Shown here: positions 1 through 64,000 of the stretch, one piece after another
How the letters are laid out: every line of letters starts with the position of its first letter
Numbering within the stretch: position 1 is the first letter of the stretch
NCBI RefSeq assembly: GCF_000018405.1
Contig: NC_009943.1
Coordinates: 385,255-449,254, forward strand
Direction of reading: 5' to 3'
DNA length: 64,000 nucleotides
Source of the DNA: Desulfosudis oleivorans Hxd3
GTDB taxonomy: Bacteria; Desulfobacterota; Desulfobacteria; Desulfobacterales; Desulfosudaceae
Translations under genes and position numbers: made by a program
The notes under the pieces: generated by a model
Told to the model about the DNA's origin: nothing
Databases searched by the model: none
The model's input: only the letters and a program-made list of their open reading frames with translations

Positions 1-80
1 AAGGGTTTGTTTTCTTGTTGTTCCAAAGTATTATTGTCCAAAAACGTTTTAATCATAGCAGGACAGTCTCCCGGTTGTTT

Positions 81-122
81 ATCCCAATCGAAATCGCTAT
101 CGGTATCGGTATCGGAATCGAA
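81..122 (+). repeat. ATCGNN hexamer array (family A), plus orientation, single
   Basis: Seven consecutive hexamers (ATCCCA, ATCGAA, ATCGCT, ATCGGT, ATCGGT, ATCGGA, ATCGAA) are in register. The left flank 34-80 is shared, inverted, with the right flank of the array at 25047-25076. The right edge GAATTGTCTTTA is shared with the array at 12100. No inverted partner array is seen within about 2 kb. Confidence 0.85.
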
Positions 123-174
123 TTGTCTTTAGGCAGTGCTCTTAAAGGGCATCTCTCTTATCCTGCTTATCCGT

Positions 175-367
175 GTACTTTTCTTGGCGGCAAGAAAAGT
201 ACCAAAAGAACCGCGCCCCGCAGCTTGGCCTTCGGCGTCCCTCGCGCAAACGCTTTTTTCGGCGCGGGCAGGAACTCGCCCGCTTCGCGGTGCTCAAACA
301 GCCTGCCCGCTTTTCCCCGAAAAAAGCGTTTGCGCTCGGCTGCGCTGCAATGGGCGGGGCCTGCCAT
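175..367 (+). repeat. Hairpin-led dispersed repeat (family C), long copy
   Basis: The repeat opens with a hairpin at 175-202, whose arms GTACTTTTCTTG and CAAGAAAAGTAC enclose a short loop. GC-rich inverted segments follow: CGCTTTTTTCGGCGCGGGCAGG near 250-275 is answered by CCTGCCCGC...AAAAAAGCG near 300-330. Near-identical copies lie at 53945-54132 (opposite orientation) and, internally deleted, at 2795-2870. Hairpins of this type are widespread in proteobacteria and often mis-called as short genes. Confidence 0.8.
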
Positions 368-728
368 TAATGCCCCAACGTGGTGTATAAAAAAATTTGT
401 TTCTCCAGAGGCAACATGGTTTTCAGTCTTATTTTCAGAATTTGCAAATTCAGATGGTTGTAAAGTCTAAAAGTCCTTTTGGAAGCTATTTTGGACACCA
501 ATGATTCCAAAGTAAACTGAATCACTGGTGAATACTATTCAATTTCAACCCATAAACCAAACGTTCAGGAGCCCGCCGCCTGTCAATTCCACTTGAAAAC
601 AAACCTCTTTATAACTACAATAACATAAATTTTGTCGCAACCGTTTCAGCGCGTTGCGGACTGTCCGGCACGCCCCCCATCCGGACGGCATGTGCCATGC
701 TTTAAACCCCCATGAAAAGGAGTCCGTC

Positions 729-2462
729 ATGAGCATCCAACCCTGGCCCACCACCAACTGGCCCAAAGGCGTTTCACGGGAGATCGCGGACTTTGAACAT
801 CCTCTGTTTTCCTTTCTTGATGATGCGGCCCGTGACTATCCCGACAATGTGTATACCATTTTTAACGGCGGCACCCGCACCTTTGCCCAGGTAAAGCAGG
901 CCGCCGACCGGGTGGCCAATTTTCTGGCCGCCAGCGGCATCAAAAAAGGGGACCGGGTGGCCATTTTCCTGCCCAACCTGCCGCATTACCCGGAGATCTA
1001 CTTCGGCATTCTCAAGGCCGGGGCCGTGTGCGTGACCTGCAACCCTCTCTATACACCGTCGGAACTCAATTACCAGCTCAAGGACTCGGGATCAAAGGTG
1101 GTCTTCTGCATGGACCATCCCCAGTTCTACCCCACCACGGTGCAGGCGATTCAGGAGACCGGTGTTGAAACCGTGGTCATCTGTAACGTCAAGGCCTTTC
1201 TGCCGCCGGTCAAGCGGATTCTGGGCGCCCTGCTCAACAAGATTCCAAAGGCCGAAAGCCACGAGCCCGGCCACGTGATGTACGACGAGATCATGGCGTC
1301 CTATCCGGCCCAGGCCCCGGATGTTGAAATCAATCCCTCTGAGGACCTGGCCCTGATCATCTACACCGGCGGCACCACCGGCGTGCCCAAGGGCGCGGCC
1401 CTGACCCATGCCAACTTCGTGTTTGATGTCAAGGCCATGGACGAGTGGGTCTATCTCTCCCAGGAGCCCGGGGCCCCGCCGGAAAAGATTCGCAAAGGCG
1501 GGTTTCACTGCTACATCGGGGTCCTGCCCTGGTACCACAGCTTCGGCATGACCATGTGCATGCTCACCTCCTGCGCCAGCGGCAGCCGGCTGATCTGCGT
1601 GCCCGATCCCCGGGCCGGCAACCCGCCCTTTACTGAGGTGCTCAAGCTGGTTCAGACCTACCGGCCTACCATTCTCGTGGGCGTGCCCACCATCTTTTCG
1701 GCTTTTGAAAATCATCCCCTTCTGGACAAATACGACCTGAGTTCCCTGATTTGCTGCGCCTCCGGCGGGGCCCCGCTTCCCGTGGAACTGGCCAAAAACT
1801 TCGAGGCCAAGACCGGCTCCATCATCTTTGAAGGCTACGGGCTGAGCGAAACTTCGCCGGTGATCACCGGCAATCCCAGCGACAAGGACCTTCGCCTGTT
1901 CGGGTCCGTGGGTTTTCCCGTTTCCAACACCGACATCAAGATCGTGGACTCTGAAACCGGCATAACCGTATTGCCCCAGGGTGAGGACGGGGAGATCGCC
2001 GTAAACGGTCCCCAGGTGATGAAGGGCTACTGGCAGAAGCCGGACGCGGACAAAGAGGTATTCCGTGAAATTGATGGAAAGCGTTATTTTCTCACCGGCG
2101 ACATCGGCCATATCGATGAGAACGGGTACATTCTCATCACGGATCGCAAAAAGGACCTGATCCTGGTGGGCGGGTTCAACTGCTATCCCCGGGAGGTGGA
2201 GGAGGTGCTGTTCCAGCATCCCAAGGTGGCCCAGGCCGCTGTTGTCGGCGTGCCCGATCCCAGAAGCGGGGAAGCGGTCAAGGCCTATGTGCAGCTTCGG
2301 GAAGGCATGACCGCCACCGAGCAGGAGATTCTCGACTTCTGCAAGGAGAAGCTGGCCGGCTACAAGCGGCCCCGCGCCATTGAATTCCGGGACGCCCTGC
2401 CCACGTCCCCGGTGGGCAAGGTCCTGCGCCGGGTGCTGAAGGAGGAGGCAAAGCAAAAATAA
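729..2462 (+). CDS. fadD: Long-chain fatty acid--CoA ligase (AMP-forming)
   Basis: Activates a fatty acid with ATP and CoA to acyl-CoA via an acyl-adenylate; this is the entry step to beta-oxidation in the cytoplasm. The 577-residue protein has the AMP-binding loop YTGGTTGVPKG at about residues 212-222. PWYHSFGM follows near 270, GYGLSETSP near 370, and the C-terminal subdomain ends GYKRPR...SPVGKVLRR with the catalytic-type Lys. Length is usual for the family. The frame is open from 654, but the ATG at 729 follows AAAAGGAG at the right distance and begins a typical N-terminus. It stands alone between repeat-rich gaps, with no acyl-CoA dehydrogenase beside it. Chain-length preference cannot be read from sequence, so fadD is a family-level name. 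Confidence 0.9.
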   Translation: MSIQPWPTTNWPKGVSREIADFEHPLFSFLDDAARDYPDNVYTIFNGGTRTFAQVKQAADRVANFLAASGIKKGDRVAIFLPNLPHYPEIYFGILKAGAVCVTCNPLYTPSELNYQLKDSGSKVVFCMDHPQFYPTTVQAIQETGVETVVICNVKAFLPPVKRILGALLNKIPKAESHEPGHVMYDEIMASYPAQAPDVEINPSEDLALIIYTGGTTGVPKGAALTHANFVFDVKAMDEWVYLSQEPGAPPEKIRKGGFHCYIGVLPWYHSFGMTMCMLTSCASGSRLICVPDPRAGNPPFTEVLKLVQTYRPTILVGVPTIFSAFENHPLLDKYDLSSLICCASGGAPLPVELAKNFEAKTGSIIFEGYGLSETSPVITGNPSDKDLRLFGSVGFPVSNTDIKIVDSETGITVLPQGEDGEIAVNGPQVMKGYWQKPDADKEVFREIDGKRYFLTGDIGHIDENGYILITDRKKDLILVGGFNCYPREVEEVLFQHPKVAQAAVVGVPDPRSGEAVKAYVQLREGMTATEQEILDFCKEKLAGYKRPRAIEFRDALPTSPVGKVLRRVLKEEAKQK

Positions 2463-2527
2463 GGGATCAAGGGATCAAGTGGGATTGGCGTTCCTGAACC
2501 GGCAGGGCACGATCCCTTATCCCTGTC

Positions 2528-2557
2528 ATCGAAATCGGTATCGGTATCGAAATCGAA
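2528..2557 (+). repeat. ATCGNN hexamer array (family A), plus orientation
   Basis: Five in-register hexamers: ATCGAA, ATCGGT, ATCGGT, ATCGAA, ATCGAA. It forms an inverted pair with 2973-3008. Confidence 0.85.
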
Positions 2558-2794
2558 TCCACGGGTGGCACGAGCCAGAGCGGCAGCCTTGCCCGTGCTT
2601 TGTTTCCGGGCAAACCCGGGAGCGCCGCACCCCGGTGCGGCAACTCAAACGGCAGGCCACGCTTCAACAAACTTTCATGACGTTTTCCTGTTTGTAGTGA
2701 CGCCGTCAGGCGTTTGAAACCGTTCTGCCGAATGCCCTTACGGGCACACTACAAACCCTGGTGTTTTCCCCCGGCCCGTCTCCACAATGATGCC

Positions 2795-2870
2795 CCCCGC
2801 CCGTTGCGGCGCAGCCGAGCCGCAGGGCGCGGTTCTTTTGGTACTTTTCTTGCCGTCAAGAAAAGTACAC
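2795..2870 (-). repeat. Family C hairpin repeat, internally deleted copy
   Basis: Shares the outer ends of the copies at 175-367 and 53945-54132: GCCCGTTGCGGCGCAGCCGAG at one end and the hairpin GTACTTTTCTTG...CAAGAAAAGTAC at 2841-2868 at the other. About 110 bp of the middle is missing. The orientation is that of the 53.9 kb copy. Confidence 0.75.
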
Positions 2871-2972
2871 GGAAAAAAGGAGAAGAAAAATAGGTTTTAA
2901 TGGTAAAGATGGCTTCGCCTGCGGCGCAATGATGAATGAAAGTTGAGCCGTCGGGACGCGATCAGCCGGTGA

Positions 2973-3008
2973 TTCGATCCCGATCCCGATAGCGATAGCG
3001 ATCCCGAT
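2973..3008 (-). repeat. ATCGNN hexamer array (family A), minus orientation
   Basis: Six hexamers, read on this strand as TTCGAT, CCCGAT, CCCGAT, AGCGAT, AGCGAT, CCCGAT, so ATCGNN units run on the minus strand. It is the partner of 2528-2557. Confidence 0.85.
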
Positions 3009-3115
3009 CTGGAGAGGGGGAGGCCTTGTAGCTGGATGCCGGGCAGGGTAGGGGCGGCCGGCGGCCGCCCGACTGATGGGCAACCGCAGGTTGCCCCTAC
3101 ATAATCACCGCTGTT

Positions 3116-3526
3116 TTATTCCGATACCGGTTTTCCCTGCTTCAACCCCTGGTTGAGCTGTTCAAACAGTTTTCGCTTGCGTTCCTCTTCTTTGGCCTTG
3201 ATCTCTTCTATCTTTTTGTCCCGCTCCTGCTGGGTTTTTTTAAACTTTTCGATCTCCTCTTCCATGCCGCTGGTGGGAAGATCTCTGGAAATCTCCTCAA
3301 TCGCTGTATGGTCCAGCACAAAGAGCCGGGCTCCGTAGGCCCCCTCCACCGCCTCCACGATCCCCTTTTTTTCCAGCTTGCGGCAGACCAGGAGCACCTC
3401 CTCGGAAGATGTGCCAAGCAGGCCCTCTACATCCTCTGCCGTCGGCGGTTTGTTGTTCAGGTAGGTCAGAACGCGGATTGCCGCCACCACCAGGTGCGCT
3501 TTTTTATATAACGAAAGAGCTTCCAT
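3116..3526 (-). CDS. Small winged-helix / coiled-coil protein, function unknown
   Basis: A 136-residue protein in two parts. Residues 1-75 look like a winged-helix DNA-binding fold of the MarR/Rrf2 kind: helical YKKAHLVVAAIRVLTYL, then a recognition-like segment SSEEVLLVCRKLEKKGIVEAV and a beta-wing. Residues 85-125 are very rich in Glu, Lys and Arg with heptad spacing, predicting a long coiled coil. AGGAGG four bases before the ATG supports the start. It is divergent from eno across 203 bp. I do not recognise a named family, so DNA binding is inferred from the fold pattern only. Confidence 0.75.
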   Translation of the reverse strand: MEALSLYKKAHLVVAAIRVLTYLNNKPPTAEDVEGLLGTSSEEVLLVCRKLEKKGIVEAVEGAYGARLFVLDHTAIEEISRDLPTSGMEEEIEKFKKTQQERDKKIEEIKAKEEERKRKLFEQLNQGLKQGKPVSE

Positions 3527-3585
3527 CGGGCCTCCTGTCTGTTGCCGGCATTTGGGCCGGGCCTGTTCAAACCCGGCTTCATTCA

Positions 3586-3615
3586 GGGCGTGAACTGCTC
3601 TTCACGCCCTTTTTT
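3586..3615 (+). terminator. Intrinsic terminator-like hairpin upstream of eno
   Basis: GGGCGTGAA and TTCACGCCC form a nine-pair stem around a six-base loop, followed by six T on the plus strand. No plus-strand gene ends just upstream, so it may insulate the eno promoter from read-through. Confidence 0.6.
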
Positions 3616-3641
3616 CAGGCAATTATAAGCCGCTTCCGGCC

Positions 3642-3670
3642 TTGACACAAGCGCCTTTTGATAGTAGCAT
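3642..3670 (+). promoter_or_regulatory. Probable sigma-70 promoter of eno
   Basis: TTGACA at 3642-3647 is a perfect -35 hexamer. After a 17-bp spacer, TAGCAT at 3665-3670 matches four of six -10 positions. The start of eno lies about 55 bp downstream. Confidence 0.55.
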
Positions 3671-3678
3671 CGGCTTGA

Positions 3679-5010
<1,332 letters not shown>

Positions 5011-5022
5011 CGTGCGCTGCGC

Positions 5023-5868
5023 ATGACACCCAGATTCAAACCGGCGTTTATGTTGTTGATCCTGGTGGGGACCTGCCTGTGGGGCGTGTTGCCGGCGGCC
5101 GGGTATGTGCCGCCCGGAGAACTGATACTCGATCGCATGACAAGCACCCTGGGCCGAACGGGAAAATTTTCCGTTGTTCACACCACGGCTGTGGCCGATA
5201 CGGCCTGCCCGCCCCTTCATGAGGCGACTGCCACGGAAACCGCCTGGTATGACCCGCCCGACCGGTTTCGGTTTGAGTCTGTTTTCAAAAAAGTAAAGCG
5301 GATCTATGTGGCCACGCCTGAGGCGGCGCTGACCATTGTGGACGGCCACGTGGTGTCCACCGCCCAAAGCCCCCTGATGCGATACCGGGAACCCCTGCTG
5401 TGCCGGGACCGCAAGCTTCTGGCGGCTCGTCTGGTGGGCATGGGCATCGACACAACGGTTTCTTCCCTGGGCCGGCTGGACGGCACCGTGGCCTACGTGG
5501 TGGGGGCAAGGTTTCCCGACGCCTCGGCATCCCAGCTCTGGGTGGCCAAGGAGACCTTTCTGCCCTTTCGCCTTATAATCAATGATTCCCGAGAAAGAAC
5601 CCAGGTGGAGGCCCGCTATTCCCAGTGGCACAAGGAGGGGGCCTTTTGGTTTCCCATGCACATAGAGATATACCGGAACCACCGCCTGATACAGACCATC
5701 TGCAGCCACACGGTGACAAAAAAAAGCGTTTTTGAAAGCGGCCTTTTTGACATCACCGCGCTGCAGCGACGGTATCCGCCGGCGGACGCGGCCGAAGGCC
5801 GGCCGCCGGACAGCAGCACCGACGAGATTCAGCAGGCCATCGACAATTTCAATAAACTGTATGAATAA
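5023..5868 (+). CDS. Secreted protein of unknown function, possibly LolA/LolB-like fold
   Basis: A 281-residue protein with an N-terminal signal peptide: basic MTPRFK, hydrophobic core to about residue 22, cleavage likely near PAAG. The body alternates short strands (AWYDPPDRFRFES, AYVVGARFPD, PFRLIINDS, VEARYSQW). The DPPDRFRFES pattern recalls the PNRFRWSYE strand of LolA-type lipid-carrier folds such as the lolA product in this window at 55 kb. The tail is helical and charged. It sits 12 bp after eno and 15 bp before pyrG and is probably co-transcribed, though its job cannot be related to either. No strong ribosome site is visible. Function is not assigned and the fold is inference. Confidence 0.8.
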   Translation: MTPRFKPAFMLLILVGTCLWGVLPAAGYVPPGELILDRMTSTLGRTGKFSVVHTTAVADTACPPLHEATATETAWYDPPDRFRFESVFKKVKRIYVATPEAALTIVDGHVVSTAQSPLMRYREPLLCRDRKLLAARLVGMGIDTTVSSLGRLDGTVAYVVGARFPDASASQLWVAKETFLPFRLIINDSRERTQVEARYSQWHKEGAFWFPMHIEIYRNHRLIQTICSHTVTKKSVFESGLFDITALQRRYPPADAAEGRPPDSSTDEIQQAIDNFNKLYE

Positions 5869-7545
<1,677 letters not shown>

Positions 7546-7579
7546 TGGTTCCTAAATGTTTCCTCTGAAAAAGAGTGCC

Positions 7580-8269
7580 ATGACAAAACTTCACGACAGG
7601 GAAAAGTCCCAGTTTAAAAAGCTGTTCCGCAACGAAGGTGTGGACCGGTTCGAAGAGATGATGACCGTGCTGGAGGTGTTTCTTGAAACCGAGGGTCACA
7701 TCACCGCCAATGAACTGATCGACCGGCTCACGGAACACGGCTTTGATTTCGATCCCTCTTTTGTGCGGGACTCTCTGCGCCTGCTCACCCAGTTCGGGTT
7801 TGCCAAGAAGCTGCGGTTTGACGACGGCAAGATTCGATACGAGCACTGCCATCTCGGTGATCACCACGATCACATGCTCTGCCGAAAGTGCGGCAAGATC
7901 ATCGAATTCGTGGACGATGCCCTTGAAACCATTCAGGCCGAGGTGGCCGCGGCCCATGGATTTCACATGCTGGGCCACCGCATGGACATCTACGGCATCT
8001 GCGCGGACTGCCTGAAAAACCGCATTCGGGTGATTCCCCTGTCCCGGGCCAGGCAGGGCGAGCACCTGGTGATCGAGGAGTTTACCGGCGGCACCAACGC
8101 CCGCATGCGCCTGATGTCCATGGGCCTGAAAACGGGGGACCCGGTGGAGGTGATCACTTCCGACCCAAGGGGCCAGGTGGTGATCGCCTCGGGTAACAAG
8201 CGGTATGCCATCGGCCGGGGCCTTGCCGGCAAGGTGATGGCCCGGCACACGGACGACCCTGCCGCCTGA
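7580..8269 (+). CDS. Fur-family regulator fused to a C-terminal FeoA domain
   Basis: A 229-residue fusion. Residues 1 to about 145 are a Fur-type metalloregulator: a winged helix (ITANELIDRL...SFVRDSLRLLTQFGFAKKL), the metal site HHDHMLCRKCGKIIEF near residue 94, and a second CADC pair near 140. Residues about 150-225 are a FeoA/SH3-like domain (LVIEEFTGGTNARMRLMSMGLKTGDPVEV). Fur proteins repress iron uptake genes; FeoA helps FeoB. The next two genes are a separate feoA and feoB, so iron control is the obvious reading. An earlier ATG at 7556 is in frame, but 7580 has AAAAAGAG before it. It starts 34 bp after pyrG. Whether the fused FeoA domain senses, binds FeoB or only dimerises is unknown. 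Confidence 0.88.
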   Translation: MTKLHDREKSQFKKLFRNEGVDRFEEMMTVLEVFLETEGHITANELIDRLTEHGFDFDPSFVRDSLRLLTQFGFAKKLRFDDGKIRYEHCHLGDHHDHMLCRKCGKIIEFVDDALETIQAEVAAAHGFHMLGHRMDIYGICADCLKNRIRVIPLSRARQGEHLVIEEFTGGTNARMRLMSMGLKTGDPVEVITSDPRGQVVIASGNKRYAIGRGLAGKVMARHTDDPAA

Positions 8270-8438
8270 CACTGTTCGCCAGAGTACCCGCTCTCTTTCT
8301 CCGCCTTTACCGCCACGTCGTGCTTTTATCGGTTTTTCGACAGCTAGTGACAGCTATTGTACTTGTTCTTTCGGGTCGTTTCTGGTAGGCTTTTCCGTTG
8401 ACGTTTTTTGTTTATCCTGTTTTAAAAGGGGTTTACGC

Positions 8439-8675
8439 GTGTTGTTGAGTCAATTGAAAGAAGGGGAGTCGGCCCGGGTGGTTCGCGTGGGAGGCCAGGG
8501 GCCTTTTCGCCGCCGCATCATGGAGATGGGCATCGTGCAGGGTACGGACCTGCACGTGGAAAAATACGCGCCTCTCAAAGACCCCCTTGAAATTCTGGTC
8601 AAGGGTTACCATGTATCGCTTCGCGTGGAAGAGGCGGCCCTGATAACCGTGGAAAAAATACCGGACAACGGGTAG
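8439..8675 (+). CDS. feoA: FeoA family ferrous iron transport accessory protein
   Basis: A 78-residue SH3-like FeoA protein: ESARVVRVGG, then RRRIMEMGIVQGTDLHVEKYAPL, ending in VSLRVEEAALITV. It starts at GTG, with AAAAGGGG about eight bases upstream. The stop is six bases before feoB, so the two are translated from one message. The 169-bp gap before it contains a direct repeat GACAGCTA (8339-8346 and 8349-8356) and a TTGACG at 8398; I see no clear Fur box. Confidence 0.93.
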   Translation: MLLSQLKEGESARVVRVGGQGPFRRRIMEMGIVQGTDLHVEKYAPLKDPLEILVKGYHVSLRVEEAALITVEKIPDNG

Positions 8676-8681
8676 CCCGTG

Positions 8682-10856
8682 ATGGAAAAAAAGCGATTCA
8701 CCATAGCACTGGCCGGCAATCCCAACTCCGGCAAAACCACCATCTTCAACAGCCTTACCGGCACCCGCCAGAAGGTGGGCAACTGGTCCGGTGTCACCGT
8801 TGAAAAAAAAGAGGGCCTGATTTACCGGCGGGGTTACGAGATTCAGCTTGTGGATCTGCCCGGCACCTACAGCCTCACTCCCTTTTCCATTGAAGAGATC
8901 GTTGCCCGGGACTTCATCATCGACGAAGCGCCGGACGTGGTCATCACCATTATTGACGCCTCCAACCTGGAGCGCAGCCTCTATCTTGCCACCCAGGTGC
9001 GGGAGCTGGACTGCAAGGTTCTTTTTGCCTTAAACATGGCCGACCTGGCCCGGGCCAAGGGCATGACCATTGACGCGGACACGCTTTCCCGGCTTCTGGA
9101 CGTGACCGTGGCCTTTACCGTGGGTAATAAAAATGACGGAGTGGAGACCCTTCTGGACCTGGCCATCGACCTGGCCGAGTCGGGAAAGATCACCGTGCCG
9201 GAGCGGCGGGTGAAATACAACCGGGACGCGGAAGCGGCCATCTCCCGAATTCGGGAAAAAATCGAACAGGCCGGCCCACCCATCTACAACAGCCGCTGGA
9301 TGGCCATCAAGCTGCTGGAAAACGACCAGATCGTTCGGCAGCGGCTGGTCAATGCTTACGAAGAGCGAAGCCGGTCGATCCTGGACACGGTAGACGCCTG
9401 CCGCAGCCACCTGACCGATATCTTTGACGACGACCCGGAAATTGTGATGACCGACGAGCGGTACGGGTTTATCGCCGGCCTGATCAAAGAGGTGGTCCAT
9501 GTCAGCCCCAGGGCCCGGGCCGATATTTCCCGGAACATTGACCTGGTACTGACCAACCGGTACCTGGGATTTCCGATATTTATCTTTTTTATATGGCTGA
9601 TGTTTCAGGCCACCTTTTCCCTGGGGGCCTACCCCATGACCTGGATCGAAAGCGGGTTTGCCCTGCTGGCCGCCGGCGTGGACGGCCTGCTGGCCGATGG
9701 CCTGGTAAAGGACCTGATTATCGACGGCGCGCTGGCCGGCGTGGGCAGCGTGGCCGTTTTCCTGCCCAACATCCTGATTCTGTTTTTCTGCATCGCCTTG
9801 TTTGAAGACACCGGGTACATGGCCCGGGCCGCCTTTCTTATGGACCGGATCATGCACCTGATCGGCCTTCACGGAAAATCGTTTATTCCCATGCTCATGG
9901 GGTTCGGGTGCAGCGTGCCGGCCATCATGGCCACCCGTACCCTGGACAACCGCAAGGACCGAATCCTGACCATTCTGATCACGCCCTTCATGTCCTGCTC
10001 GGCCCGGCTGCCGGTCTATATTGTCCTGGCCGGCACCTTTTTCCCGAAAAACGCGGGCACCGTTATTTTCATGATCTACCTGCTGGGCATTGTGGTGGCC
10101 ATGCTCACGGGCAGGCTTTTCCGCTCCACCCTGCTTAAAGGGGCCGATGCCCCCTTTGTCATGGAGCTGCCGCCCTACCGCATGCCCATGGCAAAAAGCC
10201 TGGTGATTCACATGTGGGACCGGGCCAGGATGTTTATCAGGAAGATGGGGACCTACATTTTTGTCGGCGCCATCGTGGTGTGGGCCTTGTCGGCCTTTCC
10301 CCGGAACGTCGCCTATTCGGTGGATTATGAGTCACAGCTTCAGAAAGTTGAAGCGGCCTACACCCAACGGATCGCTGCCACGGAGAATGCACAGGCCCTG
10401 ACCGCCATTGGCGCGGAAAAAGAAAACGCCATTACCGCGATCAGGAACGCCAGAAGCCGGGAGCGCAGCGAGCAGGTTTACATGGGCCGCATCGGCCGGT
10501 TTGTGGCACCGGTGTTCGAGCCCATCGGTATCGACTGGCGGGGCAGCGTGGCCCTGCTGACCGGGTTTGTGGCCAAGGAGATCGTTGTCAGCACCATGGG
10601 GGTGCTTTATGCCGTTGCCGACCAGGACGGCCGTGCCCTGGGCAAGGCCCTGCGGGCCTCGGGCATGACCCCGCTTTCGGCCCTGTCGCTCATGGTGTTT
10701 GTGCTGCTGTATATCCCCTGTATTGCAACAGTTACCAGCATTTCCCGGGAGGCATCGTGGCGCTGGTCAATGTTCACCGTGGCCTATACCACGCTGGTGG
10801 CCTGGTGCGCTTCCTTTGTGGTGTTCAACGCCGGGAAAATCATCGGCATCGGTTGA
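8682..10856 (+). CDS. feoB: Ferrous iron transporter FeoB
   Basis: Inner-membrane Fe(II) importer with a cytoplasmic GTPase. The 724-residue protein has G1 GNPNSGKTT at residues 11-19, G3 DLPGTY near 58 and NMAD (G4-like) near 118. A helical spacer follows, then the membrane region with two Gate domains: first around GFGCSVPAIMATRTL, second around GFVAKEIVVSTMGVLY. An unusually charged helical insert, VDYESQLQKVEAAY to about RSERSEQ, lies between the two halves. The GTG at 8679 is in frame but the ATG at 8682 fits the family. Partner of feoA and probably under the Fur-FeoA fusion upstream. It matches the need of an anaerobe for soluble ferrous iron. Confidence 0.97.
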   Translation: MEKKRFTIALAGNPNSGKTTIFNSLTGTRQKVGNWSGVTVEKKEGLIYRRGYEIQLVDLPGTYSLTPFSIEEIVARDFIIDEAPDVVITIIDASNLERSLYLATQVRELDCKVLFALNMADLARAKGMTIDADTLSRLLDVTVAFTVGNKNDGVETLLDLAIDLAESGKITVPERRVKYNRDAEAAISRIREKIEQAGPPIYNSRWMAIKLLENDQIVRQRLVNAYEERSRSILDTVDACRSHLTDIFDDDPEIVMTDERYGFIAGLIKEVVHVSPRARADISRNIDLVLTNRYLGFPIFIFFIWLMFQATFSLGAYPMTWIESGFALLAAGVDGLLADGLVKDLIIDGALAGVGSVAVFLPNILILFFCIALFEDTGYMARAAFLMDRIMHLIGLHGKSFIPMLMGFGCSVPAIMATRTLDNRKDRILTILITPFMSCSARLPVYIVLAGTFFPKNAGTVIFMIYLLGIVVAMLTGRLFRSTLLKGADAPFVMELPPYRMPMAKSLVIHMWDRARMFIRKMGTYIFVGAIVVWALSAFPRNVAYSVDYESQLQKVEAAYTQRIAATENAQALTAIGAEKENAITAIRNARSRERSEQVYMGRIGRFVAPVFEPIGIDWRGSVALLTGFVAKEIVVSTMGVLYAVADQDGRALGKALRASGMTPLSALSLMVFVLLYIPCIATVTSISREASWRWSMFTVAYTTLVAWCASFVVFNAGKIIGIG

Positions 10857-10986
10857 TTTTGGGGGTAAGTGGGGCTACACTGTAAAGGTTGACGCAAAAT
10901 CAATAAACGGTGCCGGAACGAATGAGCGGTGGAACCATCAGGCCGGTGACGGCCCGTAAATACTGAAAAAGAAAGACGCCTGCAGG

Positions 10987-11613
10987 ATGGGAAAAATTTT
11001 TGCCGTCGGTGATATTCATGGATGCTATAAGAAGCTTCGCGTACTGATGGACCGGATTCCCATTAATTACAAAGAAGACACCCTGGTCTTTCTGGGAGAT
11101 TATATCGACCGGGGGGACGAATCTTTTGAAGTGGTGGCGTACCTGGCGGAATTGCGGAAAAAGCATCCCGGCATTGTGTTTCTCAAGGGCAACCATGAAG
11201 AGCTGTTTTTCAACTATCTTTCCGGCGAGGACGAGGTCAGTTTTCTGTTTAACGGCGGCGAACAGACACTGAAAGGCTACATGAGCCCAGACGGCGACAT
11301 CTCGGTGCCCAAGGAACACCTGAATTTTTTTAACGCCCTGCAGCTCTACTACGAAACCGATGACTATATTTTTGTCCATGCCGGACTCAAGGACGGTGTG
11401 CCCCTGGAGCAGCAGAAACCCGAAGATTTACTGTGGATTCGAAAGCCGTTTATTGAATCTTCTTATGATTTTGGAAAAATAGTGATTTTCGGCCATACGC
11501 CTTATCCCGAGGTGGTGGTCAAGGATAATAAGATCGGCGTGGACACCGGTGCGGTGTACGGATACAAGCTCACCTGCATCGAACTGCCGGCAAGAAAATT
11601 TTACGAAGCATAA
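10987..11613 (+). CDS. PPP-type serine/threonine protein phosphatase (calcineurin-like)
   Basis: A 208-residue metallophosphoesterase. All core motifs of the PPP/bis(5'-nucleosyl)tetraphosphatase class are present: GDIHGC at residues 7-12, GDYIDRG near 37-43, GNHEE near 68-72, and the late GHTPYPE near 169. These residues bind two metal ions and activate water. Members dephosphorylate proteins or hydrolyse Ap4A, and sequence alone does not separate the two here. It lies 130 bp after feoB and 21 bp before a secreted SH3 protein. AGG is directly adjacent to the ATG, so the ribosome site is poor. Confidence 0.88.
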   Translation: MGKIFAVGDIHGCYKKLRVLMDRIPINYKEDTLVFLGDYIDRGDESFEVVAYLAELRKKHPGIVFLKGNHEELFFNYLSGEDEVSFLFNGGEQTLKGYMSPDGDISVPKEHLNFFNALQLYYETDDYIFVHAGLKDGVPLEQQKPEDLLWIRKPFIESSYDFGKIVIFGHTPYPEVVVKDNKIGVDTGAVYGYKLTCIELPARKFYEA

Positions 11614-11634
11614 ATTCGGCAACTGGAGAGATAT

Positions 11635-12084
11635 ATGACAAACCTTCGGCTTTTTCAGTCCTTCTGCATGGTTTTTATCTGCGCGCTGCTGGTCGCGGCC
11701 CCGGCCTTCTCGCAGGAACGGCTTTCGGTGACGGCCACCACGGCCAACATTCGGACCGGGCCGGGCACCAGTTATGACAAGGCGTGGCAGGCGGAAAAAA
11801 ATTACCCGGTAGTGGTGGTGGAAAAAAAGGACGGGTGGGTGAAATTCAAGGATTACGAAGGTGATGAAGGATGGATTTATGGCGCGCTGGTGTCCGCCAC
11901 TTCCACGGTGATTGTGAAAAAAACACGGGTCAATGTCCGATCCGGCCCCGGCACAAACCACCCTGTGGTGTTTGAGGCGGAAAAGGGGGTTCCCTTTGAA
12001 GTGATCAAAAACGACGGGGACTGGCTTCAGATAAAACACGCCGACGGCGATACCGGATGGATATACCGGCCCCTGGTCTGGTAA
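11635..12084 (+). CDS. Secreted protein with two bacterial SH3 domains
   Basis: A 149-residue protein with a signal peptide (MTNLRLFQ then a hydrophobic stretch, cleavage near AFSQE). Two tandem SH3b domains follow, about residues 27-84 and 91-147. Each has the signature TTANIRTGPGTSYD / TRVNVRSGPGTNHP, a central strand and a closing GDxGWIYxxLV. SH3b domains usually bind peptidoglycan or surface peptides, so an envelope role is likely. No catalytic domain is present. GGAGAGATAT precedes the ATG. Follows the phosphatase closely enough to be co-transcribed. Confidence 0.85.
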   Translation: MTNLRLFQSFCMVFICALLVAAPAFSQERLSVTATTANIRTGPGTSYDKAWQAEKNYPVVVVEKKDGWVKFKDYEGDEGWIYGALVSATSTVIVKKTRVNVRSGPGTNHPVVFEAEKGVPFEVIKNDGDWLQIKHADGDTGWIYRPLVW

Positions 12085-12099
12085 GCGCCCGGGTTGTTT

Positions 12100-12129
12100 G
12101 TCGAAATCGCTATCGGGATCGAAATCGAA
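12100..12129 (+). repeat. ATCGNN hexamer array (family A), plus orientation, single
   Basis: Five hexamers: GTCGAA, ATCGCT, ATCGGG, ATCGAA, ATCGAA. Flanks GGGTTGTTT on the left and TTGTCTTTA on the right are the same as those of the array at 81-122, pointing to a common ancestor element. It occupies the gap between two convergent genes. Confidence 0.85.
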
Positions 12130-12205
12130 TTGTCTTTACGGTATTGATCTCAAAGCGTATTTTCCTGTAAACCGGAGATAAATCTTTTTTAACACCAGCC
12201 GTCCG

Positions 12206-13729
12206 TCACCAGCCCCGCTTTTCAGCCACCACGTAAATCGCGGCCCTTCCGGCCACCGGGCATACGGTTTCACAGATGCCGCAGCCCACGCATAACGCTT
12301 CGACCACATAAGGCCGCTTGAGCGTCACGGTGTTCCCGCCGGTGTCAACGGCCTGAACCGTCTCAAACCGGATGGCCTTGTCGTGGGTGGGGCAGTGCTC
12401 CTCGCACACGATACAGGGCACGGACCGGGCAAAGGGGAGGCACCGGTTTTTGTCGATCACGGCTCGGCCCATGACAAAGGCGTGTTTTTCGTCAAGGGTC
12501 AGCCGGGAAATGGCCCCGGTGGGGCAGACCTGGCCGCACAGGGTGCAGTTGAACTCGCAGTATCCAAGGCGGGGCAACAGTTTCGGGGTAAACATCGCCT
12601 CAACCCCCTGCTCCAGAAAAACCGGCTGCAACGCGTTTTGAATGCACACCTTCATACACTCCCCGCAACGGACACAGGTTTTCAAAAAATCTTCTTCGAC
12701 CAGGGCCCCGGGGGGACGGATCACCCGTTGCAGCGGGGCCGATGCGGCGGCATCAATTCTGGATAAAAAGGGAAGGGCCAGGCCGGCCAGGCCGGCGGCC
12801 AGTAAGTGGCGGCGGCCCAGGTCCGGACCGGTTTTATTGACGGGCCGGGAAAACCGGAAGGTCGTTATGGTTCTCGGGCAGAAATCCAGGCAGTCCATGC
12901 AGAGGCTGCACTCTTCGGCCATCATTTCCCTGTTTTCGGTAAAGGCATCCATCCGGCACTGCTGACGGCAGGCATCACACCCCTTGCAGGAAGAAAGGGG
13001 GATTCGGCGAAAAAAAGAAAACCGGGACACCAGGGCCAGCATGGCGCCCAGGGGACACAGGGTGCGGCACCAGAACCGCCGGCCCAGCAGCTCCATGGCA
13101 AAAATGGCGGCCAGCATGAAAAAGGTGAAAAACGGCAGCAGGAACCGGGACTGCTTGTACGGCAGAATAAAATCCCTGAAAACATCGTAGACCGCTTCGC
13201 TGGATGGAACAGCCCAGGAGGGGCCGTGAAAATAGACGGCGTCAAAACCGGCCGCGACCATGGCGTTGAGCATGGGGTCCACGGCAATGGTCAGGCCCCG
13301 CACCAGCAGGGCAAAGGGGTCCACAAACCCCACCCACTGCACGCCAAAGGCCGCGGACACCAGGACCGCTGTCAGCACCATGTACTTGGCGGCCCGCCAG
13401 CGCAGGGGCGTCCGCCGGACCGGTTGAATGACCTTGCCCCCGGCATCGATCAGGGTACCCAGGGGACAGATCCAGCCGCAGAAAACCCGGCCGAACACCA
13501 GGGTCAGGCCGATCACCGCCAGGGAGGGCAGCAGCAGAAAGATAAAGGCCCGACCGGCCAGCATCACCGAGGCCGCCACCAGCGGGTCCCAGCGAAAAAA
13601 GATGTTGACCGCATAGGGAATGGTGTCCGCGCCGGAGTAATCCGTAAGCCGGAACAGGGCCAGGAACAGGGCCAGAAACAGCAGCTGGCATGCCTGGCGC
13701 AATCGTTTGAAAAGGCGGTTCTGGTTCAC
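12206..13729 (-). CDS. NapH-NapG-like polyferredoxin fusion (membrane quinol/ferredoxin electron carrier)
   Basis: A 507-residue protein. The N-terminal 300 residues are a NapH-like membrane domain with several transmembrane helices, GWICPLGT and RTLCPLGA motifs, then two 4Fe-4S sets (CKGCDACRQQC, CSLCMDCLDFC). Near residue 303 a twin-arginine-like segment GRRHLLAAGLAGLALPF begins a second half resembling MauM/NapG. This half has CVRCGECMKVC, CEFNCTLCGQVC, CIVCEEHC and CVGCGICETVC. It predicts at least six iron-sulfur clusters moving electrons between the quinone pool and a periplasmic or membrane acceptor. The frame is open from 13849; GTG at 13729 after AGGACAACCCC is the better start. It follows a DUF362 gene on the same strand. 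Partner unknown. Confidence 0.85.
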   Translation of the reverse strand: MNQNRLFKRLRQACQLLFLALFLALFRLTDYSGADTIPYAVNIFFRWDPLVAASVMLAGRAFIFLLLPSLAVIGLTLVFGRVFCGWICPLGTLIDAGGKVIQPVRRTPLRWRAAKYMVLTAVLVSAAFGVQWVGFVDPFALLVRGLTIAVDPMLNAMVAAGFDAVYFHGPSWAVPSSEAVYDVFRDFILPYKQSRFLLPFFTFFMLAAIFAMELLGRRFWCRTLCPLGAMLALVSRFSFFRRIPLSSCKGCDACRQQCRMDAFTENREMMAEECSLCMDCLDFCPRTITTFRFSRPVNKTGPDLGRRHLLAAGLAGLALPFLSRIDAAASAPLQRVIRPPGALVEEDFLKTCVRCGECMKVCIQNALQPVFLEQGVEAMFTPKLLPRLGYCEFNCTLCGQVCPTGAISRLTLDEKHAFVMGRAVIDKNRCLPFARSVPCIVCEEHCPTHDKAIRFETVQAVDTGGNTVTLKRPYVVEALCVGCGICETVCPVAGRAAIYVVAEKRGW

Positions 13730-13808
13730 GGGGTTGTCCTGTTTTTTTTCATCTTCAATTCGGGTGGCACGAAGGGTCCAAGGATCCAAGGGGTCGAGGA
13801 GCCGTCCT

Positions 13809-14723
13809 CTAAACTTCAATGATCCGACATTTATCCATGTCCATCTCACCCAGACCCATCTTGTAGGCCGCTACTGTTGGGGCCACGGCGTCCGGCGCCA
13901 GGTCGAACAGGGTCGTGCCATAGGCGTCGGCGGCCACCGGATCGGTGGAAACAAAAACCGTGTGGCGAATGCTCACATCTTCCAGGCTGCCGCCCTGGGG
14001 CCCGTTTTTTGTCAGAATGCGGGTGGCATCCACAACGGTCAGGTCCGGCCGCAGCACCGAGTTCAGGTCGGCCAGGTTCTGGTCGATTCGGTGGTGAATC
14101 TGGCCCCGGCTGCCGCCGATGATGCCCATGATGTTTTTCAGGCCCAGGGTGACGCCGGTCAGGCCGTGGTGCTTGGCAACCGGTACATTGATATAACAGT
14201 CCGCCGCCAGCGCCTCTTTATAGAAGGGCCACTCGGTGAGTGCCTTGCCCCGGGCAATGGTCACCGGCACAAACCGGCGGTCATCAATAAATTCGCATCT
14301 TACCCGGCGATCGCCCATGGCGTCCAGCACCGGTTTGATGCCGCTGTTCTGGTAGCAGCGCCGCTCCTCGTTGCAGGTGCGGTCAAACACCGACACCGAC
14401 GCGGCACCGGCGCCAAGGGCCAGTTCCACCAGGGTCCGGACCACCAGGGGATGGGTGTTGGCCCCCTGTTCAGGGGTCCGGTCCCATCCGATGTTGGGCT
14501 TGATCACCACCCGGTGGCCTTTTTTCACAAACCGCTCCATGCCCCCGGCCTGGCGGATCACGGCCTTTACCAGGGCCGGATAATCCTGGCCCCGGCCCAC
14601 CACGATTTCCGGCTTTTCCGATGGCAGGGCCAGGGCCTCGGCCGGAAGGCGAAACACCGGCGCCGTGGCCACCATCCCGGCATACCACAGGGCCAGGTGC
14701 TTTAAAAACTGACGTCGATCCAT
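13809..14723 (-). CDS. DUF362 domain protein with twin-arginine-type signal
   Basis: A 304-residue protein whose N-terminus MDRRQFLKHLALWYAGM resembles a twin-arginine export signal (RRQFLK). The rest is a DUF362 domain: VVIKPNIGWDR near 75, a conserved VPVAKHHGLTGVTLGLKNIMG near 180-200, and STDPVAADAYG near 265. DUF362 proteins often occur with ferredoxins, and a large polyferredoxin is the next gene, so an electron-transfer partnership is likely. The reaction is unknown. AAAGGAG precedes the ATG. It begins 29 bp after the DUF1365-cyclopropane synthase gene and could belong to the same transcript. Confidence 0.85.
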   Translation of the reverse strand: MDRRQFLKHLALWYAGMVATAPVFRLPAEALALPSEKPEIVVGRGQDYPALVKAVIRQAGGMERFVKKGHRVVIKPNIGWDRTPEQGANTHPLVVRTLVELALGAGAASVSVFDRTCNEERRCYQNSGIKPVLDAMGDRRVRCEFIDDRRFVPVTIARGKALTEWPFYKEALAADCYINVPVAKHHGLTGVTLGLKNIMGIIGGSRGQIHHRIDQNLADLNSVLRPDLTVVDATRILTKNGPQGGSLEDVSIRHTVFVSTDPVAADAYGTTLFDLAPDAVAPTVAAYKMGLGEMDMDKCRIIEV

Positions 14724-14752
14724 CGCCGCTCCTTTTTCAGAACCGTTCCTGT

Positions 14753-16723
14753 TTATGGGGCCGGTTTTTCCAGAACCATATGTATATTGTCAATAATACC
14801 GGCTGAAAACCCGGCCTCACAGGAGGCAAAATAGTACTCCCACATGCGAAACGCCCGGTCGTCAAACCCCAGCTTTTCGATTTGCGCCCGCCGGGCCAGC
14901 AGGTTGTTCCGCCACGCGGCCAGCGTGGGCACGTAATGGGAGCCGAGGGCCGTCACTTCGGCCACCTGCAGGGATGTCCAGCGATTGATGGTCTCTTCCA
15001 GAATTTCCCGGGAAGGCAGCATGCCGCCGGGGAAAATGTACTTCTGTATCCAGTCCGCCCGCCGGCGATAGGCATGGTAACGCTTATGGGGAATGGTGAT
15101 CACCTGAACCACCATTCGGCCACCGGGTTTCAGCAGGGACGCGCAGATGGAAAAATAGTCCCTGTAATATTCGTGGCCCACCGCCTCCAGCATCTCAATG
15201 GAAACAATTTTGTCAAAGCGGCCCCGCAGGTGCCGATAGTCCTGCTGCAGCACCTCAATGCGGTCTTCCATTTCCAGCCGGGAAACCATTCGTGTCACAT
15301 AGTCATGCTGTTCCTGGGAGATAGTGGTGGTGGTGAGGGCGCACCCGGTTTGCCGCACCGCCTCAACGGCAAAACCGCCCCACCCCGTGCCGATCTCCAG
15401 CACGTGGTCGGTGGCCTGAATGCCGGCTTTTTCACAGATACGCGCAATTTTGTTCAGCTGGGACTGATGCAGATCATCTGTCGGGCGTTCAAATAGGCCG
15501 CAGGAATAGGTCATCGTAGGGTCCAGGACCAGGCTGAAAAACGCGTTGCTGGTGTCATAGTGGGCCCCGATGTTTTGCCGGGCACCGGGCACCGTGTTGG
15601 CCCGCCGGCGGTGCCGGGCAAAGTCGATGATCCTGGTAAAAGCGGGCAGGACGCTGGTCCGCTGGTCCAGGGCCTCGATGTTGCAGGCCAGGACTTTTAT
15701 GGCGCCGGCCAGGTCCGGGCTTGACCAGTCCCCGGCCATGTAGGCTTCGCCCAGGCCAATGTCGGCACTGAAAAACAACTTTTTAAAAAACGCGTGATGG
15801 TGTACTTCAATGACGCCTTCCTGCTGTTTTCCGAGCCGGCCATGAACCTGCCGGCGGCCGTCCGGCAGCACCAGGGTGAGGCTGCCCTGCCGCAGCGTGG
15901 ACAACACGCCCCCCACCGCTGACCGGTATATTCTCTGAAGAACGGGCGACGGGGCTTTTTCCATGGTTCGCGGGTCCATGGGCGCCGGCTTGCTGTTAAT
16001 GGGGAGCCCTTTTTTGTAATGAAGAATGATCGCCTGATAGAAAATGCGGGGAATGGACATGACCGCCTGGATCGGACGGCGGACCACTGTCATGGCCAGG
16101 GTCCGGCGGGTCAGCGGCAGGCAGTGCCCCTTCAGCCGGGTTTTCAGCTGGGGCCGGCCCTCCCGGTAATAATTGATGCGGATATCCATTGTTTCGCCGA
16201 TGGGGGAAAAGAAAAACTCATATTCCCCCTGCCGCGGGAAAAAAGGAGAAACATGAAACCGCTTGGTGGTCCGAAAGGACGCCGCCCAGCCCTCAGGGGC
16301 GGGGAGGTGGTCCTTGAGCACATAGATATGGCGCTCGCCAAAGGTGTTGTTCACTTCCGCCACGATGCAGGCAACAGCGTCGTCCGCCCCCAGGCAGTAA
16401 TAAAAGCTCACCGGGTTGAAAACATAACCGGCATACCGGGCCGCGGTGACCAGGTAAACGGTGTGAACCGTTTCGCGCAGCCCCTCCTGTTCAAGCAGCC
16501 GAAAGAGCTTGTCTTTGATGGTGCCCGCCGCGTCGGAAAGGTAGTCCCTGTCGTGGATCGATACCAGCGCTTTCCGGTTGTATCCGAAAAGCGGCACCTC
16601 CCGGTCCAGGGCGGCCAGCTCTTCAAGATCGATCACATAGATGTAAAGCGGATAGTGGAACTCATGGGCAACCGGTTCGTAGCGCCTGTGGTAAAGGTCT
16701 ACGCAAAAGATTTTTGAGTTCAT
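14753..16723 (-). CDS. DUF1365 - cyclopropane-fatty-acyl-phospholipid synthase fusion
   Basis: A 656-residue protein joining two domains that are normally separate neighbouring genes. Residues 1 to about 245 are DUF1365 (HEFHYPLYIYVIDLEEL, FNPVSFYYCLG, FHVSPFFP). From about 260 it is an SAM-dependent CFA-synthase type methyltransferase: HYDTSNAFFSLVLDPTMTYSCG, the SAM loop LEIGTGWGGFA near 440, then FDKIVSIEMLEAVGHEY. CFA enzymes methylate unsaturated acyl chains of membrane phospholipids. DUF1365 genes accompany them in lipid-modification clusters, including those for methylated or furan fatty acids. Its ATG overlaps the stop of the FAD oxidoreductase gene (ATGA), implying coupled translation. 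The product lipid cannot be told from sequence. Confidence 0.93.
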   Translation of the reverse strand: MNSKIFCVDLYHRRYEPVAHEFHYPLYIYVIDLEELAALDREVPLFGYNRKALVSIHDRDYLSDAAGTIKDKLFRLLEQEGLRETVHTVYLVTAARYAGYVFNPVSFYYCLGADDAVACIVAEVNNTFGERHIYVLKDHLPAPEGWAASFRTTKRFHVSPFFPRQGEYEFFFSPIGETMDIRINYYREGRPQLKTRLKGHCLPLTRRTLAMTVVRRPIQAVMSIPRIFYQAIILHYKKGLPINSKPAPMDPRTMEKAPSPVLQRIYRSAVGGVLSTLRQGSLTLVLPDGRRQVHGRLGKQQEGVIEVHHHAFFKKLFFSADIGLGEAYMAGDWSSPDLAGAIKVLACNIEALDQRTSVLPAFTRIIDFARHRRRANTVPGARQNIGAHYDTSNAFFSLVLDPTMTYSCGLFERPTDDLHQSQLNKIARICEKAGIQATDHVLEIGTGWGGFAVEAVRQTGCALTTTTISQEQHDYVTRMVSRLEMEDRIEVLQQDYRHLRGRFDKIVSIEMLEAVGHEYYRDYFSICASLLKPGGRMVVQVITIPHKRYHAYRRRADWIQKYIFPGGMLPSREILEETINRWTSLQVAEVTALGSHYVPTLAAWRNNLLARRAQIEKLGFDDRAFRMWEYYFASCEAGFSAGIIDNIHMVLEKPAP

Positions 16724-17991
16724 AGCTCGACTCCGAGGTGGCGGGCCACGGTTACCGCGGCCCGGGTCCCATCCTCATGAAACCCGTAACCGCAGTAACT
16801 GCCGCAGAAATAGGTGTTACGCTCAGGCCGTATCAACGGCAGGTGTTTCTGGGACACAAGGGCCGCGGTATCATAGATGGGGTGTTCGTAAAGGACCTGG
16901 TAGGTGATGGCCTCCGGTTTTATGGGCCAGGGCGCGTTAAGGGTCACAAAAAAGTCTCTCCCGCCGGGCAGGCCCTGGAGCATGTTCATGTAATAGGTGA
17001 GGGCCACCCGGGATGCCGGAGTTCCGTCGTCCATGTAGTTCCAGGCGGCCCAGGCCCTGACCGACGGCGGCATGAGGGAGCGGTCGCCATGCAGCACGGT
17101 GGTGTTCCGGGAATAGGTCCAGGCCCCCAGCACCGTCTTTTCCGTCTCATCCGGGTCTTCGAGCATGGCCAACGCCTGATCGGCATGGGACGCGATGATC
17201 GCCGCGTCAAAAACAGCCGGCGGTCCGTCCGTCGTGGTGACCATAACGCCTTCGGCGGTCCGGGCCACGTTCAGAACAGAAGCGTTGAGCCGCACCTGGC
17301 CGGTAAAAACTTTTTCAAACGCGCGTACATACTGCACGGAACCATTGCAAATGGTTTTCCACTGGGGGTGGTCGGTGGCACTGAGCAGCCCATGGTTGTC
17401 GTAAAACCGAAAAAAGGACTCACAGGGAAACCGGTTGATATGACCGGCCGGAGAGGACCAGATGGCCCCGGCCATGGGCAGCAGGTAGTAGTCCTGAAAG
17501 GCCGGAGAATAACGGTTGACCGAAAGGTAGTCACCCAGGGTCATGTCCCCCAGCCTGCCGCCGTAAAGATCGCGCCGGGCCTGCCGGTTGAACCGGAGGA
17601 TCTCTCCAACCATGCGCCAGTACCAGGGCCGGAAAAGGTTTTTCCGGTCGGCAAAAAGCCCCCCCGGAACACGGCTGCAGAACTGCACGTCCTTTGCCCT
17701 GTTGTAATAGCCGAAGGACATGGGCGCATCGGCCGCCGCTACCTTCAGTTGCTTCAAAAAGGTGGTAAAGTGGGGATAGGTCCGGTCGTTGAAAACGATA
17801 AACCCCGTGTCCACCGGCACCTGGCTGCCCGATCCGTCCGCCACCAGCTGCGTGTTGGTGTGGCCACCGAGGTAGTCATTTTTTTCAAACAGGGTGACCT
17901 TGTATTTTCTGTCCATCAGGTAGGCGGCCACAATGCCGGTGACCCCGCCGCCGATGACGGCCACTGTCTTAATGTCCTTTTCCGTCTGCAT
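16720..17991 (-). CDS. FAD/NAD(P)-binding oxidoreductase (amine-oxidase / phytoene-desaturase fold)
   Basis: A 423-residue flavoprotein. The dinucleotide loop VAVIGGGVTGIVAAY lies at residues 9-23, followed by FEKNDYLGGHT. A middle VPVDTGFIVFNDRTYPH and a closing segment NTYFCGSYCGYGFHEDG complete the fold. The family normally sits beside DUF1365 and CFA-synthase genes and is thought to dehydrogenate or otherwise oxidise acyl chains of membrane lipids. The ATG at 18027 is in frame, but CAGGAG eight bases before the ATG at 17991 makes that start more likely; with it the gene does not overlap the DUF2177 gene upstream. Its stop overlaps the start of the CFA fusion. Confidence 0.9.
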   Translation of the reverse strand: MQTEKDIKTVAVIGGGVTGIVAAYLMDRKYKVTLFEKNDYLGGHTNTQLVADGSGSQVPVDTGFIVFNDRTYPHFTTFLKQLKVAAADAPMSFGYYNRAKDVQFCSRVPGGLFADRKNLFRPWYWRMVGEILRFNRQARRDLYGGRLGDMTLGDYLSVNRYSPAFQDYYLLPMAGAIWSSPAGHINRFPCESFFRFYDNHGLLSATDHPQWKTICNGSVQYVRAFEKVFTGQVRLNASVLNVARTAEGVMVTTTDGPPAVFDAAIIASHADQALAMLEDPDETEKTVLGAWTYSRNTTVLHGDRSLMPPSVRAWAAWNYMDDGTPASRVALTYYMNMLQGLPGGRDFFVTLNAPWPIKPEAITYQVLYEHPIYDTAALVSQKHLPLIRPERNTYFCGSYCGYGFHEDGTRAAVTVARHLGVEL

Positions 17992-18011
17992 AAATGGGCT
18001 CCTGTTCTTTT

Positions 18012-18422
18012 TTACGGTGACAGCCATTTTGCCAGGGCAAAACCGATAGCGGTCACGCAGGTGCTGAGCACCGCGCCCCAGACCATGTCAATCAGGGTGA
18101 TGGCCAGGGGCCACTGTTTTATGGTGGCCAGGTTGGTCAGGTCATAGGTGGCGTAGCAGAGCACGCCGAACAGGCATCCTGAAACCAGGGTTTTTGCCAG
18201 GGCCTTGGTTTCAATTCCCGGCAGCACGGCAAAAAAGAAGAGGCCGAACACAAAAACCAGGTAAAATACGATGGCCGCTCCCCAGTTGACCTGGGGGGCC
18301 ATCAGGTACCCCAGGTGCTTTCGATACATGCTTCTGGCAACAACGCCCAGCCAGACAAGGTCGATCACCAGAAAGCCTGCCAGCATGCCGACGTACACCA
18401 TTGACAGTTTTATTACCGACAT
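18012..18422 (-). CDS. DUF2177 family membrane protein
   Basis: A 136-residue protein with four predicted transmembrane segments: MLAGFLVIDLVWLGVVA, then AAIVFYLVFVFGLFFFA, then TLVSGCLFGVLCYATYDLTNLA, then LIDMVWGAVLSTCVTAIGFA. The YDLTNLATIKQWP motif is typical of DUF2177. Function is unknown; homologues travel with CFA synthase, DUF1365 and FAD oxidoreductase genes, as here. AAGGAGG precedes the ATG. Confidence 0.88.
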   Translation of the reverse strand: MSVIKLSMVYVGMLAGFLVIDLVWLGVVARSMYRKHLGYLMAPQVNWGAAIVFYLVFVFGLFFFAVLPGIETKALAKTLVSGCLFGVLCYATYDLTNLATIKQWPLAITLIDMVWGAVLSTCVTAIGFALAKWLSP

Positions 18423-18435
18423 GGATGCCTCCTTT

Positions 18436-19224
18436 TTATTTTTTAGGAAACCATAAAATAAACGAACTGGTTTTTCGAACGTATTCCTGGTAGTCGGGGT
18501 TGTCCTTGAAAATGGTCTGTTCCATCAGGGTCACGCCGGTCAGCCGCAGCAGGGTAAAGGTGATCAGGGCCGGGCTGATGATGGTCCAGGCACCCCAGGG
18601 CACGGACAGCACCACCACAAACAGGCCCCACCAGATCAACGATTCGCCGAAGTAGTTGGGGTGCCGGCTGTATTTCCATAAATACCGGTTCATGATCTTT
18701 CCCCGGTTGGCCGGGTCAGCCAGGAACCTGGCCAACTGCCAGTCCGCGGCTGATTCGATGAGAATGCCGGCGGTCCATATGGCAACGCCCAGGCAGTCCG
18801 TCCAGGTCAGTGCGGCCGGGGTGGCGGCCACCTGGCCGTATTGAACCCCCAGGGCGATGGTCCATTGGAACAATGCCTGCACCAGGAACACCTTGTACAG
18901 GCTCACCCACCAGAAGCTGTTCCCGTGCTGCGCCCGCCACGCCGCATACCGCGGGTCCTCGCCTTTGCCCCGGTTTCGCACCGACAGGTGAATAAACAGC
19001 CGCAGGCCCCAGATGGTGACCATGGCCACGATCATGGCCTTGCGAAACAGGACCCCGTCCGCGCGGAAAAAGGTCAGCCAGGCGATCAGCACAAAGCCCA
19101 GTCCCCACAGGGAGTCGGCGATGGTGACATTTTTTTTTGCCAGGCTGAAAACCCACCCGGCCCCCATCAGGCCTGTGGCGGCAGCCAGGTTGACCAGGAA
19201 AATATCGACAAAGACATCCATCAT
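18436..19224 (-). CDS. DUF1295 / steroid 5-alpha-reductase-like membrane protein
   Basis: A 262-residue integral membrane protein of the DUF1295 family, related in fold to steroid 5-alpha reductases and isoprenylcysteine methyltransferases. Several hydrophobic helices are followed by the conserved C-terminal block WKYSRHPNYFGESLIWWG near 190-207, the likely NADPH or SAM-binding region, and ending LMEQTIFKDNPDYQEYVRKTSSFI. The family reduces or modifies lipid double bonds in some organisms; here the position between DUF2177 and a transporter in a lipid-modification operon supports a lipid substrate. GAGGAGG before the ATG. Reaction unproven. Confidence 0.88.
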   Translation of the reverse strand: MMDVFVDIFLVNLAAATGLMGAGWVFSLAKKNVTIADSLWGLGFVLIAWLTFFRADGVLFRKAMIVAMVTIWGLRLFIHLSVRNRGKGEDPRYAAWRAQHGNSFWWVSLYKVFLVQALFQWTIALGVQYGQVAATPAALTWTDCLGVAIWTAGILIESAADWQLARFLADPANRGKIMNRYLWKYSRHPNYFGESLIWWGLFVVVLSVPWGAWTIISPALITFTLLRLTGVTLMEQTIFKDNPDYQEYVRKTSSFILWFPKK

Positions 19225-19239
19225 CGCACCTCCTCGTGT

Positions 19240-20634
19240 TTATGCTGAAGCCTTGCCGGCTGAAGCCAGCGGATCGACAAAGGGCTCTCCGGCCAGTCGG
19301 CGCTGGATCTGCCGGTGAATCTGCTGATGCACCTCCCGTGTCAGCGGATAGCGCCAGGCAACGGCCATGGCGACAAGATTGCACAAACAGGGGACCAGGG
19401 TATAGAGAACGCGAAGGGTGGTCACCACGGCCGGGGATTGGTTTATGGTGGGATCATACCCGGAAACACCCAAAAGTGCCAGCCCCGCTCCCACCCCAAC
19501 GGCCGCGGCCAGCTTTTTTGCCACGGACCAGAACCCGATATAGACCCCTTCCCGGCGAAGGCCGGTCTGGAGCTGGTCGTAATCAATGACATCCGCCTGC
19601 ATGGCCGAAGGAATGGCCAGGCTGGCGCCGAACCCCATGCCGGAAATTGCCACCAGAACGCCGTAGGCCCACTCGTCCCCCGGCCCCAGGAAAAAGACAC
19701 CGAAAAAGGCGCCGGTGTTGACCGCCATGGCGGCCAGCCACATGTTCTTTTTTTCAAACCGTTTGGCCCCGGCCACCCACAACGGCAGCAGCAGGATGCC
19801 GGTGACAAAATATATAAGCAGAAAAAGATCGGCCCTGGGCGAGTGCAGCACATACTCCACGTAATAAAGGATCAGGGTGGCCGGCAGGTTGCTGCCGATG
19901 GCGCTGATGGTATAACTGATCAGCAGAATACGGAACGGCCTGTTTTGCAGGCTGGATGCCATGCCGGAAAAAAAGGGGGCCGCGGTTTCGGGCCGCACTG
20001 TCGTTCGTTCCCGGAAAGACAAGACGCACCAGGCGGCACTGGCAAGAATCAGGGGGCCGTAGAGCAGGGAAAGCACATGAAACACTTCACGGAAATCCTC
20101 CGCGGTTTCCCCGATATGCCACAGGGCCTTGACAATGGCAGGGGAGGCGGCCGCGACCAGGGTGCCGGCGATCAGCGCGCCGTCCCGCATGCCGAACAGG
20201 GCGGTCCTTTCATTATAGTCATAGGTCAGTTCCGGTCCCAGGGATTCATACGGGACAATGATGACGGTCCAGAAGAGAAACAGGGCCGCCACCATCACGG
20301 CAAACCAGGCGGTTGCCGCCGCGGTTCCCAGGCCGGCCGGCGGGTTGAAAAGCAGGGCCATGGCGGCCACGGTCAGCACGGCACCGGCGGCAATCAGGGG
20401 CCGGCGCCGGCCAAAGGGGGTTTTGAGCCGGTCGGAAATATATCCCATGGCCGGATCGGTAACGGCGTCAAACAACCGGACCAGCAGCAGAATCAGGCCC
20501 AGGGCGCCGATGGGAACCCCTATCACGTCGGTGTAAAATTTCGGAATATAGACATAGACAGGGATTCCCACCACGGCCAGGGAAAAGGCCGGCCCTGAAT
20601 AGGCCAGTTTCCGGGTAACGGTGAGATGTCTCAC
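19240..20634 (-). CDS. GPH-type (MelB-like) MFS transporter
   Basis: A 464-residue, roughly 12-helix protein of the glycoside-pentoside-hexuronide:cation symporter family. It has the early VRLFDAVTDPAMGYISDRLKT near residues 50-70, GRRRPLIAAG near 75, and VIDYDQLQTGLRREGVYIGFWS near 355. Relatives in lipid-modification clusters probably move lipid precursors or an unknown solute rather than sugar; that is inference from context. The ATG overlaps the stop of the chalcone-isomerase-like gene (20631-20634), and DUF1295 begins 15 bp after its stop. Confidence 0.88.
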   Translation of the reverse strand: MRHLTVTRKLAYSGPAFSLAVVGIPVYVYIPKFYTDVIGVPIGALGLILLLVRLFDAVTDPAMGYISDRLKTPFGRRRPLIAAGAVLTVAAMALLFNPPAGLGTAAATAWFAVMVAALFLFWTVIIVPYESLGPELTYDYNERTALFGMRDGALIAGTLVAAASPAIVKALWHIGETAEDFREVFHVLSLLYGPLILASAAWCVLSFRERTTVRPETAAPFFSGMASSLQNRPFRILLISYTISAIGSNLPATLILYYVEYVLHSPRADLFLLIYFVTGILLLPLWVAGAKRFEKKNMWLAAMAVNTGAFFGVFFLGPGDEWAYGVLVAISGMGFGASLAIPSAMQADVIDYDQLQTGLRREGVYIGFWSVAKKLAAAVGVGAGLALLGVSGYDPTINQSPAVVTTLRVLYTLVPCLCNLVAMAVAWRYPLTREVHQQIHRQIQRRLAGEPFVDPLASAGKASA

Positions 20635-21221
20635 GGTGCCAGCCCTTTCAGCAGATCGTTGCGAAATCCCTTGTCAATGGGGTTTTCTCCGATCCAGATG
20701 GAAAAAAACGCACGTGAAAAGGCGGCGCCGGGAACCGTTCCCAGTGCCTGCCCGTTTAATGCCAGTTCTGTTCCGGATTCCGGAATGTAGGTGGCCGTAT
20801 AACGGTCACCGGGCGCCACATCCCGGTAAAGGGCGTTCATCCGGTCGACAAGCGGGGCGAGACGCGCAAACTGATCCGGTGTCACGTTTTTTTCAATCAT
20901 GGTGGTGGTGGCCGTTGCAAAATCTTCGGCCGGAATGGCGTGAAAATAGTGAAGCACCAGTTGCCGCGTCACATTCTCAAGCGCCCTGTCCGGGGGCAGG
21001 CCCGCTTCCAGGTAAAAGGCCCCGGCATAGGCTTTGATGACCACCAGGTATCGCAGAAGGCCCGCGCCCCGCAGGGTCAGGCGCTTTTCGCTGACGTAAA
21101 CCGCTTTTTCAAAGTCAGCGCCATTGACCTGGGCGCCGTAAAGACCGGTGGTAAAACAAAAGATAAGCACCCAGGTCGTAACGAGCCGGTTGATAAACCG
21201 TTGTTTCGGCATGATGCGCAT
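20631..21221 (-). CDS. Chalcone-isomerase-like periplasmic protein
   Basis: A 196-residue protein with an N-terminal signal (RLVTTWVLIFCFTTGLYGA) and a chalcone-isomerase-like domain. The latter shows LTLRGAGLLRYLVVIKAYAGAFYLE near 60-85, LVLHYFHAIPAEDFATA near 105, and GTVPGAAFSRAFFSIWIGENPIDKGFRNDLL at the C-terminus. This fold binds fatty-acid-like ligands in several relatives. An upstream frame to 21335 exists, but GGGGAG before the ATG at 21221 marks the start. It is first in the six-gene lipid operon. Bacterial homologues often occur with the same set of genes. Confidence 0.85.
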   Translation of the reverse strand: MRIMPKQRFINRLVTTWVLIFCFTTGLYGAQVNGADFEKAVYVSEKRLTLRGAGLLRYLVVIKAYAGAFYLEAGLPPDRALENVTRQLVLHYFHAIPAEDFATATTTMIEKNVTPDQFARLAPLVDRMNALYRDVAPGDRYTATYIPESGTELALNGQALGTVPGAAFSRAFFSIWIGENPIDKGFRNDLLKGLAP

Positions 21222-21665
21222 TGTCTTGCACTCCCCTGGTACAGAAATGTGTCTGTCAGGACTGAGACAGGACGCTGACCCCCACCGGTTGCGCTTTTTG
21301 GATAAAAATATTTTATTACAATTGTTTATACACAATTTACGCTTTGGTCAAGTCAGCGTGACATCTGCTATCTGTTTGAACAGTCTCAAATAGCAACTTG
21401 CATGCCAGATCATGAAATATCCGGGCTGGTGTCTTGATCCGGATTGCTTTTTTGCCAAACAGTGTACCCCATGAGGGGGCATGTGCGCAAGCAGCCGGAA
21501 ACAAATGAAAAATTCAACTTTGGAATGCCCCTGGAGCCCGGTGTCGCCGGCATGGCGGAGCAGGAAAAGTTTTTAAAATATGGCACCGATATTGCTTTTT
21601 ATAATCAAAATGTTTAAATTGATTCAGGGGTTAAACCAAAACCGTTTAGCAAAGGAGGACGGATC
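21222..21665. other. Divergent intergenic region with possible minus-strand promoter
   Basis: On the minus strand TTGACC (complement of 21346-21351), a 17-bp spacer and TAAACA (complement of 21323-21328) could drive the lipid operon about 100 bp upstream of its first gene; the -10 match is weak. The spacer edge contains the small dyad ATTGT-N6-ACAAT. At 21414-21433 is a half copy (TGAAATATCCGGG) of the family F repeat. No gene or RNA structure is evident from 21430 to 21660. Confidence 0.4.
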
Positions 21666-21977
21666 ATGGACGTTAAAGATTTTTGCAGTGGTTTGGAGCA
21701 GGAGCTGGTGGCATGGAAGGCCAAGCTGTTTGATGTGGTTGCAAAGGCCGACAGGCTCGGAAGCGCGGAAAGGGAGCGGGTGCTTGCCAATTTTAATGAC
21801 ATGAAAATTATTGTGCAGGACCTTGAAGAAAAGATCAACCAGCTCAAAACCGAGTGCCCGTCTGACTGGAGCCCCCAGAAAAAAGCCATTGAGAAGGGGC
21901 ATGTGGACATGCGGTCAAAGTACGAGGAGGCAATGGAGTTTATCGGGAAAGCAGCCCCGGTTTCCATCCCGGGTTAA
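21666..21977 (+). CDS. Small coiled-coil protein, function unknown
   Basis: A 103-residue soluble, almost entirely helical protein. Residues 10-75 have heptad-like spacing (LEQELVAWKAKLFDVVAKADRL, then FNDMKIIVQDLEEKINQLKTE), so a coiled coil or helical hairpin is likely. It ends with EEAMEFIGKAAPV. AAGGAGG precedes the ATG and a strong terminator follows 28 bp after the stop, so it is an independently transcribed unit. I recognise no named family. Confidence 0.8.
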   Translation: MDVKDFCSGLEQELVAWKAKLFDVVAKADRLGSAERERVLANFNDMKIIVQDLEEKINQLKTECPSDWSPQKKAIEKGHVDMRSKYEEAMEFIGKAAPVSIPG

Positions 21978-22005
21978 GGCCTGAACAGAAAATTGATTTT
22001 GTAAA

Positions 22006-22035
22006 AAGAGCGGTGCCGGCACCGCTCTTTTTTTT
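22006..22035 (+). terminator. Intrinsic terminator after the coiled-coil gene
   Basis: AAGAGCGGTGCC and GGCACCGCTCTT form a perfect 12-pair stem, followed by eight T. Confidence 0.9.
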
Positions 22036-22167
22036 ATGCACAAACCGCCATCTTCCTGTATCCACTGTCTAAAAGGCTCAGCCATCGCCCTTCATTGAAC
22101 CGCAATAAACCCACGCCGGTTGTAAATAACCCAACCCACTCACCTGCCGGTTGGGCAAAATTTTCTA

Positions 22168-22196
22168 TTGACACAGTTCTCTTCGTCCGGTAATGT
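22168..22196 (+). promoter_or_regulatory. Probable sigma-70 promoter of sahR
   Basis: TTGACA at 22168-22173 is perfect; TAATGT at 22191-22196 follows after 17 bp. The predicted start of transcription near 22203 lies just before the dyad at 22212-22229, an arrangement expected for repression. Confidence 0.6.
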
Positions 22197-22211
22197 AGCG
22201 TCAGGTCTGTT

Positions 22212-22229
22212 TATCAATATATTTTGATA
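22212..22229 (+). promoter_or_regulatory. Probable SahR operator (dyad TATCAA-N6-TTGATA)
   Basis: A perfect inverted repeat of two six-base arms with a six-base AT spacer lies between the predicted transcription start and the sahR start codon. ArsR-family regulators bind dyads of this size, and SahR proteins are known to autoregulate with ahcY. No second copy was found directly upstream of ahcY. Confidence 0.6.
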
Positions 22230-22238
22230 TTGTTATAA

Positions 22239-23153
22239 ATGCATATAATTAAATACTTAAAAGCTATTTCAGACGAAACCCGGCTGCGGCTGCTCTTTCT
22301 GCTGCTTCACTACGAGCTGAATGTAAACGAGGTGGTGGCCGTGGTGGAGATGATCCAGTCCCGTGTGTCGCGCCACTTGAAGATTCTGACCGAATCGGGC
22401 CTGTTGCAGTTCCGGCGGGACGGCGGGTTTGTCTACTATTCGGCCCTTACCGACGAGGCCAACGGCCCGGTGGTCCGGCTGGTTGCCGACGCCCTGGCCG
22501 ATGATCCGGTGTGCGAGGCCGACCTGGGCCGGGCCGAAGCCCTGATTCGGGAAAGAAAAAGCCGGACCAAACGGTTTTTTGAATCCGTGGCCGATACATG
22601 GGAGGTGCGCAAGCACGATGTGCTGGGCGACCTTGACCTGAACCGGATACTTGCCGACAGGGTGGGAAACTGCCCGGTGGCGGCGGACCTTGGCTGCGGC
22701 ACCGGCGCTTTGCTGGCGGCCCTGAACGGGCAGGTTCCCACCGTGATCGGCGTGGACAGCTCACCGGGCATGCTGGAGCAGGCCCGGCTGAAAACAGCGG
22801 CCATGGCCGGTGTCAACCTGCGGCTGGGCGAGCTGGAGTATCTGCCCATGCGGGACCGGGAGGCCCACTGCGCGGTGATGAACATGGTGCTGCACCACAT
22901 TTCCGAGCCGGTCAAAGTGCTGGCCGAGGCCTATCGCATCCTGCACCCCGGGGGAACCTTTTTTATCGCGGATTTTGACAAGCACAACAAGGTTGCGGTG
23001 CGGGAAAAAATCGGCGGATCCTGGTTCGGGTTTTCACAAAACGAGATGGACGCATGGCTGGCCGGCGCGGGGTTTGTTCCTGCCGGCCTGGAGCGGTTTG
23101 CCGTCAATTATGGTTTGACGGTTAACCTGTTTGTATCAAAAAAACAGCAGTGA
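22239..23153 (+). CDS. sahR: SahR-type ArsR regulator with C-terminal SAM/SAH-binding methyltransferase-like domain
   Basis: A 304-residue protein. Residues 1-85 are an ArsR-type winged helix (IKYLKAISDETRLRLLFLL, recognition helix MIQSRVSRHLKILTESGLLQFRR). From about 105 it is a class I methyltransferase fold with ADLGCGTGALL near 147-158, GVDSSPGMLEQAR and a long NMVLHHISEP...LHPGGTFFIADF block. In Proteobacteria this architecture beside ahcY is SahR, which senses S-adenosylhomocysteine and controls methyl-cycle genes. The next gene, 420 bp away, is ahcY. The ATG at 22239 has no clear ribosome site, but the helix sequence fits this start. Catalytic activity of the C-domain is not expected. 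Confidence 0.85.
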   Translation: MHIIKYLKAISDETRLRLLFLLLHYELNVNEVVAVVEMIQSRVSRHLKILTESGLLQFRRDGGFVYYSALTDEANGPVVRLVADALADDPVCEADLGRAEALIRERKSRTKRFFESVADTWEVRKHDVLGDLDLNRILADRVGNCPVAADLGCGTGALLAALNGQVPTVIGVDSSPGMLEQARLKTAAMAGVNLRLGELEYLPMRDREAHCAVMNMVLHHISEPVKVLAEAYRILHPGGTFFIADFDKHNKVAVREKIGGSWFGFSQNEMDAWLAGAGFVPAGLERFAVNYGLTVNLFVSKKQQ

Positions 23154-23154
23154 T

Positions 23155-23299
23155 GGCTTCGTAAAAAGTCCAATATCTGCGTTGCGCTGCCCCCCTCGTC
23201 ACTGCGGCGTACAACAAGTACGCCTCATTCCTCGGGACTTGCGACGCCTTGATCTTGAACTTTTTACTTTGCCATCCCAAATGGACTTTTTACGAGAAC
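23155..23299. repeat. Palindromic TTCGTAAAAAG-ended repeat (family B)
   Basis: About 145 bp with inverted ends GGCTTCGTAAAAAGTCCA and TGGACTTTTTACGAGAACA. An inner hairpin (ACTGCGGCGTAC-AACAA-GTACGCC) lies at the centre. Other copies: 36735-36900, 45005-45156, 60515-60638, partial 58473-58512, and a diverged relative at 53689-53830. MITE-like; no coding capacity. Confidence 0.85.
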
Positions 23300-23352
23300 A
23301 GCTGCAGTGATTGAATAAATGATAACAGAAAAGAAGAAGATTTATTTTAACC

Positions 23353-23430
23353 GTCATTGCGAGCCGAAGGCGAAGCAATCTTGTCCAGAATCGCATGAGA
23401 TTGCCGCGTCGCTTCGCTCCTCGCAATGAC
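23353..23430. repeat. REP-like palindrome GTCATTGCGAG...CTCGCAATGAC (family D)
   Basis: A 78-bp inverted repeat with ends GTCATTGCGAG and CTCGCAATGAC, and inner GCGAAGCAATC / GATTGCCGCGTCGCTTCGC. A second copy is at 58549-58642. This repeat type is common across bacterial genomes. Confidence 0.85.
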
Positions 23431-23451
23431 CCGGTGCCCTGGGTCTCCGGG

Positions 23452-23530
23452 ATCGCTGTCGAAATCGAATTGCACCGGCGTAAATGGAATCGATGCCGAT
23501 GCCGATTTCGATAGCGATTTCGAGCCCGAT
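23452..23530. repeat. Inverted pair of ATCGNN hexamer arrays (family A)
   Basis: The left, plus-oriented array has three units (23452-23469: ATCGCT, GTCGAA, ATCGAA, then TTG). The right, minus-oriented array has seven units (23489-23530). The gap of 19 bp would be a hairpin loop. It lies 43 bp upstream of ahcY, within its probable 5' leader. Confidence 0.85.
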
Positions 23531-23572
23531 AAAAAGAGAACCATCAACCAGTCAACACAAAGGAGAAAACAG

Positions 23573-24841
23573 ATGAACATGGCAAAAGGAGATCATTACG
23601 AGGTAAAGGATATGTCGCTGGCGGCCCAGGGCAAAAACAACCTGGAACTGGCCGAGCTGAACATGGGCGCGCTGATGGAGGTAAAAAAGCGGTTCAAGAA
23701 GGAAAAACCGCTCAAGGGCGTGCGCATTGGTATGGCCCTGCACGTGACCAAGGAGACCGGCATCCTGGTGCGGACCCTGCTGGCCGGTGGCGCCGATGTC
23801 TATATCACCGGGTGCAACCCGCTCTCCACCCAGGATGACGTGGCCGCGGCCCTGGCCAAAGAGGGGGTCAAGGTTTGGGGTTATAAAGGGGAGAACAACG
23901 AGGATTATTACCGGTACATCAAGTATGTCATCGAGGCAAAGCCCCACATCACCATTGATGACGGCTGCGACCTTGTCTCCGAGATTCACAAGAATCATCC
24001 GCAACTGATCAAGAACATCATCTGTGGCTGCGAAGAGACCACCACCGGCATCATCCGGCTTCAGGCCATGGCCAAGGCCAAGGCTCTTAAGTACCCCATG
24101 ATCGCGGTCAACGACAACAAGACCAAGCACCTGGTGGACAACTTTTACGGCACGGGCCAGTCCTCCATCGACGGCATCCTGCGGGCCACCAACCTGCTTT
24201 ACGCGGGCAAGACCTTTGTGGTGTGCGGCTATGGCAGCTGCGGCAAGGGCTTGGCCGACCGGGCACGGGGCCTTGGCGCCAACGTGGTGGTGACCGAGGT
24301 GGACAACTTCTGCGCCCTGCAGGCCCACTATGACGGGTTTCGGGTCATGAAGCTGGCCGACGCGGTCAAGATCGGCGACATCTTCTGCACCGTCACCGGC
24401 AACAAGCATGTCATCCGCGTGGAACACATGAAAAAAATGAAAAACGGCGCCATCCTGTCAAATTCGGGGCACTTTGATATTGAGCTGGAGCTCTCCCGCC
24501 TTAACAAGGTGGCCGATTCCAAGCGCCGGGTGCGGCCCTTCATGGATGAGTATGTTCTGGCCGGCAAAAAAATATTTGTCCTGGGCGAAGGCCGGCTGGT
24601 CAACCTGTCCGCGGCTGAAGGCCATCCCAGCGAGGTGATGTCCACCTCATTCTGCGGCCAGGCCCTGGCCTGTGAATACGGCGTGAAGAACAAGGGCAAG
24701 ATGCCGGTGGGCGTGGTTCAACTGCCCGGCGAGATCGACGACACGATTGCCGGGCTCCAGCTTACGGCCATGGGCATCAAGATCGACGAGATGACCGCCG
24801 AACAGAAACGCTACATGGACACCTGGGAAGAGGGCACCTGA
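23573..24841 (+). CDS. ahcY: S-adenosyl-L-homocysteine hydrolase
   Basis: Splits SAH reversibly to adenosine and homocysteine with bound NAD, removing the inhibitory product of methyl transfer. The 422-residue protein shows SLAAQGKNNLELAE at the N-terminus, a substrate region TGCNPLSTQDDVAAAL, ICGCEETTTGI near 155, and ILSNSGHFDIE late. The NAD loop GYGSCGKG at 219-226 replaces the commoner GYGDVGKG. The open frame extends to 23426 through repeats; AAGGAG before the ATG at 23573 decides the start. It follows sahR and ends at a strong terminator. Confidence 0.97.
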   Translation: MNMAKGDHYEVKDMSLAAQGKNNLELAELNMGALMEVKKRFKKEKPLKGVRIGMALHVTKETGILVRTLLAGGADVYITGCNPLSTQDDVAAALAKEGVKVWGYKGENNEDYYRYIKYVIEAKPHITIDDGCDLVSEIHKNHPQLIKNIICGCEETTTGIIRLQAMAKAKALKYPMIAVNDNKTKHLVDNFYGTGQSSIDGILRATNLLYAGKTFVVCGYGSCGKGLADRARGLGANVVVTEVDNFCALQAHYDGFRVMKLADAVKIGDIFCTVTGNKHVIRVEHMKKMKNGAILSNSGHFDIELELSRLNKVADSKRRVRPFMDEYVLAGKKIFVLGEGRLVNLSAAEGHPSEVMSTSFCGQALACEYGVKNKGKMPVGVVQLPGEIDDTIAGLQLTAMGIKIDEMTAEQKRYMDTWEEGT

Positions 24842-24864
24842 AATATTCAGACTTAACTTTACCC

Positions 24865-24910
24865 TCCCACACCCCCGGCGTTAAGCCGGGGGTGTGGGAT
24901 TTTTGTTTTT
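24865..24910 (+). terminator. Intrinsic terminator of ahcY
   Basis: A 15-pair stem (TCCCACACCCCCGGC with GCCGGGGGTGTGGGA) around GTTAA, followed by a T-rich tract broken by a single G. Confidence 0.93.
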
Positions 24911-24929
24911 ACCTTCCTTTAAAATCCAA

Positions 24930-25076
24930 ATCGGTATCGGGATCGACATCGGTATCGAAATTGGGTGCCGGGCTTCTCATGCAGATTCATACCGGTAAGA
25001 AGGATGAGGGAAGCCAAAGGCCAGGCTGCATCCGCCGTCAATACAATTCGATTTCGATACCGATAGCGATTTGGAT
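24930..25076. repeat. Inverted pair of ATCGNN hexamer arrays (family A) with conserved outer flank
   Basis: Plus array 24930-24959 (ATCGGT, ATCGGG, ATCGAC, ATCGGT, ATCGAA) and minus array 25047-25076 (ending AGCGAT, TTGGAT) are separated by 87 bp of unique sequence. The outer right flank 25077-25124 is the inverted counterpart of 34-80, including TTTATCC, GGCAGGACAG, TTTTAATCAT and TCCAAAAACG. This indicates that the element extends about 50 bp past the array. Confidence 0.85.
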
Positions 25077-25153
25077 AAACAGCCGGGGATCTGTCCTGCC
25101 ATGATTAAAACCGTTTTTGGATAACTCATGATCCGGGATAAATACCTGTTCAT

Positions 25154-26737
25154 GTGAAAAATTTCGTGCAATATTCGAACTGGCGCAGTTCATATCGTCT
25201 TAATGGGAATGGAACGACAATGGTTCTTGCCTCCCTGTCCGGCATCCTCTTTACGGTTGCCTTTTCCGTAAAACCGCTCTGGTGGGTTTCTTTTGCGGCG
25301 CTCTTTCCCCTGCTGTTGTCCCTTGACCGGGCAAGAACGTGGAGAGCTGCTGCTGTCCGGATGTCCCTGTTCTCGATTGTGTTTTCTTTTGGCATGGGCT
25401 ACTGGGTGTTCCATGCCCTGGTCGGTCATTACCAGTTGCCCGCGGGCACGGCGGTATCTTTTTTCATTCTGGCGCTGGTCCTTCCGGTCTGGCTGATGCA
25501 CCTGACAATTGCCCTTTTTTACCGGTTCTTAAACAACCGGACCCCTGTTTTTTATGCCCTGGTGGTGCCATGCCTGTGGGTGCTCGGCGATTATGTTAAA
25601 GGCATGATACCCCTGCTGGTCCCCTGGGGCGACATCGGATATGCCCTGGTGGACTGGGGCGCCTATTTTCAGATGGCCGACCTGGGAGGGGTCTACCTGG
25701 TCTCATTTTTAGTGGTGATGTTCAACTCCCTGCTGGTCTGCCTGATGGAATGCCGCCCGCAAACGAATGATCTCTTTCGCCGGCGGCCGATGAAGGGCCG
25801 GGCCGGAACCGCGGTGCTGATCCTCCTGGTGCTGATCCTCCTGGTGCCCTTGTGCTACGGGTCCGTTCGGCGTTACCGGATGCCTGTCCTGTCTTTGGCC
25901 GGGGAGAAGACGCCTGCCGTCATTGCTCAAGGTAATTTTTCACACAAAGACCGATGGGGGGGGCTGGGGTTTTACCAGCGACTGAAAACCTATATCGAAC
26001 TCAGCGGCGATCCGTCGGATATGGGAAAGGCCGGGGTCATTGTCTGGCCGGAAACCGTGCTCAATCATCCCGAGGCCCTGACCGGACCGTTTTTTGCGGA
26101 CCTGGCCCGGATACTGGGAAAAGAGAACCTGCTGATCGCCGGCGGGCTGAAGCGTGACAGCCAGAGCCAGGGCGTCTACAATTCCGTTTATGTGATCGAA
26201 GACGGTCAGCTGAAACGGTACGACAAGCACATCCTTCTGCCCTACTCGGAAAGAGGACCGGCTGTCGGCCCTTTATTCCGTTTTTACAACGCCCCGGACC
26301 GTTTTATTCCCGGCACGACCCCGGCCTGTCTGAGCACCTCCCATGGCAGGGTGGGGCTGTCCGTCTGCTTTGAGATCCTCTATCCGGGTTATGTCCGGCT
26401 GTCCGTAAAACAGGGCGCCGAATTTCTGGTCAATGTCTCCAATGACGCCTGGTTCGGGGATTCGGCCATGCCCCGGGCCCATCTGCGGGCGGCCCGGGCC
26501 CGGGCCGTGGAGACCGGCCGCTGGCTGCTGCGGGCGTCAAACAGCGGCATTTCCGCCGTGATCGCGCCGAATGGAAGCCTCACTGCCGGCAGTGACCTGT
26601 TTCGCACCCAGCGGATTTCAGGATCGTTTACGCGTCTGACGACAACAACGGTTTACACACGATGGGGGGAGTGGCTCTTCTTCTTTTGTCTGGCGGTTCC
26701 GGCAATCAGCTTATTACGGGCGGGTGTCCGGCGTTGA
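25154..26737 (+). CDS. lnt: Apolipoprotein N-acyltransferase
   Basis: Adds the third acyl chain to the N-terminal Cys of lipoproteins at the periplasmic face of the inner membrane. The 527-residue protein has about seven hydrophobic N-terminal helices, then a nitrilase-type domain. The catalytic triad is visible as Glu in WPETVLN near 300, Lys in GGLKRD near 332, and Cys in SVCFEILYPG near 405. The usual NVSNDAWFG follows. The start is uncertain: GTG 25154 gives a long basic N-terminus, while ATG 25220 (MVLASLSG) would begin just before the first helix. Its 3' end overlaps the convergent foldase gene by 24 bp. Confidence 0.92.
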   Translation: MKNFVQYSNWRSSYRLNGNGTTMVLASLSGILFTVAFSVKPLWWVSFAALFPLLLSLDRARTWRAAAVRMSLFSIVFSFGMGYWVFHALVGHYQLPAGTAVSFFILALVLPVWLMHLTIALFYRFLNNRTPVFYALVVPCLWVLGDYVKGMIPLLVPWGDIGYALVDWGAYFQMADLGGVYLVSFLVVMFNSLLVCLMECRPQTNDLFRRRPMKGRAGTAVLILLVLILLVPLCYGSVRRYRMPVLSLAGEKTPAVIAQGNFSHKDRWGGLGFYQRLKTYIELSGDPSDMGKAGVIVWPETVLNHPEALTGPFFADLARILGKENLLIAGGLKRDSQSQGVYNSVYVIEDGQLKRYDKHILLPYSERGPAVGPLFRFYNAPDRFIPGTTPACLSTSHGRVGLSVCFEILYPGYVRLSVKQGAEFLVNVSNDAWFGDSAMPRAHLRAARARAVETGRWLLRASNSGISAVIAPNGSLTAGSDLFRTQRISGSFTRLTTTTVYTRWGEWLFFFCLAVPAISLLRAGVRR

Positions 26738-27808
26738 CCCGATCTGGTTGAGCATGGCCTCTCTGGCATTTTCAATGGCCTGCCGCCGTTTCATGGCCCC
26801 GGCCTGGTCACCGAGCATCTCCTGGCGAAGAGACTCGATCTGTTCGGCCTTCTGGTCTTCAGACAGCGTCGTGTCTTCGGCAATCCCTTTTTCCGCAGCA
26901 AAATACGCCTCTTCGGCCTGCTGCTCTTCGGCCTGCTGCTGCTCCATGGCGTTTATGCGTTCGACCGCGTCCGGCGGCAGGTACCGGTTGCGAATATCCT
27001 CAATGGCGGCCCGGCGATCGTCTTCTTCGGCGATTTCATCCAGGTCTTTCTGATAAATGGCCAGGGCATCCTGGTACCTGGCATAGGCGGTTGGCGGCTG
27101 AAGGGATATCTCAGTGCCCGCGGCTTCGCCCCACATCTCCTGTGTCAGCCGGTCCATCGCCGCCTGTTTTTCTTCGGCATAAAGGTCCGGGTCAGAGACA
27201 ATGGCGGCCCGCCGCAAACTGTATTCCTTTTCCTTTACCTGCTCTCCGAAAAGCCTGTCCGCCAGTTCGGTGCCCAGAAAATCCCGGCGAAATTCCTGGA
27301 CCTCCCGTAACAGCTCCAGGCCGCTTTCGGTTGTGGTGATCGGCCCGAAGCGCGCCGCAAGATCGGCGACCGCCATTTCGCAATCCAGATACCGCTGATA
27401 CGTTGCGTAAAGCCGGCCGGCCTCCTCGGCAGGAAACTGGGAAAAAATACGATCTTTGACCTGGGCCAGATGGTCTTCGCGGGAAGTTGCCCGGCGAAAC
27501 TCATGACCCAGCCAGGTAAAATAGTGCAGGGTGGTTCCCGAACCGATGATGATCTGGGAAAAAAGGTCTTTGATGAGGGCGTCTGATTCCGCCGGGCCTG
27601 TTTCATCGTCCTGAACAGGCTTCTGGTGGGCCCTTATAGTCGCCATCTGTTCTTTTGATTGCGCAACCTGCTCAATGGCCGGGCCGGTGTCACGGTCAAA
27701 AATATAGGCCGCCTCTTCCGGCGCAGGCTGCCTGGTATACAGCGCAACCAGCAGGCCCAGCAGCAGCAGGCCTGCAATGGTAAATATCATTCTGCCTTTA
27801 ACGCCCAT
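26714..27808 (-). CDS. Lipase-specific foldase (lipase secretion chaperone)
   Basis: A 364-residue membrane-anchored periplasmic chaperone that folds the lipase encoded directly upstream. A single N-terminal transmembrane helix (MIFTIAGLLLLGLLVALY) is followed by a Pro/Glu-rich linker. Long helices rich in Glu, Gln, Arg and Ala follow, with RRATSREDHLAQVKDRIFSQFPAEEA near 105-130 and FLGTELADRLFGEQVKEKEYSLRR near 177-200, both typical of Lif/LimK proteins. The last 80 residues are low-complexity Gln/Glu helix. GAGGAAAAAAGAGA precedes the ATG. A terminator-like hairpin separates it from the lipase. Confidence 0.9.
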   Translation of the reverse strand: MGVKGRMIFTIAGLLLLGLLVALYTRQPAPEEAAYIFDRDTGPAIEQVAQSKEQMATIRAHQKPVQDDETGPAESDALIKDLFSQIIIGSGTTLHYFTWLGHEFRRATSREDHLAQVKDRIFSQFPAEEAGRLYATYQRYLDCEMAVADLAARFGPITTTESGLELLREVQEFRRDFLGTELADRLFGEQVKEKEYSLRRAAIVSDPDLYAEEKQAAMDRLTQEMWGEAAGTEISLQPPTAYARYQDALAIYQKDLDEIAEEDDRRAAIEDIRNRYLPPDAVERINAMEQQQAEEQQAEEAYFAAEKGIAEDTTLSEDQKAEQIESLRQEMLGDQAGAMKRRQAIENAREAMLNQIGSTPDTRP

Positions 27809-27822
27809 TCTCTTTTTTCCTC

Positions 27823-27857
27823 AAAAAAACAGGGGCCGCCCGGCGGGCGACCCCTGT
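27823..27857 (-). terminator. Terminator-like attenuator between lipase and foldase
   Basis: Read on the minus strand, CAGGGGTCGCCCG and CGGGCGGCCCCTG pair with one mismatch and run straight into seven T. It sits in the 74-bp gap between the lipase stop and the foldase start, so only a fraction of transcripts should continue into the foldase. Confidence 0.8.
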
Positions 27858-27882
27858 CTGTCATCGGTTTTATGAAACCGTT

Positions 27883-28782
27883 TTAATAGCCGCGCCCCTT
27901 AAGGTCTTCTACAATATCCACGAAAAACTGCGGCGCGTCAAATCCCGGGGTTACGCCGAACAACTGGCCGACGATGTTGAGATGATCGCATCCGGCGCTG
28001 TACCAGGCGGCGTCTTCCACCCCGCGGAAGTTGCCCCACTTGGCGCTTTCCACACTGACCAGCCCGTCATTGGCGCCTTCCTCGATCAGCATGATCAGCC
28101 AGGTCGGCTCCAGAATGACGCTCGGGCAGGAGGTTTTGGCCTTGGCGGCCCAGCTCTGGTAGTAGATGCCGGGTATGTTGGGCGTATTTGGATTAAAGGT
28201 GTTGACCATGTAGTCCGGGCAGAGATCAAGCGCGTTCTGAAGGGAATCGGGATTGGTGTCGCCAAAAATAAAAGTGTACACAAAATTGAGCACATCGCCA
28301 CCGGCGGCCAGCAGCCAGTCCGGAAGGTCATACATGATTAAAGAGGCGACGGCGCTGCCCCGATGAGGACCGGCCAGGCTGGTGTAGCTCGCCACATAGG
28401 GCGCCAGGCCGAGGTTGGAGATGGCGTAGCGGGTATAGAGGGTGCCATGGGAATGGCCGATGATATTGGCTTTGGGTGCGCCCGTGACAGCCAGAATTTC
28501 CATGAACTGTTGCTTGAAGTCGGCCGCCTTGTCGACGGTGCTGCCCATGGCGTTGACCGAAGTAAAATAAACACTGGCTCCTTCAGCCTTCAAAGCGTCC
28601 TCAATGCCGTACCAGTAATCCACGATACCGAGGATTTTGGTCGAAGCGCCCATGCCATGGGCGAGAACGACAGGATAGCGGGTGTCGCATTTGTAGGGAG
28701 CTGTGCCTCCGGCCAGGCCAAGACCTGTCAGGCTGATGCTTACAAAGAGTCCAACAATTAAAAGGGCTACCAGTTTTTTCAT
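27883..28782 (-). CDS. Secreted triacylglycerol lipase (foldase-dependent, family I type)
   Basis: A 299-residue alpha/beta hydrolase that cleaves acylglycerol esters outside the cell. Signal peptide residues 1-24 (ending LGLAGG). YPVVLAHGMGA near 37 supplies the oxyanion loop, GHSHG near 109-113 the nucleophile Ser, an Asp in GANDGLVSVES near 241 and a His in GCDHLNIV near 267 complete the triad. Four Cys in the mature part (YKC, DLC, TSC, AGC) could form disulfides. The paired foldase gene downstream places it with Pseudomonas/Burkholderia-type lipases. A near-consensus sigma-54 promoter precedes it, and a divergent sigma-54 activator gene is next door. Confidence 0.93.
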   Translation of the reverse strand: MKKLVALLIVGLFVSISLTGLGLAGGTAPYKCDTRYPVVLAHGMGASTKILGIVDYWYGIEDALKAEGASVYFTSVNAMGSTVDKAADFKQQFMEILAVTGAPKANIIGHSHGTLYTRYAISNLGLAPYVASYTSLAGPHRGSAVASLIMYDLPDWLLAAGGDVLNFVYTFIFGDTNPDSLQNALDLCPDYMVNTFNPNTPNIPGIYYQSWAAKAKTSCPSVILEPTWLIMLIEEGANDGLVSVESAKWGNFRGVEDAAWYSAGCDHLNIVGQLFGVTPGFDAPQFFVDIVEDLKGRGY

Positions 28783-28840
28783 TCTTTGTTCCTTCCTTAA
28801 TGTTAGTTACCCGTTTTGCGAATGTTAACAGTGTTTACAA

Positions 28841-28857
28841 TAGCAACAACCGTGCCG
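28841..28857 (-). promoter_or_regulatory. Sigma-54 (-24/-12) promoter of the lipase gene
   Basis: On the minus strand CGGCACGGTTGTTGCTA has GG and GC separated by exactly ten bases and matches TGGCACG-N4-TTGCW at all but the first T. It lies about 60 bp upstream of the lipase ATG, giving a leader of about 45-50 bases. Confidence 0.85.
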
Positions 28858-28929
28858 TATTTTTAGTTAAGTATATTCAAGCACTTGAAAATTGATGGGT
28901 TCGCAATCGCCGTATATAGCGGTTTATGG

Positions 28930-28973
28930 TTGCCATATAAGGCAATTTTTTTTATTATTGTCATATCCGGCAA
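28930..28973. promoter_or_regulatory. Paired palindromes, probable activator binding sites (UAS)
   Basis: Two copies of TTGYC-ATATMM-GGCAA: TTGCCATATAAGGCAA at 28930-28945 and TTGTCATATCCGGCAA at 28958-28973, 28 bp apart. A weaker third (TCGCCGTATATAGCGG) starts at 28907. They lie 75-130 bp upstream of the sigma-54 promoter and just before the activator gene, so they could serve both lipase activation and self-control. Confidence 0.65.
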
Positions 28974-28993
28974 TCTAACCTGGAGGCAGGACC

Positions 28994-31039
28994 ATGACTT
29001 TTGAACAGGATGCCCTGGCCCGTCGCAACCATCAGCAGGTTCTTGAAAAAACCCCCTATGTCGCGCTTGAAGACATTTATCAGCGCCTGAGGCACGCTTT
29101 TCCCATAGACCGGATTTACGTGGTTCAGCTTGATCCGGATCGTCGCCTGATGCGGGTTCTGGCCGAGGCTTCCGAAACCGGGGCGGAGAAAACCAACTTT
29201 CTGTTTGACGCCATTCCCGATCTGATTCTGGACCCTTTTGAGAAGGGGTATGTACCGGAAACATACATCATCAATGAACCCGCAACGGATGTGATCGGCA
29301 GTTATATTTACAAAAGAGGCAAGGCCGCCAACTGGTCCTCCGTGAACCTGAATTTTTCCGACGCGTCTGTCGGTTATGGAACGGTTTTTTTCACTGTTGC
29401 CGGCACCAACAGAATAAACGAAACATATGCCGGACAGGTGGCTGACGTAAGAGGACCGCTCCACCTGATTTTTGAAAACATTGTTAAAGACCACCAACAG
29501 ACCGATACGCTGCCATCGTTAAAGGAGCCGATGGAAAACACCGACGAAATCTTCCGTCAGGTGACCCGTCGGCTGTGCGGCAATCTTGACCTTCAGACCG
29601 GGGTGTCCCACTGCCTGCAATACCTGAGCAGATTCATGCCGGGGCAGACAATTATCGTACACCACTGGGAGGAGGGGCTTAGGTCCTTCAGGGTTCTGGC
29701 GGAGACCTACGGGTTTATCGCCGGCAAGATTGAGCCGGTCATTCCCTGGGGACAGGAAAAATTACTGGCCGAGGATATTTTAAGACTGGGCACCACCCGC
29801 CTTATCAATCAACCGGGGCGCGACTCCACCATGGAGAATTACGTTAATCATTTCGGAACCGACTGGTCGGTCCTGGTCATGCTCCTCATTGATAAGGATA
29901 TGCCCATCGGCGTGGCCAGCCTGGGGTCGGAGGGGAACAGCATGCTGACCGAGGATCACCTGCGACTCTTTTCCCAGCTGCACGATCCCTTTTTTATCGC
30001 TTTTTCCAACCACATGAAGCACCGGGAGATCATTCGGCTCAACAAACTCCTGGAAGAAGAAAAAAAGTTTCTTCAAAAGGAACTGCATCATCCCGTGACC
30101 GGCAGTATCGTCGGCGGCAACTTTGGTTTAAAGGGAGTGATGGAGATGTCCCGGCTGGTTGCCGGCCAGGACAGTCCGGTGCTGCTGCTGGGGGAAACCG
30201 GTGTGGGCAAGGAGCTGGTCGCCAATTTTATTCATCAGCATTCCGCACGCAAGGACGGGCCGTTTATCCGGGTCAACAGCGGCGCGATTCCGGAAACCCT
30301 TATCGACAGTGAGCTGTTCGGCCATGAAAAAGGGGCCTTTACCGGCGCCGTGGGCCGGAAGACCGGCCGTTTTGAACGGGCCCACGGCGGCACCATTTTT
30401 TTGGATGAAATCGCCGAGCTGCCCCTTCGGGACCAGGTACGCCTGCTGCGGGTCTTGCAGCATAAAATCATTGAGCGCGTGGGCGGCACCGAATCGATTC
30501 CCGTTGATATCCGCGTCATCGCCGCCACCAACCGGAACCTGGAAGAGATGGTGGCCGAAGGCAGGTTCCGGGAAGATCTCTGGTTCCGCCTCAATGTCTT
30601 TCCCATCAAGATCCCGCCCCTGCGGGCCAGGAGAAGTGACATTCCCGCCCTGGTGGATCATTTTATTGAAAAAAAATCCCGGGAGCTTAAATACCGCAAG
30701 CCCCCTACCCTGGCCCCGGACGCCATCGTTCGCCTGAAAAATTATTCCTGGCCGGGCAATGTCCGTGAGCTGGAAAACGTGGTGGAACGGGAACTCATTC
30801 TGGGTACAGGGGGGCTGCTGCTGTTTCAGAATATCACCCAGCAGCCGGCGGAAGACTCACTGCCGGATATTCATCCGGACGATCAGGAAGCCCTGGCCAT
30901 AGACGATGCCATGCGCCGCCACATTCAACACGTCCTGAACCTGACCAAAGGACGCATTCACGGCCCCAAAGGGGCCGCGGCCCTGCTCAAAATCAATCCC
31001 AGCACGCTGCGCAACCGCATGAAGAAGCTGGGAATATAA
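28994..31039 (+). CDS. Sigma-54-dependent transcriptional activator with N-terminal GAF-type sensor domains
   Basis: A 681-residue enhancer-binding protein. Residues 1 to about 345 hold one or two GAF-like domains (YQRLRHAFPIDRIYVVQLDPD; then CLQYLSRFMPGQTIIVHHWEEG). The AAA+ domain has Walker A GETGVGKE near 400, the sigma-54 contact loop GAFTGA near 446, FLDEIAELP and the NxWPGNVRELENV arginine finger region near 585. The C-terminus is a Fis-type HTH (GPKGAAALLKINPSTLRNRMKKLGI). No receiver domain is present, so the input is a bound ligand rather than a phosphorelay. Divergent from the lipase, whose promoter is sigma-54 type; it is the probable activator. TGGAGG before the ATG. Confidence 0.92.
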   Translation: MTFEQDALARRNHQQVLEKTPYVALEDIYQRLRHAFPIDRIYVVQLDPDRRLMRVLAEASETGAEKTNFLFDAIPDLILDPFEKGYVPETYIINEPATDVIGSYIYKRGKAANWSSVNLNFSDASVGYGTVFFTVAGTNRINETYAGQVADVRGPLHLIFENIVKDHQQTDTLPSLKEPMENTDEIFRQVTRRLCGNLDLQTGVSHCLQYLSRFMPGQTIIVHHWEEGLRSFRVLAETYGFIAGKIEPVIPWGQEKLLAEDILRLGTTRLINQPGRDSTMENYVNHFGTDWSVLVMLLIDKDMPIGVASLGSEGNSMLTEDHLRLFSQLHDPFFIAFSNHMKHREIIRLNKLLEEEKKFLQKELHHPVTGSIVGGNFGLKGVMEMSRLVAGQDSPVLLLGETGVGKELVANFIHQHSARKDGPFIRVNSGAIPETLIDSELFGHEKGAFTGAVGRKTGRFERAHGGTIFLDEIAELPLRDQVRLLRVLQHKIIERVGGTESIPVDIRVIAATNRNLEEMVAEGRFREDLWFRLNVFPIKIPPLRARRSDIPALVDHFIEKKSRELKYRKPPTLAPDAIVRLKNYSWPGNVRELENVVERELILGTGGLLLFQNITQQPAEDSLPDIHPDDQEALAIDDAMRRHIQHVLNLTKGRIHGPKGAAALLKINPSTLRNRMKKLGI

Positions 31040-31072
31040 ATAAAAACAAAACTGACAGCCGGAACGTCGCCT

Positions 31073-32296
31073 ATGAACAGCCCGCTTCCCGACAACCCGC
31101 CTTCCCCTCCCGCCCGGATGCGCTTTCTTGGCGTGCTGCCCACAGGTATCTGGGTGCTGGGTCTGGGGTCGATGTTCATGGATATCTCTTCGGAGATGAT
31201 TCACAGCCTGCTGCCCGTGTTCATGGTCTCGGTGCTGGGCGCTTCCATGGTCACGGTGGGCGTCATTGAGGGGATTGCCGAGGCCACCGCCGCCATCACC
31301 AAGGTTTTTTCCGGCGTACTCAGCGACTACCTGGGCAGGCGAAAACGCCTGCTGGTTGCCGGCTATGCGCTGGCGGCGTTGACCAAACCTGTATTCCCCC
31401 TGGCCAACGCCATCGGCTGGGTGCTGGCCGGCCGGTTCGTGGATCGCATAGGAAAGGGCATTCGCGGCGCACCGCGCGATGCCATGGTGGCCGATATCAC
31501 GCCGCCCCAGCTACGGGGCGCGGCCTACGGGCTGCGCCAGGCCCTGGACTCGCTGGGCGCTTTTCTCGGTCCTTTGCTGGCCGTGGTGCTGATGCTCTGG
31601 CTGGCCGGCAACATCCGGGCCGTGATGTGGGTTGCCGTTGTGCCCGCCTTTATCACGGTGGGGCTGCTGGTGTTTTACCTGCGCGAACCCGAACGCGCAT
31701 CCATCGCCAGCCCGGTATCGCCCCTGGCCGGGGCCCAGCGGCTGCCGGGGCGATTCTGGATGGTGGTGCTGCTGGGCGGGGTGTTCACACTGGCGCGTTT
31801 CAGCGAGGCGTTTCTGGTGCTGCGCGCCCAGGACGTGGGGCTGGCCCTTGCCTACGTGCCGGTGGTGATGATGATCATGAATGTCTTTTACGCGGGATTT
31901 GCCTATCCACTGGGTGCGGCCGCTGATCGCGTCAACCGGCGTACACTGCTGCTGGCCGGGCTGGGCCTGCTGATAGGGGCCGACCTGGTGCTGGCAGTTG
32001 CCGCCTCTCCGCTGACGGTTTTTATCGGTGCCGGCCTCTGGGGACTGCACATGGCATGCACCCAGGGACTGCTGTCCAAGCTTGTCGCCGACACGGTTCC
32101 CGCGGATCTGCGCGGCACGGCCTTCGGCATCTTCAACCTGATAAGCGGCGGGGCCCTGCTGCTGGCCAGCATTATTGCCGGCGCTTTGTGGAGCGCCTTC
32201 GGCCCGGGAGCCACCTTTACCGCCGGCGCCGCCTTTGCCTTGCTTGCCGCCTGCGGCCTGATTGCCTACGGCGTAAAGCCTCAGGCCGCAAAATGA
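31073..32296 (+). CDS. MFS transporter
   Basis: A 407-residue, about 12-helix major facilitator protein. The loop after helix 2 reads GVLSDYLGRRKRLLVAGYAL, the MFS signature, and a conserved VDRIGKGIRGAPRDAMVAD follows near 125-143. This form is typical of a bacterial MFS subgroup without a defined substrate. It starts 33 bp after the sigma-54 activator and may share its transcript. An intracellular-lipid or fatty-acid related cargo would suit the neighbours but nothing in the sequence shows it. Confidence 0.85.
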   Translation: MNSPLPDNPPSPPARMRFLGVLPTGIWVLGLGSMFMDISSEMIHSLLPVFMVSVLGASMVTVGVIEGIAEATAAITKVFSGVLSDYLGRRKRLLVAGYALAALTKPVFPLANAIGWVLAGRFVDRIGKGIRGAPRDAMVADITPPQLRGAAYGLRQALDSLGAFLGPLLAVVLMLWLAGNIRAVMWVAVVPAFITVGLLVFYLREPERASIASPVSPLAGAQRLPGRFWMVVLLGGVFTLARFSEAFLVLRAQDVGLALAYVPVVMMIMNVFYAGFAYPLGAAADRVNRRTLLLAGLGLLIGADLVLAVAASPLTVFIGAGLWGLHMACTQGLLSKLVADTVPADLRGTAFGIFNLISGGALLLASIIAGALWSAFGPGATFTAGAAFALLAACGLIAYGVKPQAAK

Positions 32297-32366
32297 AATA
32301 GCGCTAAAAATACACTGCCCGACAAAAACCCCATTGACAGCATACCCAGGCAGTCACCGCAGACAA

Positions 32367-35171
32367 CTAGCCTCTGTTCAAACAGAGGGGAAGAACGGTA
32401 TCAATAAAACATCCACCGCTACCGCCGCCCTGGGGGATGAGGCTGGTTTCAGCAGAGTCATCATTATCCGTATCCGCCGTATCGGTGCCGAGAATGGCTT
32501 CCACAAAATCCGGAATGCCATCTCCGTCACTGTCCGCTATGCTCTCCGTCCAGGGAAAATATTCAACCAGGTCACTGACCCGGTCCCCGTTTCCATCCGG
32601 ATTATACCATCCGCCTGAGGCGCTGTCGTCCGAAGGGTCATAGGGGCCGGTGGCGTCGCCCCAGTAGTTGCCCGAGGCATTGACGGCAGCGGCCACGGAT
32701 GCCGCCGTCATACCGGACCCACTGTTACCGGAAATAACATTGCCGGTAACAGTGGGTAGGGAGGGACCGACAACATTGAGACCGGAGCCGTTATCGGCGA
32801 TATAACAATTTTCCACCGACAGGGGAGTGTTGCTGATATATACCCCCGCGTCCGGATGGTTCATAACAATACTGTTGGTCAGGGTACCCGATGAGGACTC
32901 GTAGACCGAGCCATTGTCGCTGTTATTGAAAATATACCAATAGTCACCGTCAATGCTGGAAAAATATGAATAGAGCCCGGTACCGCCACCGCTGATATCG
33001 ATATGGTCAAATGTAAAACCGTTGCCGGTATAAGACAGGTGGAGATTGGCCGCCTTGCCGAGGATGTTGGTTTGGCCGGCATTTTCAACAACACAGTACT
33101 GCATGGTAGAGACAGAAACATCATCCGACCGGGGACCGAACACAATGCCCTGCCAGCCGTCTTCGTCGCCGGTGGCAGAAGTGAAAACAATCCTGGCCTC
33201 CGGGGTGCCGGCGGCGATCAGGCTGCCGCGATAGGTGTTGGAACCATCGTTGGAAGGATGGGCGATCCACAGTCCCAGGCCGGATGCGAATTTAAGCGTC
33301 ACCCCCGGTTCCACGGTCAACTGCCTGGCATTCCGCACCGATAGGTGTGCGTCGTTGACGGTATAGAAAGCCTCACCGGCTTGCTCATACAACGTATGAT
33401 TGCCCATCATCTCCCCACCACTGATCTGAATCCCCGGGTCGATGTTGTTGGAAAGCGTATTATCCTGAATAACGGGGTTGGATGCTGCAATATCGTAATA
33501 AATGGCATAACTACCATTTCCGGATATAGTGTTGCCGGTGACGGTAAGTGAAGAGGCGTTTAAGAAAATCCCATATCCGGTGTTGTCGGCAATCGTACTG
33601 TCGGTAATACCGCCGCTAGACGACTGGCAGTGAACACCTTCCGCCTGATTGCCGGAAACCGTCAGGTCACTTCCGCTAAAGCTTGTACTGTCGATAAAAA
33701 GGCCGTTTTCACCATTGTCGGACGCACCGCCTCCGGCCCAGGAAAAGCTCGAATAATCGCAGGCAACCCCGTGGCCGGTGCCGCCGTTAAAACAGCAGTC
33801 GGTAAACGAGGTATTGTTGCCCCCGGCATAGTAAAGCATCAGGTTCGCGGAAACACCGTTGGAATTGCTCTCTCCGGCTTTCTCAATGGTCAGGCCGCTG
33901 ACCGTGGAGGTCATTAAATCATCGCTTCTCGGTCCCAGGATGACGCCGCGCCATCCGCCAGCCTCACCGGAATAAGCGGTAAACATCACTGGTTGTTCAG
34001 TACTGCCGTTCACCATGAGTCCGCCCCTGTAATTGTTGCTGCCATCGCTGTTGTAATGAGCGATCTCAAGGCCGGCGCCGGATTTAAACCGCACGGTCAC
34101 GCCCGGATCAATCATTAAATAACGGGAAGACCTAACAGCGGTAATGCCCGAGTGAATATAGGGCTGGGCATCTCCCGAGCCCGGCAGATACCAGCGGATA
34201 TGCCGGGTGGTCACCGTTCCGCCGATCTGCTCTATGCCGGTTTTTTGTGAGTTCGAGAATGTGTTCTCATAAATCGCGCTCTGGGCGCTGATCCGGGCCG
34301 GATAGTCGGTATTGTTATCAAAAGTATTGTGGCAAATGGTGAGATACGATTCAAAATCATCGGTATAAATGCCATAACCGGCGTTGTCCGCCATTGTCAT
34401 GTTGGAAAACGTTGCAACCGTCCCGTTCTCCGCCATAATGCCGTGACCGTCATTGTCGGAGGCGTTGCCGCCATCAATATCGCCGGTGCTAACGGAAATG
34501 CAGTACCCGGTTTCTCCATTTTCGACTGCATCGGTATCTGTTGCATCAATGACCGAATATTCAGCATAAAGGCCATGCCCGGTGTTGCCGGAGAGGGTAC
34601 AGTTCAACAGGTTCAGGGTGGAATAGCTGGAAAAAAGACCGCTGCCGCCGCTGTTTTTTATCTCAACATGGTCAAAGGCAACCGCCCCGCCGCTGCCGGT
34701 ATAAGACAAATGGACATTGGCCTGCGCGCCAAGTTCATTGGTTTCGCCGGCATTTTCGATAACACAGTACTGCATGTTAGAACTGACATAATCATCCGAC
34801 CGGGGCCCGAAGATGATCCCCTGCCAGCCGGAGGCAGAACCGCTCGAAGAGGTAAAAATAATTTTAGACTCCGATGTGCCTTCGGCGGTCAGGCTACCGC
34901 GATAGGTGTTGCTGCCATCGTTGTTGTAATGGGCGATCCAAAGGGCTGTGCCGGAATCAAAACGGACGGTGACGCCGGGTTCAATGGTCAGGCGGGCGGA
35001 AGAATAGACATAAATCGTCTCCGTCACCAGATAGGGACTGTTGGCTGCGGTCCAGGTCGTATTACTGGTAATAGCGCCGCCCACCGTTGTGTCGGCGCAG
35101 ACGGCGGCAGGCGCCCCAAGAACAAAAACAAACATCAATAAGATAAGACTGCTGTTTAAGAACCGCTTCAT
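32367..35171 (-). CDS. Large secreted parallel beta-helix protein with three internal repeats and a CFI-type C-terminus
   Basis: A 934-residue exported protein. Signal peptide 1-26 (LILLMFVFVLGAPAAVCA). Three long repeats begin near residues 30, 320 and 590; each contains an EPGVTVRF-type strand, LWIAHYNNDGSN, YRGSL, GWQGIIFGPRSDD, and YCVIENAGETN. Between them are right-handed beta-helix coils with ISGN/NTGHG/DNTGYG turns, as in pectate-lyase-like folds. Near 890 a calcium-binding thrombospondin-3-like segment DSDGDGIPDFVEA...DTADTDNDD precedes a Gly-rich linker and GGCFIDT. That last motif resembles the GGGCFIATAAYG sorting-like tail common in Desulfobacterota and Geobacter proteins, cut short here by 11 residues and stop. 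AGGAG precedes the ATG. Probably surface adhesion or polysaccharide binding; no active site recognised. Confidence 0.88.
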   Translation of the reverse strand: MKRFLNSSLILLMFVFVLGAPAAVCADTTVGGAITSNTTWTAANSPYLVTETIYVYSSARLTIEPGVTVRFDSGTALWIAHYNNDGSNTYRGSLTAEGTSESKIIFTSSSGSASGWQGIIFGPRSDDYVSSNMQYCVIENAGETNELGAQANVHLSYTGSGGAVAFDHVEIKNSGGSGLFSSYSTLNLLNCTLSGNTGHGLYAEYSVIDATDTDAVENGETGYCISVSTGDIDGGNASDNDGHGIMAENGTVATFSNMTMADNAGYGIYTDDFESYLTICHNTFDNNTDYPARISAQSAIYENTFSNSQKTGIEQIGGTVTTRHIRWYLPGSGDAQPYIHSGITAVRSSRYLMIDPGVTVRFKSGAGLEIAHYNSDGSNNYRGGLMVNGSTEQPVMFTAYSGEAGGWRGVILGPRSDDLMTSTVSGLTIEKAGESNSNGVSANLMLYYAGGNNTSFTDCCFNGGTGHGVACDYSSFSWAGGGASDNGENGLFIDSTSFSGSDLTVSGNQAEGVHCQSSSGGITDSTIADNTGYGIFLNASSLTVTGNTISGNGSYAIYYDIAASNPVIQDNTLSNNIDPGIQISGGEMMGNHTLYEQAGEAFYTVNDAHLSVRNARQLTVEPGVTLKFASGLGLWIAHPSNDGSNTYRGSLIAAGTPEARIVFTSATGDEDGWQGIVFGPRSDDVSVSTMQYCVVENAGQTNILGKAANLHLSYTGNGFTFDHIDISGGGTGLYSYFSSIDGDYWYIFNNSDNGSVYESSSGTLTNSIVMNHPDAGVYISNTPLSVENCYIADNGSGLNVVGPSLPTVTGNVISGNSGSGMTAASVAAAVNASGNYWGDATGPYDPSDDSASGGWYNPDGNGDRVSDLVEYFPWTESIADSDGDGIPDFVEAILGTDTADTDNDDSAETSLIPQGGGSGGCFIDTVLPLCLNRG

Positions 35172-35230
35172 TAAATCTCCTCTTTTTCGAAAATGCAGTG
35201 TCAGCCCGGATATTTCAGGAAAGATTCGGG

Positions 35231-36559
35231 TTAAGGCGCTACCTGAAAAAACGCCTCGTCAAATTCGGGATTGCCGGCATACTTTTGCATAAAAAAGGCG
35301 GGCAGCTGGTCGATCTGCTCAAACAGGGCCGGGTTGGCGTCGATGCCGGCCTGGAGCAGGGCTTTTAGAATGGTTTTGGGCTCGGGCGGGCATCCCTTGA
35401 TGGGAATCATCTCCTGGATCACCGGGTTGTCTTTGTGTTCCTGGTACATGCACTTTCCCACCAGGATGGTTTTGTTCATGCCCGGGGTGGGCGCCATTTT
35501 CTTTCCGGTAAGCACCTCGATGTTGTCCCAGGGCTCGCCTTTCCACGCGTACCGGATGGCCGACAGGATGATGCCGTTCATGGCCGCGCAGTAGGTGCAC
35601 ATGGTGGAGTCAAATTTGCGGTAATACAGCCCCTTGATGCCGTCCTTGACCAGGGGCGCCGGAATGCACCGGTCCGCGTCCTCGTGATAGGCAAAGTCAT
35701 ATTCGTGAAACGCGGCCACGCTGTCGATGGGCTCGCCCGCCACCTCAACGTCGGACAGGTCCGTGGGCCGGTTGTGGTTGGCCGCGGCATGAACCATGTA
35801 GGCAATGGCGGCCGGATCGTGGCCCAGAATTTTCGCGCCTACCATGTCCGCGGACAGAACGTCGGTGGAGGCCACCAGGATATTGCTGGGCCGGGGCTTG
35901 CCGTCAAAGCCGGGCCCCCGCTCCAGGGTGTAAATGCCGTCGATCAGGGTGAGCATGGGGGGCAGTTTGTCGGGCAGCCGGGCAATGGAAAAATAGAGGT
36001 CCTTTACTGCGTCCGGGCTGTGGGCCTTTTTGCGGGAGGGAATGTCCATCACCCCTTTGAGGTTCTTGATGCCCAGGCTCACCACGGTCTGGTTGTGGGT
36101 TTTCATCACCGGCAGATCCACCACGAAATCGCTGTGCAGCATGTCGGTGTTAAAGGAAAATTCAACACCGTCGCCCAGGTCCACCGGCTCAAAGTCGTGG
36201 TCAAACACGTTGATATGCCGGATCCCGTACTTTTTTGCCAGGGTTTCATAGCCCAGGGTTTTAAAGGCGTGGACCGGGGTCTCTTTGTCTTTCGGGTCGC
36301 ACACAATGCCTTCACCGATGGTGATGTCGTCGATGCCGCGCTCCTTTAACAGCACCACCATGTCCTCAATGACCCGTGAGGTGGTGATCACCCCCCACTT
36401 GGGAAAGGCCACCGCCTTTGACCAGAACACGATATTGGGCTTGAGAAAGACTTTTGCCTTTGGGGGCAGATGGTCCAGGCCACCGGCGAGATCAACGGCT
36501 TTTCTGACCGATTCCAATGGTTTTTCGTATTTGACAACAGATACGGTGTGTTTTTTCAT
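35231..36559 (-). CDS. DUF362 domain protein (cytoplasmic)
   Basis: A 442-residue DUF362 protein without a signal peptide. VFLKPNIVFWSK near 41, DFVVDLPVMKTHNQTVVSLGIKNLKGVMD near 148-175 and STDVLSADMVGAKILGHDP near 237 match the family. The C-terminal third carries CTYC near 330 and two further Cys (GKCMYQ, KGCPPE), which could hold an iron-sulfur cluster or zinc. The second DUF362 protein of the window (13809) is shorter and exported. Function unknown. It is downstream of a repeat-filled gap and alone on this strand apart from the beta-helix gene 59 bp downstream. Confidence 0.87.
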   Translation of the reverse strand: MKKHTVSVVKYEKPLESVRKAVDLAGGLDHLPPKAKVFLKPNIVFWSKAVAFPKWGVITTSRVIEDMVVLLKERGIDDITIGEGIVCDPKDKETPVHAFKTLGYETLAKKYGIRHINVFDHDFEPVDLGDGVEFSFNTDMLHSDFVVDLPVMKTHNQTVVSLGIKNLKGVMDIPSRKKAHSPDAVKDLYFSIARLPDKLPPMLTLIDGIYTLERGPGFDGKPRPSNILVASTDVLSADMVGAKILGHDPAAIAYMVHAAANHNRPTDLSDVEVAGEPIDSVAAFHEYDFAYHEDADRCIPAPLVKDGIKGLYYRKFDSTMCTYCAAMNGIILSAIRYAWKGEPWDNIEVLTGKKMAPTPGMNKTILVGKCMYQEHKDNPVIQEMIPIKGCPPEPKTILKALLQAGIDANPALFEQIDQLPAFFMQKYAGNPEFDEAFFQVAP

Positions 36560-36734
36560 GGTTTGGTTCCTTTGCCCGTTTACGGTTGTGGAATCTTATT
36601 TTCAGTAAATATATCTACAGCAGAGTCGGCCTTTATGGCAAGGCGATTGTTGTGGCGCGGCTCCGGGGGTAAAACCCTTTGAAAAAGGTAAAAAACTGTT
36701 GCGCAGGCATCCGCCGGTACGATAAAAATGCAGA

Positions 36735-36900
36735 CGATGCTCTCGTAAAAAGTCTATTTGGGATGGCAAAGTAAAAAGTTCGAGATCAAGGCGCCGCAAA
36801 TCCCGAGGAATGAGGCGTACTTGTCGTACGCCGCAGTGACGAGGGGGGCAGCGCAACGCAGCCGGCCGCCTTGCGGCAATTGGGCTTTTTACGAAGCCAT
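36735..36900. repeat. Palindromic TTCGTAAAAAG-ended repeat (family B), with GC-rich insertion
   Basis: Same family as 23155-23299 in the opposite orientation: CTCGTAAAAAGTCTA at the left, GGGCTTTTTACGAAGCCATC at the right. GCCGGCCGCCTTGCGGC near 36862-36877, itself a small hairpin, is absent from other copies. The repeat fills most of the 363-bp gap between the DUF362 and radical SAM genes; nothing else is evident in that gap. Confidence 0.85.
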
Positions 36901-36922
36901 CAAATATAATAAAGGGAAAAAC

Positions 36923-37792
36923 ATGCACTACGAAGGCAACATGATCCGTCCGCCCAGCGAGGCCTACAGCATTCTGCTTCAGGCCACGGTGGGGTGCTCC
37001 CACAACAAGTGCACCTTCTGCGCGGCCTACAAGGGCGAACGATTCAAGATCAAGTCCGATGACATCATTATGTCGGACATCGAGTTTGCCGCCCGGCACT
37101 GCAGAAACCAGGACCGGCTTTTCATCTGCGACGGCGACGCCCTGATCATTCCGCAAAAACGGCTGCTGGCCATTTTAAAGGAGATCGAGCAAAAGCTGCC
37201 CTGGGTCAACCGGGTGGGGGTGTATGCCAACACCAAGGGCATTGCCATGAAAACCTCCGAAGAGTTGGCCGAGCTGCGGGCCCATGGCCTGAAGATCGCC
37301 TACATGGGCCTGGAGTCCGGTGATGACGAGACCTTAAAGGCCGTCAACAAGGGCGCGGATTCTCAGAAAATGATCGACATGGGAAAAAAGATCCGGGCCG
37401 CGGGTGTCGCCCTCTCCATCACCGTGCTGCTGGGCCTGGCCGGCCGGGAACGGTCCGAGATTCACGCGCAAAAAACCGGCGAAGTGCTCTCCGCCATTGA
37501 CCCTGAGTATGTGGGGGCTTTAAGCCTGATGCTGATTCCGGGAACCCCGCTTTACGATGAATACGCGGCCGGCCGGTTCCCGATTTTGACGCCGGAAGAG
37601 ACCCTGGTCGAACTGCGCACCATGATCACCCACACCAACCTGTCAAACGGCCTGTTTCACGCAAACCACGCGTCCAACTATCTTCCCATCAGGGCCAAAC
37701 TGCCGGAAGACAAGGCAAGCACCCTGCGGCTGATCAATCAGGCCCTGGCCGGTAAAATCAGGCTCAAACCCGAACACATGCGGGGTTTATAG
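36923..37792 (+). CDS. Radical SAM protein with CX4CX2C cluster motif
   Basis: A 289-residue radical SAM enzyme. The cluster-binding motif is CSHNKCTFC, spaced CX4CX2C instead of the usual CX3CX2C, near residues 26-34. A GEP-like segment (FICDGDALI), GLESGDDETLKAVNKG near 132 and LLGLAG near 172 follow, as in HemN/elongator-type radical SAM barrels. No extra ferredoxin or B12 domain. The open frame runs back through the family B repeat to 36758, but the ATG at 36923 with AAAGGG upstream begins the conserved part. Substrate unknown. Confidence 0.87.
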   Translation: MHYEGNMIRPPSEAYSILLQATVGCSHNKCTFCAAYKGERFKIKSDDIIMSDIEFAARHCRNQDRLFICDGDALIIPQKRLLAILKEIEQKLPWVNRVGVYANTKGIAMKTSEELAELRAHGLKIAYMGLESGDDETLKAVNKGADSQKMIDMGKKIRAAGVALSITVLLGLAGRERSEIHAQKTGEVLSAIDPEYVGALSLMLIPGTPLYDEYAAGRFPILTPEETLVELRTMITHTNLSNGLFHANHASNYLPIRAKLPEDKASTLRLINQALAGKIRLKPEHMRGL

Positions 37793-37858
37793 CTTGAATA
37801 TTATAAAACGACCAAAAATGCTTCGCCAAGAGAGGAATAAATACACAAGGCCATCCAA

Positions 37859-37894
37859 ATCGGGATCGCTATCGGGATCGGAATCGGAATCGAA
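37859..37894 (+). repeat. ATCGNN hexamer array (family A), left arm around the S23 gene
   Basis: Six hexamers (ATCGGG, ATCGCT, ATCGGG, ATCGGA, ATCGGA, ATCGAA), preceded by ATCCA as at 24925 and 59550. The array ends two bases before the ATG of the S23 gene, so it occupies the position of the ribosome binding site. Confidence 0.9.
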
Positions 37895-37896
37895 AT

Positions 37897-38328
37897 ATGG
37901 CACTGGGACACGAAAAACTGGACGTTTACCGTCTTGCTATCCGTTATGTCGCCTGGGTTTATGAAAATGCCGGCCACCTGAATGGGGTCCATCGGTCCGC
38001 GCGAGAGCAGTGGCTTCGCGCCAGTCAGTCGATACCGCTGAACATTGCCGAAGGAAACGGCAAAACAGCGGGGGCGGATCGAAGGCGGTACTTTGAAATC
38101 GCCCGTGGTTCGGCGCTGGAGTGCGCCGCAATTCAGGATGTTCTGGTGGTCGGAAGGGGATTGCAAGAAGAAGAGAGCCGGGAACGCAAACTTGAACTGG
38201 ATCGTATTGTCGCCATGCTCAGCCGTTTGGGTGGTAGAGGTTATTGCGTCGGTGAAGAGGCCGAACCCTACGGGCATGACGAAAACGATCCCGATCCCGA
38301 TAGCGATCCCGATGGCAACAGACCATAG
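37897..38328 (+). CDS. S23 family four-helix-bundle protein (23S rRNA intervening-sequence protein type)
   Basis: A 143-residue protein. EKLDVYRLAIRYVAWVYE opens the S23/IVP fold; QWLRASQSIPLNIAEGN near 36-52 is its hallmark; RRYFEIARGSALECAAIQDVLV near 62-83 follows. The family was found inside intervening sequences of 23S rRNA genes; free-standing members are common and of unknown function, and a related fold (Avd) serves diversity-generating retroelements. There is no rRNA or reverse transcriptase here. The gene is enclosed by an inverted pair of ATCGNN arrays, and its last dozen codons (DPDPDSDPDGN) are the right-hand array translated. No ribosome site other than the array itself is visible. 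Confidence 0.9.
   Translation: MALGHEKLDVYRLAIRYVAWVYENAGHLNGVHRSAREQWLRASQSIPLNIAEGNGKTAGADRRRYFEIARGSALECAAIQDVLVVGRGLQEEESRERKLELDRIVAMLSRLGGRGYCVGEEAEPYGHDENDPDPDSDPDGNRP
38284..38313 (-). repeat. ATCGNN hexamer array (family A), right arm, within the end of the S23 gene
   Basis: Five units read on the plus strand as AACGAT, CCCGAT, CCCGAT, AGCGAT, CCCGAT. They are inverted relative to 37859-37894 and in frame with the S23 gene, where each pair of codons gives Asp-Pro or Asp-Ser. Confidence 0.9.
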
Positions 38329-38401
38329 CGATAAGTGCGAAGCCGTCAACCTTAACAGCAAATCAATTTTTTAAATAACCCCTTAACAGGAGAAAAATTT
38401 C

Positions 38402-40417
38402 ATGGCCACCAGAAAAACCGCGGGCAACAAGCCGATCGACGAACGATGCATCAACACCATTCGATGCCTTGCCATGGACGCCATTCAGCAGGCCAACTCC
38501 GGCCATCCCGGGGCGCCCATGGGTCTTGCGCCGGCGGGATATGTTCTGTGGACAAAGGTGATGAAGCACAATCCGAAAAATCCCCAGTGGTTCAACCGGG
38601 ACCGGTTCGTTCTGTCCGGTGGCCATGCCTCCATGCTGCTCTACAGCCTGCTTCACCTGACCGGTTATGAGCTTTCCTTAAAAGACATTCAGCAGTTTCG
38701 CCAACTGGGCAGCAAAACCCCGGGCCATCCGGAGTACGGCCACACCCCCGGCGTGGAGACCACTACCGGTCCTTTGGGCCAGGGGTTTGCCAATGCCGTG
38801 GGCATGGCCATGGCCGAGCGTCACATGGCGGCCCGGTTTAACCGCAAGGGTGCGACCATTGTGGACCACTTTACCTACGTGATGTGCGGCGACGGGGACC
38901 TGATGGAGGGCCTCTCCTATGAATCGGCTTCCCTGGCCGGACACCTGGGCCTGGGCAAACTGATCTGCCTGTATGACGACAACGACATCTCCATTGAGGG
39001 CCACACCGATATCACCTTTACCGAAAACGTGGCGGCCCGGTTCAAGGCCTGCAACTGGCATGTGGTGCCGGTCAAAGACGGCAGCAGCGTGGACCAGATT
39101 CTCGACGCGCTGAAAGCGGCCCAGGCCGAGACTGAAAAGCCGTCGCTCATCATCCTTAAAACCCATATCGCCCACGGCAGCCCCAACAAGCAGGACAGTG
39201 CCGACGCCCATGGCGCGCCCCTGGGAAAAGAGGAAATTGTTCTGACAAAAAGAAACCTGGGGTTCCCCGAAGACGTGGTCTGCCACATCACAGAAGACGC
39301 TTTGAAGGTTTTCAGAAAATGCATGGAAAAAGGGGAAAAGGCCCAGGGAAAATGGCGGGCCATAGTAGACCGCTACGCAGAAAAGTTTCCCGACCTGGCC
39401 GCCCAGTGGACCGCGGCAATTACACACCGGCTGCCCAAAGGGTGGGACAAAAACCTTTCCGGTTTTTTACCGTCCGACAAGCCCATGGCCACCCGGTCCG
39501 CATCGGGAAAGGTCTTAAACAAGCTGGCCGAAGCCATTCCCGCGATCATCGGCGGGTCCGCGGACCTGGCCCCGTCCAACAACACCTTTCTGGCCTGTTC
39601 CGGCGAGTTTCAGAAAGGCACCTATGACCAGCGCAACATCCGGTTCGGGGTGCGGGAGCACGCCATGGCATCCATCATGGCCGGCATGTACCTGCACGGC
39701 GGCCTGCGGCCCTACGGCGGCACCTTTCTGATCTTTTCCGATTACATGCGGCCCGCCATACGGGTGGCCAGCCTGATGAAACTGCCCCTGATCTATGTGT
39801 TCACCCACGACAGCGTGGCCGTGGGCGAAGACGGCCCCACCCACCAGCCCGTGGAACAGCTGGCCTCGCTGCGGGCCATGCCCGGCCTTACCGTGATCCG
39901 GCCGGCCGACGCCACGGAAACCGTGGACGCCTGGAAGGTGGCCGTCACCAACACCGCCGGCCCGGTGGCCCTGGCCTTAAGCCGCCAGAACCTGCCGGTG
40001 CTTGATGCCGCCATAACAGCGGGCAAGCTGGCCAAAGGCGCCTATGTACTGGAAGAGTGTTCCGGCCGGCCCGACATCATCCTGATCAGTACCGGCGCCG
40101 AGGTGCATGTCACCCTGGAGGCCGCCAAACTGCTGGCGCAAAAAAATATTGCCGCAAGAGTGGTCAGTATGCCCAGCTGGGAGCTGTTTGAAAAAACCGA
40201 CGCGACCTACCGGGAGTCCGTGCTGATCCCCGGGGTCCCCTGTTTTGCCGTTGAAGCAGGGTCCCCCATGGGATGGGAGCGGTACACAAAAGACAGCCAT
40301 GCCATTCTGGGCATCGACCGGTTCGGCACATCGGCCCCGGGCGGCACCGTGCTGAAGGAGTACGGCTTTACCCCGGAAAACATCGTGAAAAAAGTAACGG
40401 CGGTACTCGGAAAATAG
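38402..40417 (+). CDS. tkt: Transketolase
   Basis: Thiamine-diphosphate enzyme moving two-carbon units between sugar phosphates in the non-oxidative pentose phosphate pathway. The 671-residue protein has all three domains. The N-terminal one shows [10 protein letters not shown] near 32-41 and the ThDP motif GDGDLMEG near 163-170 ending in the DND pair. The Pyr domain shows [15 protein letters not shown] near 414, and the C-terminal domain the usual [18 protein letters not shown] precedes the ATG. It stands alone after the S23 element. Supplies pentose and erythrose phosphates in organisms lacking the oxidative branch. Confidence 0.97.
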
Positions 40418-40443
40418 CCGGCAAGGCCGGTTTTTCGACGACT

Positions 40444-41208
40444 ATGACGTCTACGCCATACCAGATCACGTTTCCAAAAGGCCCGCCTGCCGATGCGGGG
40501 CAGGGGGACCAGTGCTTCTGCGTGACAACGCCCGATGGAAACCGGCAGACCATCCGCTGCCATGATTATGGTCTTATTTATTCTCTGCCCGGGCTTTACG
40601 AGCAGGTGTTCTGTGACCGGCTTGCCTGCGTCTCTCCTCAGAAGGTGGCCGACGTGCTGGAAAAAGTGGTGGGCCTGTGCGATGTCCGGGTGGCAGACCT
40701 GCGCGTACTGGACCTGGGTGCGGGCAACGGCCTGGTGGGAGAAGCCCTGTCGGCAAAAGGGGTGGGCCGGCTGGTGGGCGCAGACATTATTCCCGAGGCC
40801 CGCATGGCCACGGAGCGGGACCGGCCCGGCATTTACGATGCCTATTACGTGACCGACTTTTGCCGGTTGTCTCAAGAGGAGACAGCGGCTTTTCAATCCT
40901 GGTCTTTTAACTGCCTGATCACCGTGGGGGCTCTTGGCTTTGACGACATTCCGCCCCGGGCCTTTGTTGCGGCCTACAACATGGTTGAGACGGGGGGATG
41001 GGTGGCCTTCAATATCAGGGAAGATTTTCTTGACAAGACTGATACCAGCGGGTTTGCCGGCCTGGTCCGGGAAATGCTCTTTTCCCGGCACATGACGGTT
41101 CACCACCTGGAACGGTACCGGCACCGCCTCTCCACAGACGGCCGTCCCCTGTTCTACCTTGCCGTTGCCGGCAGAAAACGGGCCCACCTGCCGGAAACTG
41201 CCCTCTGA
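40444..41208 (+). CDS. Class I SAM-dependent methyltransferase
   Basis: A 254-residue methyltransferase. After a Cys-containing N-terminal stretch (HDYGLIYSLPGLYEQVFCDRL), motif I is VLDLGAGNGLVGEAL near 85-98, followed by LVGADIIPEARM and a later LITVGALGFDDIPP and GGWVAFNIRED. Similarity in pattern is to WBSCR27-like or small-molecule methyltransferases; the substrate is unknown. The frame is open further upstream into tkt; the ATG at 40444, 27 bp after the tkt stop, is the likely start though no strong ribosome site is seen. Confidence 0.8.
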   Translation: MTSTPYQITFPKGPPADAGQGDQCFCVTTPDGNRQTIRCHDYGLIYSLPGLYEQVFCDRLACVSPQKVADVLEKVVGLCDVRVADLRVLDLGAGNGLVGEALSAKGVGRLVGADIIPEARMATERDRPGIYDAYYVTDFCRLSQEETAAFQSWSFNCLITVGALGFDDIPPRAFVAAYNMVETGGWVAFNIREDFLDKTDTSGFAGLVREMLFSRHMTVHHLERYRHRLSTDGRPLFYLAVAGRKRAHLPETAL

Positions 41209-41297
41209 AAACCATTCCCCGGCCTGACAGTATGGAATGAAATCACATACCGAAAAGGGTGTGTCACCTCTTTTATTCAGCGTCGGATATGTCGGTC

Positions 41298-42224
41298 TTA
41301 CGCCGATTCTTTTTTTTGGTCCTGCGGATAGACCATTTTCCCGCTTTTGGACAGGTCGTAGCCGGCCAGTGTCTCGGCCAGGCCGGTAAAGGCCGGGTCG
41401 GTAAGCATGGATAAAAAGGCCTGAATCTTCTTGTCGAAAAACAGGCTTCTGGGAATCAGCAGGTCAAACCGCTCCCAGTGCATGGGCAGAAAATCCAGGT
41501 CCAGCAGCTGGGCCACGGCCCGAATGGCCGGACCGGTGTCAGCCCGGCCGGACAGCACTTCCAGGCCCACATCCAGGTGGCGCTGCACGTCGTGGTCATA
41601 GCCTTTTAACGTACCGGGAGATACGCCCGCCTCTTTGAGCTTGCGGTCAAACCAGAGCCGGGTACCGGTACCATGGGCCCGGTTGACGATAGTCAGCTTT
41701 TTGCGGGCCAGATCGGCCATGCCGGCCACGGTTTTCGGGTTCCCCTTTGGCAGCACCAGCCCCTGCTCGCGAAAACAGAAGTTGACCACCGCCGGCATGT
41801 TTTCCATCTCTTTGGCGGCAAAGGAAAAATTGTATTCGGCTTCATCCTCCTGGACCAGGTGGGAGGATGCCATGTGGCATACGCCACGGCCCAGCGCCCG
41901 CAGGCCGCCCATGCTGCCCAGGTTGCCGAACACCACCGTGATTTCGGGATGGTGTTTCATGAACAGGGCCATGGCCCTGTCCAGCAGGATGTCGTTGCTA
42001 CCGGCCACCACCAGCAGCGAAGGCGTGTCGATCAGGCAGGAGGCCTCGCCGGGATGGTTAATGGTGTTGGCCGCGATCCACTGCTCCACCAGGTGTTTCG
42101 GAAACAGCCACTTGCCTGTGACCTTGGTGGCCGGCATGCGCTGTTCGGTGATCAGCTTGTAGACTTTTTTTTCGTGAATCCCCAGCAGCTGGGCCAGTTC
42201 CTTTGTGGAGAGCAGTTGGGCCAT
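41298..42224 (-). CDS. HTH-PBP regulator (excisionase-type HTH with periplasmic-binding-protein-like domain)
   Basis: A 308-residue one-component regulator. Residues 1-55 are an excisionase/MerR-type helix-turn-helix (LSTKELAQLLGIHEKKVYKLITEQRMPATKVTGKWLFP). Residues 68-300 resemble the type II solute-binding fold of molybdate/tungstate binding proteins (LLVVAGSNDILLDRAMALF, RAHGTGTRLWFDRKL, GRADTGPAIRAVA). Such proteins usually repress or activate anion ABC transporter or molybdopterin genes. No transporter is nearby, so its target lies elsewhere or is itself. Start chosen at the first ATG, where the HTH begins. Confidence 0.85.
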   Translation of the reverse strand: MAQLLSTKELAQLLGIHEKKVYKLITEQRMPATKVTGKWLFPKHLVEQWIAANTINHPGEASCLIDTPSLLVVAGSNDILLDRAMALFMKHHPEITVVFGNLGSMGGLRALGRGVCHMASSHLVQEDEAEYNFSFAAKEMENMPAVVNFCFREQGLVLPKGNPKTVAGMADLARKKLTIVNRAHGTGTRLWFDRKLKEAGVSPGTLKGYDHDVQRHLDVGLEVLSGRADTGPAIRAVAQLLDLDFLPMHWERFDLLIPRSLFFDKKIQAFLSMLTDPAFTGLAETLAGYDLSKSGKMVYPQDQKKESA

Positions 42225-42438
42225 GCCTGTTTTGCCTTTAAGGGTTGTCTTTTCAGCGGCACCGATAGTGCGAATGCCTCAGGTGAAGTGTGCTTAAAAA
42301 TACAAGGGAACGCACCGGCCTGTCAACCTCGGTCATTTGCGCCGAGGTTTTTTCATGGACAATGCCGCTTCTCGTTCTTTATACTGTTTTCTCGAACCAG
42401 AAAAATGTCTCTCAGCCTGAATCTTTCACGGAGTGTGT

Positions 42439-43413
42439 ATGTCTGTTTCCAATACCGAACGGGTTCGTCTTTTTTACAGCCGGTTTTCCGGCACCGACCA
42501 TGTGCTGGTGGTGATCAACGCCGACCCCGACGCCATCGGCAGCGCCATGGCGGTAAAACGGCTGCTGTGGAAGAAGGCGGCCTCGGTCACCCTTTCCAAT
42601 ATCAATGTCATTGACCGGCCCGACAACCTTGCCATGGTGCGGCTGCTGGGTGTCAAGCTGGTTCATATCGACACCATTGATGTCAGCCGCTATACCCGGG
42701 TCGTGATGGTGGATTCCCAGCCGGACCACAACGAACGCCTGGCCGGCATTACCGCCGACGTGATCATCGACCACCATCCCGTGGCGGTCAAAAGCACCGC
42801 GTCCTATGCCGATATCCGGCCCGACTACGGCGCCACTTCCACCATGCTGATCGAGTACCTGAAGGCGGCCCGGATTAAACCGTCCCGGAAACTGGCCACC
42901 GGCCTCTACCTGGGCATCAAGACCGATACCAGTAATTTTGAGCGGCACGCGACCCCCGAGGATGTTCGCGCCTTTCAATATATTTTCAGGTATGTCAATG
43001 TTCACCTGGCCCGGCGGATCGAACAGGCCGAGATCAAACCCGAGTTTCTGGCCTATTTTTCAAAGGCACTGAACCGAAAGGTCATGCGGAGGAAAAAAGC
43101 GTTCATTCACCTGGGCCGTGTGGTCAACCCGGATGTGTGCGTGCTGGTGGCCGATTTTTTCATGCGGGTCAGCTCGGTGCAGTGGAGCATCGTGTCCGGC
43201 GTGTATGACGACCGGCTGATCGTGATTTTGCGAAACGACGGGATTCGCCGGGACGCCGGCCAGGCGGCCAAAAAGGCATTTGAACAGATGGGCAGTGCCG
43301 GGGGCCACAGGAGCATGGCCCGGGCCGAGATTCCTATCGGCGCGGTTTACAAAGAGGTAAAGAAAAAAGAGGAAAAAGAGATCGCACGCTGGGTTATTCG
43401 CAAGCTGAAATAA
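42439..43413 (+). CDS. DHH family phosphoesterase (NrnA-like)
   Basis: A 324-residue DHH/DHHA1 protein. Motif I is NADPDAIGSA near 27-36, motif II MVDSQPDHN near 86, motif III DHHP near 111-114, with the DHHA1 end GSAGGHRSMARAEIP near 282-296. These metal-binding motifs hydrolyse small phosphodiesters such as short oligoribonucleotides or pAp. The last 20 residues are highly charged. A GTG at 42433 is in frame, but GGAG five bases before the ATG at 42439 favours the latter. Which substrate it uses cannot be told. Confidence 0.88.
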   Translation: MSVSNTERVRLFYSRFSGTDHVLVVINADPDAIGSAMAVKRLLWKKAASVTLSNINVIDRPDNLAMVRLLGVKLVHIDTIDVSRYTRVVMVDSQPDHNERLAGITADVIIDHHPVAVKSTASYADIRPDYGATSTMLIEYLKAARIKPSRKLATGLYLGIKTDTSNFERHATPEDVRAFQYIFRYVNVHLARRIEQAEIKPEFLAYFSKALNRKVMRRKKAFIHLGRVVNPDVCVLVADFFMRVSSVQWSIVSGVYDDRLIVILRNDGIRRDAGQAAKKAFEQMGSAGGHRSMARAEIPIGAVYKEVKKKEEKEIARWVIRKLK

Positions 43414-43439
43414 AAAGGGGCGCGGTAATGACGACTGCA

Positions 43440-43620
43440 TTTGCCGTCACCCTCGGGCTTGACCCGGGGGTCCAGAATCAAATTGATTCAGTACCGCATT
43501 AATAAGGAACCCGGTCAATTTTACACTGGATTGCCGGATCGGAGTCCGGCAATGACGGGTACGGAACCCGGTCACTCCGGGCAATGACGGGCACGAAGGC
43601 AGGTCAATTTTACACTGGGT
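43440..43620. repeat. Imperfect tandem duplication with short palindromes (family E)
   Basis: GGTCAATTTTACACTGG occurs at 43513-43529 and 43602-43618, 89 bp apart, and GGAACCCGGTCA occurs at 43506 and 43564. Between are hairpins ATTGCCGGATCGGAGTCCGGCAAT and CCTCGGGCTTGACCCGGGGG. It fills the gap between the convergent DHH and yebC genes. Confidence 0.75.
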
Positions 43621-43626
43621 CCCCGA

Positions 43627-44367
43627 TTACGCCTCGCCCACGCTGTCTGACAGGCTGGCGTTGGTGTAAACCTTCTGCACGTCTTCGCAGTCGTCCAGGG
43701 CATCCAGCAACCGGATCATCTGCTCGGATGTTTTGTCGTCCAGGTCCACCATGGTCTGGGGCAGCATGGTGATCTCGGCAAAGGCGTATTGGATCGACGC
43801 GCCGTCAAGTGCCTGGCGCACCGTTTCCAGGTCTTCCACCTCGGTGATCACCTCAAAGGTGTCGTCGGACTCCCGCACATCCTCGGCCCCGGCCTCGATG
43901 GCCACTTCCATGAGGTGGTCCTCCTCGGCCGCGCTTTTTTCCACCTCGATATATCCCTTTTTATCAAACATCCAGGCCACGCACCCGTTTTCACCCATGT
44001 TGCCGTTGTGCTTGCTGAAGATGTGACGGATCTCGCTGACGGCCCGGTTCTTGTTGTCGGTCAGGGACTCCACCAGCACGGCGGCCCCGCCCGGACCGTA
44101 GCCCTCGTAAGTGTTCTCCTCGTAGTTGACACCTTCCAGGTCGCCGGTGCCTTTTTTAATGGCCCGCTCGATGTTGTCCTTGGGCATGTTTTCGTCTTTT
44201 GCCGCGGCAATGGCCGTTCGCAGCCGGGGGTTACCGTCAGGGTCGCCACCGCCCGTGCGCGCGGCCAGGGTAATCTCCTTGATCAGCTTGGTGAAGACCT
44301 TTCCGCGCTTGGCGTCCGCAGCGCCCTTTTTGTGCTTGATGGAAGACCATTTATTATGACCCGACAT
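43627..44367 (-). CDS. yebC: YebC/PmpR family transcriptional or translational regulator
   Basis: A 246-residue protein beginning [28 protein letters not shown], the family hallmark, with [16 protein letters not shown] near 58-73, [22 protein letters not shown] near 88 and [12 protein letters not shown] near 130. Some members bind DNA as regulators and recent work links others to ribosome function at proline stretches. Its start overlaps the end of rlmE by 14 bp, so the pair is translationally coupled and the linkage to a ribosome-assembly methyltransferase fits a translation role. Confidence 0.95.
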
Positions 44368-44977
44368 GTGTACTCTCCTTTTTTGAAAACCCTATGACAT
44401 ATGTTTCTTTGCTGTCTTTGCGGCAGGTCTCCGGCTTGAACACCTTGTGCCGTTCGAACTCTGCTTTTACCATATTTACAAAATTTTGAAAATCTTCTCC
44501 CTGAAACACCTTGCACACAAAGTGGCCTCCCGGCTTCAGCAGGAACAGGGCCAGGTCCAGGGCCGCCGCTGCAAGGTGAAAGGAGCGGGCCGCGTCGGTG
44601 AACTTGTTGCCCATGGTGTCCGGCGCCATATCACTGAGCACCACGTCCAGGGGGCCCAGGGTCCCGGCCAGGGCCTCCCTGTCGATTTCATAAATATCTT
44701 CCTGTAACGAGGTCGCCTGGGCCGGCATGTGTGTTGCGACTTTTTTAAGATCAATGCCGGTCACCTTTCCGCCTCTGCCCACCGTCTCGGCGGCAAACAT
44801 CATCCACGATCCCGGAAAACAGCCCAGGTCCAGCACGGCGTTTCCCGGCTTCAACACATTGTGTTTCTTCTGAATTTCCTGAAGCTTGTATACCGACCGG
44901 GCCGGGTAGTGCTCGGTTTTGGCCTTGCGCGCGTAGTGATCCGGGGTTTTGCGCCCTTTGGTGGGGTCTCGCTTCAT
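44354..44977 (-). CDS. rlmE: 23S rRNA (uridine-2'-O-)-methyltransferase RlmE/FtsJ
   Basis: Methylates the ribose of a conserved uridine in the A loop of 23S rRNA during 50S assembly. The 207-residue protein has [12 protein letters not shown] (catalytic Lys) near 27-38, SAM motif [11 protein letters not shown] near 53-63, [11 protein letters not shown] near 120 and [11 protein letters not shown] (Lys) near 158-168. All members of the K-D-K-E tetrad appear present. AAGGAC before the ATG at 44977 is better than the in-frame ATG at 44992. Full length. Confidence 0.93.
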
Positions 44978-45004
44978 AGTGTGTCCTTGCATGGATGTTT
45001 CATC

Positions 45005-45156
45005 GATGGCCTCGTAAAAAGGCAGGAACAGGACGGCACAGTAAAAAGTTCAAGTTCAAGGCGTCGCAAATCCCGAGGAATGAGGCGTACCGGGTGTACG
45101 CCGCAGTGACGAGGGATGCAGCGCAACGCAGAAATTGGGCTTTTTATAAAGCCGTC
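45005..45156. repeat. Palindromic TTCGTAAAAAG-ended repeat (family B)
   Basis: GATGGCCTCGTAAAAAG at the left and CTTTTTATAAAGCCGTC at the right, with the inner ACCGGGTGTACGCCGCAGTGACGAG block shared with the copies at 23155, 36735 and 60515. It separates radA (stop three bases further) from rlmE. Confidence 0.85.
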
Positions 45157-45158
45157 TT

Positions 45159-46517
45159 TCATTGAAATAAGACCTCCATAGCCTCGGCCACGGTGCCGAC
45201 ACCGGTAACCTTGATCTCTTTGTCGCGGGACATGCGCTTGAGATTGCCCTGGGGCAGCAGGCAGGCGGTAAAGCCCATCTTCTTGATCTCTCCCACCCGG
45301 GTATCAATATGGTTGATGGCCCGCACCTCGCCGGTGAGCCCCACCTCGCCCAGCACCACGGTGCCGGTTGGGATAGGGCGGTCCAGAAAGCTGGAGGCCA
45401 CGGCCGCGATCACGGCCAGGTCCACGGCCGGCTCACTGACCCGGACCCCGCCGGCCACGTTCATAAACACGTCATACCCGGTCAGCTCCATGCCGAGCTT
45501 TTTTTCCATCACCGCCACCAGCAGGGCCACCCGGTTGGCGTCCAGGCCTAGGATGGTGCGGCGGGCCATGCCCAGGCTGGTGCGGCTGGCCAGGGCCTGA
45601 AGCTCCACCAGGATGGGCCGGGTGCCCTCCATGCTGGCCGTTACCACGGACCCCGGTGTTTTTTCAGGCATTTCCGACAGAAACACCGCCGACGGGTTGG
45701 CCACCTCGCCCAGCCCCTCGGTGCGCATCTCAAACACGCCGATCTCGTTGGTGGAGCCGAACCGGTTTTTCACGGCCCGGAGAATGCGGAACACCTGGTT
45801 CTTGTCGCCCTCAAAATAGAGCACCGTGTCCACCATGTGCTCCATGATGCGGGGCCCGGCAATGCTGCCGTCCTTGGTCACGTGGCCGATAAGAAACACG
45901 CAGATGCCGGTCTTCTTGGCCAGGGCCATCAGCCGCATGGTGGCCTCCCGCACCTGGCCCACGCTGCCCGGGGCCGACGAAAAATCGCCGCTGGACATGG
46001 TCTGAATGGAGTCGATCACCATCACGTCGGGTTTGGCCGACCGGGCCAGCGCCGTCACCCGTTCGATGTCGGTTTCAGCCGCGGCCAGCAGGGAGGAGGA
46101 GAGGGACGGGCAGAGCCGCCGGCTGCGCATCTTGATCTGCCGAAGGGACTCCTCGCCGGACACGTAAAGCACGGTGCACCCGTTTTCAGACAGTTTCTGG
46201 GCCGCCTGCAGCATCAGGGTGGACTTGCCGATGCCCGGATCCCCGCCCACCAGCACCAGGGATCCGGCCACGATGCCGCCGCCCAGGACCCGGTCAAATT
46301 CGCCGATGGCGGTGTGAATCCGTCTTTCATCGGCCAGCTCAATGGCATCCAGGGCCACGGCTTCCGCCGGCTTGACCCCCCGGCCGCTTTTTGCAGCCGA
46401 CGCCGAGCCGTCGGCCGGCTCCTCCACAAAGGTGCCCCATCCTTCACACTCCGGGCAGCGACCCATCCATTTGGGGGCCTGGTATCCACAGGACTGGCAG
46501 CAGAAAACGGTTTTCAT
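45159..46517 (-). CDS. radA: DNA repair protein RadA
   Basis: RecA-like helicase that drives branch migration in recombinational repair. The 452-residue protein has the N-terminal zinc finger CX2C-X10-CX2C (Cys 7, 10, 21, 24), Walker A GDPGIGKST near 91-99, the RadA signature KNRFGSTNEIGVF near 249, and a Lon-like C-terminal domain (DVFMNVAGGVRVSEPAVDLAV, GEVGLTGEVR). Complete length. It ends right at a family B repeat. A plausible promoter lies 40 bp upstream of the start. Confidence 0.96.
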   Translation of the reverse strand: MKTVFCCQSCGYQAPKWMGRCPECEGWGTFVEEPADGSASAAKSGRGVKPAEAVALDAIELADERRIHTAIGEFDRVLGGGIVAGSLVLVGGDPGIGKSTLMLQAAQKLSENGCTVLYVSGEESLRQIKMRSRRLCPSLSSSLLAAAETDIERVTALARSAKPDVMVIDSIQTMSSGDFSSAPGSVGQVREATMRLMALAKKTGICVFLIGHVTKDGSIAGPRIMEHMVDTVLYFEGDKNQVFRILRAVKNRFGSTNEIGVFEMRTEGLGEVANPSAVFLSEMPEKTPGSVVTASMEGTRPILVELQALASRTSLGMARRTILGLDANRVALLVAVMEKKLGMELTGYDVFMNVAGGVRVSEPAVDLAVIAAVASSFLDRPIPTGTVVLGEVGLTGEVRAINHIDTRVGEIKKMGFTACLLPQGNLKRMSRDKEIKVTGVGTVAEAMEVLFQ

Positions 46518-46854
46518 GGATTTGTCTTTCGGTGAATGTCTGTTGTTGTATTCTCTTTTATATCAGTCACCGCCGGTTCGTCAAAGGAGAAAAGGGCTTG
46601 AGAGGATACAATGCGCAAAGAGAGGGCCTGCCGTTGATGCTCGGCCGAAGCATGCCGGCAAAAATTAAATGCAGTGGCGACCTTCAGGCCGCCAAAACCA
46701 GGGACGACGACGTTGCCAACCGCGCTTTTCTGCATCCTGTTTCTTGATTCGTGCCGGAAAAATTATCAATATATTGGAGTTTACAACCCATTCGGGATCA
46801 AGTATAAATATCAGGTTCAGAGTCTTATAAGCTTACGAGTACCGGAGAAAAACA
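46518..46854. other. Divergent gap between radA and rdgB, no gene
   Basis: Contains the probable radA promoter at its left side. Toward rdgB the sequence becomes AT-rich (46740-46850), with several -10-like boxes such as TATAAAT near 46803 but no convincing -35 partner. Frames in the gap do not resemble proteins. A 12-base TATCAATATATT at 46764 resembles half of the sahR operator. Confidence 0.5.
46557..46584 (-). promoter_or_regulatory. Probable sigma-70 promoter of radA
   Basis: On the minus strand TTGACG (complement of 46579-46584) and TATAAA (complement of 46557-46562) are 16 bp apart, 40 bp before the radA start. Confidence 0.55.
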
Positions 46855-47529
46855 GTGAATCCACAACGAACCCTGGTGATCGCCACCCGTAACAAGGGAA
46901 AAACAAAGGAGATTCGAGACCTTCTGGCCGGCCGGAACGTGGAGATCAAAAACCTCGACGATTTTGGCCCCATTCCGGAAATCGAAGAAGACGGCGCCAC
47001 CTTTGACGATAACGCCTACAAAAAAGCGAGTTTTGCCGCCCGAATCCTGGGATTTACCGCTCTGGCCGACGATTCCGGCCTGGTGGTGGAGGCCCTGGAC
47101 GGCGCCCCGGGCGTGCATTCGGCCCGGTACGCAGGTCCCGATGCCACCGACGCCGATCGCTGCGAAAAACTGCTTTCCGAAATGGCCGGCCAGACCAACC
47201 GAAAAGCCGCCTTTGAGTGCGTGATCTCCATTGCCGTGCCCATGGGAGCTGCCCTTACCTACGAAGGCCGGTGCCAGGGGGAGATCACCGAAAAGCCAAT
47301 GGGCGACAACGGGTTCGGCTACGACCCGGTCTTTTACTACCCCCCTTTGAAAAAAACCTTTGCTCAGCTTACCACCGAAGAGAAGAACCGGGTGAGCCAC
47401 CGGGGCAAAGCCCTTCAGGAAGTGGCCGCCGAGTTCGATAAAATACTGATCTGGATCGACCAGAACATGCCGATCTTTGAAAAGACAGCCTGCCTCAGCC
47501 ATGACGACGACACAGCCAACAACGATTGA
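46855..47529 (+). CDS. rdgB: XTP/dITP diphosphatase (RdgB/HAM1)
   Basis: House-cleaning pyrophosphatase that removes deaminated purine nucleotides (XTP, dITP). The 224-residue protein has IATRNKGKTKEI near 8-19, ALADDSGLVVEALDGAPGVHSARYAG near 70-95, GDNGFGYDPVF near 150 and SHRGKAL near 181, all substrate- and magnesium-binding blocks. GGAG precedes a GTG start. The C-terminus continues about 20 residues past the usual end and overlaps the next gene by 29 bp. Confidence 0.95.
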   Translation: MNPQRTLVIATRNKGKTKEIRDLLAGRNVEIKNLDDFGPIPEIEEDGATFDDNAYKKASFAARILGFTALADDSGLVVEALDGAPGVHSARYAGPDATDADRCEKLLSEMAGQTNRKAAFECVISIAVPMGAALTYEGRCQGEITEKPMGDNGFGYDPVFYYPPLKKTFAQLTTEEKNRVSHRGKALQEVAAEFDKILIWIDQNMPIFEKTACLSHDDDTANND

Positions 47530-48091
47530 AGACCTGGTCCGTAAAAACAGGACCTGCCGGCGGTTTTACGAAAACCAGCCGGTAGATAGAGATACCCTCT
47601 GCCAGCTGATCAACCTGGCCCGGCTGTCCGCGTCGGCGGCCAACCGCCAGCCCCTCAAGTACATTCTCTCCTGGGAAAAAAAGAAAAACCAGGTGATTTT
47701 TCCCTGCCTGGCCTGGGCCGGGTACCTGACCGAGTGGAAAGGTCCCAGGGCCGGAGAACGGCCTGCCGCCTACATTATTATTACCGGCGATACCACCATC
47801 ACGGACAACTTCTGGTGCGACCACGGCATCGCGGCCCAGAGCATTCTGCTGGGGGCCCGGGAGATGGGGCTGGCCGGCTGCATGATCGGCGCCTTTAACG
47901 AAAAAAAATTAAGAACCGGCCTCGCCATTCCCGATCACCTGGCCCTGCTGCTGGTGATCGCCCTGGGTAAACCCAAGGAGCAGGTGGTCATTGAGGAGGT
48001 CGGACCGGACAACGACATCCGTTACTGGCGGGACAGGTCCGGGATACACCATGTGCCCAAACGGAAACTGGAGGATATTATCCTTCCATAA
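47501..48091 (+). CDS. Nitroreductase family flavoprotein
   Basis: A 196-residue FMN-dependent nitroreductase-fold protein. KNRTCRRFYENQPVD near 13-27 and ARLSASAANRQPLKYILS near 38-55 bind FMN phosphate. WCDHGIAAQSILLGAREMGLAGCMIGAFNE near 105-135 and LLLVIALGKPKEQVVIEEV near 148 complete the fold. Substrate unknown; NAD(P)H-dependent reduction is typical. The ATG at 47501 lies inside the end of rdgB; a TTG at 47477 is also in frame. No ribosome site stands out, so translation is probably coupled. Confidence 0.88.
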   Translation: MTTTQPTTIEDLVRKNRTCRRFYENQPVDRDTLCQLINLARLSASAANRQPLKYILSWEKKKNQVIFPCLAWAGYLTEWKGPRAGERPAAYIIITGDTTITDNFWCDHGIAAQSILLGAREMGLAGCMIGAFNEKKLRTGLAIPDHLALLLVIALGKPKEQVVIEEVGPDNDIRYWRDRSGIHHVPKRKLEDIILP

Positions 48092-48167
48092 AGTGTAAAG
48101 AGACACAAAACGGCGAAAGCCCCATTTTTTATAATTTGTAGATTTTTCATTAATAAGGAGGAGTGCC

Positions 48168-50117
48168 ATGGCAGAAATCGATATCGCCCAAAAAATCGGA
48201 GGCATCGACTCGGTTGACGCGGCCCGCAAGGTGTTTGAAAAGAAGATGGACAAGGAGAGCCTTGCCAAGATCGACAAAATCAAAACGGAAAAGGCGCTGA
48301 TCAAGATCGCCAATGCCATTGTGATGGGCGATCCGGACGCGGTTTTCGTCAACACCGGCTCCGCTGAAGACAAGCAGTGGATACGGGATCATGCCCTTGA
48401 AAAAGGCGAAGAAAAAAAGCTGCCCATGGACGGCCACACCATTCACTACGACCTTAAAGAGGAACAGGGCCGTATCGTGGACCGGACCTACTATATTGCC
48501 GACCCGGAAGAAGATATCAGCTCCCTGGCCCAGAAAATGTTGCGAAACGACGCCGTGGGCGTGGTGAAAACTCACATGACCGGCATCATGCGGGGAAAAA
48601 CCCTGATCGTGGGATTCTACTCCCGGGGTCCGGTGGGCGCGCCCGCCTCCAACCCGGCCATTGAGGCCTCCACATCGGCCTACGTACTTCACAGCGCCGA
48701 GATTCTCTACAGAAACTTCTTTGCCGATTTTGACAGGGAGGTGGCGGCCGGAGGCCACTTTTTCACCAACATTCACAGCGAAGGCAAAAACCGGCCCGAG
48801 GACCTGCCCAACGCCCGGGTGCTGATGGACAGAAAAGACCGCACCACCTACAGCTTCAACTGCACCTATGCCGGCAACACCCTGCTGTTGAAAAAGGGAA
48901 ATCACCGGTTTGCCGTGGACAAGGCCGTGTATGAACACCGGGGCGAGCAGTTGGCCGAGCACATGTTTATCACCGGCATGCAGGGACCCGGCAACCGGCA
49001 GACCTGGTGCGTGGGCGCGGCCCCCAGCGGCTGCGGCAAAACCACCACAGCCATGGCCGGCAATTTTTTCGTGGGCGATGACCTGGCTCAGATGTGGATT
49101 GCCGAAGACGGCTCCATTCGTTCCATCAACCCGGAGTGCGGCATATTCGGCATTGTTGAAGATGTGAACATGGAGGGCGACCCCCTGCTCATGACCAACC
49201 TGCGCAACCCCGGCGCCGAGGTGATCTGGACCAACGTGCTGATTGATGACAACGGGGTGCCCCACTGGACCGGCCACGGCGAGCCCATGCCGGACCATGG
49301 CATGAACTTTCAGGGAAAATGGGAAAAGGGCATGACCGACGAAAAGGGCAAGCCTATTCCGCCTTCCCATCCCAATGCCCGGTGTACCATCTCCTCCACG
49401 GCATTGGCCAACTATTCAAACAGGGCCGAGGATCCGGCCGGCGTGGAGACCCGGGTTGTGACTTACAGCGGCCGGGATTCGGACACCATGCCCCCGGTGT
49501 GGGTGGCCCGAAATTCCGACAACGGCGTGGTGATCGGGGCCTGCATCGTGTCCGCGGCCACGGCCACGGAAGTGGGGGCTTCAGGCGTCAAACGGGCACC
49601 CTGGGCCAACGCGCCTTTTATTCCGGGCGCGCTGGGAGACTACATGGCGGCCCAGTTCGAGTTTTTCGCAAGCCCAAAAATCGCGGCCGACAAGCGACCG
49701 GTCATGGCGGGGTTGAACTATTTTCTCACCGACGAAGCCCGGGGCGGAACAACCAAAAAGCTGCTGGGCGAAAAAAAGGATGTCAAGGTGTGGCTCTCCT
49801 GGCTGGAGCGGATGGCCCACAACGATGTGTCTTTTATCGAAACCCCCATCGGCAACCTGCCGAAATACGAGGATCTCAGGCAGCTCTTCTCCGACCTGAT
49901 CGACAAGCCCTATCCCTATGAGCTGTATGAAAAGCAGTTCTCCCTCTATATCGACAACATCATCGCCCGAATCGACCTCCAGACCGCCGCCTACAAAAAG
50001 GACGAGCGGATTCCGGAAAAGCTCTTCACCATTCTGGCGGAACAGAAAAAGGGGCTGGAGGCGTTGAAGGCCAAATTCGGTCCCATTGTCACACCCAAAC
50101 AGCTGGAAGAAAAATAG
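48168..50117 (+). CDS. pckG: Phosphoenolpyruvate carboxykinase (GTP)
   Basis: Interconverts oxaloacetate plus GTP and phosphoenolpyruvate plus CO2. The 649-residue protein has the P-loop-like APSGCGKTTTAM near 283-294 with the reactive Cys. YSRGPVGAPASNPAIEAS near 147 and FINWFR-region equivalent NYFLTDEARGG near 518 follow. Length and motifs match the GTP-dependent class. AAGGAGG precedes the ATG, and a strong terminator follows the stop, so it is a single-gene unit. In an anaerobe it may run toward gluconeogenesis or anaplerosis. Confidence 0.96.
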   Translation: MAEIDIAQKIGGIDSVDAARKVFEKKMDKESLAKIDKIKTEKALIKIANAIVMGDPDAVFVNTGSAEDKQWIRDHALEKGEEKKLPMDGHTIHYDLKEEQGRIVDRTYYIADPEEDISSLAQKMLRNDAVGVVKTHMTGIMRGKTLIVGFYSRGPVGAPASNPAIEASTSAYVLHSAEILYRNFFADFDREVAAGGHFFTNIHSEGKNRPEDLPNARVLMDRKDRTTYSFNCTYAGNTLLLKKGNHRFAVDKAVYEHRGEQLAEHMFITGMQGPGNRQTWCVGAAPSGCGKTTTAMAGNFFVGDDLAQMWIAEDGSIRSINPECGIFGIVEDVNMEGDPLLMTNLRNPGAEVIWTNVLIDDNGVPHWTGHGEPMPDHGMNFQGKWEKGMTDEKGKPIPPSHPNARCTISSTALANYSNRAEDPAGVETRVVTYSGRDSDTMPPVWVARNSDNGVVIGACIVSAATATEVGASGVKRAPWANAPFIPGALGDYMAAQFEFFASPKIAADKRPVMAGLNYFLTDEARGGTTKKLLGEKKDVKVWLSWLERMAHNDVSFIETPIGNLPKYEDLRQLFSDLIDKPYPYELYEKQFSLYIDNIIARIDLQTAAYKKDERIPEKLFTILAEQKKGLEALKAKFGPIVTPKQLEEK

Positions 50118-50132
50118 CCTTTTATTCCCAGG

Positions 50133-50170
50133 GCCGCCCGTCAAAAAAATATGACGGGCGGCCTTTTTGT
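50133..50170 (+). terminator. Intrinsic terminator of pckG
   Basis: GCCGCCCGTCA pairs with TGACGGGCGGC (11 bp) around an A-rich loop and is followed by TTTTTGTTT. Confidence 0.92.
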
Positions 50171-50187
50171 TTGACCGGGTCGAATCG

Positions 50188-50260
50188 GACTCGTACTCGT
50201 GATCGGCTGTTGATGAAATTTGATCAAGATTACGAGCACGAGTAAGAGTAAGAGTAAGAT
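50188..50260. repeat. Second type of 6-bp-periodic inverted array (GAGTAA / ACTCGT units)
   Basis: Left: GACTCGTACTCGTGATC; right: GATTACGAGCACGAG, then GTAAGA units every six bases to 50260. The arms are inverted complements with few mismatches around a 25-bp loop. The period and inverted layout match family A, but the unit differs. Confidence 0.7.
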
Positions 50261-50308
50261 AGGGAATACGGGTTATACAAAACACAGCAAAAAAAGTCAG
50301 GATGGACA

Positions 50309-51829
50309 GTGAATAAAAATCGACGAAACTCCGTCCTCTCCTCTCCCTATGTCTGGACCTTTACCACCTATTTTGCCGAAGGCTTTCCCTATACCGTCAT
50401 CCGCACGCTCTCCTCGCTTTTCTTAAGAGACATGAATGTCCGGCTGGAGTCCATCGGCCTGACCTCCCTGTTCGGCCTGCCCTGGATTTTAAAATTCCTG
50501 TGGGGACCCCAGGTGGACCGGTTTTCCACCAAGCGGACCTGGATGCTGACCTGCCAGTTCCTCCTGGTGGGAATGATGCTGCTGACAGCCGCCTTTGCCC
50601 CGTTCTCCTGGGGCGTTTCCGCCATTGTCCTGCTCTTTTTTGCCGGGTCTTTTATTGCCGCCACCCACGACACCGCCATTGACGGCTTTTACATGGAGGC
50701 CCTGGACAGTGAGGGCCAGGCAAAATTTGTGGGCTACCGGGTCATGGCCTACCGCATCGCCATGATGACCGGCACCGGCGTGGTGGCCACCATCGGCACC
50801 ACCTTGGGCTGGCCCCTGGCCTTTGCCTGTGCGGCCCTGATGATGGGACTGGTGTTTGTGTACCACTTTTTTTTCCTGATTCGGGTGGAGCAGCAGGGCC
50901 GGCCGGCCAATGAGCTGGTAAAATCCGCCCTTCGGTTGAAAAACCTTGCCCTTGTGACCGGCGCCGCCCTTCTGGTCCTGGGCCTGCGGGCTTTTCTGGC
51001 CTCCCGGCCCTATGCCCTGATCAGGGAGCAATACCCGGTGCTGCAGAAAATCAGTTTTCCCCACTGGGTGGGCCTCTTTCTGCTGCTGTCCCTGATCAGC
51101 CTGCTGGTGCTGCGAAAACGGATCTGGGCCCGCATTGCCGGCAAACCGGACACCTTTTACGCCAGGGCTTTTATCACCTTTACCGACAGGGAAAAGATCG
51201 GCACCATTTTCGCTGTTATCATCCTGATGCGCACCGGCGAATTTCTGCTCACGGCCATGGTCTCTCCCTTTTTCGTGGACGTTGGCATCAAGGTCCATTA
51301 CGGGTGGCTCTCGTCGGTGGTGGGCCTGCCCCTCTCCATTGCCGGGGCTCTGGTGGGAGGGTTTTGCATCTCCACCTTTTCGCTGAAAAAAGTGATCTGG
51401 CCCTTTTTGCTGCTGCAGAACCTCACCAACCTGGTTTACATGGTGCTGGCCTTACACCTTGCCCCGTTTGTGGCCATCAACACCGGCGCGGCCGTGGCCC
51501 AGCCTGTTGGCGCGCTTAACCTCTTCTGGGTGGCCGTGGTGCACGGGTTTGACCAGTTTTCCGGAGGCCTGGGCACGGCCGTGCTCATGACCTTTCTGAT
51601 GCGCATCTGCGCAAAAGAGTTCAAGGCGGCCCATTACGCCATCGGTACCGGGCTGATGAATGTTTCCGGCCTGTTTGCCGGCATTCTCAGCGGGTTTCTG
51701 GCCGGGTGGCTGGGGTATGGATATTTTTTCGGCATCAGCTTTCTTTTATCCGTGCCTGGCATGATCGCCGTCCTGTTTCTGCCCGCCGATATTTACGTTG
51801 AACCCTCGAAACCGGCACCGAAAAATTGA
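50309..51829 (+). CDS. AmpG-like MFS permease
   Basis: A 506-residue, 12-14 helix major facilitator. The N-terminal TYFAEGFPYTVIRTLSSLFLRDM and GLPWILKFLWGPQVDRF near 28-70 and the ATHDTAIDGFYMEAL near 116-130 resemble AmpG muropeptide permeases and their acetyl-CoA-transporter relatives. A muropeptide role is possible; a lytic transglycosylase is encoded 11 kb away. It starts at GTG after GGATGGACA. Specificity is unproven. Confidence 0.83.
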   Translation: MNKNRRNSVLSSPYVWTFTTYFAEGFPYTVIRTLSSLFLRDMNVRLESIGLTSLFGLPWILKFLWGPQVDRFSTKRTWMLTCQFLLVGMMLLTAAFAPFSWGVSAIVLLFFAGSFIAATHDTAIDGFYMEALDSEGQAKFVGYRVMAYRIAMMTGTGVVATIGTTLGWPLAFACAALMMGLVFVYHFFFLIRVEQQGRPANELVKSALRLKNLALVTGAALLVLGLRAFLASRPYALIREQYPVLQKISFPHWVGLFLLLSLISLLVLRKRIWARIAGKPDTFYARAFITFTDREKIGTIFAVIILMRTGEFLLTAMVSPFFVDVGIKVHYGWLSSVVGLPLSIAGALVGGFCISTFSLKKVIWPFLLLQNLTNLVYMVLALHLAPFVAINTGAAVAQPVGALNLFWVAVVHGFDQFSGGLGTAVLMTFLMRICAKEFKAAHYAIGTGLMNVSGLFAGILSGFLAGWLGYGYFFGISFLLSVPGMIAVLFLPADIYVEPSKPAPKN

Positions 51830-51885
51830 CACCAGACCGGCCTTTCCTTATATTGATCGACAAGAACATCCATCGAAGTACTGGC

Positions 51886-51963
51886 CTCGAAATCGAAATC
51901 GGGATCGCTATCGCAATCGATCATATTAATTCGTTCGATCCCGATCCCGATAGCGATTTGGAT
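51886..51963. repeat. Tight inverted pair of ATCGNN hexamer arrays (family A hairpin)
   Basis: Plus array 51886-51921 (six units) and minus array 51934-51963 (five units, ending AGCGAT, TTGGAT) with only a 12-bp AT-rich loop. Transcribed, it would fold into a stem of about 30 pairs directly before the ATG of the next gene at 51978. Confidence 0.9.
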
Positions 51964-51977
51964 TAAAGGAATACACC

Positions 51978-53690
51978 ATGACCCGTCAACCCGCCATCAT
52001 CAAGGAAAAACTGGCCGCCGTGGCCGCGCAGCGGCAAAAGGCCCTGTCCCTTCCTGCCAAAGAAGCCATGGACCTGATTCTCGGCTCGCCGGACGCGCCG
52101 GCCATTGTCCACTCCATGGCCGACCAGGATTTTTATTTTCTGGTCAACGACATCGGCCCGGAAGATGCCCTTGAGCTGCTGGCTTTGGGGTCGGGCAGCC
52201 AGTGGGAACACATCACTGATATCGAGTGCTGGCACAAAGACCGAATCAGCGGGCCGGAAATGCTCCGGTGGTTTGACCTGCTGATGCGGGCCGACAAGAA
52301 CCGGTTTGTGCAATGGATGGCCGCTGACAAACATGAGCTTCTGGAGCTGCTGCTCTACTACACCACCCAGGCATCGGCCCGGGAGCACGACCAGGAGCCG
52401 TCAGAGTTTGACGAGTCCTTTTTCACCTTTGACGATGTCTTTTACGTGCGGTTTACCAAAAGATGGCCCCAGGACCCGGACCTGCCGGAAACCCTTGAGG
52501 CGGACCACGAAAAGATGCTCTACGCCTTTCTCAAACACCTGGCTGAAATCGATTTCATCGCCTACAGGGACCTTCTTTTTTATACCGCCAACGTGCTTCC
52601 CACGGAGGCCGAGGAGGAGGTCTTTCGGCAGCGCAGCATCCGGCTGGCGGAAAAGGGACTGCTGCCTTTTGATGAAGCCGTCGGCATTTATCAACCCCTG
52701 CCGCAAGGCCGCAAACCCGTGAAAAAACCGGCCCGCCGGCCGGCAAAGAGAAGCCGGCTGCCGGTGCCCGTGGTCCACCACCGGCTTTTGAAAAAAACCA
52801 CCCTGTTTGCCCAGGCCCTGGAGCGGGTGGATTCCCCGGCGGCCCTGGAGGAACTCTCCACCGAATTTGCGGCCCTGTGCAACAGCATCGTGGTGGCTGA
52901 CGGCGCCCGGCTGAGCGCAAAAAAAGAGCTGGCCCACGTGGTGAACAAGGCGTGCGGCTACATTGCCATCGGCCTTTTTCGGCTGGCGGAAAGCAAGGAG
53001 ACCCTGAACCCGTCAAAGGCCGCGGCCCTGATGACAACCCACGCCCTGGGCGATATTTTCCGATCCGGTTATGGCGCGGCCATGGAGATCAAGCGAACAG
53101 CGGACAGATGGCATTCGACCAGCTGGTGTTCGGCCAAACAGCTGCCCGTGAGTTTCTGGGGAGAAGAGCGCGCCGGAATCCTGGCCGGCCTGCTGATCAA
53201 GCGGCCCCTGTTTTTCGATGCGCAAACAGGTCTGCCCCGTGAGTTTGAAAGCATGGAGGACATTGACCGGACCCGGGCTGTGCTGGACGAGATCATGACC
53301 ATCGACGGGCTTCTGAAAAAGGCAGATGTTGATCCTGCCCCGGTGTCCGGCACTGTATTGACCGCCACCAACCTGGTGCTGACCCTGTGGGCGCGAAGCG
53401 TGCTGGACCTGCCCGAGACTGTTGAGTTTATTCCCGTAAACCAGTTTGGCCCTTTTCTTTCCGGGCTTTTCAAAAAGGCTGAGGGCAAAGAAGACGGCCG
53501 CATTCAAGACGACAAAAAAGAGTCGTTTCTGCAATGGCTTTCAGGCCGCACCGGCGTGGAGCCTCATGATATATCGGCGCAAGCCGGCCATGTTCTGGAA
53601 CGAATGTTTGCCGAAGCAGAGGCGGAGCTGGGAGCAGTTGCCCCGAAGGACCTGGACCCGAAGTTTGTCCAGGTATTTCTGGTAAGCTAG
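51978..53690 (+). CDS. DUF6178-like protein, function unknown
   Basis: A 570-residue soluble protein. The N-terminal region (MDLILGSPDAPAIVHSMADQDFYFLVNDIGPEDALELLALGS) and SQWEHITDIECWHKDRISGPEMLRWF near 72-98 match what I know of DUF6178 proteins of Desulfobacterota. A basic Pro/Arg-rich linker (near 245-262) joins this to a helical C-terminal half. No catalytic motif is recognised. AAAGGA precedes the ATG, and a hexamer-array hairpin ends 14 bp before it. The stop is followed at once by a family B-like palindrome. Confidence 0.78.
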   Translation: MTRQPAIIKEKLAAVAAQRQKALSLPAKEAMDLILGSPDAPAIVHSMADQDFYFLVNDIGPEDALELLALGSGSQWEHITDIECWHKDRISGPEMLRWFDLLMRADKNRFVQWMAADKHELLELLLYYTTQASAREHDQEPSEFDESFFTFDDVFYVRFTKRWPQDPDLPETLEADHEKMLYAFLKHLAEIDFIAYRDLLFYTANVLPTEAEEEVFRQRSIRLAEKGLLPFDEAVGIYQPLPQGRKPVKKPARRPAKRSRLPVPVVHHRLLKKTTLFAQALERVDSPAALEELSTEFAALCNSIVVADGARLSAKKELAHVVNKACGYIAIGLFRLAESKETLNPSKAAALMTTHALGDIFRSGYGAAMEIKRTADRWHSTSWCSAKQLPVSFWGEERAGILAGLLIKRPLFFDAQTGLPREFESMEDIDRTRAVLDEIMTIDGLLKKADVDPAPVSGTVLTATNLVLTLWARSVLDLPETVEFIPVNQFGPFLSGLFKKAEGKEDGRIQDDKKESFLQWLSGRTGVEPHDISAQAGHVLERMFAEAEAELGAVAPKDLDPKFVQVFLVS

Positions 53691-53830
53691 TTTCCATCCA
53701 TAAATGGCCTTTTTCCGCAATCTCTGCGTCAAACCGCGGGCTTCCTTGTGCGGCGTACAACAGTACGCCTCCGCGTCAGCCCTTGTTTTCCTTGATCTTG
53801 CGAAAAAATCCTCATTTCTGGATTGGAAAC
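53689..53830. repeat. Diverged family B-like palindrome
   Basis: About 140 bp with ends GTTTCCATCCATAAATGG...TTTTTCCGCAA and TTGCGAAAAAATCCTCATTTCTGGATTGGAAAC, and a centre GTGCGGCGTACAACAGTACGCCTCCGCG like family B. Its first bases form the stop codon of the upstream gene. Further copies of GTTTCCATC occur at 53872. Confidence 0.75.
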
Positions 53831-53944
53831 ACCACATGGTGTCCTCCATGTTAAATGGATGGACATAAGTTAGTTTCCATCAGTCCGAAAACATAACGCG
53901 GGCAAGCTTCGCTTAGCCCGTGGCACCCATCAACGACCGGGTGT

Positions 53945-54132
53945 CCATGACAGCATCCCTCGCCCATTGCAGCGCAGCCGAGCGTAAGCGATTTTTTCGG
54001 AGAAAGCGGGCAGGCTGTCTGAGCGAAGCGAGTTCCTGCCCGCGCCGAAAAAACCGCTTGCGCGAGGGCAGCCGAAGGCCAAGCTGCAGGGCCGGTTCTT
54101 TTGGTACTTTTCTTGCCGCCAAGAAAAGTACA
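53945..54132 (-). repeat. Family C hairpin repeat, long copy, inverted
   Basis: Reverse-complement match to 175-367 over most of its length, ending in the hairpin GTACTTTTCTTG...CAAGAAAAGTAC at 54104-54131. With the palindrome before it, this fills the 454-bp gap after the DUF6178-like gene, where no gene is supported. Confidence 0.8.
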
Positions 54133-54144
54133 TACGGTTTGTCT

Positions 54145-55041
54145 TCACACAATTTCCAGCATGCGCTGCACCGCTGCCAGGGCCTTCTGCTGAATCTCGC
54201 GGGGCACCTTGACCTCCGGCGCCAGGGTCTCCAGGCAGGCTGCCACATCCGCAAGCCCGATCTTCTTCATGTCCGGGCATACCATGGATTCCGAGGCCCA
54301 GTAGAACCGCTTGTCCGGACAGGCTTTTTGAAGCGGATAAAGAATCCCGTTTTCCGTTGCCACGATAAATTCGGTCCGGTCCGATTCAGCGGCATGGCGC
54401 AGCATGCCGGAGGTGGAAAGCACCGCGTCGGCCAGGGCCGTCACTTCAGGCCGGCACTCGGGGTGGGCCATGACCAGGGCGCCGGGATGGTCGCGCCGGG
54501 CCGTCTCGATATCCTCCGGCCGCAGGGCGTCGTGTACGGGACACCAGCCGGGCCACAGGTGAAGGGTTTTGTCGGTATACCCTTGCGCATAGGTGGCCAG
54601 GTTCCGGTCCGGGGTCATGAGGATCTCTTTTTCCTCCAGGCTGTTGACCACTTTTACCACGTTGGCCGACGTGCAGCAGACCGTAGACATGGCCTTGACC
54701 GCGGCCGGGGAGTTGACATAGGTCACCACCGGCATATCGCCCAGTTCCTTCAGTTTTGCCGCAAGGGCCTGGGGCGTGATCATGTCGGCCATGGGGCAGC
54801 CCGCGTTAAAGTCGGGCAGCAGCACGGTCTTGTCCGGGCAGACGATGGACGCGGTTTCGGCCATAAAATGGACCCCGCAGAAGACGATCACATCGGCGTC
54901 GGTTTCGGCGGCCCGAATGGAAAGTTCCAGGGAGTCACCGCAGAAATCGGCGATATCCTGGATCTCGGGCGGCTGGTAGTTATGCACCAGTATAATGGCG
55001 TTGCGCCGGGCCTTGAGGTCACTGATACGCTGCTGAATCAT
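54145..55041 (-). CDS. nadA: Quinolinate synthase
   Basis: Condenses iminoaspartate with dihydroxyacetone phosphate to quinolinate for NAD synthesis, using a [4Fe-4S] cluster. The 298-residue protein has ILVHNYQPPEIQDIADFCGDSLELS near 17-41, and three cluster Cys in SIVCPDK near 69, GWCPVHDALRP near 165 and SMVCPDMKKIGL near 253. The substrate blocks VTYVNSPAAVKA and HPECRPEV are present. Its ATG overlaps the stop of lolA (ATGA). No nadB or nadC is adjacent; pncB at 61 kb offers a salvage route. Confidence 0.96.
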   Translation of the reverse strand: MIQQRISDLKARRNAIILVHNYQPPEIQDIADFCGDSLELSIRAAETDADVIVFCGVHFMAETASIVCPDKTVLLPDFNAGCPMADMITPQALAAKLKELGDMPVVTYVNSPAAVKAMSTVCCTSANVVKVVNSLEEKEILMTPDRNLATYAQGYTDKTLHLWPGWCPVHDALRPEDIETARRDHPGALVMAHPECRPEVTALADAVLSTSGMLRHAAESDRTEFIVATENGILYPLQKACPDKRFYWASESMVCPDMKKIGLADVAACLETLAPEVKVPREIQQKALAAVQRMLEIV

Positions 55042-55727
55042 CCGTCGTTCTCGCTGTTTAGTTGAATCACATCGGCATTCACCGGAATGTCGAAGACAAA
55101 AAGGGTGTCGGCAGCCGGCAGGTCAAACCGCCGGTTGGTAAATTCGATGCGCGTGGCGTCGTCATAGGCGTTGACGGTTTCAACGGCGGTCACCTCAAAA
55201 GTGTCCGCGTTCACCACGAGATAGATCGCCGCCACATCCATGGTCTTCTTTTTGGGCGCCAGCTTCAGCATATACGTCTCGCCATCGGTGTCCGGGGAAA
55301 GGCCGATCTCATAGTCGGTGCGCAGACGCTTGATGTCCGTGAAAAAACTGGCGCCCCGGCCGTCGCCGAAAAGCGCGGGGGCACTTCCAACAGTCACCTG
55401 GTTTTCATCCGGCTTGAATATCCACAACCGGTCGCCATCCGAGATAATATACTGCTTTTCGGGCTTCTCGTAACTCCACCGGAACCGGTTGGGTCGTTTG
55501 AACAGCACAGAGCCTTCGGCTGTGTCCGTGATGTCCATTGCCTTGAGCGTGGAGGTCTGAAAAAAATCAGCGGCAAAGGTGTCACAGTCGTACCGGGCCT
55601 CCACCCGGCTCAGAATCTCCTCCACCGGAAGCTGCATGTCGGACGCCTGGGCCCCGGCGAGGCCGATCCACAGCGTCACGCACAGCAAACAGGCCAGCGT
55701 TATCACTTTTATGTGACTGCTTCTCAT
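55038..55727 (-). CDS. lolA: Outer-membrane lipoprotein carrier protein LolA
   Basis: Periplasmic shuttle that takes lipoproteins from the LolCDE complex to the outer membrane. The 229-residue protein has a signal peptide (LACLLCVTLWIGLAGAQA). The fold shows VEARYDCDTFAADFFQTSTLKAMD near 42, GSVLFKRPNRFRWSYEKPEKQYIISDGDRLWIF near 70-105 and IYLVVNADTFEVTAVETVNAYDDATRIEF near 165-195. These strands bear the hydrophobic lining. Two genes in the window (lnt and the lytic transglycosylase lipoprotein) belong to the same lipoprotein pathway. Confidence 0.93.
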   Translation of the reverse strand: MRSSHIKVITLACLLCVTLWIGLAGAQASDMQLPVEEILSRVEARYDCDTFAADFFQTSTLKAMDITDTAEGSVLFKRPNRFRWSYEKPEKQYIISDGDRLWIFKPDENQVTVGSAPALFGDGRGASFFTDIKRLRTDYEIGLSPDTDGETYMLKLAPKKKTMDVAAIYLVVNADTFEVTAVETVNAYDDATRIEFTNRRFDLPAADTLFVFDIPVNADVIQLNSENDG

Positions 55728-56060
55728 TTTGTCACCCCGTGGTTCATGGACACGCCCTTTTCTGGTTTGTCAAACGGGCCTGTAACCGCTATTGATCAAG
55801 TAGTTATTGGTACAGGATTTTACCCCAAAGGGCAATCCCGAAAAATGAAATTTTGTTTTCCCTTCATGGCGGACCTCCGCCGCTCCGGCTGTTTCCCGAT
55901 AGTTCAGGGCGACCGGTGGCCGCCCATGAAACGAAACAGATCGACGGGAATTTTGATTCGGATGGGATAAAGCGGCCCGTTGCTCCTTCCGGCGGAATCT
56001 TTGTCGGCAAAGACCATTTTCCCTTTGAAAAAAGGGGGTGTTCGCAGTAAAGTGATTTTT
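55728..56060. other. Divergent gap between lolA and the DUF3842 gene
   Basis: No repeat of the families seen elsewhere and no gene. A frame from 55980 joins the DUF3842 gene but its first 27 codons do not look conserved. No clear promoter was identified; TTGATC at 55793 lacks a good -10 partner. Confidence 0.45.
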
Positions 56061-56477
56061 ATGTTGCGAATATGCGTAATCGACGGGCAGGGCGGCGGCA
56101 TCGGCGCGGCTGCCATCAAGAAAATACAGGAGGCCTTTGGCGAGACCGTGGAGATCATCGCCCTGGGCACCAACGCCATTGCCACGGCCCAGATGCTCAA
56201 GGCAAAGGCCAACCGGGGGGCCTCAGGTGAAAACGCCATTGTCCGCACCGTGGCTGAGGCGGACGTGATCGTGGGACCCATCGGTATTGTCATGGCCCAT
56301 GCCCTGATGGGAGAGGTCACCCCGGCCATGGCCGAGGCCGTGTCCGGATGCCGGGCCGCCAAAGTCCTGATTCCCCTTTCCCAGGAACGGGTGGAAATCG
56401 TGGGCGTGGCCCAGGAACCCCTGCCCCACCTGCTGGAAAACCTTATCGAACACCATTTGAAACCCAAAAAGAGGTAA
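56061..56477 (+). CDS. DUF3842 family protein
   Basis: A 138-residue protein beginning MLRICVIDGQGGGIGAAAIKKI, a nucleotide-binding-like glycine-rich loop that defines DUF3842. IIALGTNAIATAQMLKAKANRGASGENAIV near 35-64 and EADVIVGPIGIVMAHALMGEVTP near 70 are conserved. Function unknown; the gene ends three bases before the CooT-like gene, so the two are co-translated and may act together in nickel handling. The ATG at 56061 is chosen for the conserved N-terminus; no strong ribosome site is visible. Confidence 0.83.
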   Translation: MLRICVIDGQGGGIGAAAIKKIQEAFGETVEIIALGTNAIATAQMLKAKANRGASGENAIVRTVAEADVIVGPIGIVMAHALMGEVTPAMAEAVSGCRAAKVLIPLSQERVEIVGVAQEPLPHLLENLIEHHLKPKKR

Positions 56478-56480
56478 ACC

Positions 56481-56675
56481 ATGTGTGAAGCCAACGCTTA
56501 TATCGTTGATGAAAAAGGCGACAACACCCTCGTCATGGAGGCGGTCGACTTGGTGGAACCCGAAGAAGACGGGGTCAAACTGATCAGTATTTTCGGTGAA
56601 CAGAAGTTTTTAAAAGCCAAAATCCATTCCCTCTCCCTGGTGGACCATAAGATTTTTCTCAAAAGCGACGGGTAG
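56481..56675 (+). CDS. cooT: CooT-like nickel-binding protein
   Basis: A 64-residue protein beginning MCEANAYIV, followed by MEAVDLVEPEEDGVKLISIFGEQKFLKAKIHSLSLVDHKIFLKS. Size, the Cys at position 2 and this pattern match CooT, a small dimeric nickel protein linked to carbon monoxide dehydrogenase maturation. Cys2 is the expected metal ligand. No CO dehydrogenase gene is near. GAGGTAAACC precedes the ATG. Confidence 0.85.
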   Translation: MCEANAYIVDEKGDNTLVMEAVDLVEPEEDGVKLISIFGEQKFLKAKIHSLSLVDHKIFLKSDG

Positions 56676-56751
56676 GGGATAATCGTATTCCTCCCAAAAA
56701 ACGGGTCGCCACCACACCGGCTTTTTAAAAAAATCAGAGTGTTGTTTTTCA

Positions 56752-58485
56752 ATGAAGGTATCTATCGCAAAAACATCCGGTTTCTGCATGGGGGTGCGCC
56801 GGGCCGTGGACATGGTGCTGGACGCCTCCAACCGGTACACCGAACCGATTTACACCTTCGGTCCCCTGATTCACAACCCCCAGGTGCTGCGGCTTCTGGC
56901 TGAAAAAAAGATTTCAGTCATGGAGACCATTCCCGAACAGGGAAACGGCATTGTGCTGATCCGGGCCCACGGGGTTCCGCCCCGGACCCGGGAAAAACTG
57001 GAGGCGGCCGGCTTTACCGTCATTGACGCCACCTGTCCCCGGGTGGTAAAGGTCCAGACCATCATCTCCAGAAATGCGGCCGAAGGGTGCGCCGTCATCA
57101 TCATCGGCGACAAAGACCACCCCGAGGTGGTGGGCCTGCTGGGATATGCCGGCGACAGGGGGGTTGTGGCCGACAGCCTGGAAGCGTTAAAGGCCCTGCC
57201 CGCCTTTGAAAAGGCCATCATCGTGGCCCAGACCACCCAGAGCACCCGGCTTTTTGACGAGGTCGGCGCATGGGCCGCGGCCCACCATCCCCACTACCAG
57301 GTGTTCAACACCATCTGTCCCTCCACGAAAAATCGGCAGGCGGAAACCGAGGCCCTGGCCAGACAAACCGATGCCATGGTCGTGGTGGGAGGCTACAACA
57401 GCGGCAACACCCAGCGCCTGGCTCAGGTTTCAAAAAAAAGCGGACACCCGGTGTTCCATGTGGAGACCAGCGAAGAGCTGGACACGAACGCCCTGGCCAA
57501 ATCCGACCACATCGGCATCACCGCCGGGGCCTCCACACCCAACTGGATCATCAAGAAAATCTATCGCGAGCTGGAGGCGGCCCGGTTTCGCTCAAAGGGG
57601 CCGCTGGCCCGCACGCTTTTTTCCGCCCAGCGGCTGCTGTTGCTCACCAACATCTACCTGGCCATCGGTGCCGGCCTGCTCTGCTACAGTGCCTCCCTGC
57701 TGCGGCAGGGCGAGCATTTTGCTCCCCACATCCTCATCGCCATGCTCTATATCTTTTCCATGCATACCTTGAACCGACTCACCGGCATTGCCGAGGATCA
57801 CTACAACGACCCCTACCGGGCCGCCTTTTACGACAAAAACATGACCGTTCTGGCCCTGCTGGCCGTGGGGGCGGGGGGGCTGGGCCTGGCAGTGGCTTTT
57901 TCCCTGGGTGTTTTCCCCTTTTTGATGCTTCTGGTGATGAGCGGCCTGGGGCTTTCCTACAATCTTTACCTGGTGCCCAAAGGCGTTACCGCCATTCCCT
58001 TCCGCCGCATCAAGGACATTCCCGGTTCCAAGACCCTGCTGATCTCCGCGGCCTGGGGCGTGGCGGTGTGCGCGTTTCCCGCGGCGGCCACCGATTCGCT
58101 CAACTTCTCCTCCATGTTTACGGCCCTGTGGCTGGCCGGCATCGTGTTTGTCCGGTCCGCCTTTTTTGACCTGATCGACATGCAGGGAGACAGAATCGCG
58201 GGCAAGGAGACCCTTCCTGTTCTCATGGGGGCCGACCGGGCACTGCGGTTTTTAAAACAGATGCTGGCCGGACTTTTTCTTTTTCTGCTGGCGGCCACGC
58301 TGCTGGGCGTGGTGTCAAGCCTGGGATACCTGCTGCTGGTGCTGCCGGTCACCGGTTACATGCTGCTGGCCCTTTACCAGCGGGACACCCTGCAGAGCGG
58401 CCTGGTGCTGGAATTCCTGGTGGAGAGCCAGTTTGTGCTGGCGGGCTTACTGGCCCTAACCTGGACCATGATGACGGCTTTGTAA
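56752..58485 (+). CDS. ispH: IspH fused to a UbiA-like prenyltransferase membrane domain
   Basis: A 577-residue fusion. Residues 1 to about 280 are IspH (HMBPP reductase), which makes IPP and DMAPP in the MEP pathway. The three [4Fe-4S] Cys are at 12 (SGFCMG), 95 (DATCPRV) and 189 (NTICPST), with GPLIHNP near 39 and TAGASTP near 260. Residues about 295-577 hold seven to nine hydrophobic helices with two polar loops, RLTGIAEDHYNDPYR near 343 and FDLIDMQGDRIAGKETLPVL near 470. These resemble the two Asp-rich motifs of UbiA prenyltransferases. The stop codon is provided by a family B repeat. A soluble isoprenoid-making enzyme is thus tied to a membrane isoprenoid-using one; the acceptor is unknown. 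Confidence 0.9.
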   Translation: MKVSIAKTSGFCMGVRRAVDMVLDASNRYTEPIYTFGPLIHNPQVLRLLAEKKISVMETIPEQGNGIVLIRAHGVPPRTREKLEAAGFTVIDATCPRVVKVQTIISRNAAEGCAVIIIGDKDHPEVVGLLGYAGDRGVVADSLEALKALPAFEKAIIVAQTTQSTRLFDEVGAWAAAHHPHYQVFNTICPSTKNRQAETEALARQTDAMVVVGGYNSGNTQRLAQVSKKSGHPVFHVETSEELDTNALAKSDHIGITAGASTPNWIIKKIYRELEAARFRSKGPLARTLFSAQRLLLLTNIYLAIGAGLLCYSASLLRQGEHFAPHILIAMLYIFSMHTLNRLTGIAEDHYNDPYRAAFYDKNMTVLALLAVGAGGLGLAVAFSLGVFPFLMLLVMSGLGLSYNLYLVPKGVTAIPFRRIKDIPGSKTLLISAAWGVAVCAFPAAATDSLNFSSMFTALWLAGIVFVRSAFFDLIDMQGDRIAGKETLPVLMGADRALRFLKQMLAGLFLFLLAATLLGVVSSLGYLLLVLPVTGYMLLALYQRDTLQSGLVLEFLVESQFVLAGLLALTWTMMTAL

Positions 58486-58512
58486 AAGCCCCAATTTCTG
58501 TGTTGCGCTGCA
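58473..58512. repeat. Family B repeat fragment that supplies the ispH stop codon
   Basis: GACGGCTTTGTAAAAGCC, then AATTTCTGTGTTGCGCTGCATCCCTCGTC, is one end of the family B palindrome, broken off where the family D repeat begins. The TAA inside GCTTTGTAAAAG ends the IspH-UbiA gene, so the last three residues (TAL) are repeat-derived. Confidence 0.8.
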
Positions 58513-58548
58513 TCCCTCGTCTTTGCGAGGCGCCAAAGCGACCCCCAC

Positions 58549-58642
58549 GTCATTGCGAGGAGCAACGCGACGAAGCAATCCCCTTCGTCTCTGAACAAGA
58601 TTGCTTCGCGGCCCTGTCCCGCCTTGGCGGGATCGCAATGAC
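58549..58642. repeat. REP-like palindrome (family D)
   Basis: Ends GTCATTGCGAGGAGC and GGCGGGATCGCAATGAC, with an inner GACGAAGCAATC / GATTGCTTCG pair. Related to 23353-23430. Confidence 0.8.
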
Positions 58643-58734
58643 CCATGTATGTTCACGATTGTTTCACCGCGCAATGACATTTTTAAGCACGTGGTCGGGC
58701 CAGCATATGGAACCCGCCTGCGGCCCGCATTTCA

Positions 58735-58795
58735 ATCGAAATCGTTGTCGAGGTTGGAGATCGGAGTCCATTTCGATCCCGATAGCGATTTTGAT
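58735..58795. repeat. Inverted pair of ATCGNN hexamer arrays (family A), decayed
   Basis: Left units ATCGAA, ATCGTT, GTCGAG (58735-58752); right, inverted units TTCGAT, CCCGAT, AGCGAT, TTTGAT (58772-58795). The loop is 19 bp. Together with the preceding repeats it fills the 322-bp gap between ispH and plsY. Confidence 0.8.
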
Positions 58796-58807
58796 GCAAC
58801 GGTCTTT

Positions 58808-59437
58808 CTATCGGTCCTGGCCGGGTTTTTTGAAAAACGGGGGTTCTGTTCCGGCCAGCAGTCGGGAGATATTGGCCCGGTGCCTTGCGACCACCAGCAG
58901 GCCGACGGTCGCGGCCGCGGCCGCAACCGGACCTGTGCCGTAAAAAAACCATGTGCCGGCCGGCAGCGACAGGGCCGCAAGAATGGACCCCAGCGAGACC
59001 CGCTTAAATCCTGCTACTGCCGCCAGAAACACCACCAGTGCGACCAGGCAGGCCCAGGGAGCTGCCACCAGGAACACGCCGCAGGCCGTGGCCACCCCTT
59101 TGCCGCCGCCGGTAAACCCTGAAAAAACGGGATAGCAGTGGCCTGCCACCGCGGCCAGGCCGGCAAGGGCCATGGCCGGCTCCCCGGTCGACGGCACCAT
59201 CAGGCCGGCTGCGGCCACCGGAAGCGCACCCTTTAAAAGATCAAGGGCCAGCGTGATCAGTCCCAGCCGCGCACCTGCCACCCGGGCCACGTTGGTGGCC
59301 CCGATGTTGCCGCTGCCCTGGGTCCGAATATCTTTTGAAGAAAAAAGTTTTGTCAAAACCAGGCCCACCGGAACGGAGCCCAGCACAAAGGCCCCCGCAG
59401 TACACAAAAAAATTTTTAGAATGGTTTGTCCGTCCAT
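58808..59437 (-). CDS. plsY: Glycerol-3-phosphate acyltransferase PlsY
   Basis: Integral membrane enzyme that acylates glycerol-3-phosphate from acyl-phosphate, the first step of phospholipid synthesis. The 209-residue protein has five or more helices and the motifs GSVPVGLVLTKLF near 21, DIRTQGSGNIGATNVAR near 36-52, GHCYPVFSGFTGGGKGVATACG near 103-124. All three are active-site loops of PlsY. The C-terminus ends PPFFKKPGQDR. No plsX nearby. Confidence 0.96.
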   Translation of the reverse strand: MDGQTILKIFLCTAGAFVLGSVPVGLVLTKLFSSKDIRTQGSGNIGATNVARVAGARLGLITLALDLLKGALPVAAAGLMVPSTGEPAMALAGLAAVAGHCYPVFSGFTGGGKGVATACGVFLVAAPWACLVALVVFLAAVAGFKRVSLGSILAALSLPAGTWFFYGTGPVAAAAATVGLLVVARHRANISRLLAGTEPPFFKKPGQDR

Positions 59438-59554
59438 GATGGTCTGTTCTTTTCGTCCTGGTTGGTGTATGGATCAGTTTATACCATGGATCGTTATCAT
59501 TCAAAAACCGGTTTTCATCACCAGGGAACCTGACAGTGACGACGCTTTATCCAA

Positions 59555-59584
59555 ATCGAAATCGCTATCGGGATCGGGGTCGAG
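59555..59584 (+). repeat. ATCGNN hexamer array (family A), plus orientation, single
   Basis: Five units (ATCGAA, ATCGCT, ATCGGG, ATCGGG, GTCGAG) preceded by TTTATCCA as in the element ends at 80 and 25077. No inverted partner nearby other than 58772-58795. Confidence 0.82.
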
Positions 59585-59639
59585 ACCTGTGCCGAGTCAT
59601 ACGCCGGTTTATACACCGACGGGAGGCCTTGCCCGCACC

Positions 59640-59933
59640 ATGAACGAACCCGTTGTCGTACCCATCACAGACACATTGGACCTGCACACCTTTGCCCCCT
59701 CAGAGGTGGGCGACCTGCTGAAAGACTACCTGGCCGAGTGCCAAAAGGCCGGCATTTTTTCCATACGGGTGGTGCACGGCAAGGGCACCGGCGTTCTTAA
59801 AAAACGGGTGTGGGCGGCCCTGGCTAAAAACGCATTGGTGGACCGGTTTCACGAAGCCCCGCCTGAAGCCGGCGGCTGGGGCGCGACCATCGTGGAGATA
59901 AAAAAAGTATCGCCTGACATACGGCACACCTGA
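59640..59933 (+). CDS. Stand-alone Smr domain protein
   Basis: A 97-residue Smr (small MutS-related) domain: LDLHTFAPSEVGDLLKDYLAECQ near 13-35, then the strand IFSIRVVHGKGTGVLKKRVWAAL near 39-61 with the HGKGxG core. Smr domains are DNA or RNA endonucleases or nicking enzymes; a MutS2-type partner is absent. A frame extends upstream through the hexamer array, but the ATG at 59640 starts the conserved part; GGGAGG lies 12 bases before it. Confidence 0.88.
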   Translation: MNEPVVVPITDTLDLHTFAPSEVGDLLKDYLAECQKAGIFSIRVVHGKGTGVLKKRVWAALAKNALVDRFHEAPPEAGGWGATIVEIKKVSPDIRHT

Positions 59934-59954
59934 ATCAACGCGGCAGGAGGAAAA

Positions 59955-60347
59955 ATGGAAACGCCCATTATTTCGGCGGTCAATAAAGACCGGTTTGTAA
60001 AAGAGATCGGCATTGAGCTGGTCACGGTGTCAGCGGGATACGCCAAAACCCGGATGACAGTGGAGCCACGGCACTTAAACGGCCTGGACCTGGGCCACGG
60101 CGGTGCTGTTTTTACCCTGGCCGACTACGCCTTTGCCGCGGCTTCCAACTCCCATGGCGTGGACGCCGTGGCCATCAACATCACCATGTCCTATTTCAAG
60201 GCGGCCAGGGCCGGGGACGAGCTTACCGCCGAGGCCAAAGAGATCGCCTTAAGCCGAAAGATCGGCACCTATGCCATTTCGGTCTTCAACCAGAACCAGG
60301 ACACGGTGGCCTTCATGCAGGGCACGGCTTTTCGCAAAACCCCCTGA
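59955..60347 (+). CDS. PaaI-type hotdog thioesterase
   Basis: A 130-residue hotdog-fold acyl-CoA thioesterase. LNGLDLGHGGAVFTLADYAFAAASNSHG near 40-68 is the catalytic helix with its Gly-Gly turn, and INITMSYFKAARAGDELTAEAKEI near 76-99 forms the strands. Such enzymes hydrolyse aryl- or acyl-CoA and rescue stalled CoA. CAGGAGG before the ATG. It starts 21 bp after the Smr gene and probably shares its transcript. Confidence 0.92.
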   Translation: METPIISAVNKDRFVKEIGIELVTVSAGYAKTRMTVEPRHLNGLDLGHGGAVFTLADYAFAAASNSHGVDAVAINITMSYFKAARAGDELTAEAKEIALSRKIGTYAISVFNQNQDTVAFMQGTAFRKTP

Positions 60348-60412
60348 CCCGGATATTTCATAAAATTTTTCGACCTTTGCTGTTTTTATATCATATCGTG
60401 AAATATCCGGGC
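60348..60412. repeat. Palindromic CCCGGATATTTCA-ended repeat (family F)
   Basis: Inverted ends CCCGGATATTTCA and TGAAATATCCGGG around AT-rich sequence, immediately after the thioesterase stop. Half-copies at 21414-21433 and 35211-35222. Confidence 0.8.
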
Positions 60413-60514
60413 TCAGATGCACCGGGCTGCGAAGACAAAACAGGAAGAAACATCAAGGCAGGGGTTGAGCTTCGTACGACGTCCAGGCGGATGCCATTGT
60501 AAAAAATTAAAACA

Positions 60515-60638
60515 GACGGCTTCGTAAAAAGTTCAAGTTCAAGGCGCGCAAATTCCGAGGAATGGGGGGTACTGAGTGTACGCCGCAGTGACGAGGGATG
60601 CAGCGCAACACAGAAATTGGGCTTTTTACGAAGCCGTC
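60515..60638. repeat. Palindromic TTCGTAAAAAG-ended repeat (family B), most regular copy
   Basis: Perfect 17-base inverted ends GACGGCTTCGTAAAAAG and CTTTTTACGAAGCCGTC; the centre ACTGAGTGTACGCCGCAGTGACGAG is shared with the other copies. Confidence 0.9.
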
Positions 60639-60819
60639 AGGACGGAAGGAGACGGTAGATGTAGTAACGGCGGCCTTCCAGAAAAAGGGTGAGCAGCCAG
60701 CCGTCACAATCATGGGAAAGCCGGTTCAGCGTGGACTCCCACAGGGCGCCGTACATCAGCGACAGCAGTTCAATCCCTTCGGCGCGCCCCTCTTCGTTAA
60801 TGATTTCGTAGCGATACAT
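60637..60819 (-). CDS. Possible 60-residue protein, doubtful
   Basis: The translation (MYRYEIINEEGRAEGIELL...GWLLTLFLEGRRYYIYRLLPS) alternates strand and helix in a protein-like way and lacks the low complexity of the repeats. Its stop lies exactly at the edge of the family B palindrome, which may have cut a longer gene. No ribosome site precedes the ATG. Could be a chance frame. Confidence 0.35.
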   Translation of the reverse strand: MYRYEIINEEGRAEGIELLSLMYGALWESTLNRLSHDCDGWLLTLFLEGRRYYIYRLLPS

Positions 60820-61039
60820 GGCTGTTTGAGTGCTTTTTGGATGACATAACCCGTTAAAAATTGTATGTCAAGAAAAAAAACATACAGCATGTTGTGGTTT
60901 GCCCCGCAGATTTCATGAAATTTTTCAGACCGCGTGCATATTCATATCAGACACAGCATCCAATATCCGGGTTGGCCGCACATGCCGGGGGCGGCGATCA
61001 GGCCCCAAGACATCCGGGCAGACGCTTTTAAAAGTATCG

Positions 61040-61068
61040 TTGACAAAAAGTGCCGGGTTGGTTATATA
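61040..61068 (+). promoter_or_regulatory. Probable sigma-70 promoter of pncB
   Basis: TTGACA at 61040-61045, 17-bp spacer, TATATA at 61063-61068. The leader of about 80 bases holds GACAGGCGCGGGCCGCCTGTT, a small hairpin near 61095. Confidence 0.65.
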
Positions 61069-61155
61069 GTTTTGTTTATATGAATAAAATACCCGACAGG
61101 CGCGGGCCGCCTGTTTGGGGCGCCATACAGGGCCGGGGTGTGCCGGAGGAAATGA

Positions 61156-62358
61156 ATGACGATCATCAACAGTCTGCTGGATACTGAGTTTTCAAAGCTC
61201 ACCATGGCCCAGATTGTTCTCCACATGCATCCGGATGTGATTGTCCGCTACCGGTTTGAATCCAAAAACAAGAAAAAAATAGGCCATATACAGGAAATCA
61301 ACCAGGAGATTGACCACCTGTGCACCCTGCGGTTCAAGGACGATGAGCTCGACTACCTCGACTCCCTGAATGTCTTTAAAAAAGATTTTATTGAATACCT
61401 GCGGCTGGTGCAGCTGAACCGGAAATACATCACCGCCGAGATCGACAACAACCGCCGTCTGCAGATCGAAATCAAGGGCCCCTGGATTTCCACGATTTTC
61501 TTTTCCGTTCCCGTGCTGACCATTGTCAGCGAGATCTACTCCAAGTACCAGAGCATCAACGAAAAAGGGTTTCACAGCGTGGAAGACACGCTGGACACCG
61601 GGGAACAGCGCCTGGCCAAGAAGATCGAGTACCTTACCACGCTTTTAAAAACCGGCCAGCTTTCGGGGTTCAAGTTCGCGGACATCGGCACCTGTTTCCG
61701 GTATTCCCATTACTGGCAGGGCGTGGTGATTGAAAAGCTCAAAAAACAACTTCGTTCCTACCTGTTTGTGGGTACCAGCAACCCCTACTTTGCCATGAAG
61801 CACAAGCTGGCCCCCATGGGCACCATGAACCATGAATGGCTGATGGCCTACCAGCAGCTTGGTACCCGGCTGCAGCTGAGCCAGAAGACCGCGCTGCGTG
61901 ACTGGATCGCCGAATACCACGGTGAGCCGGGCATCTGCCTCTCCGACGTGGTGGGGTTCAACGCCTTTCTCCGGGATTTTGACCTCTACCTGGCCAAGCT
62001 CTTTGACGGGTGCCAGCACAACAGCGGAGACCCCACTTCCTGGTGCGTCAAGCTGATTGAGCATTACGACAAGCTGGGCATTGATCCCAAAACCAAGACC
62101 GCCATGTTCTGCGACGACATGAACTTTGAAACCGCCATTGAAATTCATGAAACCTTAAGCGAGATGATCGATATCACGGCCGGCATCGGCCGGGACCTGA
62201 TGCACGACCTGGGCATACCGCCCCTGGATATCAGTTTCAACATGGTGGAGTGCAACGGCGGCCCCGTGGGCAGCATCGGCGACGACGCCGGCAAAACCCG
62301 GTGCGATGATCCCCGGCACCTGGCCGCCCTCAAGGATGTGTTTCACATTGACACCTGA
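61156..62358 (+). CDS. pncB: Nicotinate phosphoribosyltransferase
   Basis: Converts nicotinate, PRPP and ATP to nicotinate mononucleotide in NAD salvage. The 400-residue protein has MAQIVLHMHPDVIVRYRFESKN near 17, FADIGTCFRYSHYWQ near 173 and the catalytic-type His in MGTMNHEWLMAYQQLG near 222-237 (His 226). VGFNAFLRDFDLYLAKLFDG near 258 and a late FCDDMNFETAIEI near 316 follow. These are PncB blocks. GGAGGA precedes the ATG. With nadA in the same window both NAD routes are represented. Confidence 0.94.
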   Translation: MTIINSLLDTEFSKLTMAQIVLHMHPDVIVRYRFESKNKKKIGHIQEINQEIDHLCTLRFKDDELDYLDSLNVFKKDFIEYLRLVQLNRKYITAEIDNNRRLQIEIKGPWISTIFFSVPVLTIVSEIYSKYQSINEKGFHSVEDTLDTGEQRLAKKIEYLTTLLKTGQLSGFKFADIGTCFRYSHYWQGVVIEKLKKQLRSYLFVGTSNPYFAMKHKLAPMGTMNHEWLMAYQQLGTRLQLSQKTALRDWIAEYHGEPGICLSDVVGFNAFLRDFDLYLAKLFDGCQHNSGDPTSWCVKLIEHYDKLGIDPKTKTAMFCDDMNFETAIEIHETLSEMIDITAGIGRDLMHDLGIPPLDISFNMVECNGGPVGSIGDDAGKTRCDDPRHLAALKDVFHIDT

Positions 62359-62449
62359 TTCACCCGCTGGCTGCAGCGTCGCCCCGGCCACTTGAAAACC
62401 GCCGGGCCGGTTCTGTTTTACCCCTGTCCCACTTTAAAGCAATCGATTT

Positions 62450-63349
62450 ATGCGTTTTTTTTCTTTTATATTACAGCTTCTGCTGCCGGCCCTGTTGCTG
62501 GGGGTTGCGGGGTGTACGGCCCCGCCGGCTCCGCCGGTTTATGTCGATTTTGAGACTGCCGCGCCCTTTGACCGGCTTTGCGCAAAACTGGAAAAAGACG
62601 GGTTTGACGGCCAGGTTCTGCGGCGGTATTACACTCATCCGGATGTGGCCTTTGAGCAGGCCGGCACAGCCCTGTTTTTTCACCACAGTGAATCAAAGCT
62701 GAATTACGACCAGTTTTTAAAAACCGCTTCCCTGAACCGGGCCCGGGAATACCTGCAGGCCCAGGGCCGTTGGCTGACAGCGGCCCAGAACACCTACACC
62801 GTGGACAAAGAGGTGATAACCGCCATTCTTCTGGTGGAAACCCGGTTCGGCGCCTACCTTGGCACCCGGCCGGCCTTTAACATTCTCTCTTCCATGGCCT
62901 CCCTTGCCGACCCGGCCATGGAGGCGGAGTTCTGGCAGTCCATCGAAAAGACCACGACCTTCACACCAGAGGCCTATAACAAGCGGGTGCGGGACAAATC
63001 CAAGTGGGCGTACAACGAACTCAAGGCGTTTCTGGCCTATGTGGAAAAAGAAAACATTGAGAATCCCGTGTCCCTGAAAAGCTCTTATGCAGGGGCCATG
63101 GGAATCTCCCAGTTCATGCCCAGCAACATTCTCAAACTGGGCGTGGACGGCGACAATGACGGCCGGGTAGACCTGTTCACCCATCCGGACGCCATCTTCA
63201 GCGTGGCCTCCTTTCTCGCCCACCACGGATGGAAACCGGGCCTGGACCACCAGGCCGCCTACAAGGTCCTGCTCAACTACAACTACAGCCGGCCTTACGC
63301 CGAAACCGTATTGAAGATACGCGAACGGCTCAAGGCCGGACCCTCCTGA
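62450..63349 (+). CDS. Membrane-bound lytic murein transglycosylase (MltB-like lipoprotein)
   Basis: A 299-residue lipoprotein; the signal ends in the lipobox GVAGC (Cys 22). The SLT_2 domain has the catalytic Glu in LLVETRFGAYLG near 127-138, SSYAGAMGISQFMPSNIL near 210-227 and DGDNDGRVDLFTHPDAIFSVASFLAHHGW near 233-261. It cleaves peptidoglycan strands to 1,6-anhydro muropeptides at the outer membrane. No clear ribosome site. The next gene starts 21 bp after its stop. Confidence 0.93.
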   Translation: MRFFSFILQLLLPALLLGVAGCTAPPAPPVYVDFETAAPFDRLCAKLEKDGFDGQVLRRYYTHPDVAFEQAGTALFFHHSESKLNYDQFLKTASLNRAREYLQAQGRWLTAAQNTYTVDKEVITAILLVETRFGAYLGTRPAFNILSSMASLADPAMEAEFWQSIEKTTTFTPEAYNKRVRDKSKWAYNELKAFLAYVEKENIENPVSLKSSYAGAMGISQFMPSNILKLGVDGDNDGRVDLFTHPDAIFSVASFLAHHGWKPGLDHQAAYKVLLNYNYSRPYAETVLKIRERLKAGPS

Positions 63350-63370
63350 CAAACCCGGAAAGATTCAACC

Positions 63371-63589
63371 ATGAGCCCGATAACCATCACCATCATTGCT
63401 GTCGGCCTGCTTGCCTGGCTGCTCACCTGCTGGGCCTTGATCGATGTGGCCGGCCGGGACTTCGGCGGCATTGAAAAAAAGGCCGCCTGGGGTTTTGTCG
63501 CCTTTATTCCCTTTGTGGGCTGGCTCATCTACCTGGTCATCGGCCGGCCGAAAAGCACGCCCCCAAAGGCCGGCCCGGACCCGTCATGA
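63371..63589 (+). CDS. PLDc_N domain membrane peptide
   Basis: A 72-residue protein with two transmembrane helices (ITIIAVGLLAWLLTCWALIDVA and WGFVAFIPFVGWLIYLVIGR), the PLDc_N (phospholipase D nuclease N-terminal) pattern with the short polar loop between. Stand-alone copies are common small envelope proteins with no known activity. Its stop overlaps the start of birA (ATGA). Confidence 0.85.
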   Translation: MSPITITIIAVGLLAWLLTCWALIDVAGRDFGGIEKKAAWGFVAFIPFVGWLIYLVIGRPKSTPPKAGPDPS

Positions 63590-64000
63590 AAATTCAGCAG
63601 GCCACCCTTCACCACCTTGCCACAACCGAATCCACCATGGATGTGGCCCGGAACCTGGCCCTTCAGGGGTGCCCCCATTTTACCGTGGTGGTGGCCGACA
63701 CCCAGACCGGGGGCCGGGGCCGCATGGACCGCACCTGGCATTCCGACCCGGGAGGGCTTTACATGACGCTTGTGTTAAAGCCTGATATGCCGGCCGCAGA
63801 CGGGTTGAAACTCACCTTTCTGGCCTCCCTGACCCTGGCCCAAACAGTACGGCGGTGCTGCGACATCGACGCCGGGGTCAAGTGGCCCAATGATATTCTT
63901 GTAAAAGAAAAAAAGCTGGCCGGCCTGCTTTCCGAAATGCAGGCCACCGGCAGCCGGATCGACTTTGTCAACATCGGCATCGGCATCAATGTCAATAACG
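63586..64000 (+). CDS. birA: Biotin--[acetyl-CoA carboxylase] ligase, 3' end beyond the window
   Basis: The first 138 residues of a biotin protein ligase. LHHLATTESTMDVARNLA near 8-25, TGGRGRMDRTWHSDPGGLYMTLVL near 41-64 (adenylate and biotin loop) and VKWPNDILVKEKKLAGLLSEM near 98-118 are all present; the frame is still open at 64000 (GIGINVNN). No N-terminal HTH is present, so this is the short, non-regulatory class. Its ATG overlaps the stop of the preceding gene. Confidence 0.95.
   Translation, partial: MKIQQATLHHLATTESTMDVARNLALQGCPHFTVVVADTQTGGRGRMDRTWHSDPGGLYMTLVLKPDMPAADGLKLTFLASLTLAQTVRRCCDIDAGVKWPNDILVKEKKLAGLLSEMQATGSRIDFVNIGIGINVNN

What the first reader, a model, noticed from the sequence alone, without database searches (positions are those of the whole stretch)
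37859..38313. S23 four-helix-bundle gene enclosed by, and merged with, inverted ATCGNN arrays: a candidate undescribed element
The gene starts two bases after a six-unit plus array and its last dozen codons are the five-unit minus array. At least four more inverted pairs (23452-23530, 24930-25076, 51886-51963, 58735-58795), one looser pair (2528/2973) and single arrays (81, 12100, 59555) occur in the same 64 kb without the gene. S23 proteins are known from insertions into 23S rRNA genes, where they sit between inverted repeats that form a stem. A reasonable model is a family of insertion units whose full-length copy carries the S23 gene and whose empty copies are deletion derivatives. How they move, and whether the S23 protein binds the array stem, is inference.
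Basis: partly seen in the sequence, partly recalled or inferred. Interest (0 to 1): 0.8.

Follow-up and report, generated by a model that had tools for sequence, protein, structure and literature searches.

The report
S23 gene inside inverted short-repeat arrays
A small bacterial gene of unknown function (S23) and the short repeated DNA arrays on both sides of it form one genetic unit that recurs in many bacterial groups, and the link suggests that S23 genes help spread the short tandem repeats that are scattered, so far unexplained, through bacterial chromosomes.

Summary
The S23 gene (PF05635) at 37897-38328 lies between inverted (ATCGNN)n arrays; the right array encodes most of its acidic tail. 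The genome holds 465 overlapping four-unit matches; the reversed pattern has none.

Tests here:
- 80 close relatives from many phyla: upstream array in 70 of 79, downstream inverted array in 69 of 78; control segments about 1%.
- Other S23 lineages also lie between inverted arrays of other units, mostly 7 nt; the second S23 gene of this same genome has GAATGAT heptamers.
- Array period follows the S23 tree.
- All 6 of 395 phylum genomes with this S23 type are array-rich; 11 of 395 are.
- In two Pelovirga-type congeners, short array pairs enclose internally deleted S23 genes.
- A relative lacks the window's S23 at the orthologous spacer.

Not shown: movement itself, or protein-array binding. 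In the window's genome none of 56 other sampled arrays keeps a convincing S23 remnant. My literature searches found no paper linking S23 genes to such dispersed arrays.

The parts
37853..37858 (+). outer end motif ATCCAA next to the left array
   Evidence: sequence; outer flank consensus of 58 arrays ends in ATCCAA
37859..37894 (+). left array, six ATCGNN units (GG CT GG GA GA AA)
37897..38328 (+). S23 / four-helix-bundle gene, 143 aa
   Evidence: PF05635 E 5.6e-19; TIGR02436
38284..38313 (-). right array, five units, inverted, in frame as the Asp-X tail
   Evidence: in frame in 59 of 70 loci
87..122 (+). solitary array, six units
2528..2557 (+). left arm of a wide pair, five units
2973..3008 (-). 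right arm of that pair, six units
12106..12129 (+). solitary array, four units
23453..23470 (+). degenerate left arm (TCGNNN, three units)
23489..23518 (-). right arm, five units
24930..24959 (+). left arm, five units
25047..25070 (-). right arm, four units
51892..51921 (+). left arm, five units
51934..51957 (-). right arm, four units, 12-nt loop
58736..58753 (+). degenerate left arm (TCGNNN, three units)
58772..58789 (-). right arm, three units
59555..59578 (+). solitary array, four units

Best explanation
The S23 gene and its two inverted hexamer arrays are one element of a wide, apparently undescribed kind: a single gene, an Avd-like four-helix-bundle protein, between inverted arrays of a short tandem repeat whose length and sequence go with that S23 lineage. 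Shown: the architecture, the fit of array period to S23 phylogeny, the association of this S23 type with array-rich genomes, purifying selection on the gene, and internally deleted S23 copies at several sites of two congeneric genomes. Inferred: the elements spread, or once spread, within genomes; the S23 protein recognises its cognate array, most likely as the stem that the arms form in the transcript or in single-stranded DNA; dispersed pairs and solitary arrays are decayed or non-autonomous copies served in trans. No cutting or copying enzyme lies in the element. By analogy with Avd, which works with RNA and a reverse transcriptase, a reverse transcriptase acting in trans is my first guess, a host nuclease on DNA hairpins the second.
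For: Close relatives: upstream array 70 of 79, downstream inverted array 69 of 78, both 61 of 77; controls 19 and 22 of 1600 segments. 161 loci: arrays on both sides in 94, same period in 89 of these 94; unit match U to D is 5.4 of 7 for 33 cognate period-7 pairs, 3.2 for non-cognate. 41 further loci: either side 36, both 23, same period 23 of 23, null 2 of 73. Tree: all 75 period-6 rows in one 83-row clade; 29 changes of period, shuffled mean 73.8. Of 80 order loci drawn by family alone only two are period 6 and both fall in that clade. Genomes: 6 of 6 with this S23 type have at least 10 array matches, 11 of 395 overall, Fisher 9e-11. S23 fragments between inverted arrays, arrays masked: 9 of 19 records, 7 distinct sites, 0 in reversed controls. 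Presence/absence at orthologous sites. Arms agree beyond ATCG: 54 of 152 NN, shuffled 31.1 +/- 4.6. 3' array in the S23 frame in 59 of 70 loci, over 17 distinct distances.
Against: No target-site duplication or fresh insertion found. Full S23 genes are orthologous in two congeneric pairs. Seven genomes with arrays lack this S23 type in their assemblies: G160, G188, G189, G296, G403 and G010, G035. No convincing S23 remnant near 56 other sampled arrays of the window's genome: 1 nucleotide hit against 0 reversed, 3 protein-level hits against 1. In multi-copy genomes similarity runs past the arrays into the flanks. This S23 type is absent from 72,556 plasmid and 50,697 phage records and unconfirmed in viral contigs. 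15 of 80 order loci show no array. The tree has few columns, unsettled bootstraps and long-branch warnings. The shared deletion junction lies at a direct repeat and could have arisen more than once.
Confidence: 0.7

Rival explanations
1. Regulatory rival: S23 is an array-binding global regulator that controls its own expression; dispersed arrays are its binding sites, not copies of an element.
For: Single S23 gene and many dispersed arrays; 46 of 58 sampled arrays lie outside called ORFs; purifying selection; vertical inheritance in congeners. Similar paired 7-8-mer sites in Geobacter metallireducens were read as sites of an unidentified global regulator (PMC2700814, passages), TAACTGA arrays as possible regulator sites (PMC4679880, abstract and passages).
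Against: Binding sites need not contain deleted S23 genes, as in L346/L360, L361, L362/L385, L363, L366, L381. Neighbours closer than 600 bp are nearly always plus-then-minus: 9 of 10.
Confidence: 0.15
2. Target rival: arrays are ordinary slippage-prone repeats and the preferred landing site of an S23 gene cassette.
For: Array lengths differ at orthologous sites. Seven genomes have arrays without this S23 type. The FI88 spacer without S23 carries a small TCGTAA-like inverted pair.
Against: Arrays stand inverted on both sides with the same unit and the period follows the S23 tree; array-rich genomes are rare without this S23 (5 of 389).
Confidence: 0.1
3. IVS rival: the element is simply a 23S rRNA intervening sequence that moved out of rRNA and is a dead relic here.
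For: Same gene family, inverted ends that pair (26 of 36 left-arm bases); Coxiella's IVS has tandem heptamers before S23 (PMC4990558, passages).
Against: Gene under purifying selection; hundreds of array matches; no rRNA neighbours.
Confidence: 0.05

Closest known systems
23S rRNA intervening sequences (IVS) with an S23 ORF
   Same: S23 gene between inverted repeats that form a stem, patchy distribution; Coxiella has 2-3 tandem heptamers GACAGAT before the gene, number varying by strain (PMC4990558, passages)
   Different: IVSs lie in rRNA and are excised by RNase III; this element lies between a radical-SAM and a transketolase gene, has hexamer arrays, and has hundreds of dispersed array relatives
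Avd of diversity-generating retroelements
   Same: fold: 8ub7_C Z 15.1; PF05635-Avd homology stated in PMC10053308 (passages)
   Different: no template or variable repeat seen beside the gene; reverse transcriptases were not searched for
REP/RAYT systems and MITEs
   Same: gene flanked by inverted repeats, many dispersed copies without the gene, deletion derivatives
   Different: S23 is the only gene between the arrays, no Y1 transposase; ends are arrays of a short unit, not a fixed terminal repeat; no target-site duplication seen
Dispersed heptamer arrays (Xanthomonas GGGAATC, Nostoc GGGGA(C/T)T, Beggiatoaceae TAACTGA, Geobacter paired sites)
   Same: short tandem arrays, often convergent inverted pairs (70 cases in Xcc, 75 in Xac; PMC4692102, passages)
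   Different: in the passages seen these are tied to no gene, and in Xanthomonas/Nostoc 'generally' not to mobile elements

Membership tests
S23 / 23S rRNA-IVP protein family (PF05635, TIGR02436) | score over the family cut-off | tested here: met
   68.8 bits, cut-off 33.8; 63.8 bits, cut-off 24
S23 / 23S rRNA-IVP protein family (PF05635, TIGR02436) | four-helix-bundle fold of 2rld and 2gsc | tested here: met
   mean pLDDT 88; 2rld_B Z 18.4, 2gsc_E Z 16.7
rRNA IVS element | lies inside a 16S or 23S rRNA gene | tested here: not met
   neighbours are PF04055 radical SAM and transketolase genes
rRNA IVS element | terminal inverted repeats that pair | tested here: met
   26 of 36 left-arm bases pair with the right arm in the predicted fold
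rRNA IVS element | excision by RNase III | not testable with these tools
   needs RNA experiments
REP/RAYT system | Y1 transposase between the repeats | tested here: not met
   the S23 gene matches only PF05635 in Pfam and fills the space between the arrays
Diversity-generating retroelement | reverse transcriptase, template and variable repeat | not tested
   no search for reverse transcriptases was made
MITE-like derivatives | short, gene-less, inverted ends, internally deleted from a full element | tested here: met
   7 sites in two congeneric genomes; not found in the window's genome
MITE-like derivatives | target-site duplication | tested here: inconclusive
   no clean empty site: FI88 spacer is diverged, the G432 site holds another repeat

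The most novel reading that the evidence does not exclude
S23 genes are the missing partners of the 6-9-nt tandem arrays, above all heptamers, reported as the most abundant periodic repeats between genes of many prokaryotes. Each S23 lineage recognises and spreads its own array without a transposase of its own, probably through RNA as its relative Avd does, and the 23S rRNA IVSs are the special case that landed in rRNA.
Probability: 0.5. Interest if true: 0.95.

Novelty: categorically new. Interest (0 to 1): 0.84.

Why it matters
Short tandem arrays of 6-9 nt, mostly heptamers, are reported as the most abundant tandem repeats between genes in many prokaryotes, with 'no clear clue' to their function (PMC6344855, passages); papers on single cases name no gene that goes with them (passages and abstract). 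S23 proteins have been known for decades only as the puzzling ORF of rRNA intervening sequences. If S23 genes are the partners of these arrays, both puzzles become one testable system: each S23 protein comes with a predicted target sequence. It would also be a mobile-element kind whose ends are tandem arrays and whose only gene is a non-enzymatic, Avd-like protein.

Tried and rejected
Plasmids and phages: tblastn of the window S23 found no match in 72,556 and 50,697 records; the A1 profile found none confirmed in viral contigs (77 stretches tried). Hoped-for strain-level empty sites there were therefore not available.

Multi-copy genomes LH_M59 (3 copies) and Tobar G41 (6 copies): similarity runs beyond the arrays, so they do not fix the element's ends; copies there may have been moved by other machinery (integron-like flanks, from recalled motifs).

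Target-site duplication: not found at FI88 or G432:C41; both sites are too changed.

A first statement that the second S23 gene of this genome lacks arrays was wrong: one search shows inverted GAATGAT arrays around it. Withdrawn: '57 other arrays' (56) and '11 comparisons' (12).

Search of hexanucleotide literature returned mostly chloroplast papers. The FLSHclust paper (PMC10910872, one passage) lists the S23 family in a CRISPR-association figure; not pursued. Fold hits to Avd: unrelated helical bundles such as 1x8z (Z 13.8) rank near 4dwl (Z 13.7), so the fold alone does not prove kinship.

Full report
WHAT IS THERE. The S23 gene (37897-38328, plus strand) begins two bases after a six-unit (ATCGNN) array and runs into a five-unit inverted array that makes 10 of its last 14 codons. 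It matches PF05635 (E 5.6e-19) and TIGR02436. It lies between a radical-SAM gene and a transketolase gene on the same strand. The genome (one contig of 3,944,167 bases; the size recalls Desulfosudis oleivorans Hxd3, but no call names it) has 240 forward and 225 reverse overlapping four-unit matches and 0 for the pattern read backwards.

THE ARRAYS IN THIS GENOME. I took 39 stretches of 20 kb spaced along the chromosome plus the window, 844 kb or 21%. They hold 58 arrays of at least three cores, 31 plus and 27 minus. The variable dinucleotide is GG, GT, CT or AA in 216 of 233 units. Neighbours closer than 600 bp are plus-then-minus in 9 of 10 cases and never minus-then-plus. The outer flank carries a consensus near TTTATCCAA. 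40 of the 58 are solitary; 5 of these 40 have a degenerate partner within 220 nt on the inner side and 4 on the outer side. With crude gene calls, 46 of 58 lie outside ORFs, where 13% would be expected. With arrays masked, the neighbourhoods of the 56 arrays other than the S23 pair gave one short nucleotide hit to S23 genes (0 in the reversed control) and three weak protein-level hits (1 reversed), so no convincing S23 remnant.

CLOSE RELATIVES. A run of three or more TCGNNN units lies upstream in 70 of 79 and an inverted CGA run downstream in 69 of 78, both in 61 of 77; control segments from the same loci give 19 and 22 of 1600. Wrongly oriented runs occur in 14 of 79 and 12 of 78, partly because some loci hold extra arrays. 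The fixed part of the unit shifts with the lineage: ATCGNN near the window's gene, TCGGGG-like in one group, TCGTTG in Accumulibacter and Rifleibacterium, GTGCTC or GTACTC in Pirellulaceae. The downstream array keeps the S23 reading frame in 59 of 70 loci although its distance from the start codon takes 17 values in that frame; the ORF reads into the array in 53 of 70.

OTHER S23 LINEAGES. S23 genes of same-order relatives, found by family alone, showed inverted short tandem arrays of other units. I fetched 80 of the listed places, choosing near-full-length matches. Over all 161 loci (80 close, 80 order, the window), 140 have an array on at least one side and 94 on both above the 95% level of 304 control segments; 89 of these 94 have the same period on both sides (47 of 6, 33 of 7, 5 of 8, 4 of 9). 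For period 7 the two sides agree at 5.4 of 7 positions within a locus and 3.2 between loci. 15 of the 80 order loci show no array. A further 41 loci (30 from 19 genomes of other phyla, 11 viral contigs) gave either side 36, both 23, same period 23 of 23, null 2 of 73. These 19 genomes were reached through window-type S23 loci, and the 30 loci include some of those same genes. The second S23 gene of the window's own genome, a partial one, lies between inverted GAATGAT arrays.

PERIOD FOLLOWS THE PROTEIN. In a tree of the 161 proteins all 75 period-6 rows fall in one 83-row clade (support 99/96; the other 8 rows are 6 without array, one period 7, one period 8). Period needs 29 changes, against 73.8 on shuffled labels. 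Most rows of this clade were chosen for similarity to the window's S23; the independent part is that only two of the 80 order loci are period 6, L215 and L220, and both fall in it. The tool warns of few columns, unsettled bootstraps and joined long branches.

ARRAYS AND S23 TYPE OVER GENOMES. Of 395 genomes of the phylum, 11 have at least 10 overlapping array matches. The window's S23 type (profile A1; E at most 1e-25) occurs in 6, and all 6 are among these 11 (Fisher 9e-11). Five array-rich genomes lack it: G160, G188, G189, G296, G403; so do G010 and G035 of the closer set. The profile search scored at most 11 candidates a genome and most of these genomes are in many contigs, so misses are possible; S23 loss is the other reading.

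DELETED S23 ELEMENTS. Two congeneric genomes, G232 (it contains L037, Pelovirga terrestris) and G432 (it contains L033, a Desulfuromonadales bin), keep the full S23 element at the same place, 85% identical over 3.36 kb, with different array lengths. A pair in G432 (L346) and its ortholog in G232 (L360) enclose S23 pieces, both gene ends being kept in L360. With arrays masked, 9 of 19 records scanned contain S23 fragments and the reversed control none; two of the nine (L350, L363) are the same stretch. This makes 7 sites: L346/L360, L361, L362/L385, two in L363, L366, L381. The records were in part chosen by similarity to L346, so no rate follows. The junction near codons 26 and 116 lies at a CTGGGTG direct repeat of the gene and recurs at L346/L360 and L362/L385, whose flanks are unrelated, and in the L363 and L381 copies. 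Either one deleted form spread, or the direct repeat deleted repeatedly. Flanks of L381 and a third L363 pair are 94% alike over 125 nt, so not all these sites are independent.

PRESENCE AND ABSENCE. In FI88 (G446, titled Desulfosudis oleivorans) the orthologous radical-SAM and transketolase genes are separated by 232 nt instead of 716, without S23; that spacer has a small TCGTAA-like inverted pair of its own. In G432 the site of the G232 element L361 has no ATCG array but another palindromic repeat. Gain cannot be told from loss in either case.

HOW IT MAY WORK. The arms agree in their variable positions more than expected (54 of 152 against 31.1 +/- 4.6) and 26 of 36 left-arm bases pair with the right arm in the predicted RNA fold, so a stem enclosing the gene is plausible, as in rRNA IVSs. 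The protein is under purifying selection: dN/dS 0.05-0.20 in 12 of 12 comparisons. The model (mean pLDDT 88) fits the S23 structures 2rld (Z 18.4) and 2gsc (Z 16.7) and the Avd chain of the DGR ribonucleoprotein, 8ub7 (Z 15.1); unrelated bundles reach 13.8. Avd is required for DGR activity, and the bRT-Avd complex is recruited to a structured RNA (PMC12875486, passages). From this I infer, and do not show, that S23 binds its cognate array stem and works with an enzyme in trans.

LITERATURE. Nine searches gave no paper linking S23 genes to dispersed arrays; the library is open-licence only. Passages seen: Coxiella's IVS has tandem heptamers before S23, of varying number (PMC4990558); Xanthomonas has GGGAATC arrays with 70-75 convergent pairs, generally not tied to mobile elements (PMC4692102), and the S23 structure 2gsc (XCC0516) is from Xanthomonas campestris; TAACTGA arrays have no evident mechanism, and a repeat-binding protein as the mobile part was suggested (PMC4679880); Geobacter metallireducens has paired 7-8-mer sites on opposite strands (PMC2700814); tandem heptamers are the most abundant intergenic repeats with no clear clue (PMC6344855).

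VERDICT. S23 plus inverted arrays as one unit: about 0.95. A mobile, or once mobile, element family: about 0.7. RNA-based spread with a reverse transcriptase in trans: about 0.35. I call it categorically new because the nearest kinds each fail a tested defining feature (rRNA site, Y1 transposase) or were not testable; if IVS is taken broadly, 'new variant' would be the fair label.

Noticed in passing
G000:C1:3937642-3937860 (L032): The second, partial S23 gene of the same genome lies between inverted GAATGAT heptamer arrays.
   Followed up: yes
L238 (FI88, orthologous spacer): The spacer without S23 holds a small inverted TCGTAA-like array pair, a second array type at the same spot.
   Followed up: partly
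L049, L057, L061: S23 copies of one genome are followed by pieces that read like the end of an integron-type integrase (recalled motif) and share a terminator-like hairpin upstream.
   Followed up: no
L064, L076, L078, L079, L101: S23 copies of one Verrucomicrobia bin share about 90 nt upstream that resemble attC-like cassette ends (recalled), perhaps integron cassettes.
   Followed up: no
L361 and L378: A palindromic repeat around AATCGGGGGACATAATA moves independently between orthologous sites of G232 and G432.
   Followed up: partly
G000 stretches, e.g. L266 near 8.9-9.2 kb: Period-9 runs of the kind CTTCGTGTCCTTCGTG with inverted copies, a further array family in the same genome.
   Followed up: no
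window 87, L013, L296: Three arrays sit inside a longer repeat (CCAAAAACGGTTTTAATCATGGCAGGACAG ... CTGCTTATCCGTGTACTTTTCTTGG), similar on both sides of the array.
   Followed up: no
L343, L344: Two viral contigs share an S23 element with AACGTTG arrays and the same right flank but different left flanks; true difference or assembly artefact.
   Followed up: no
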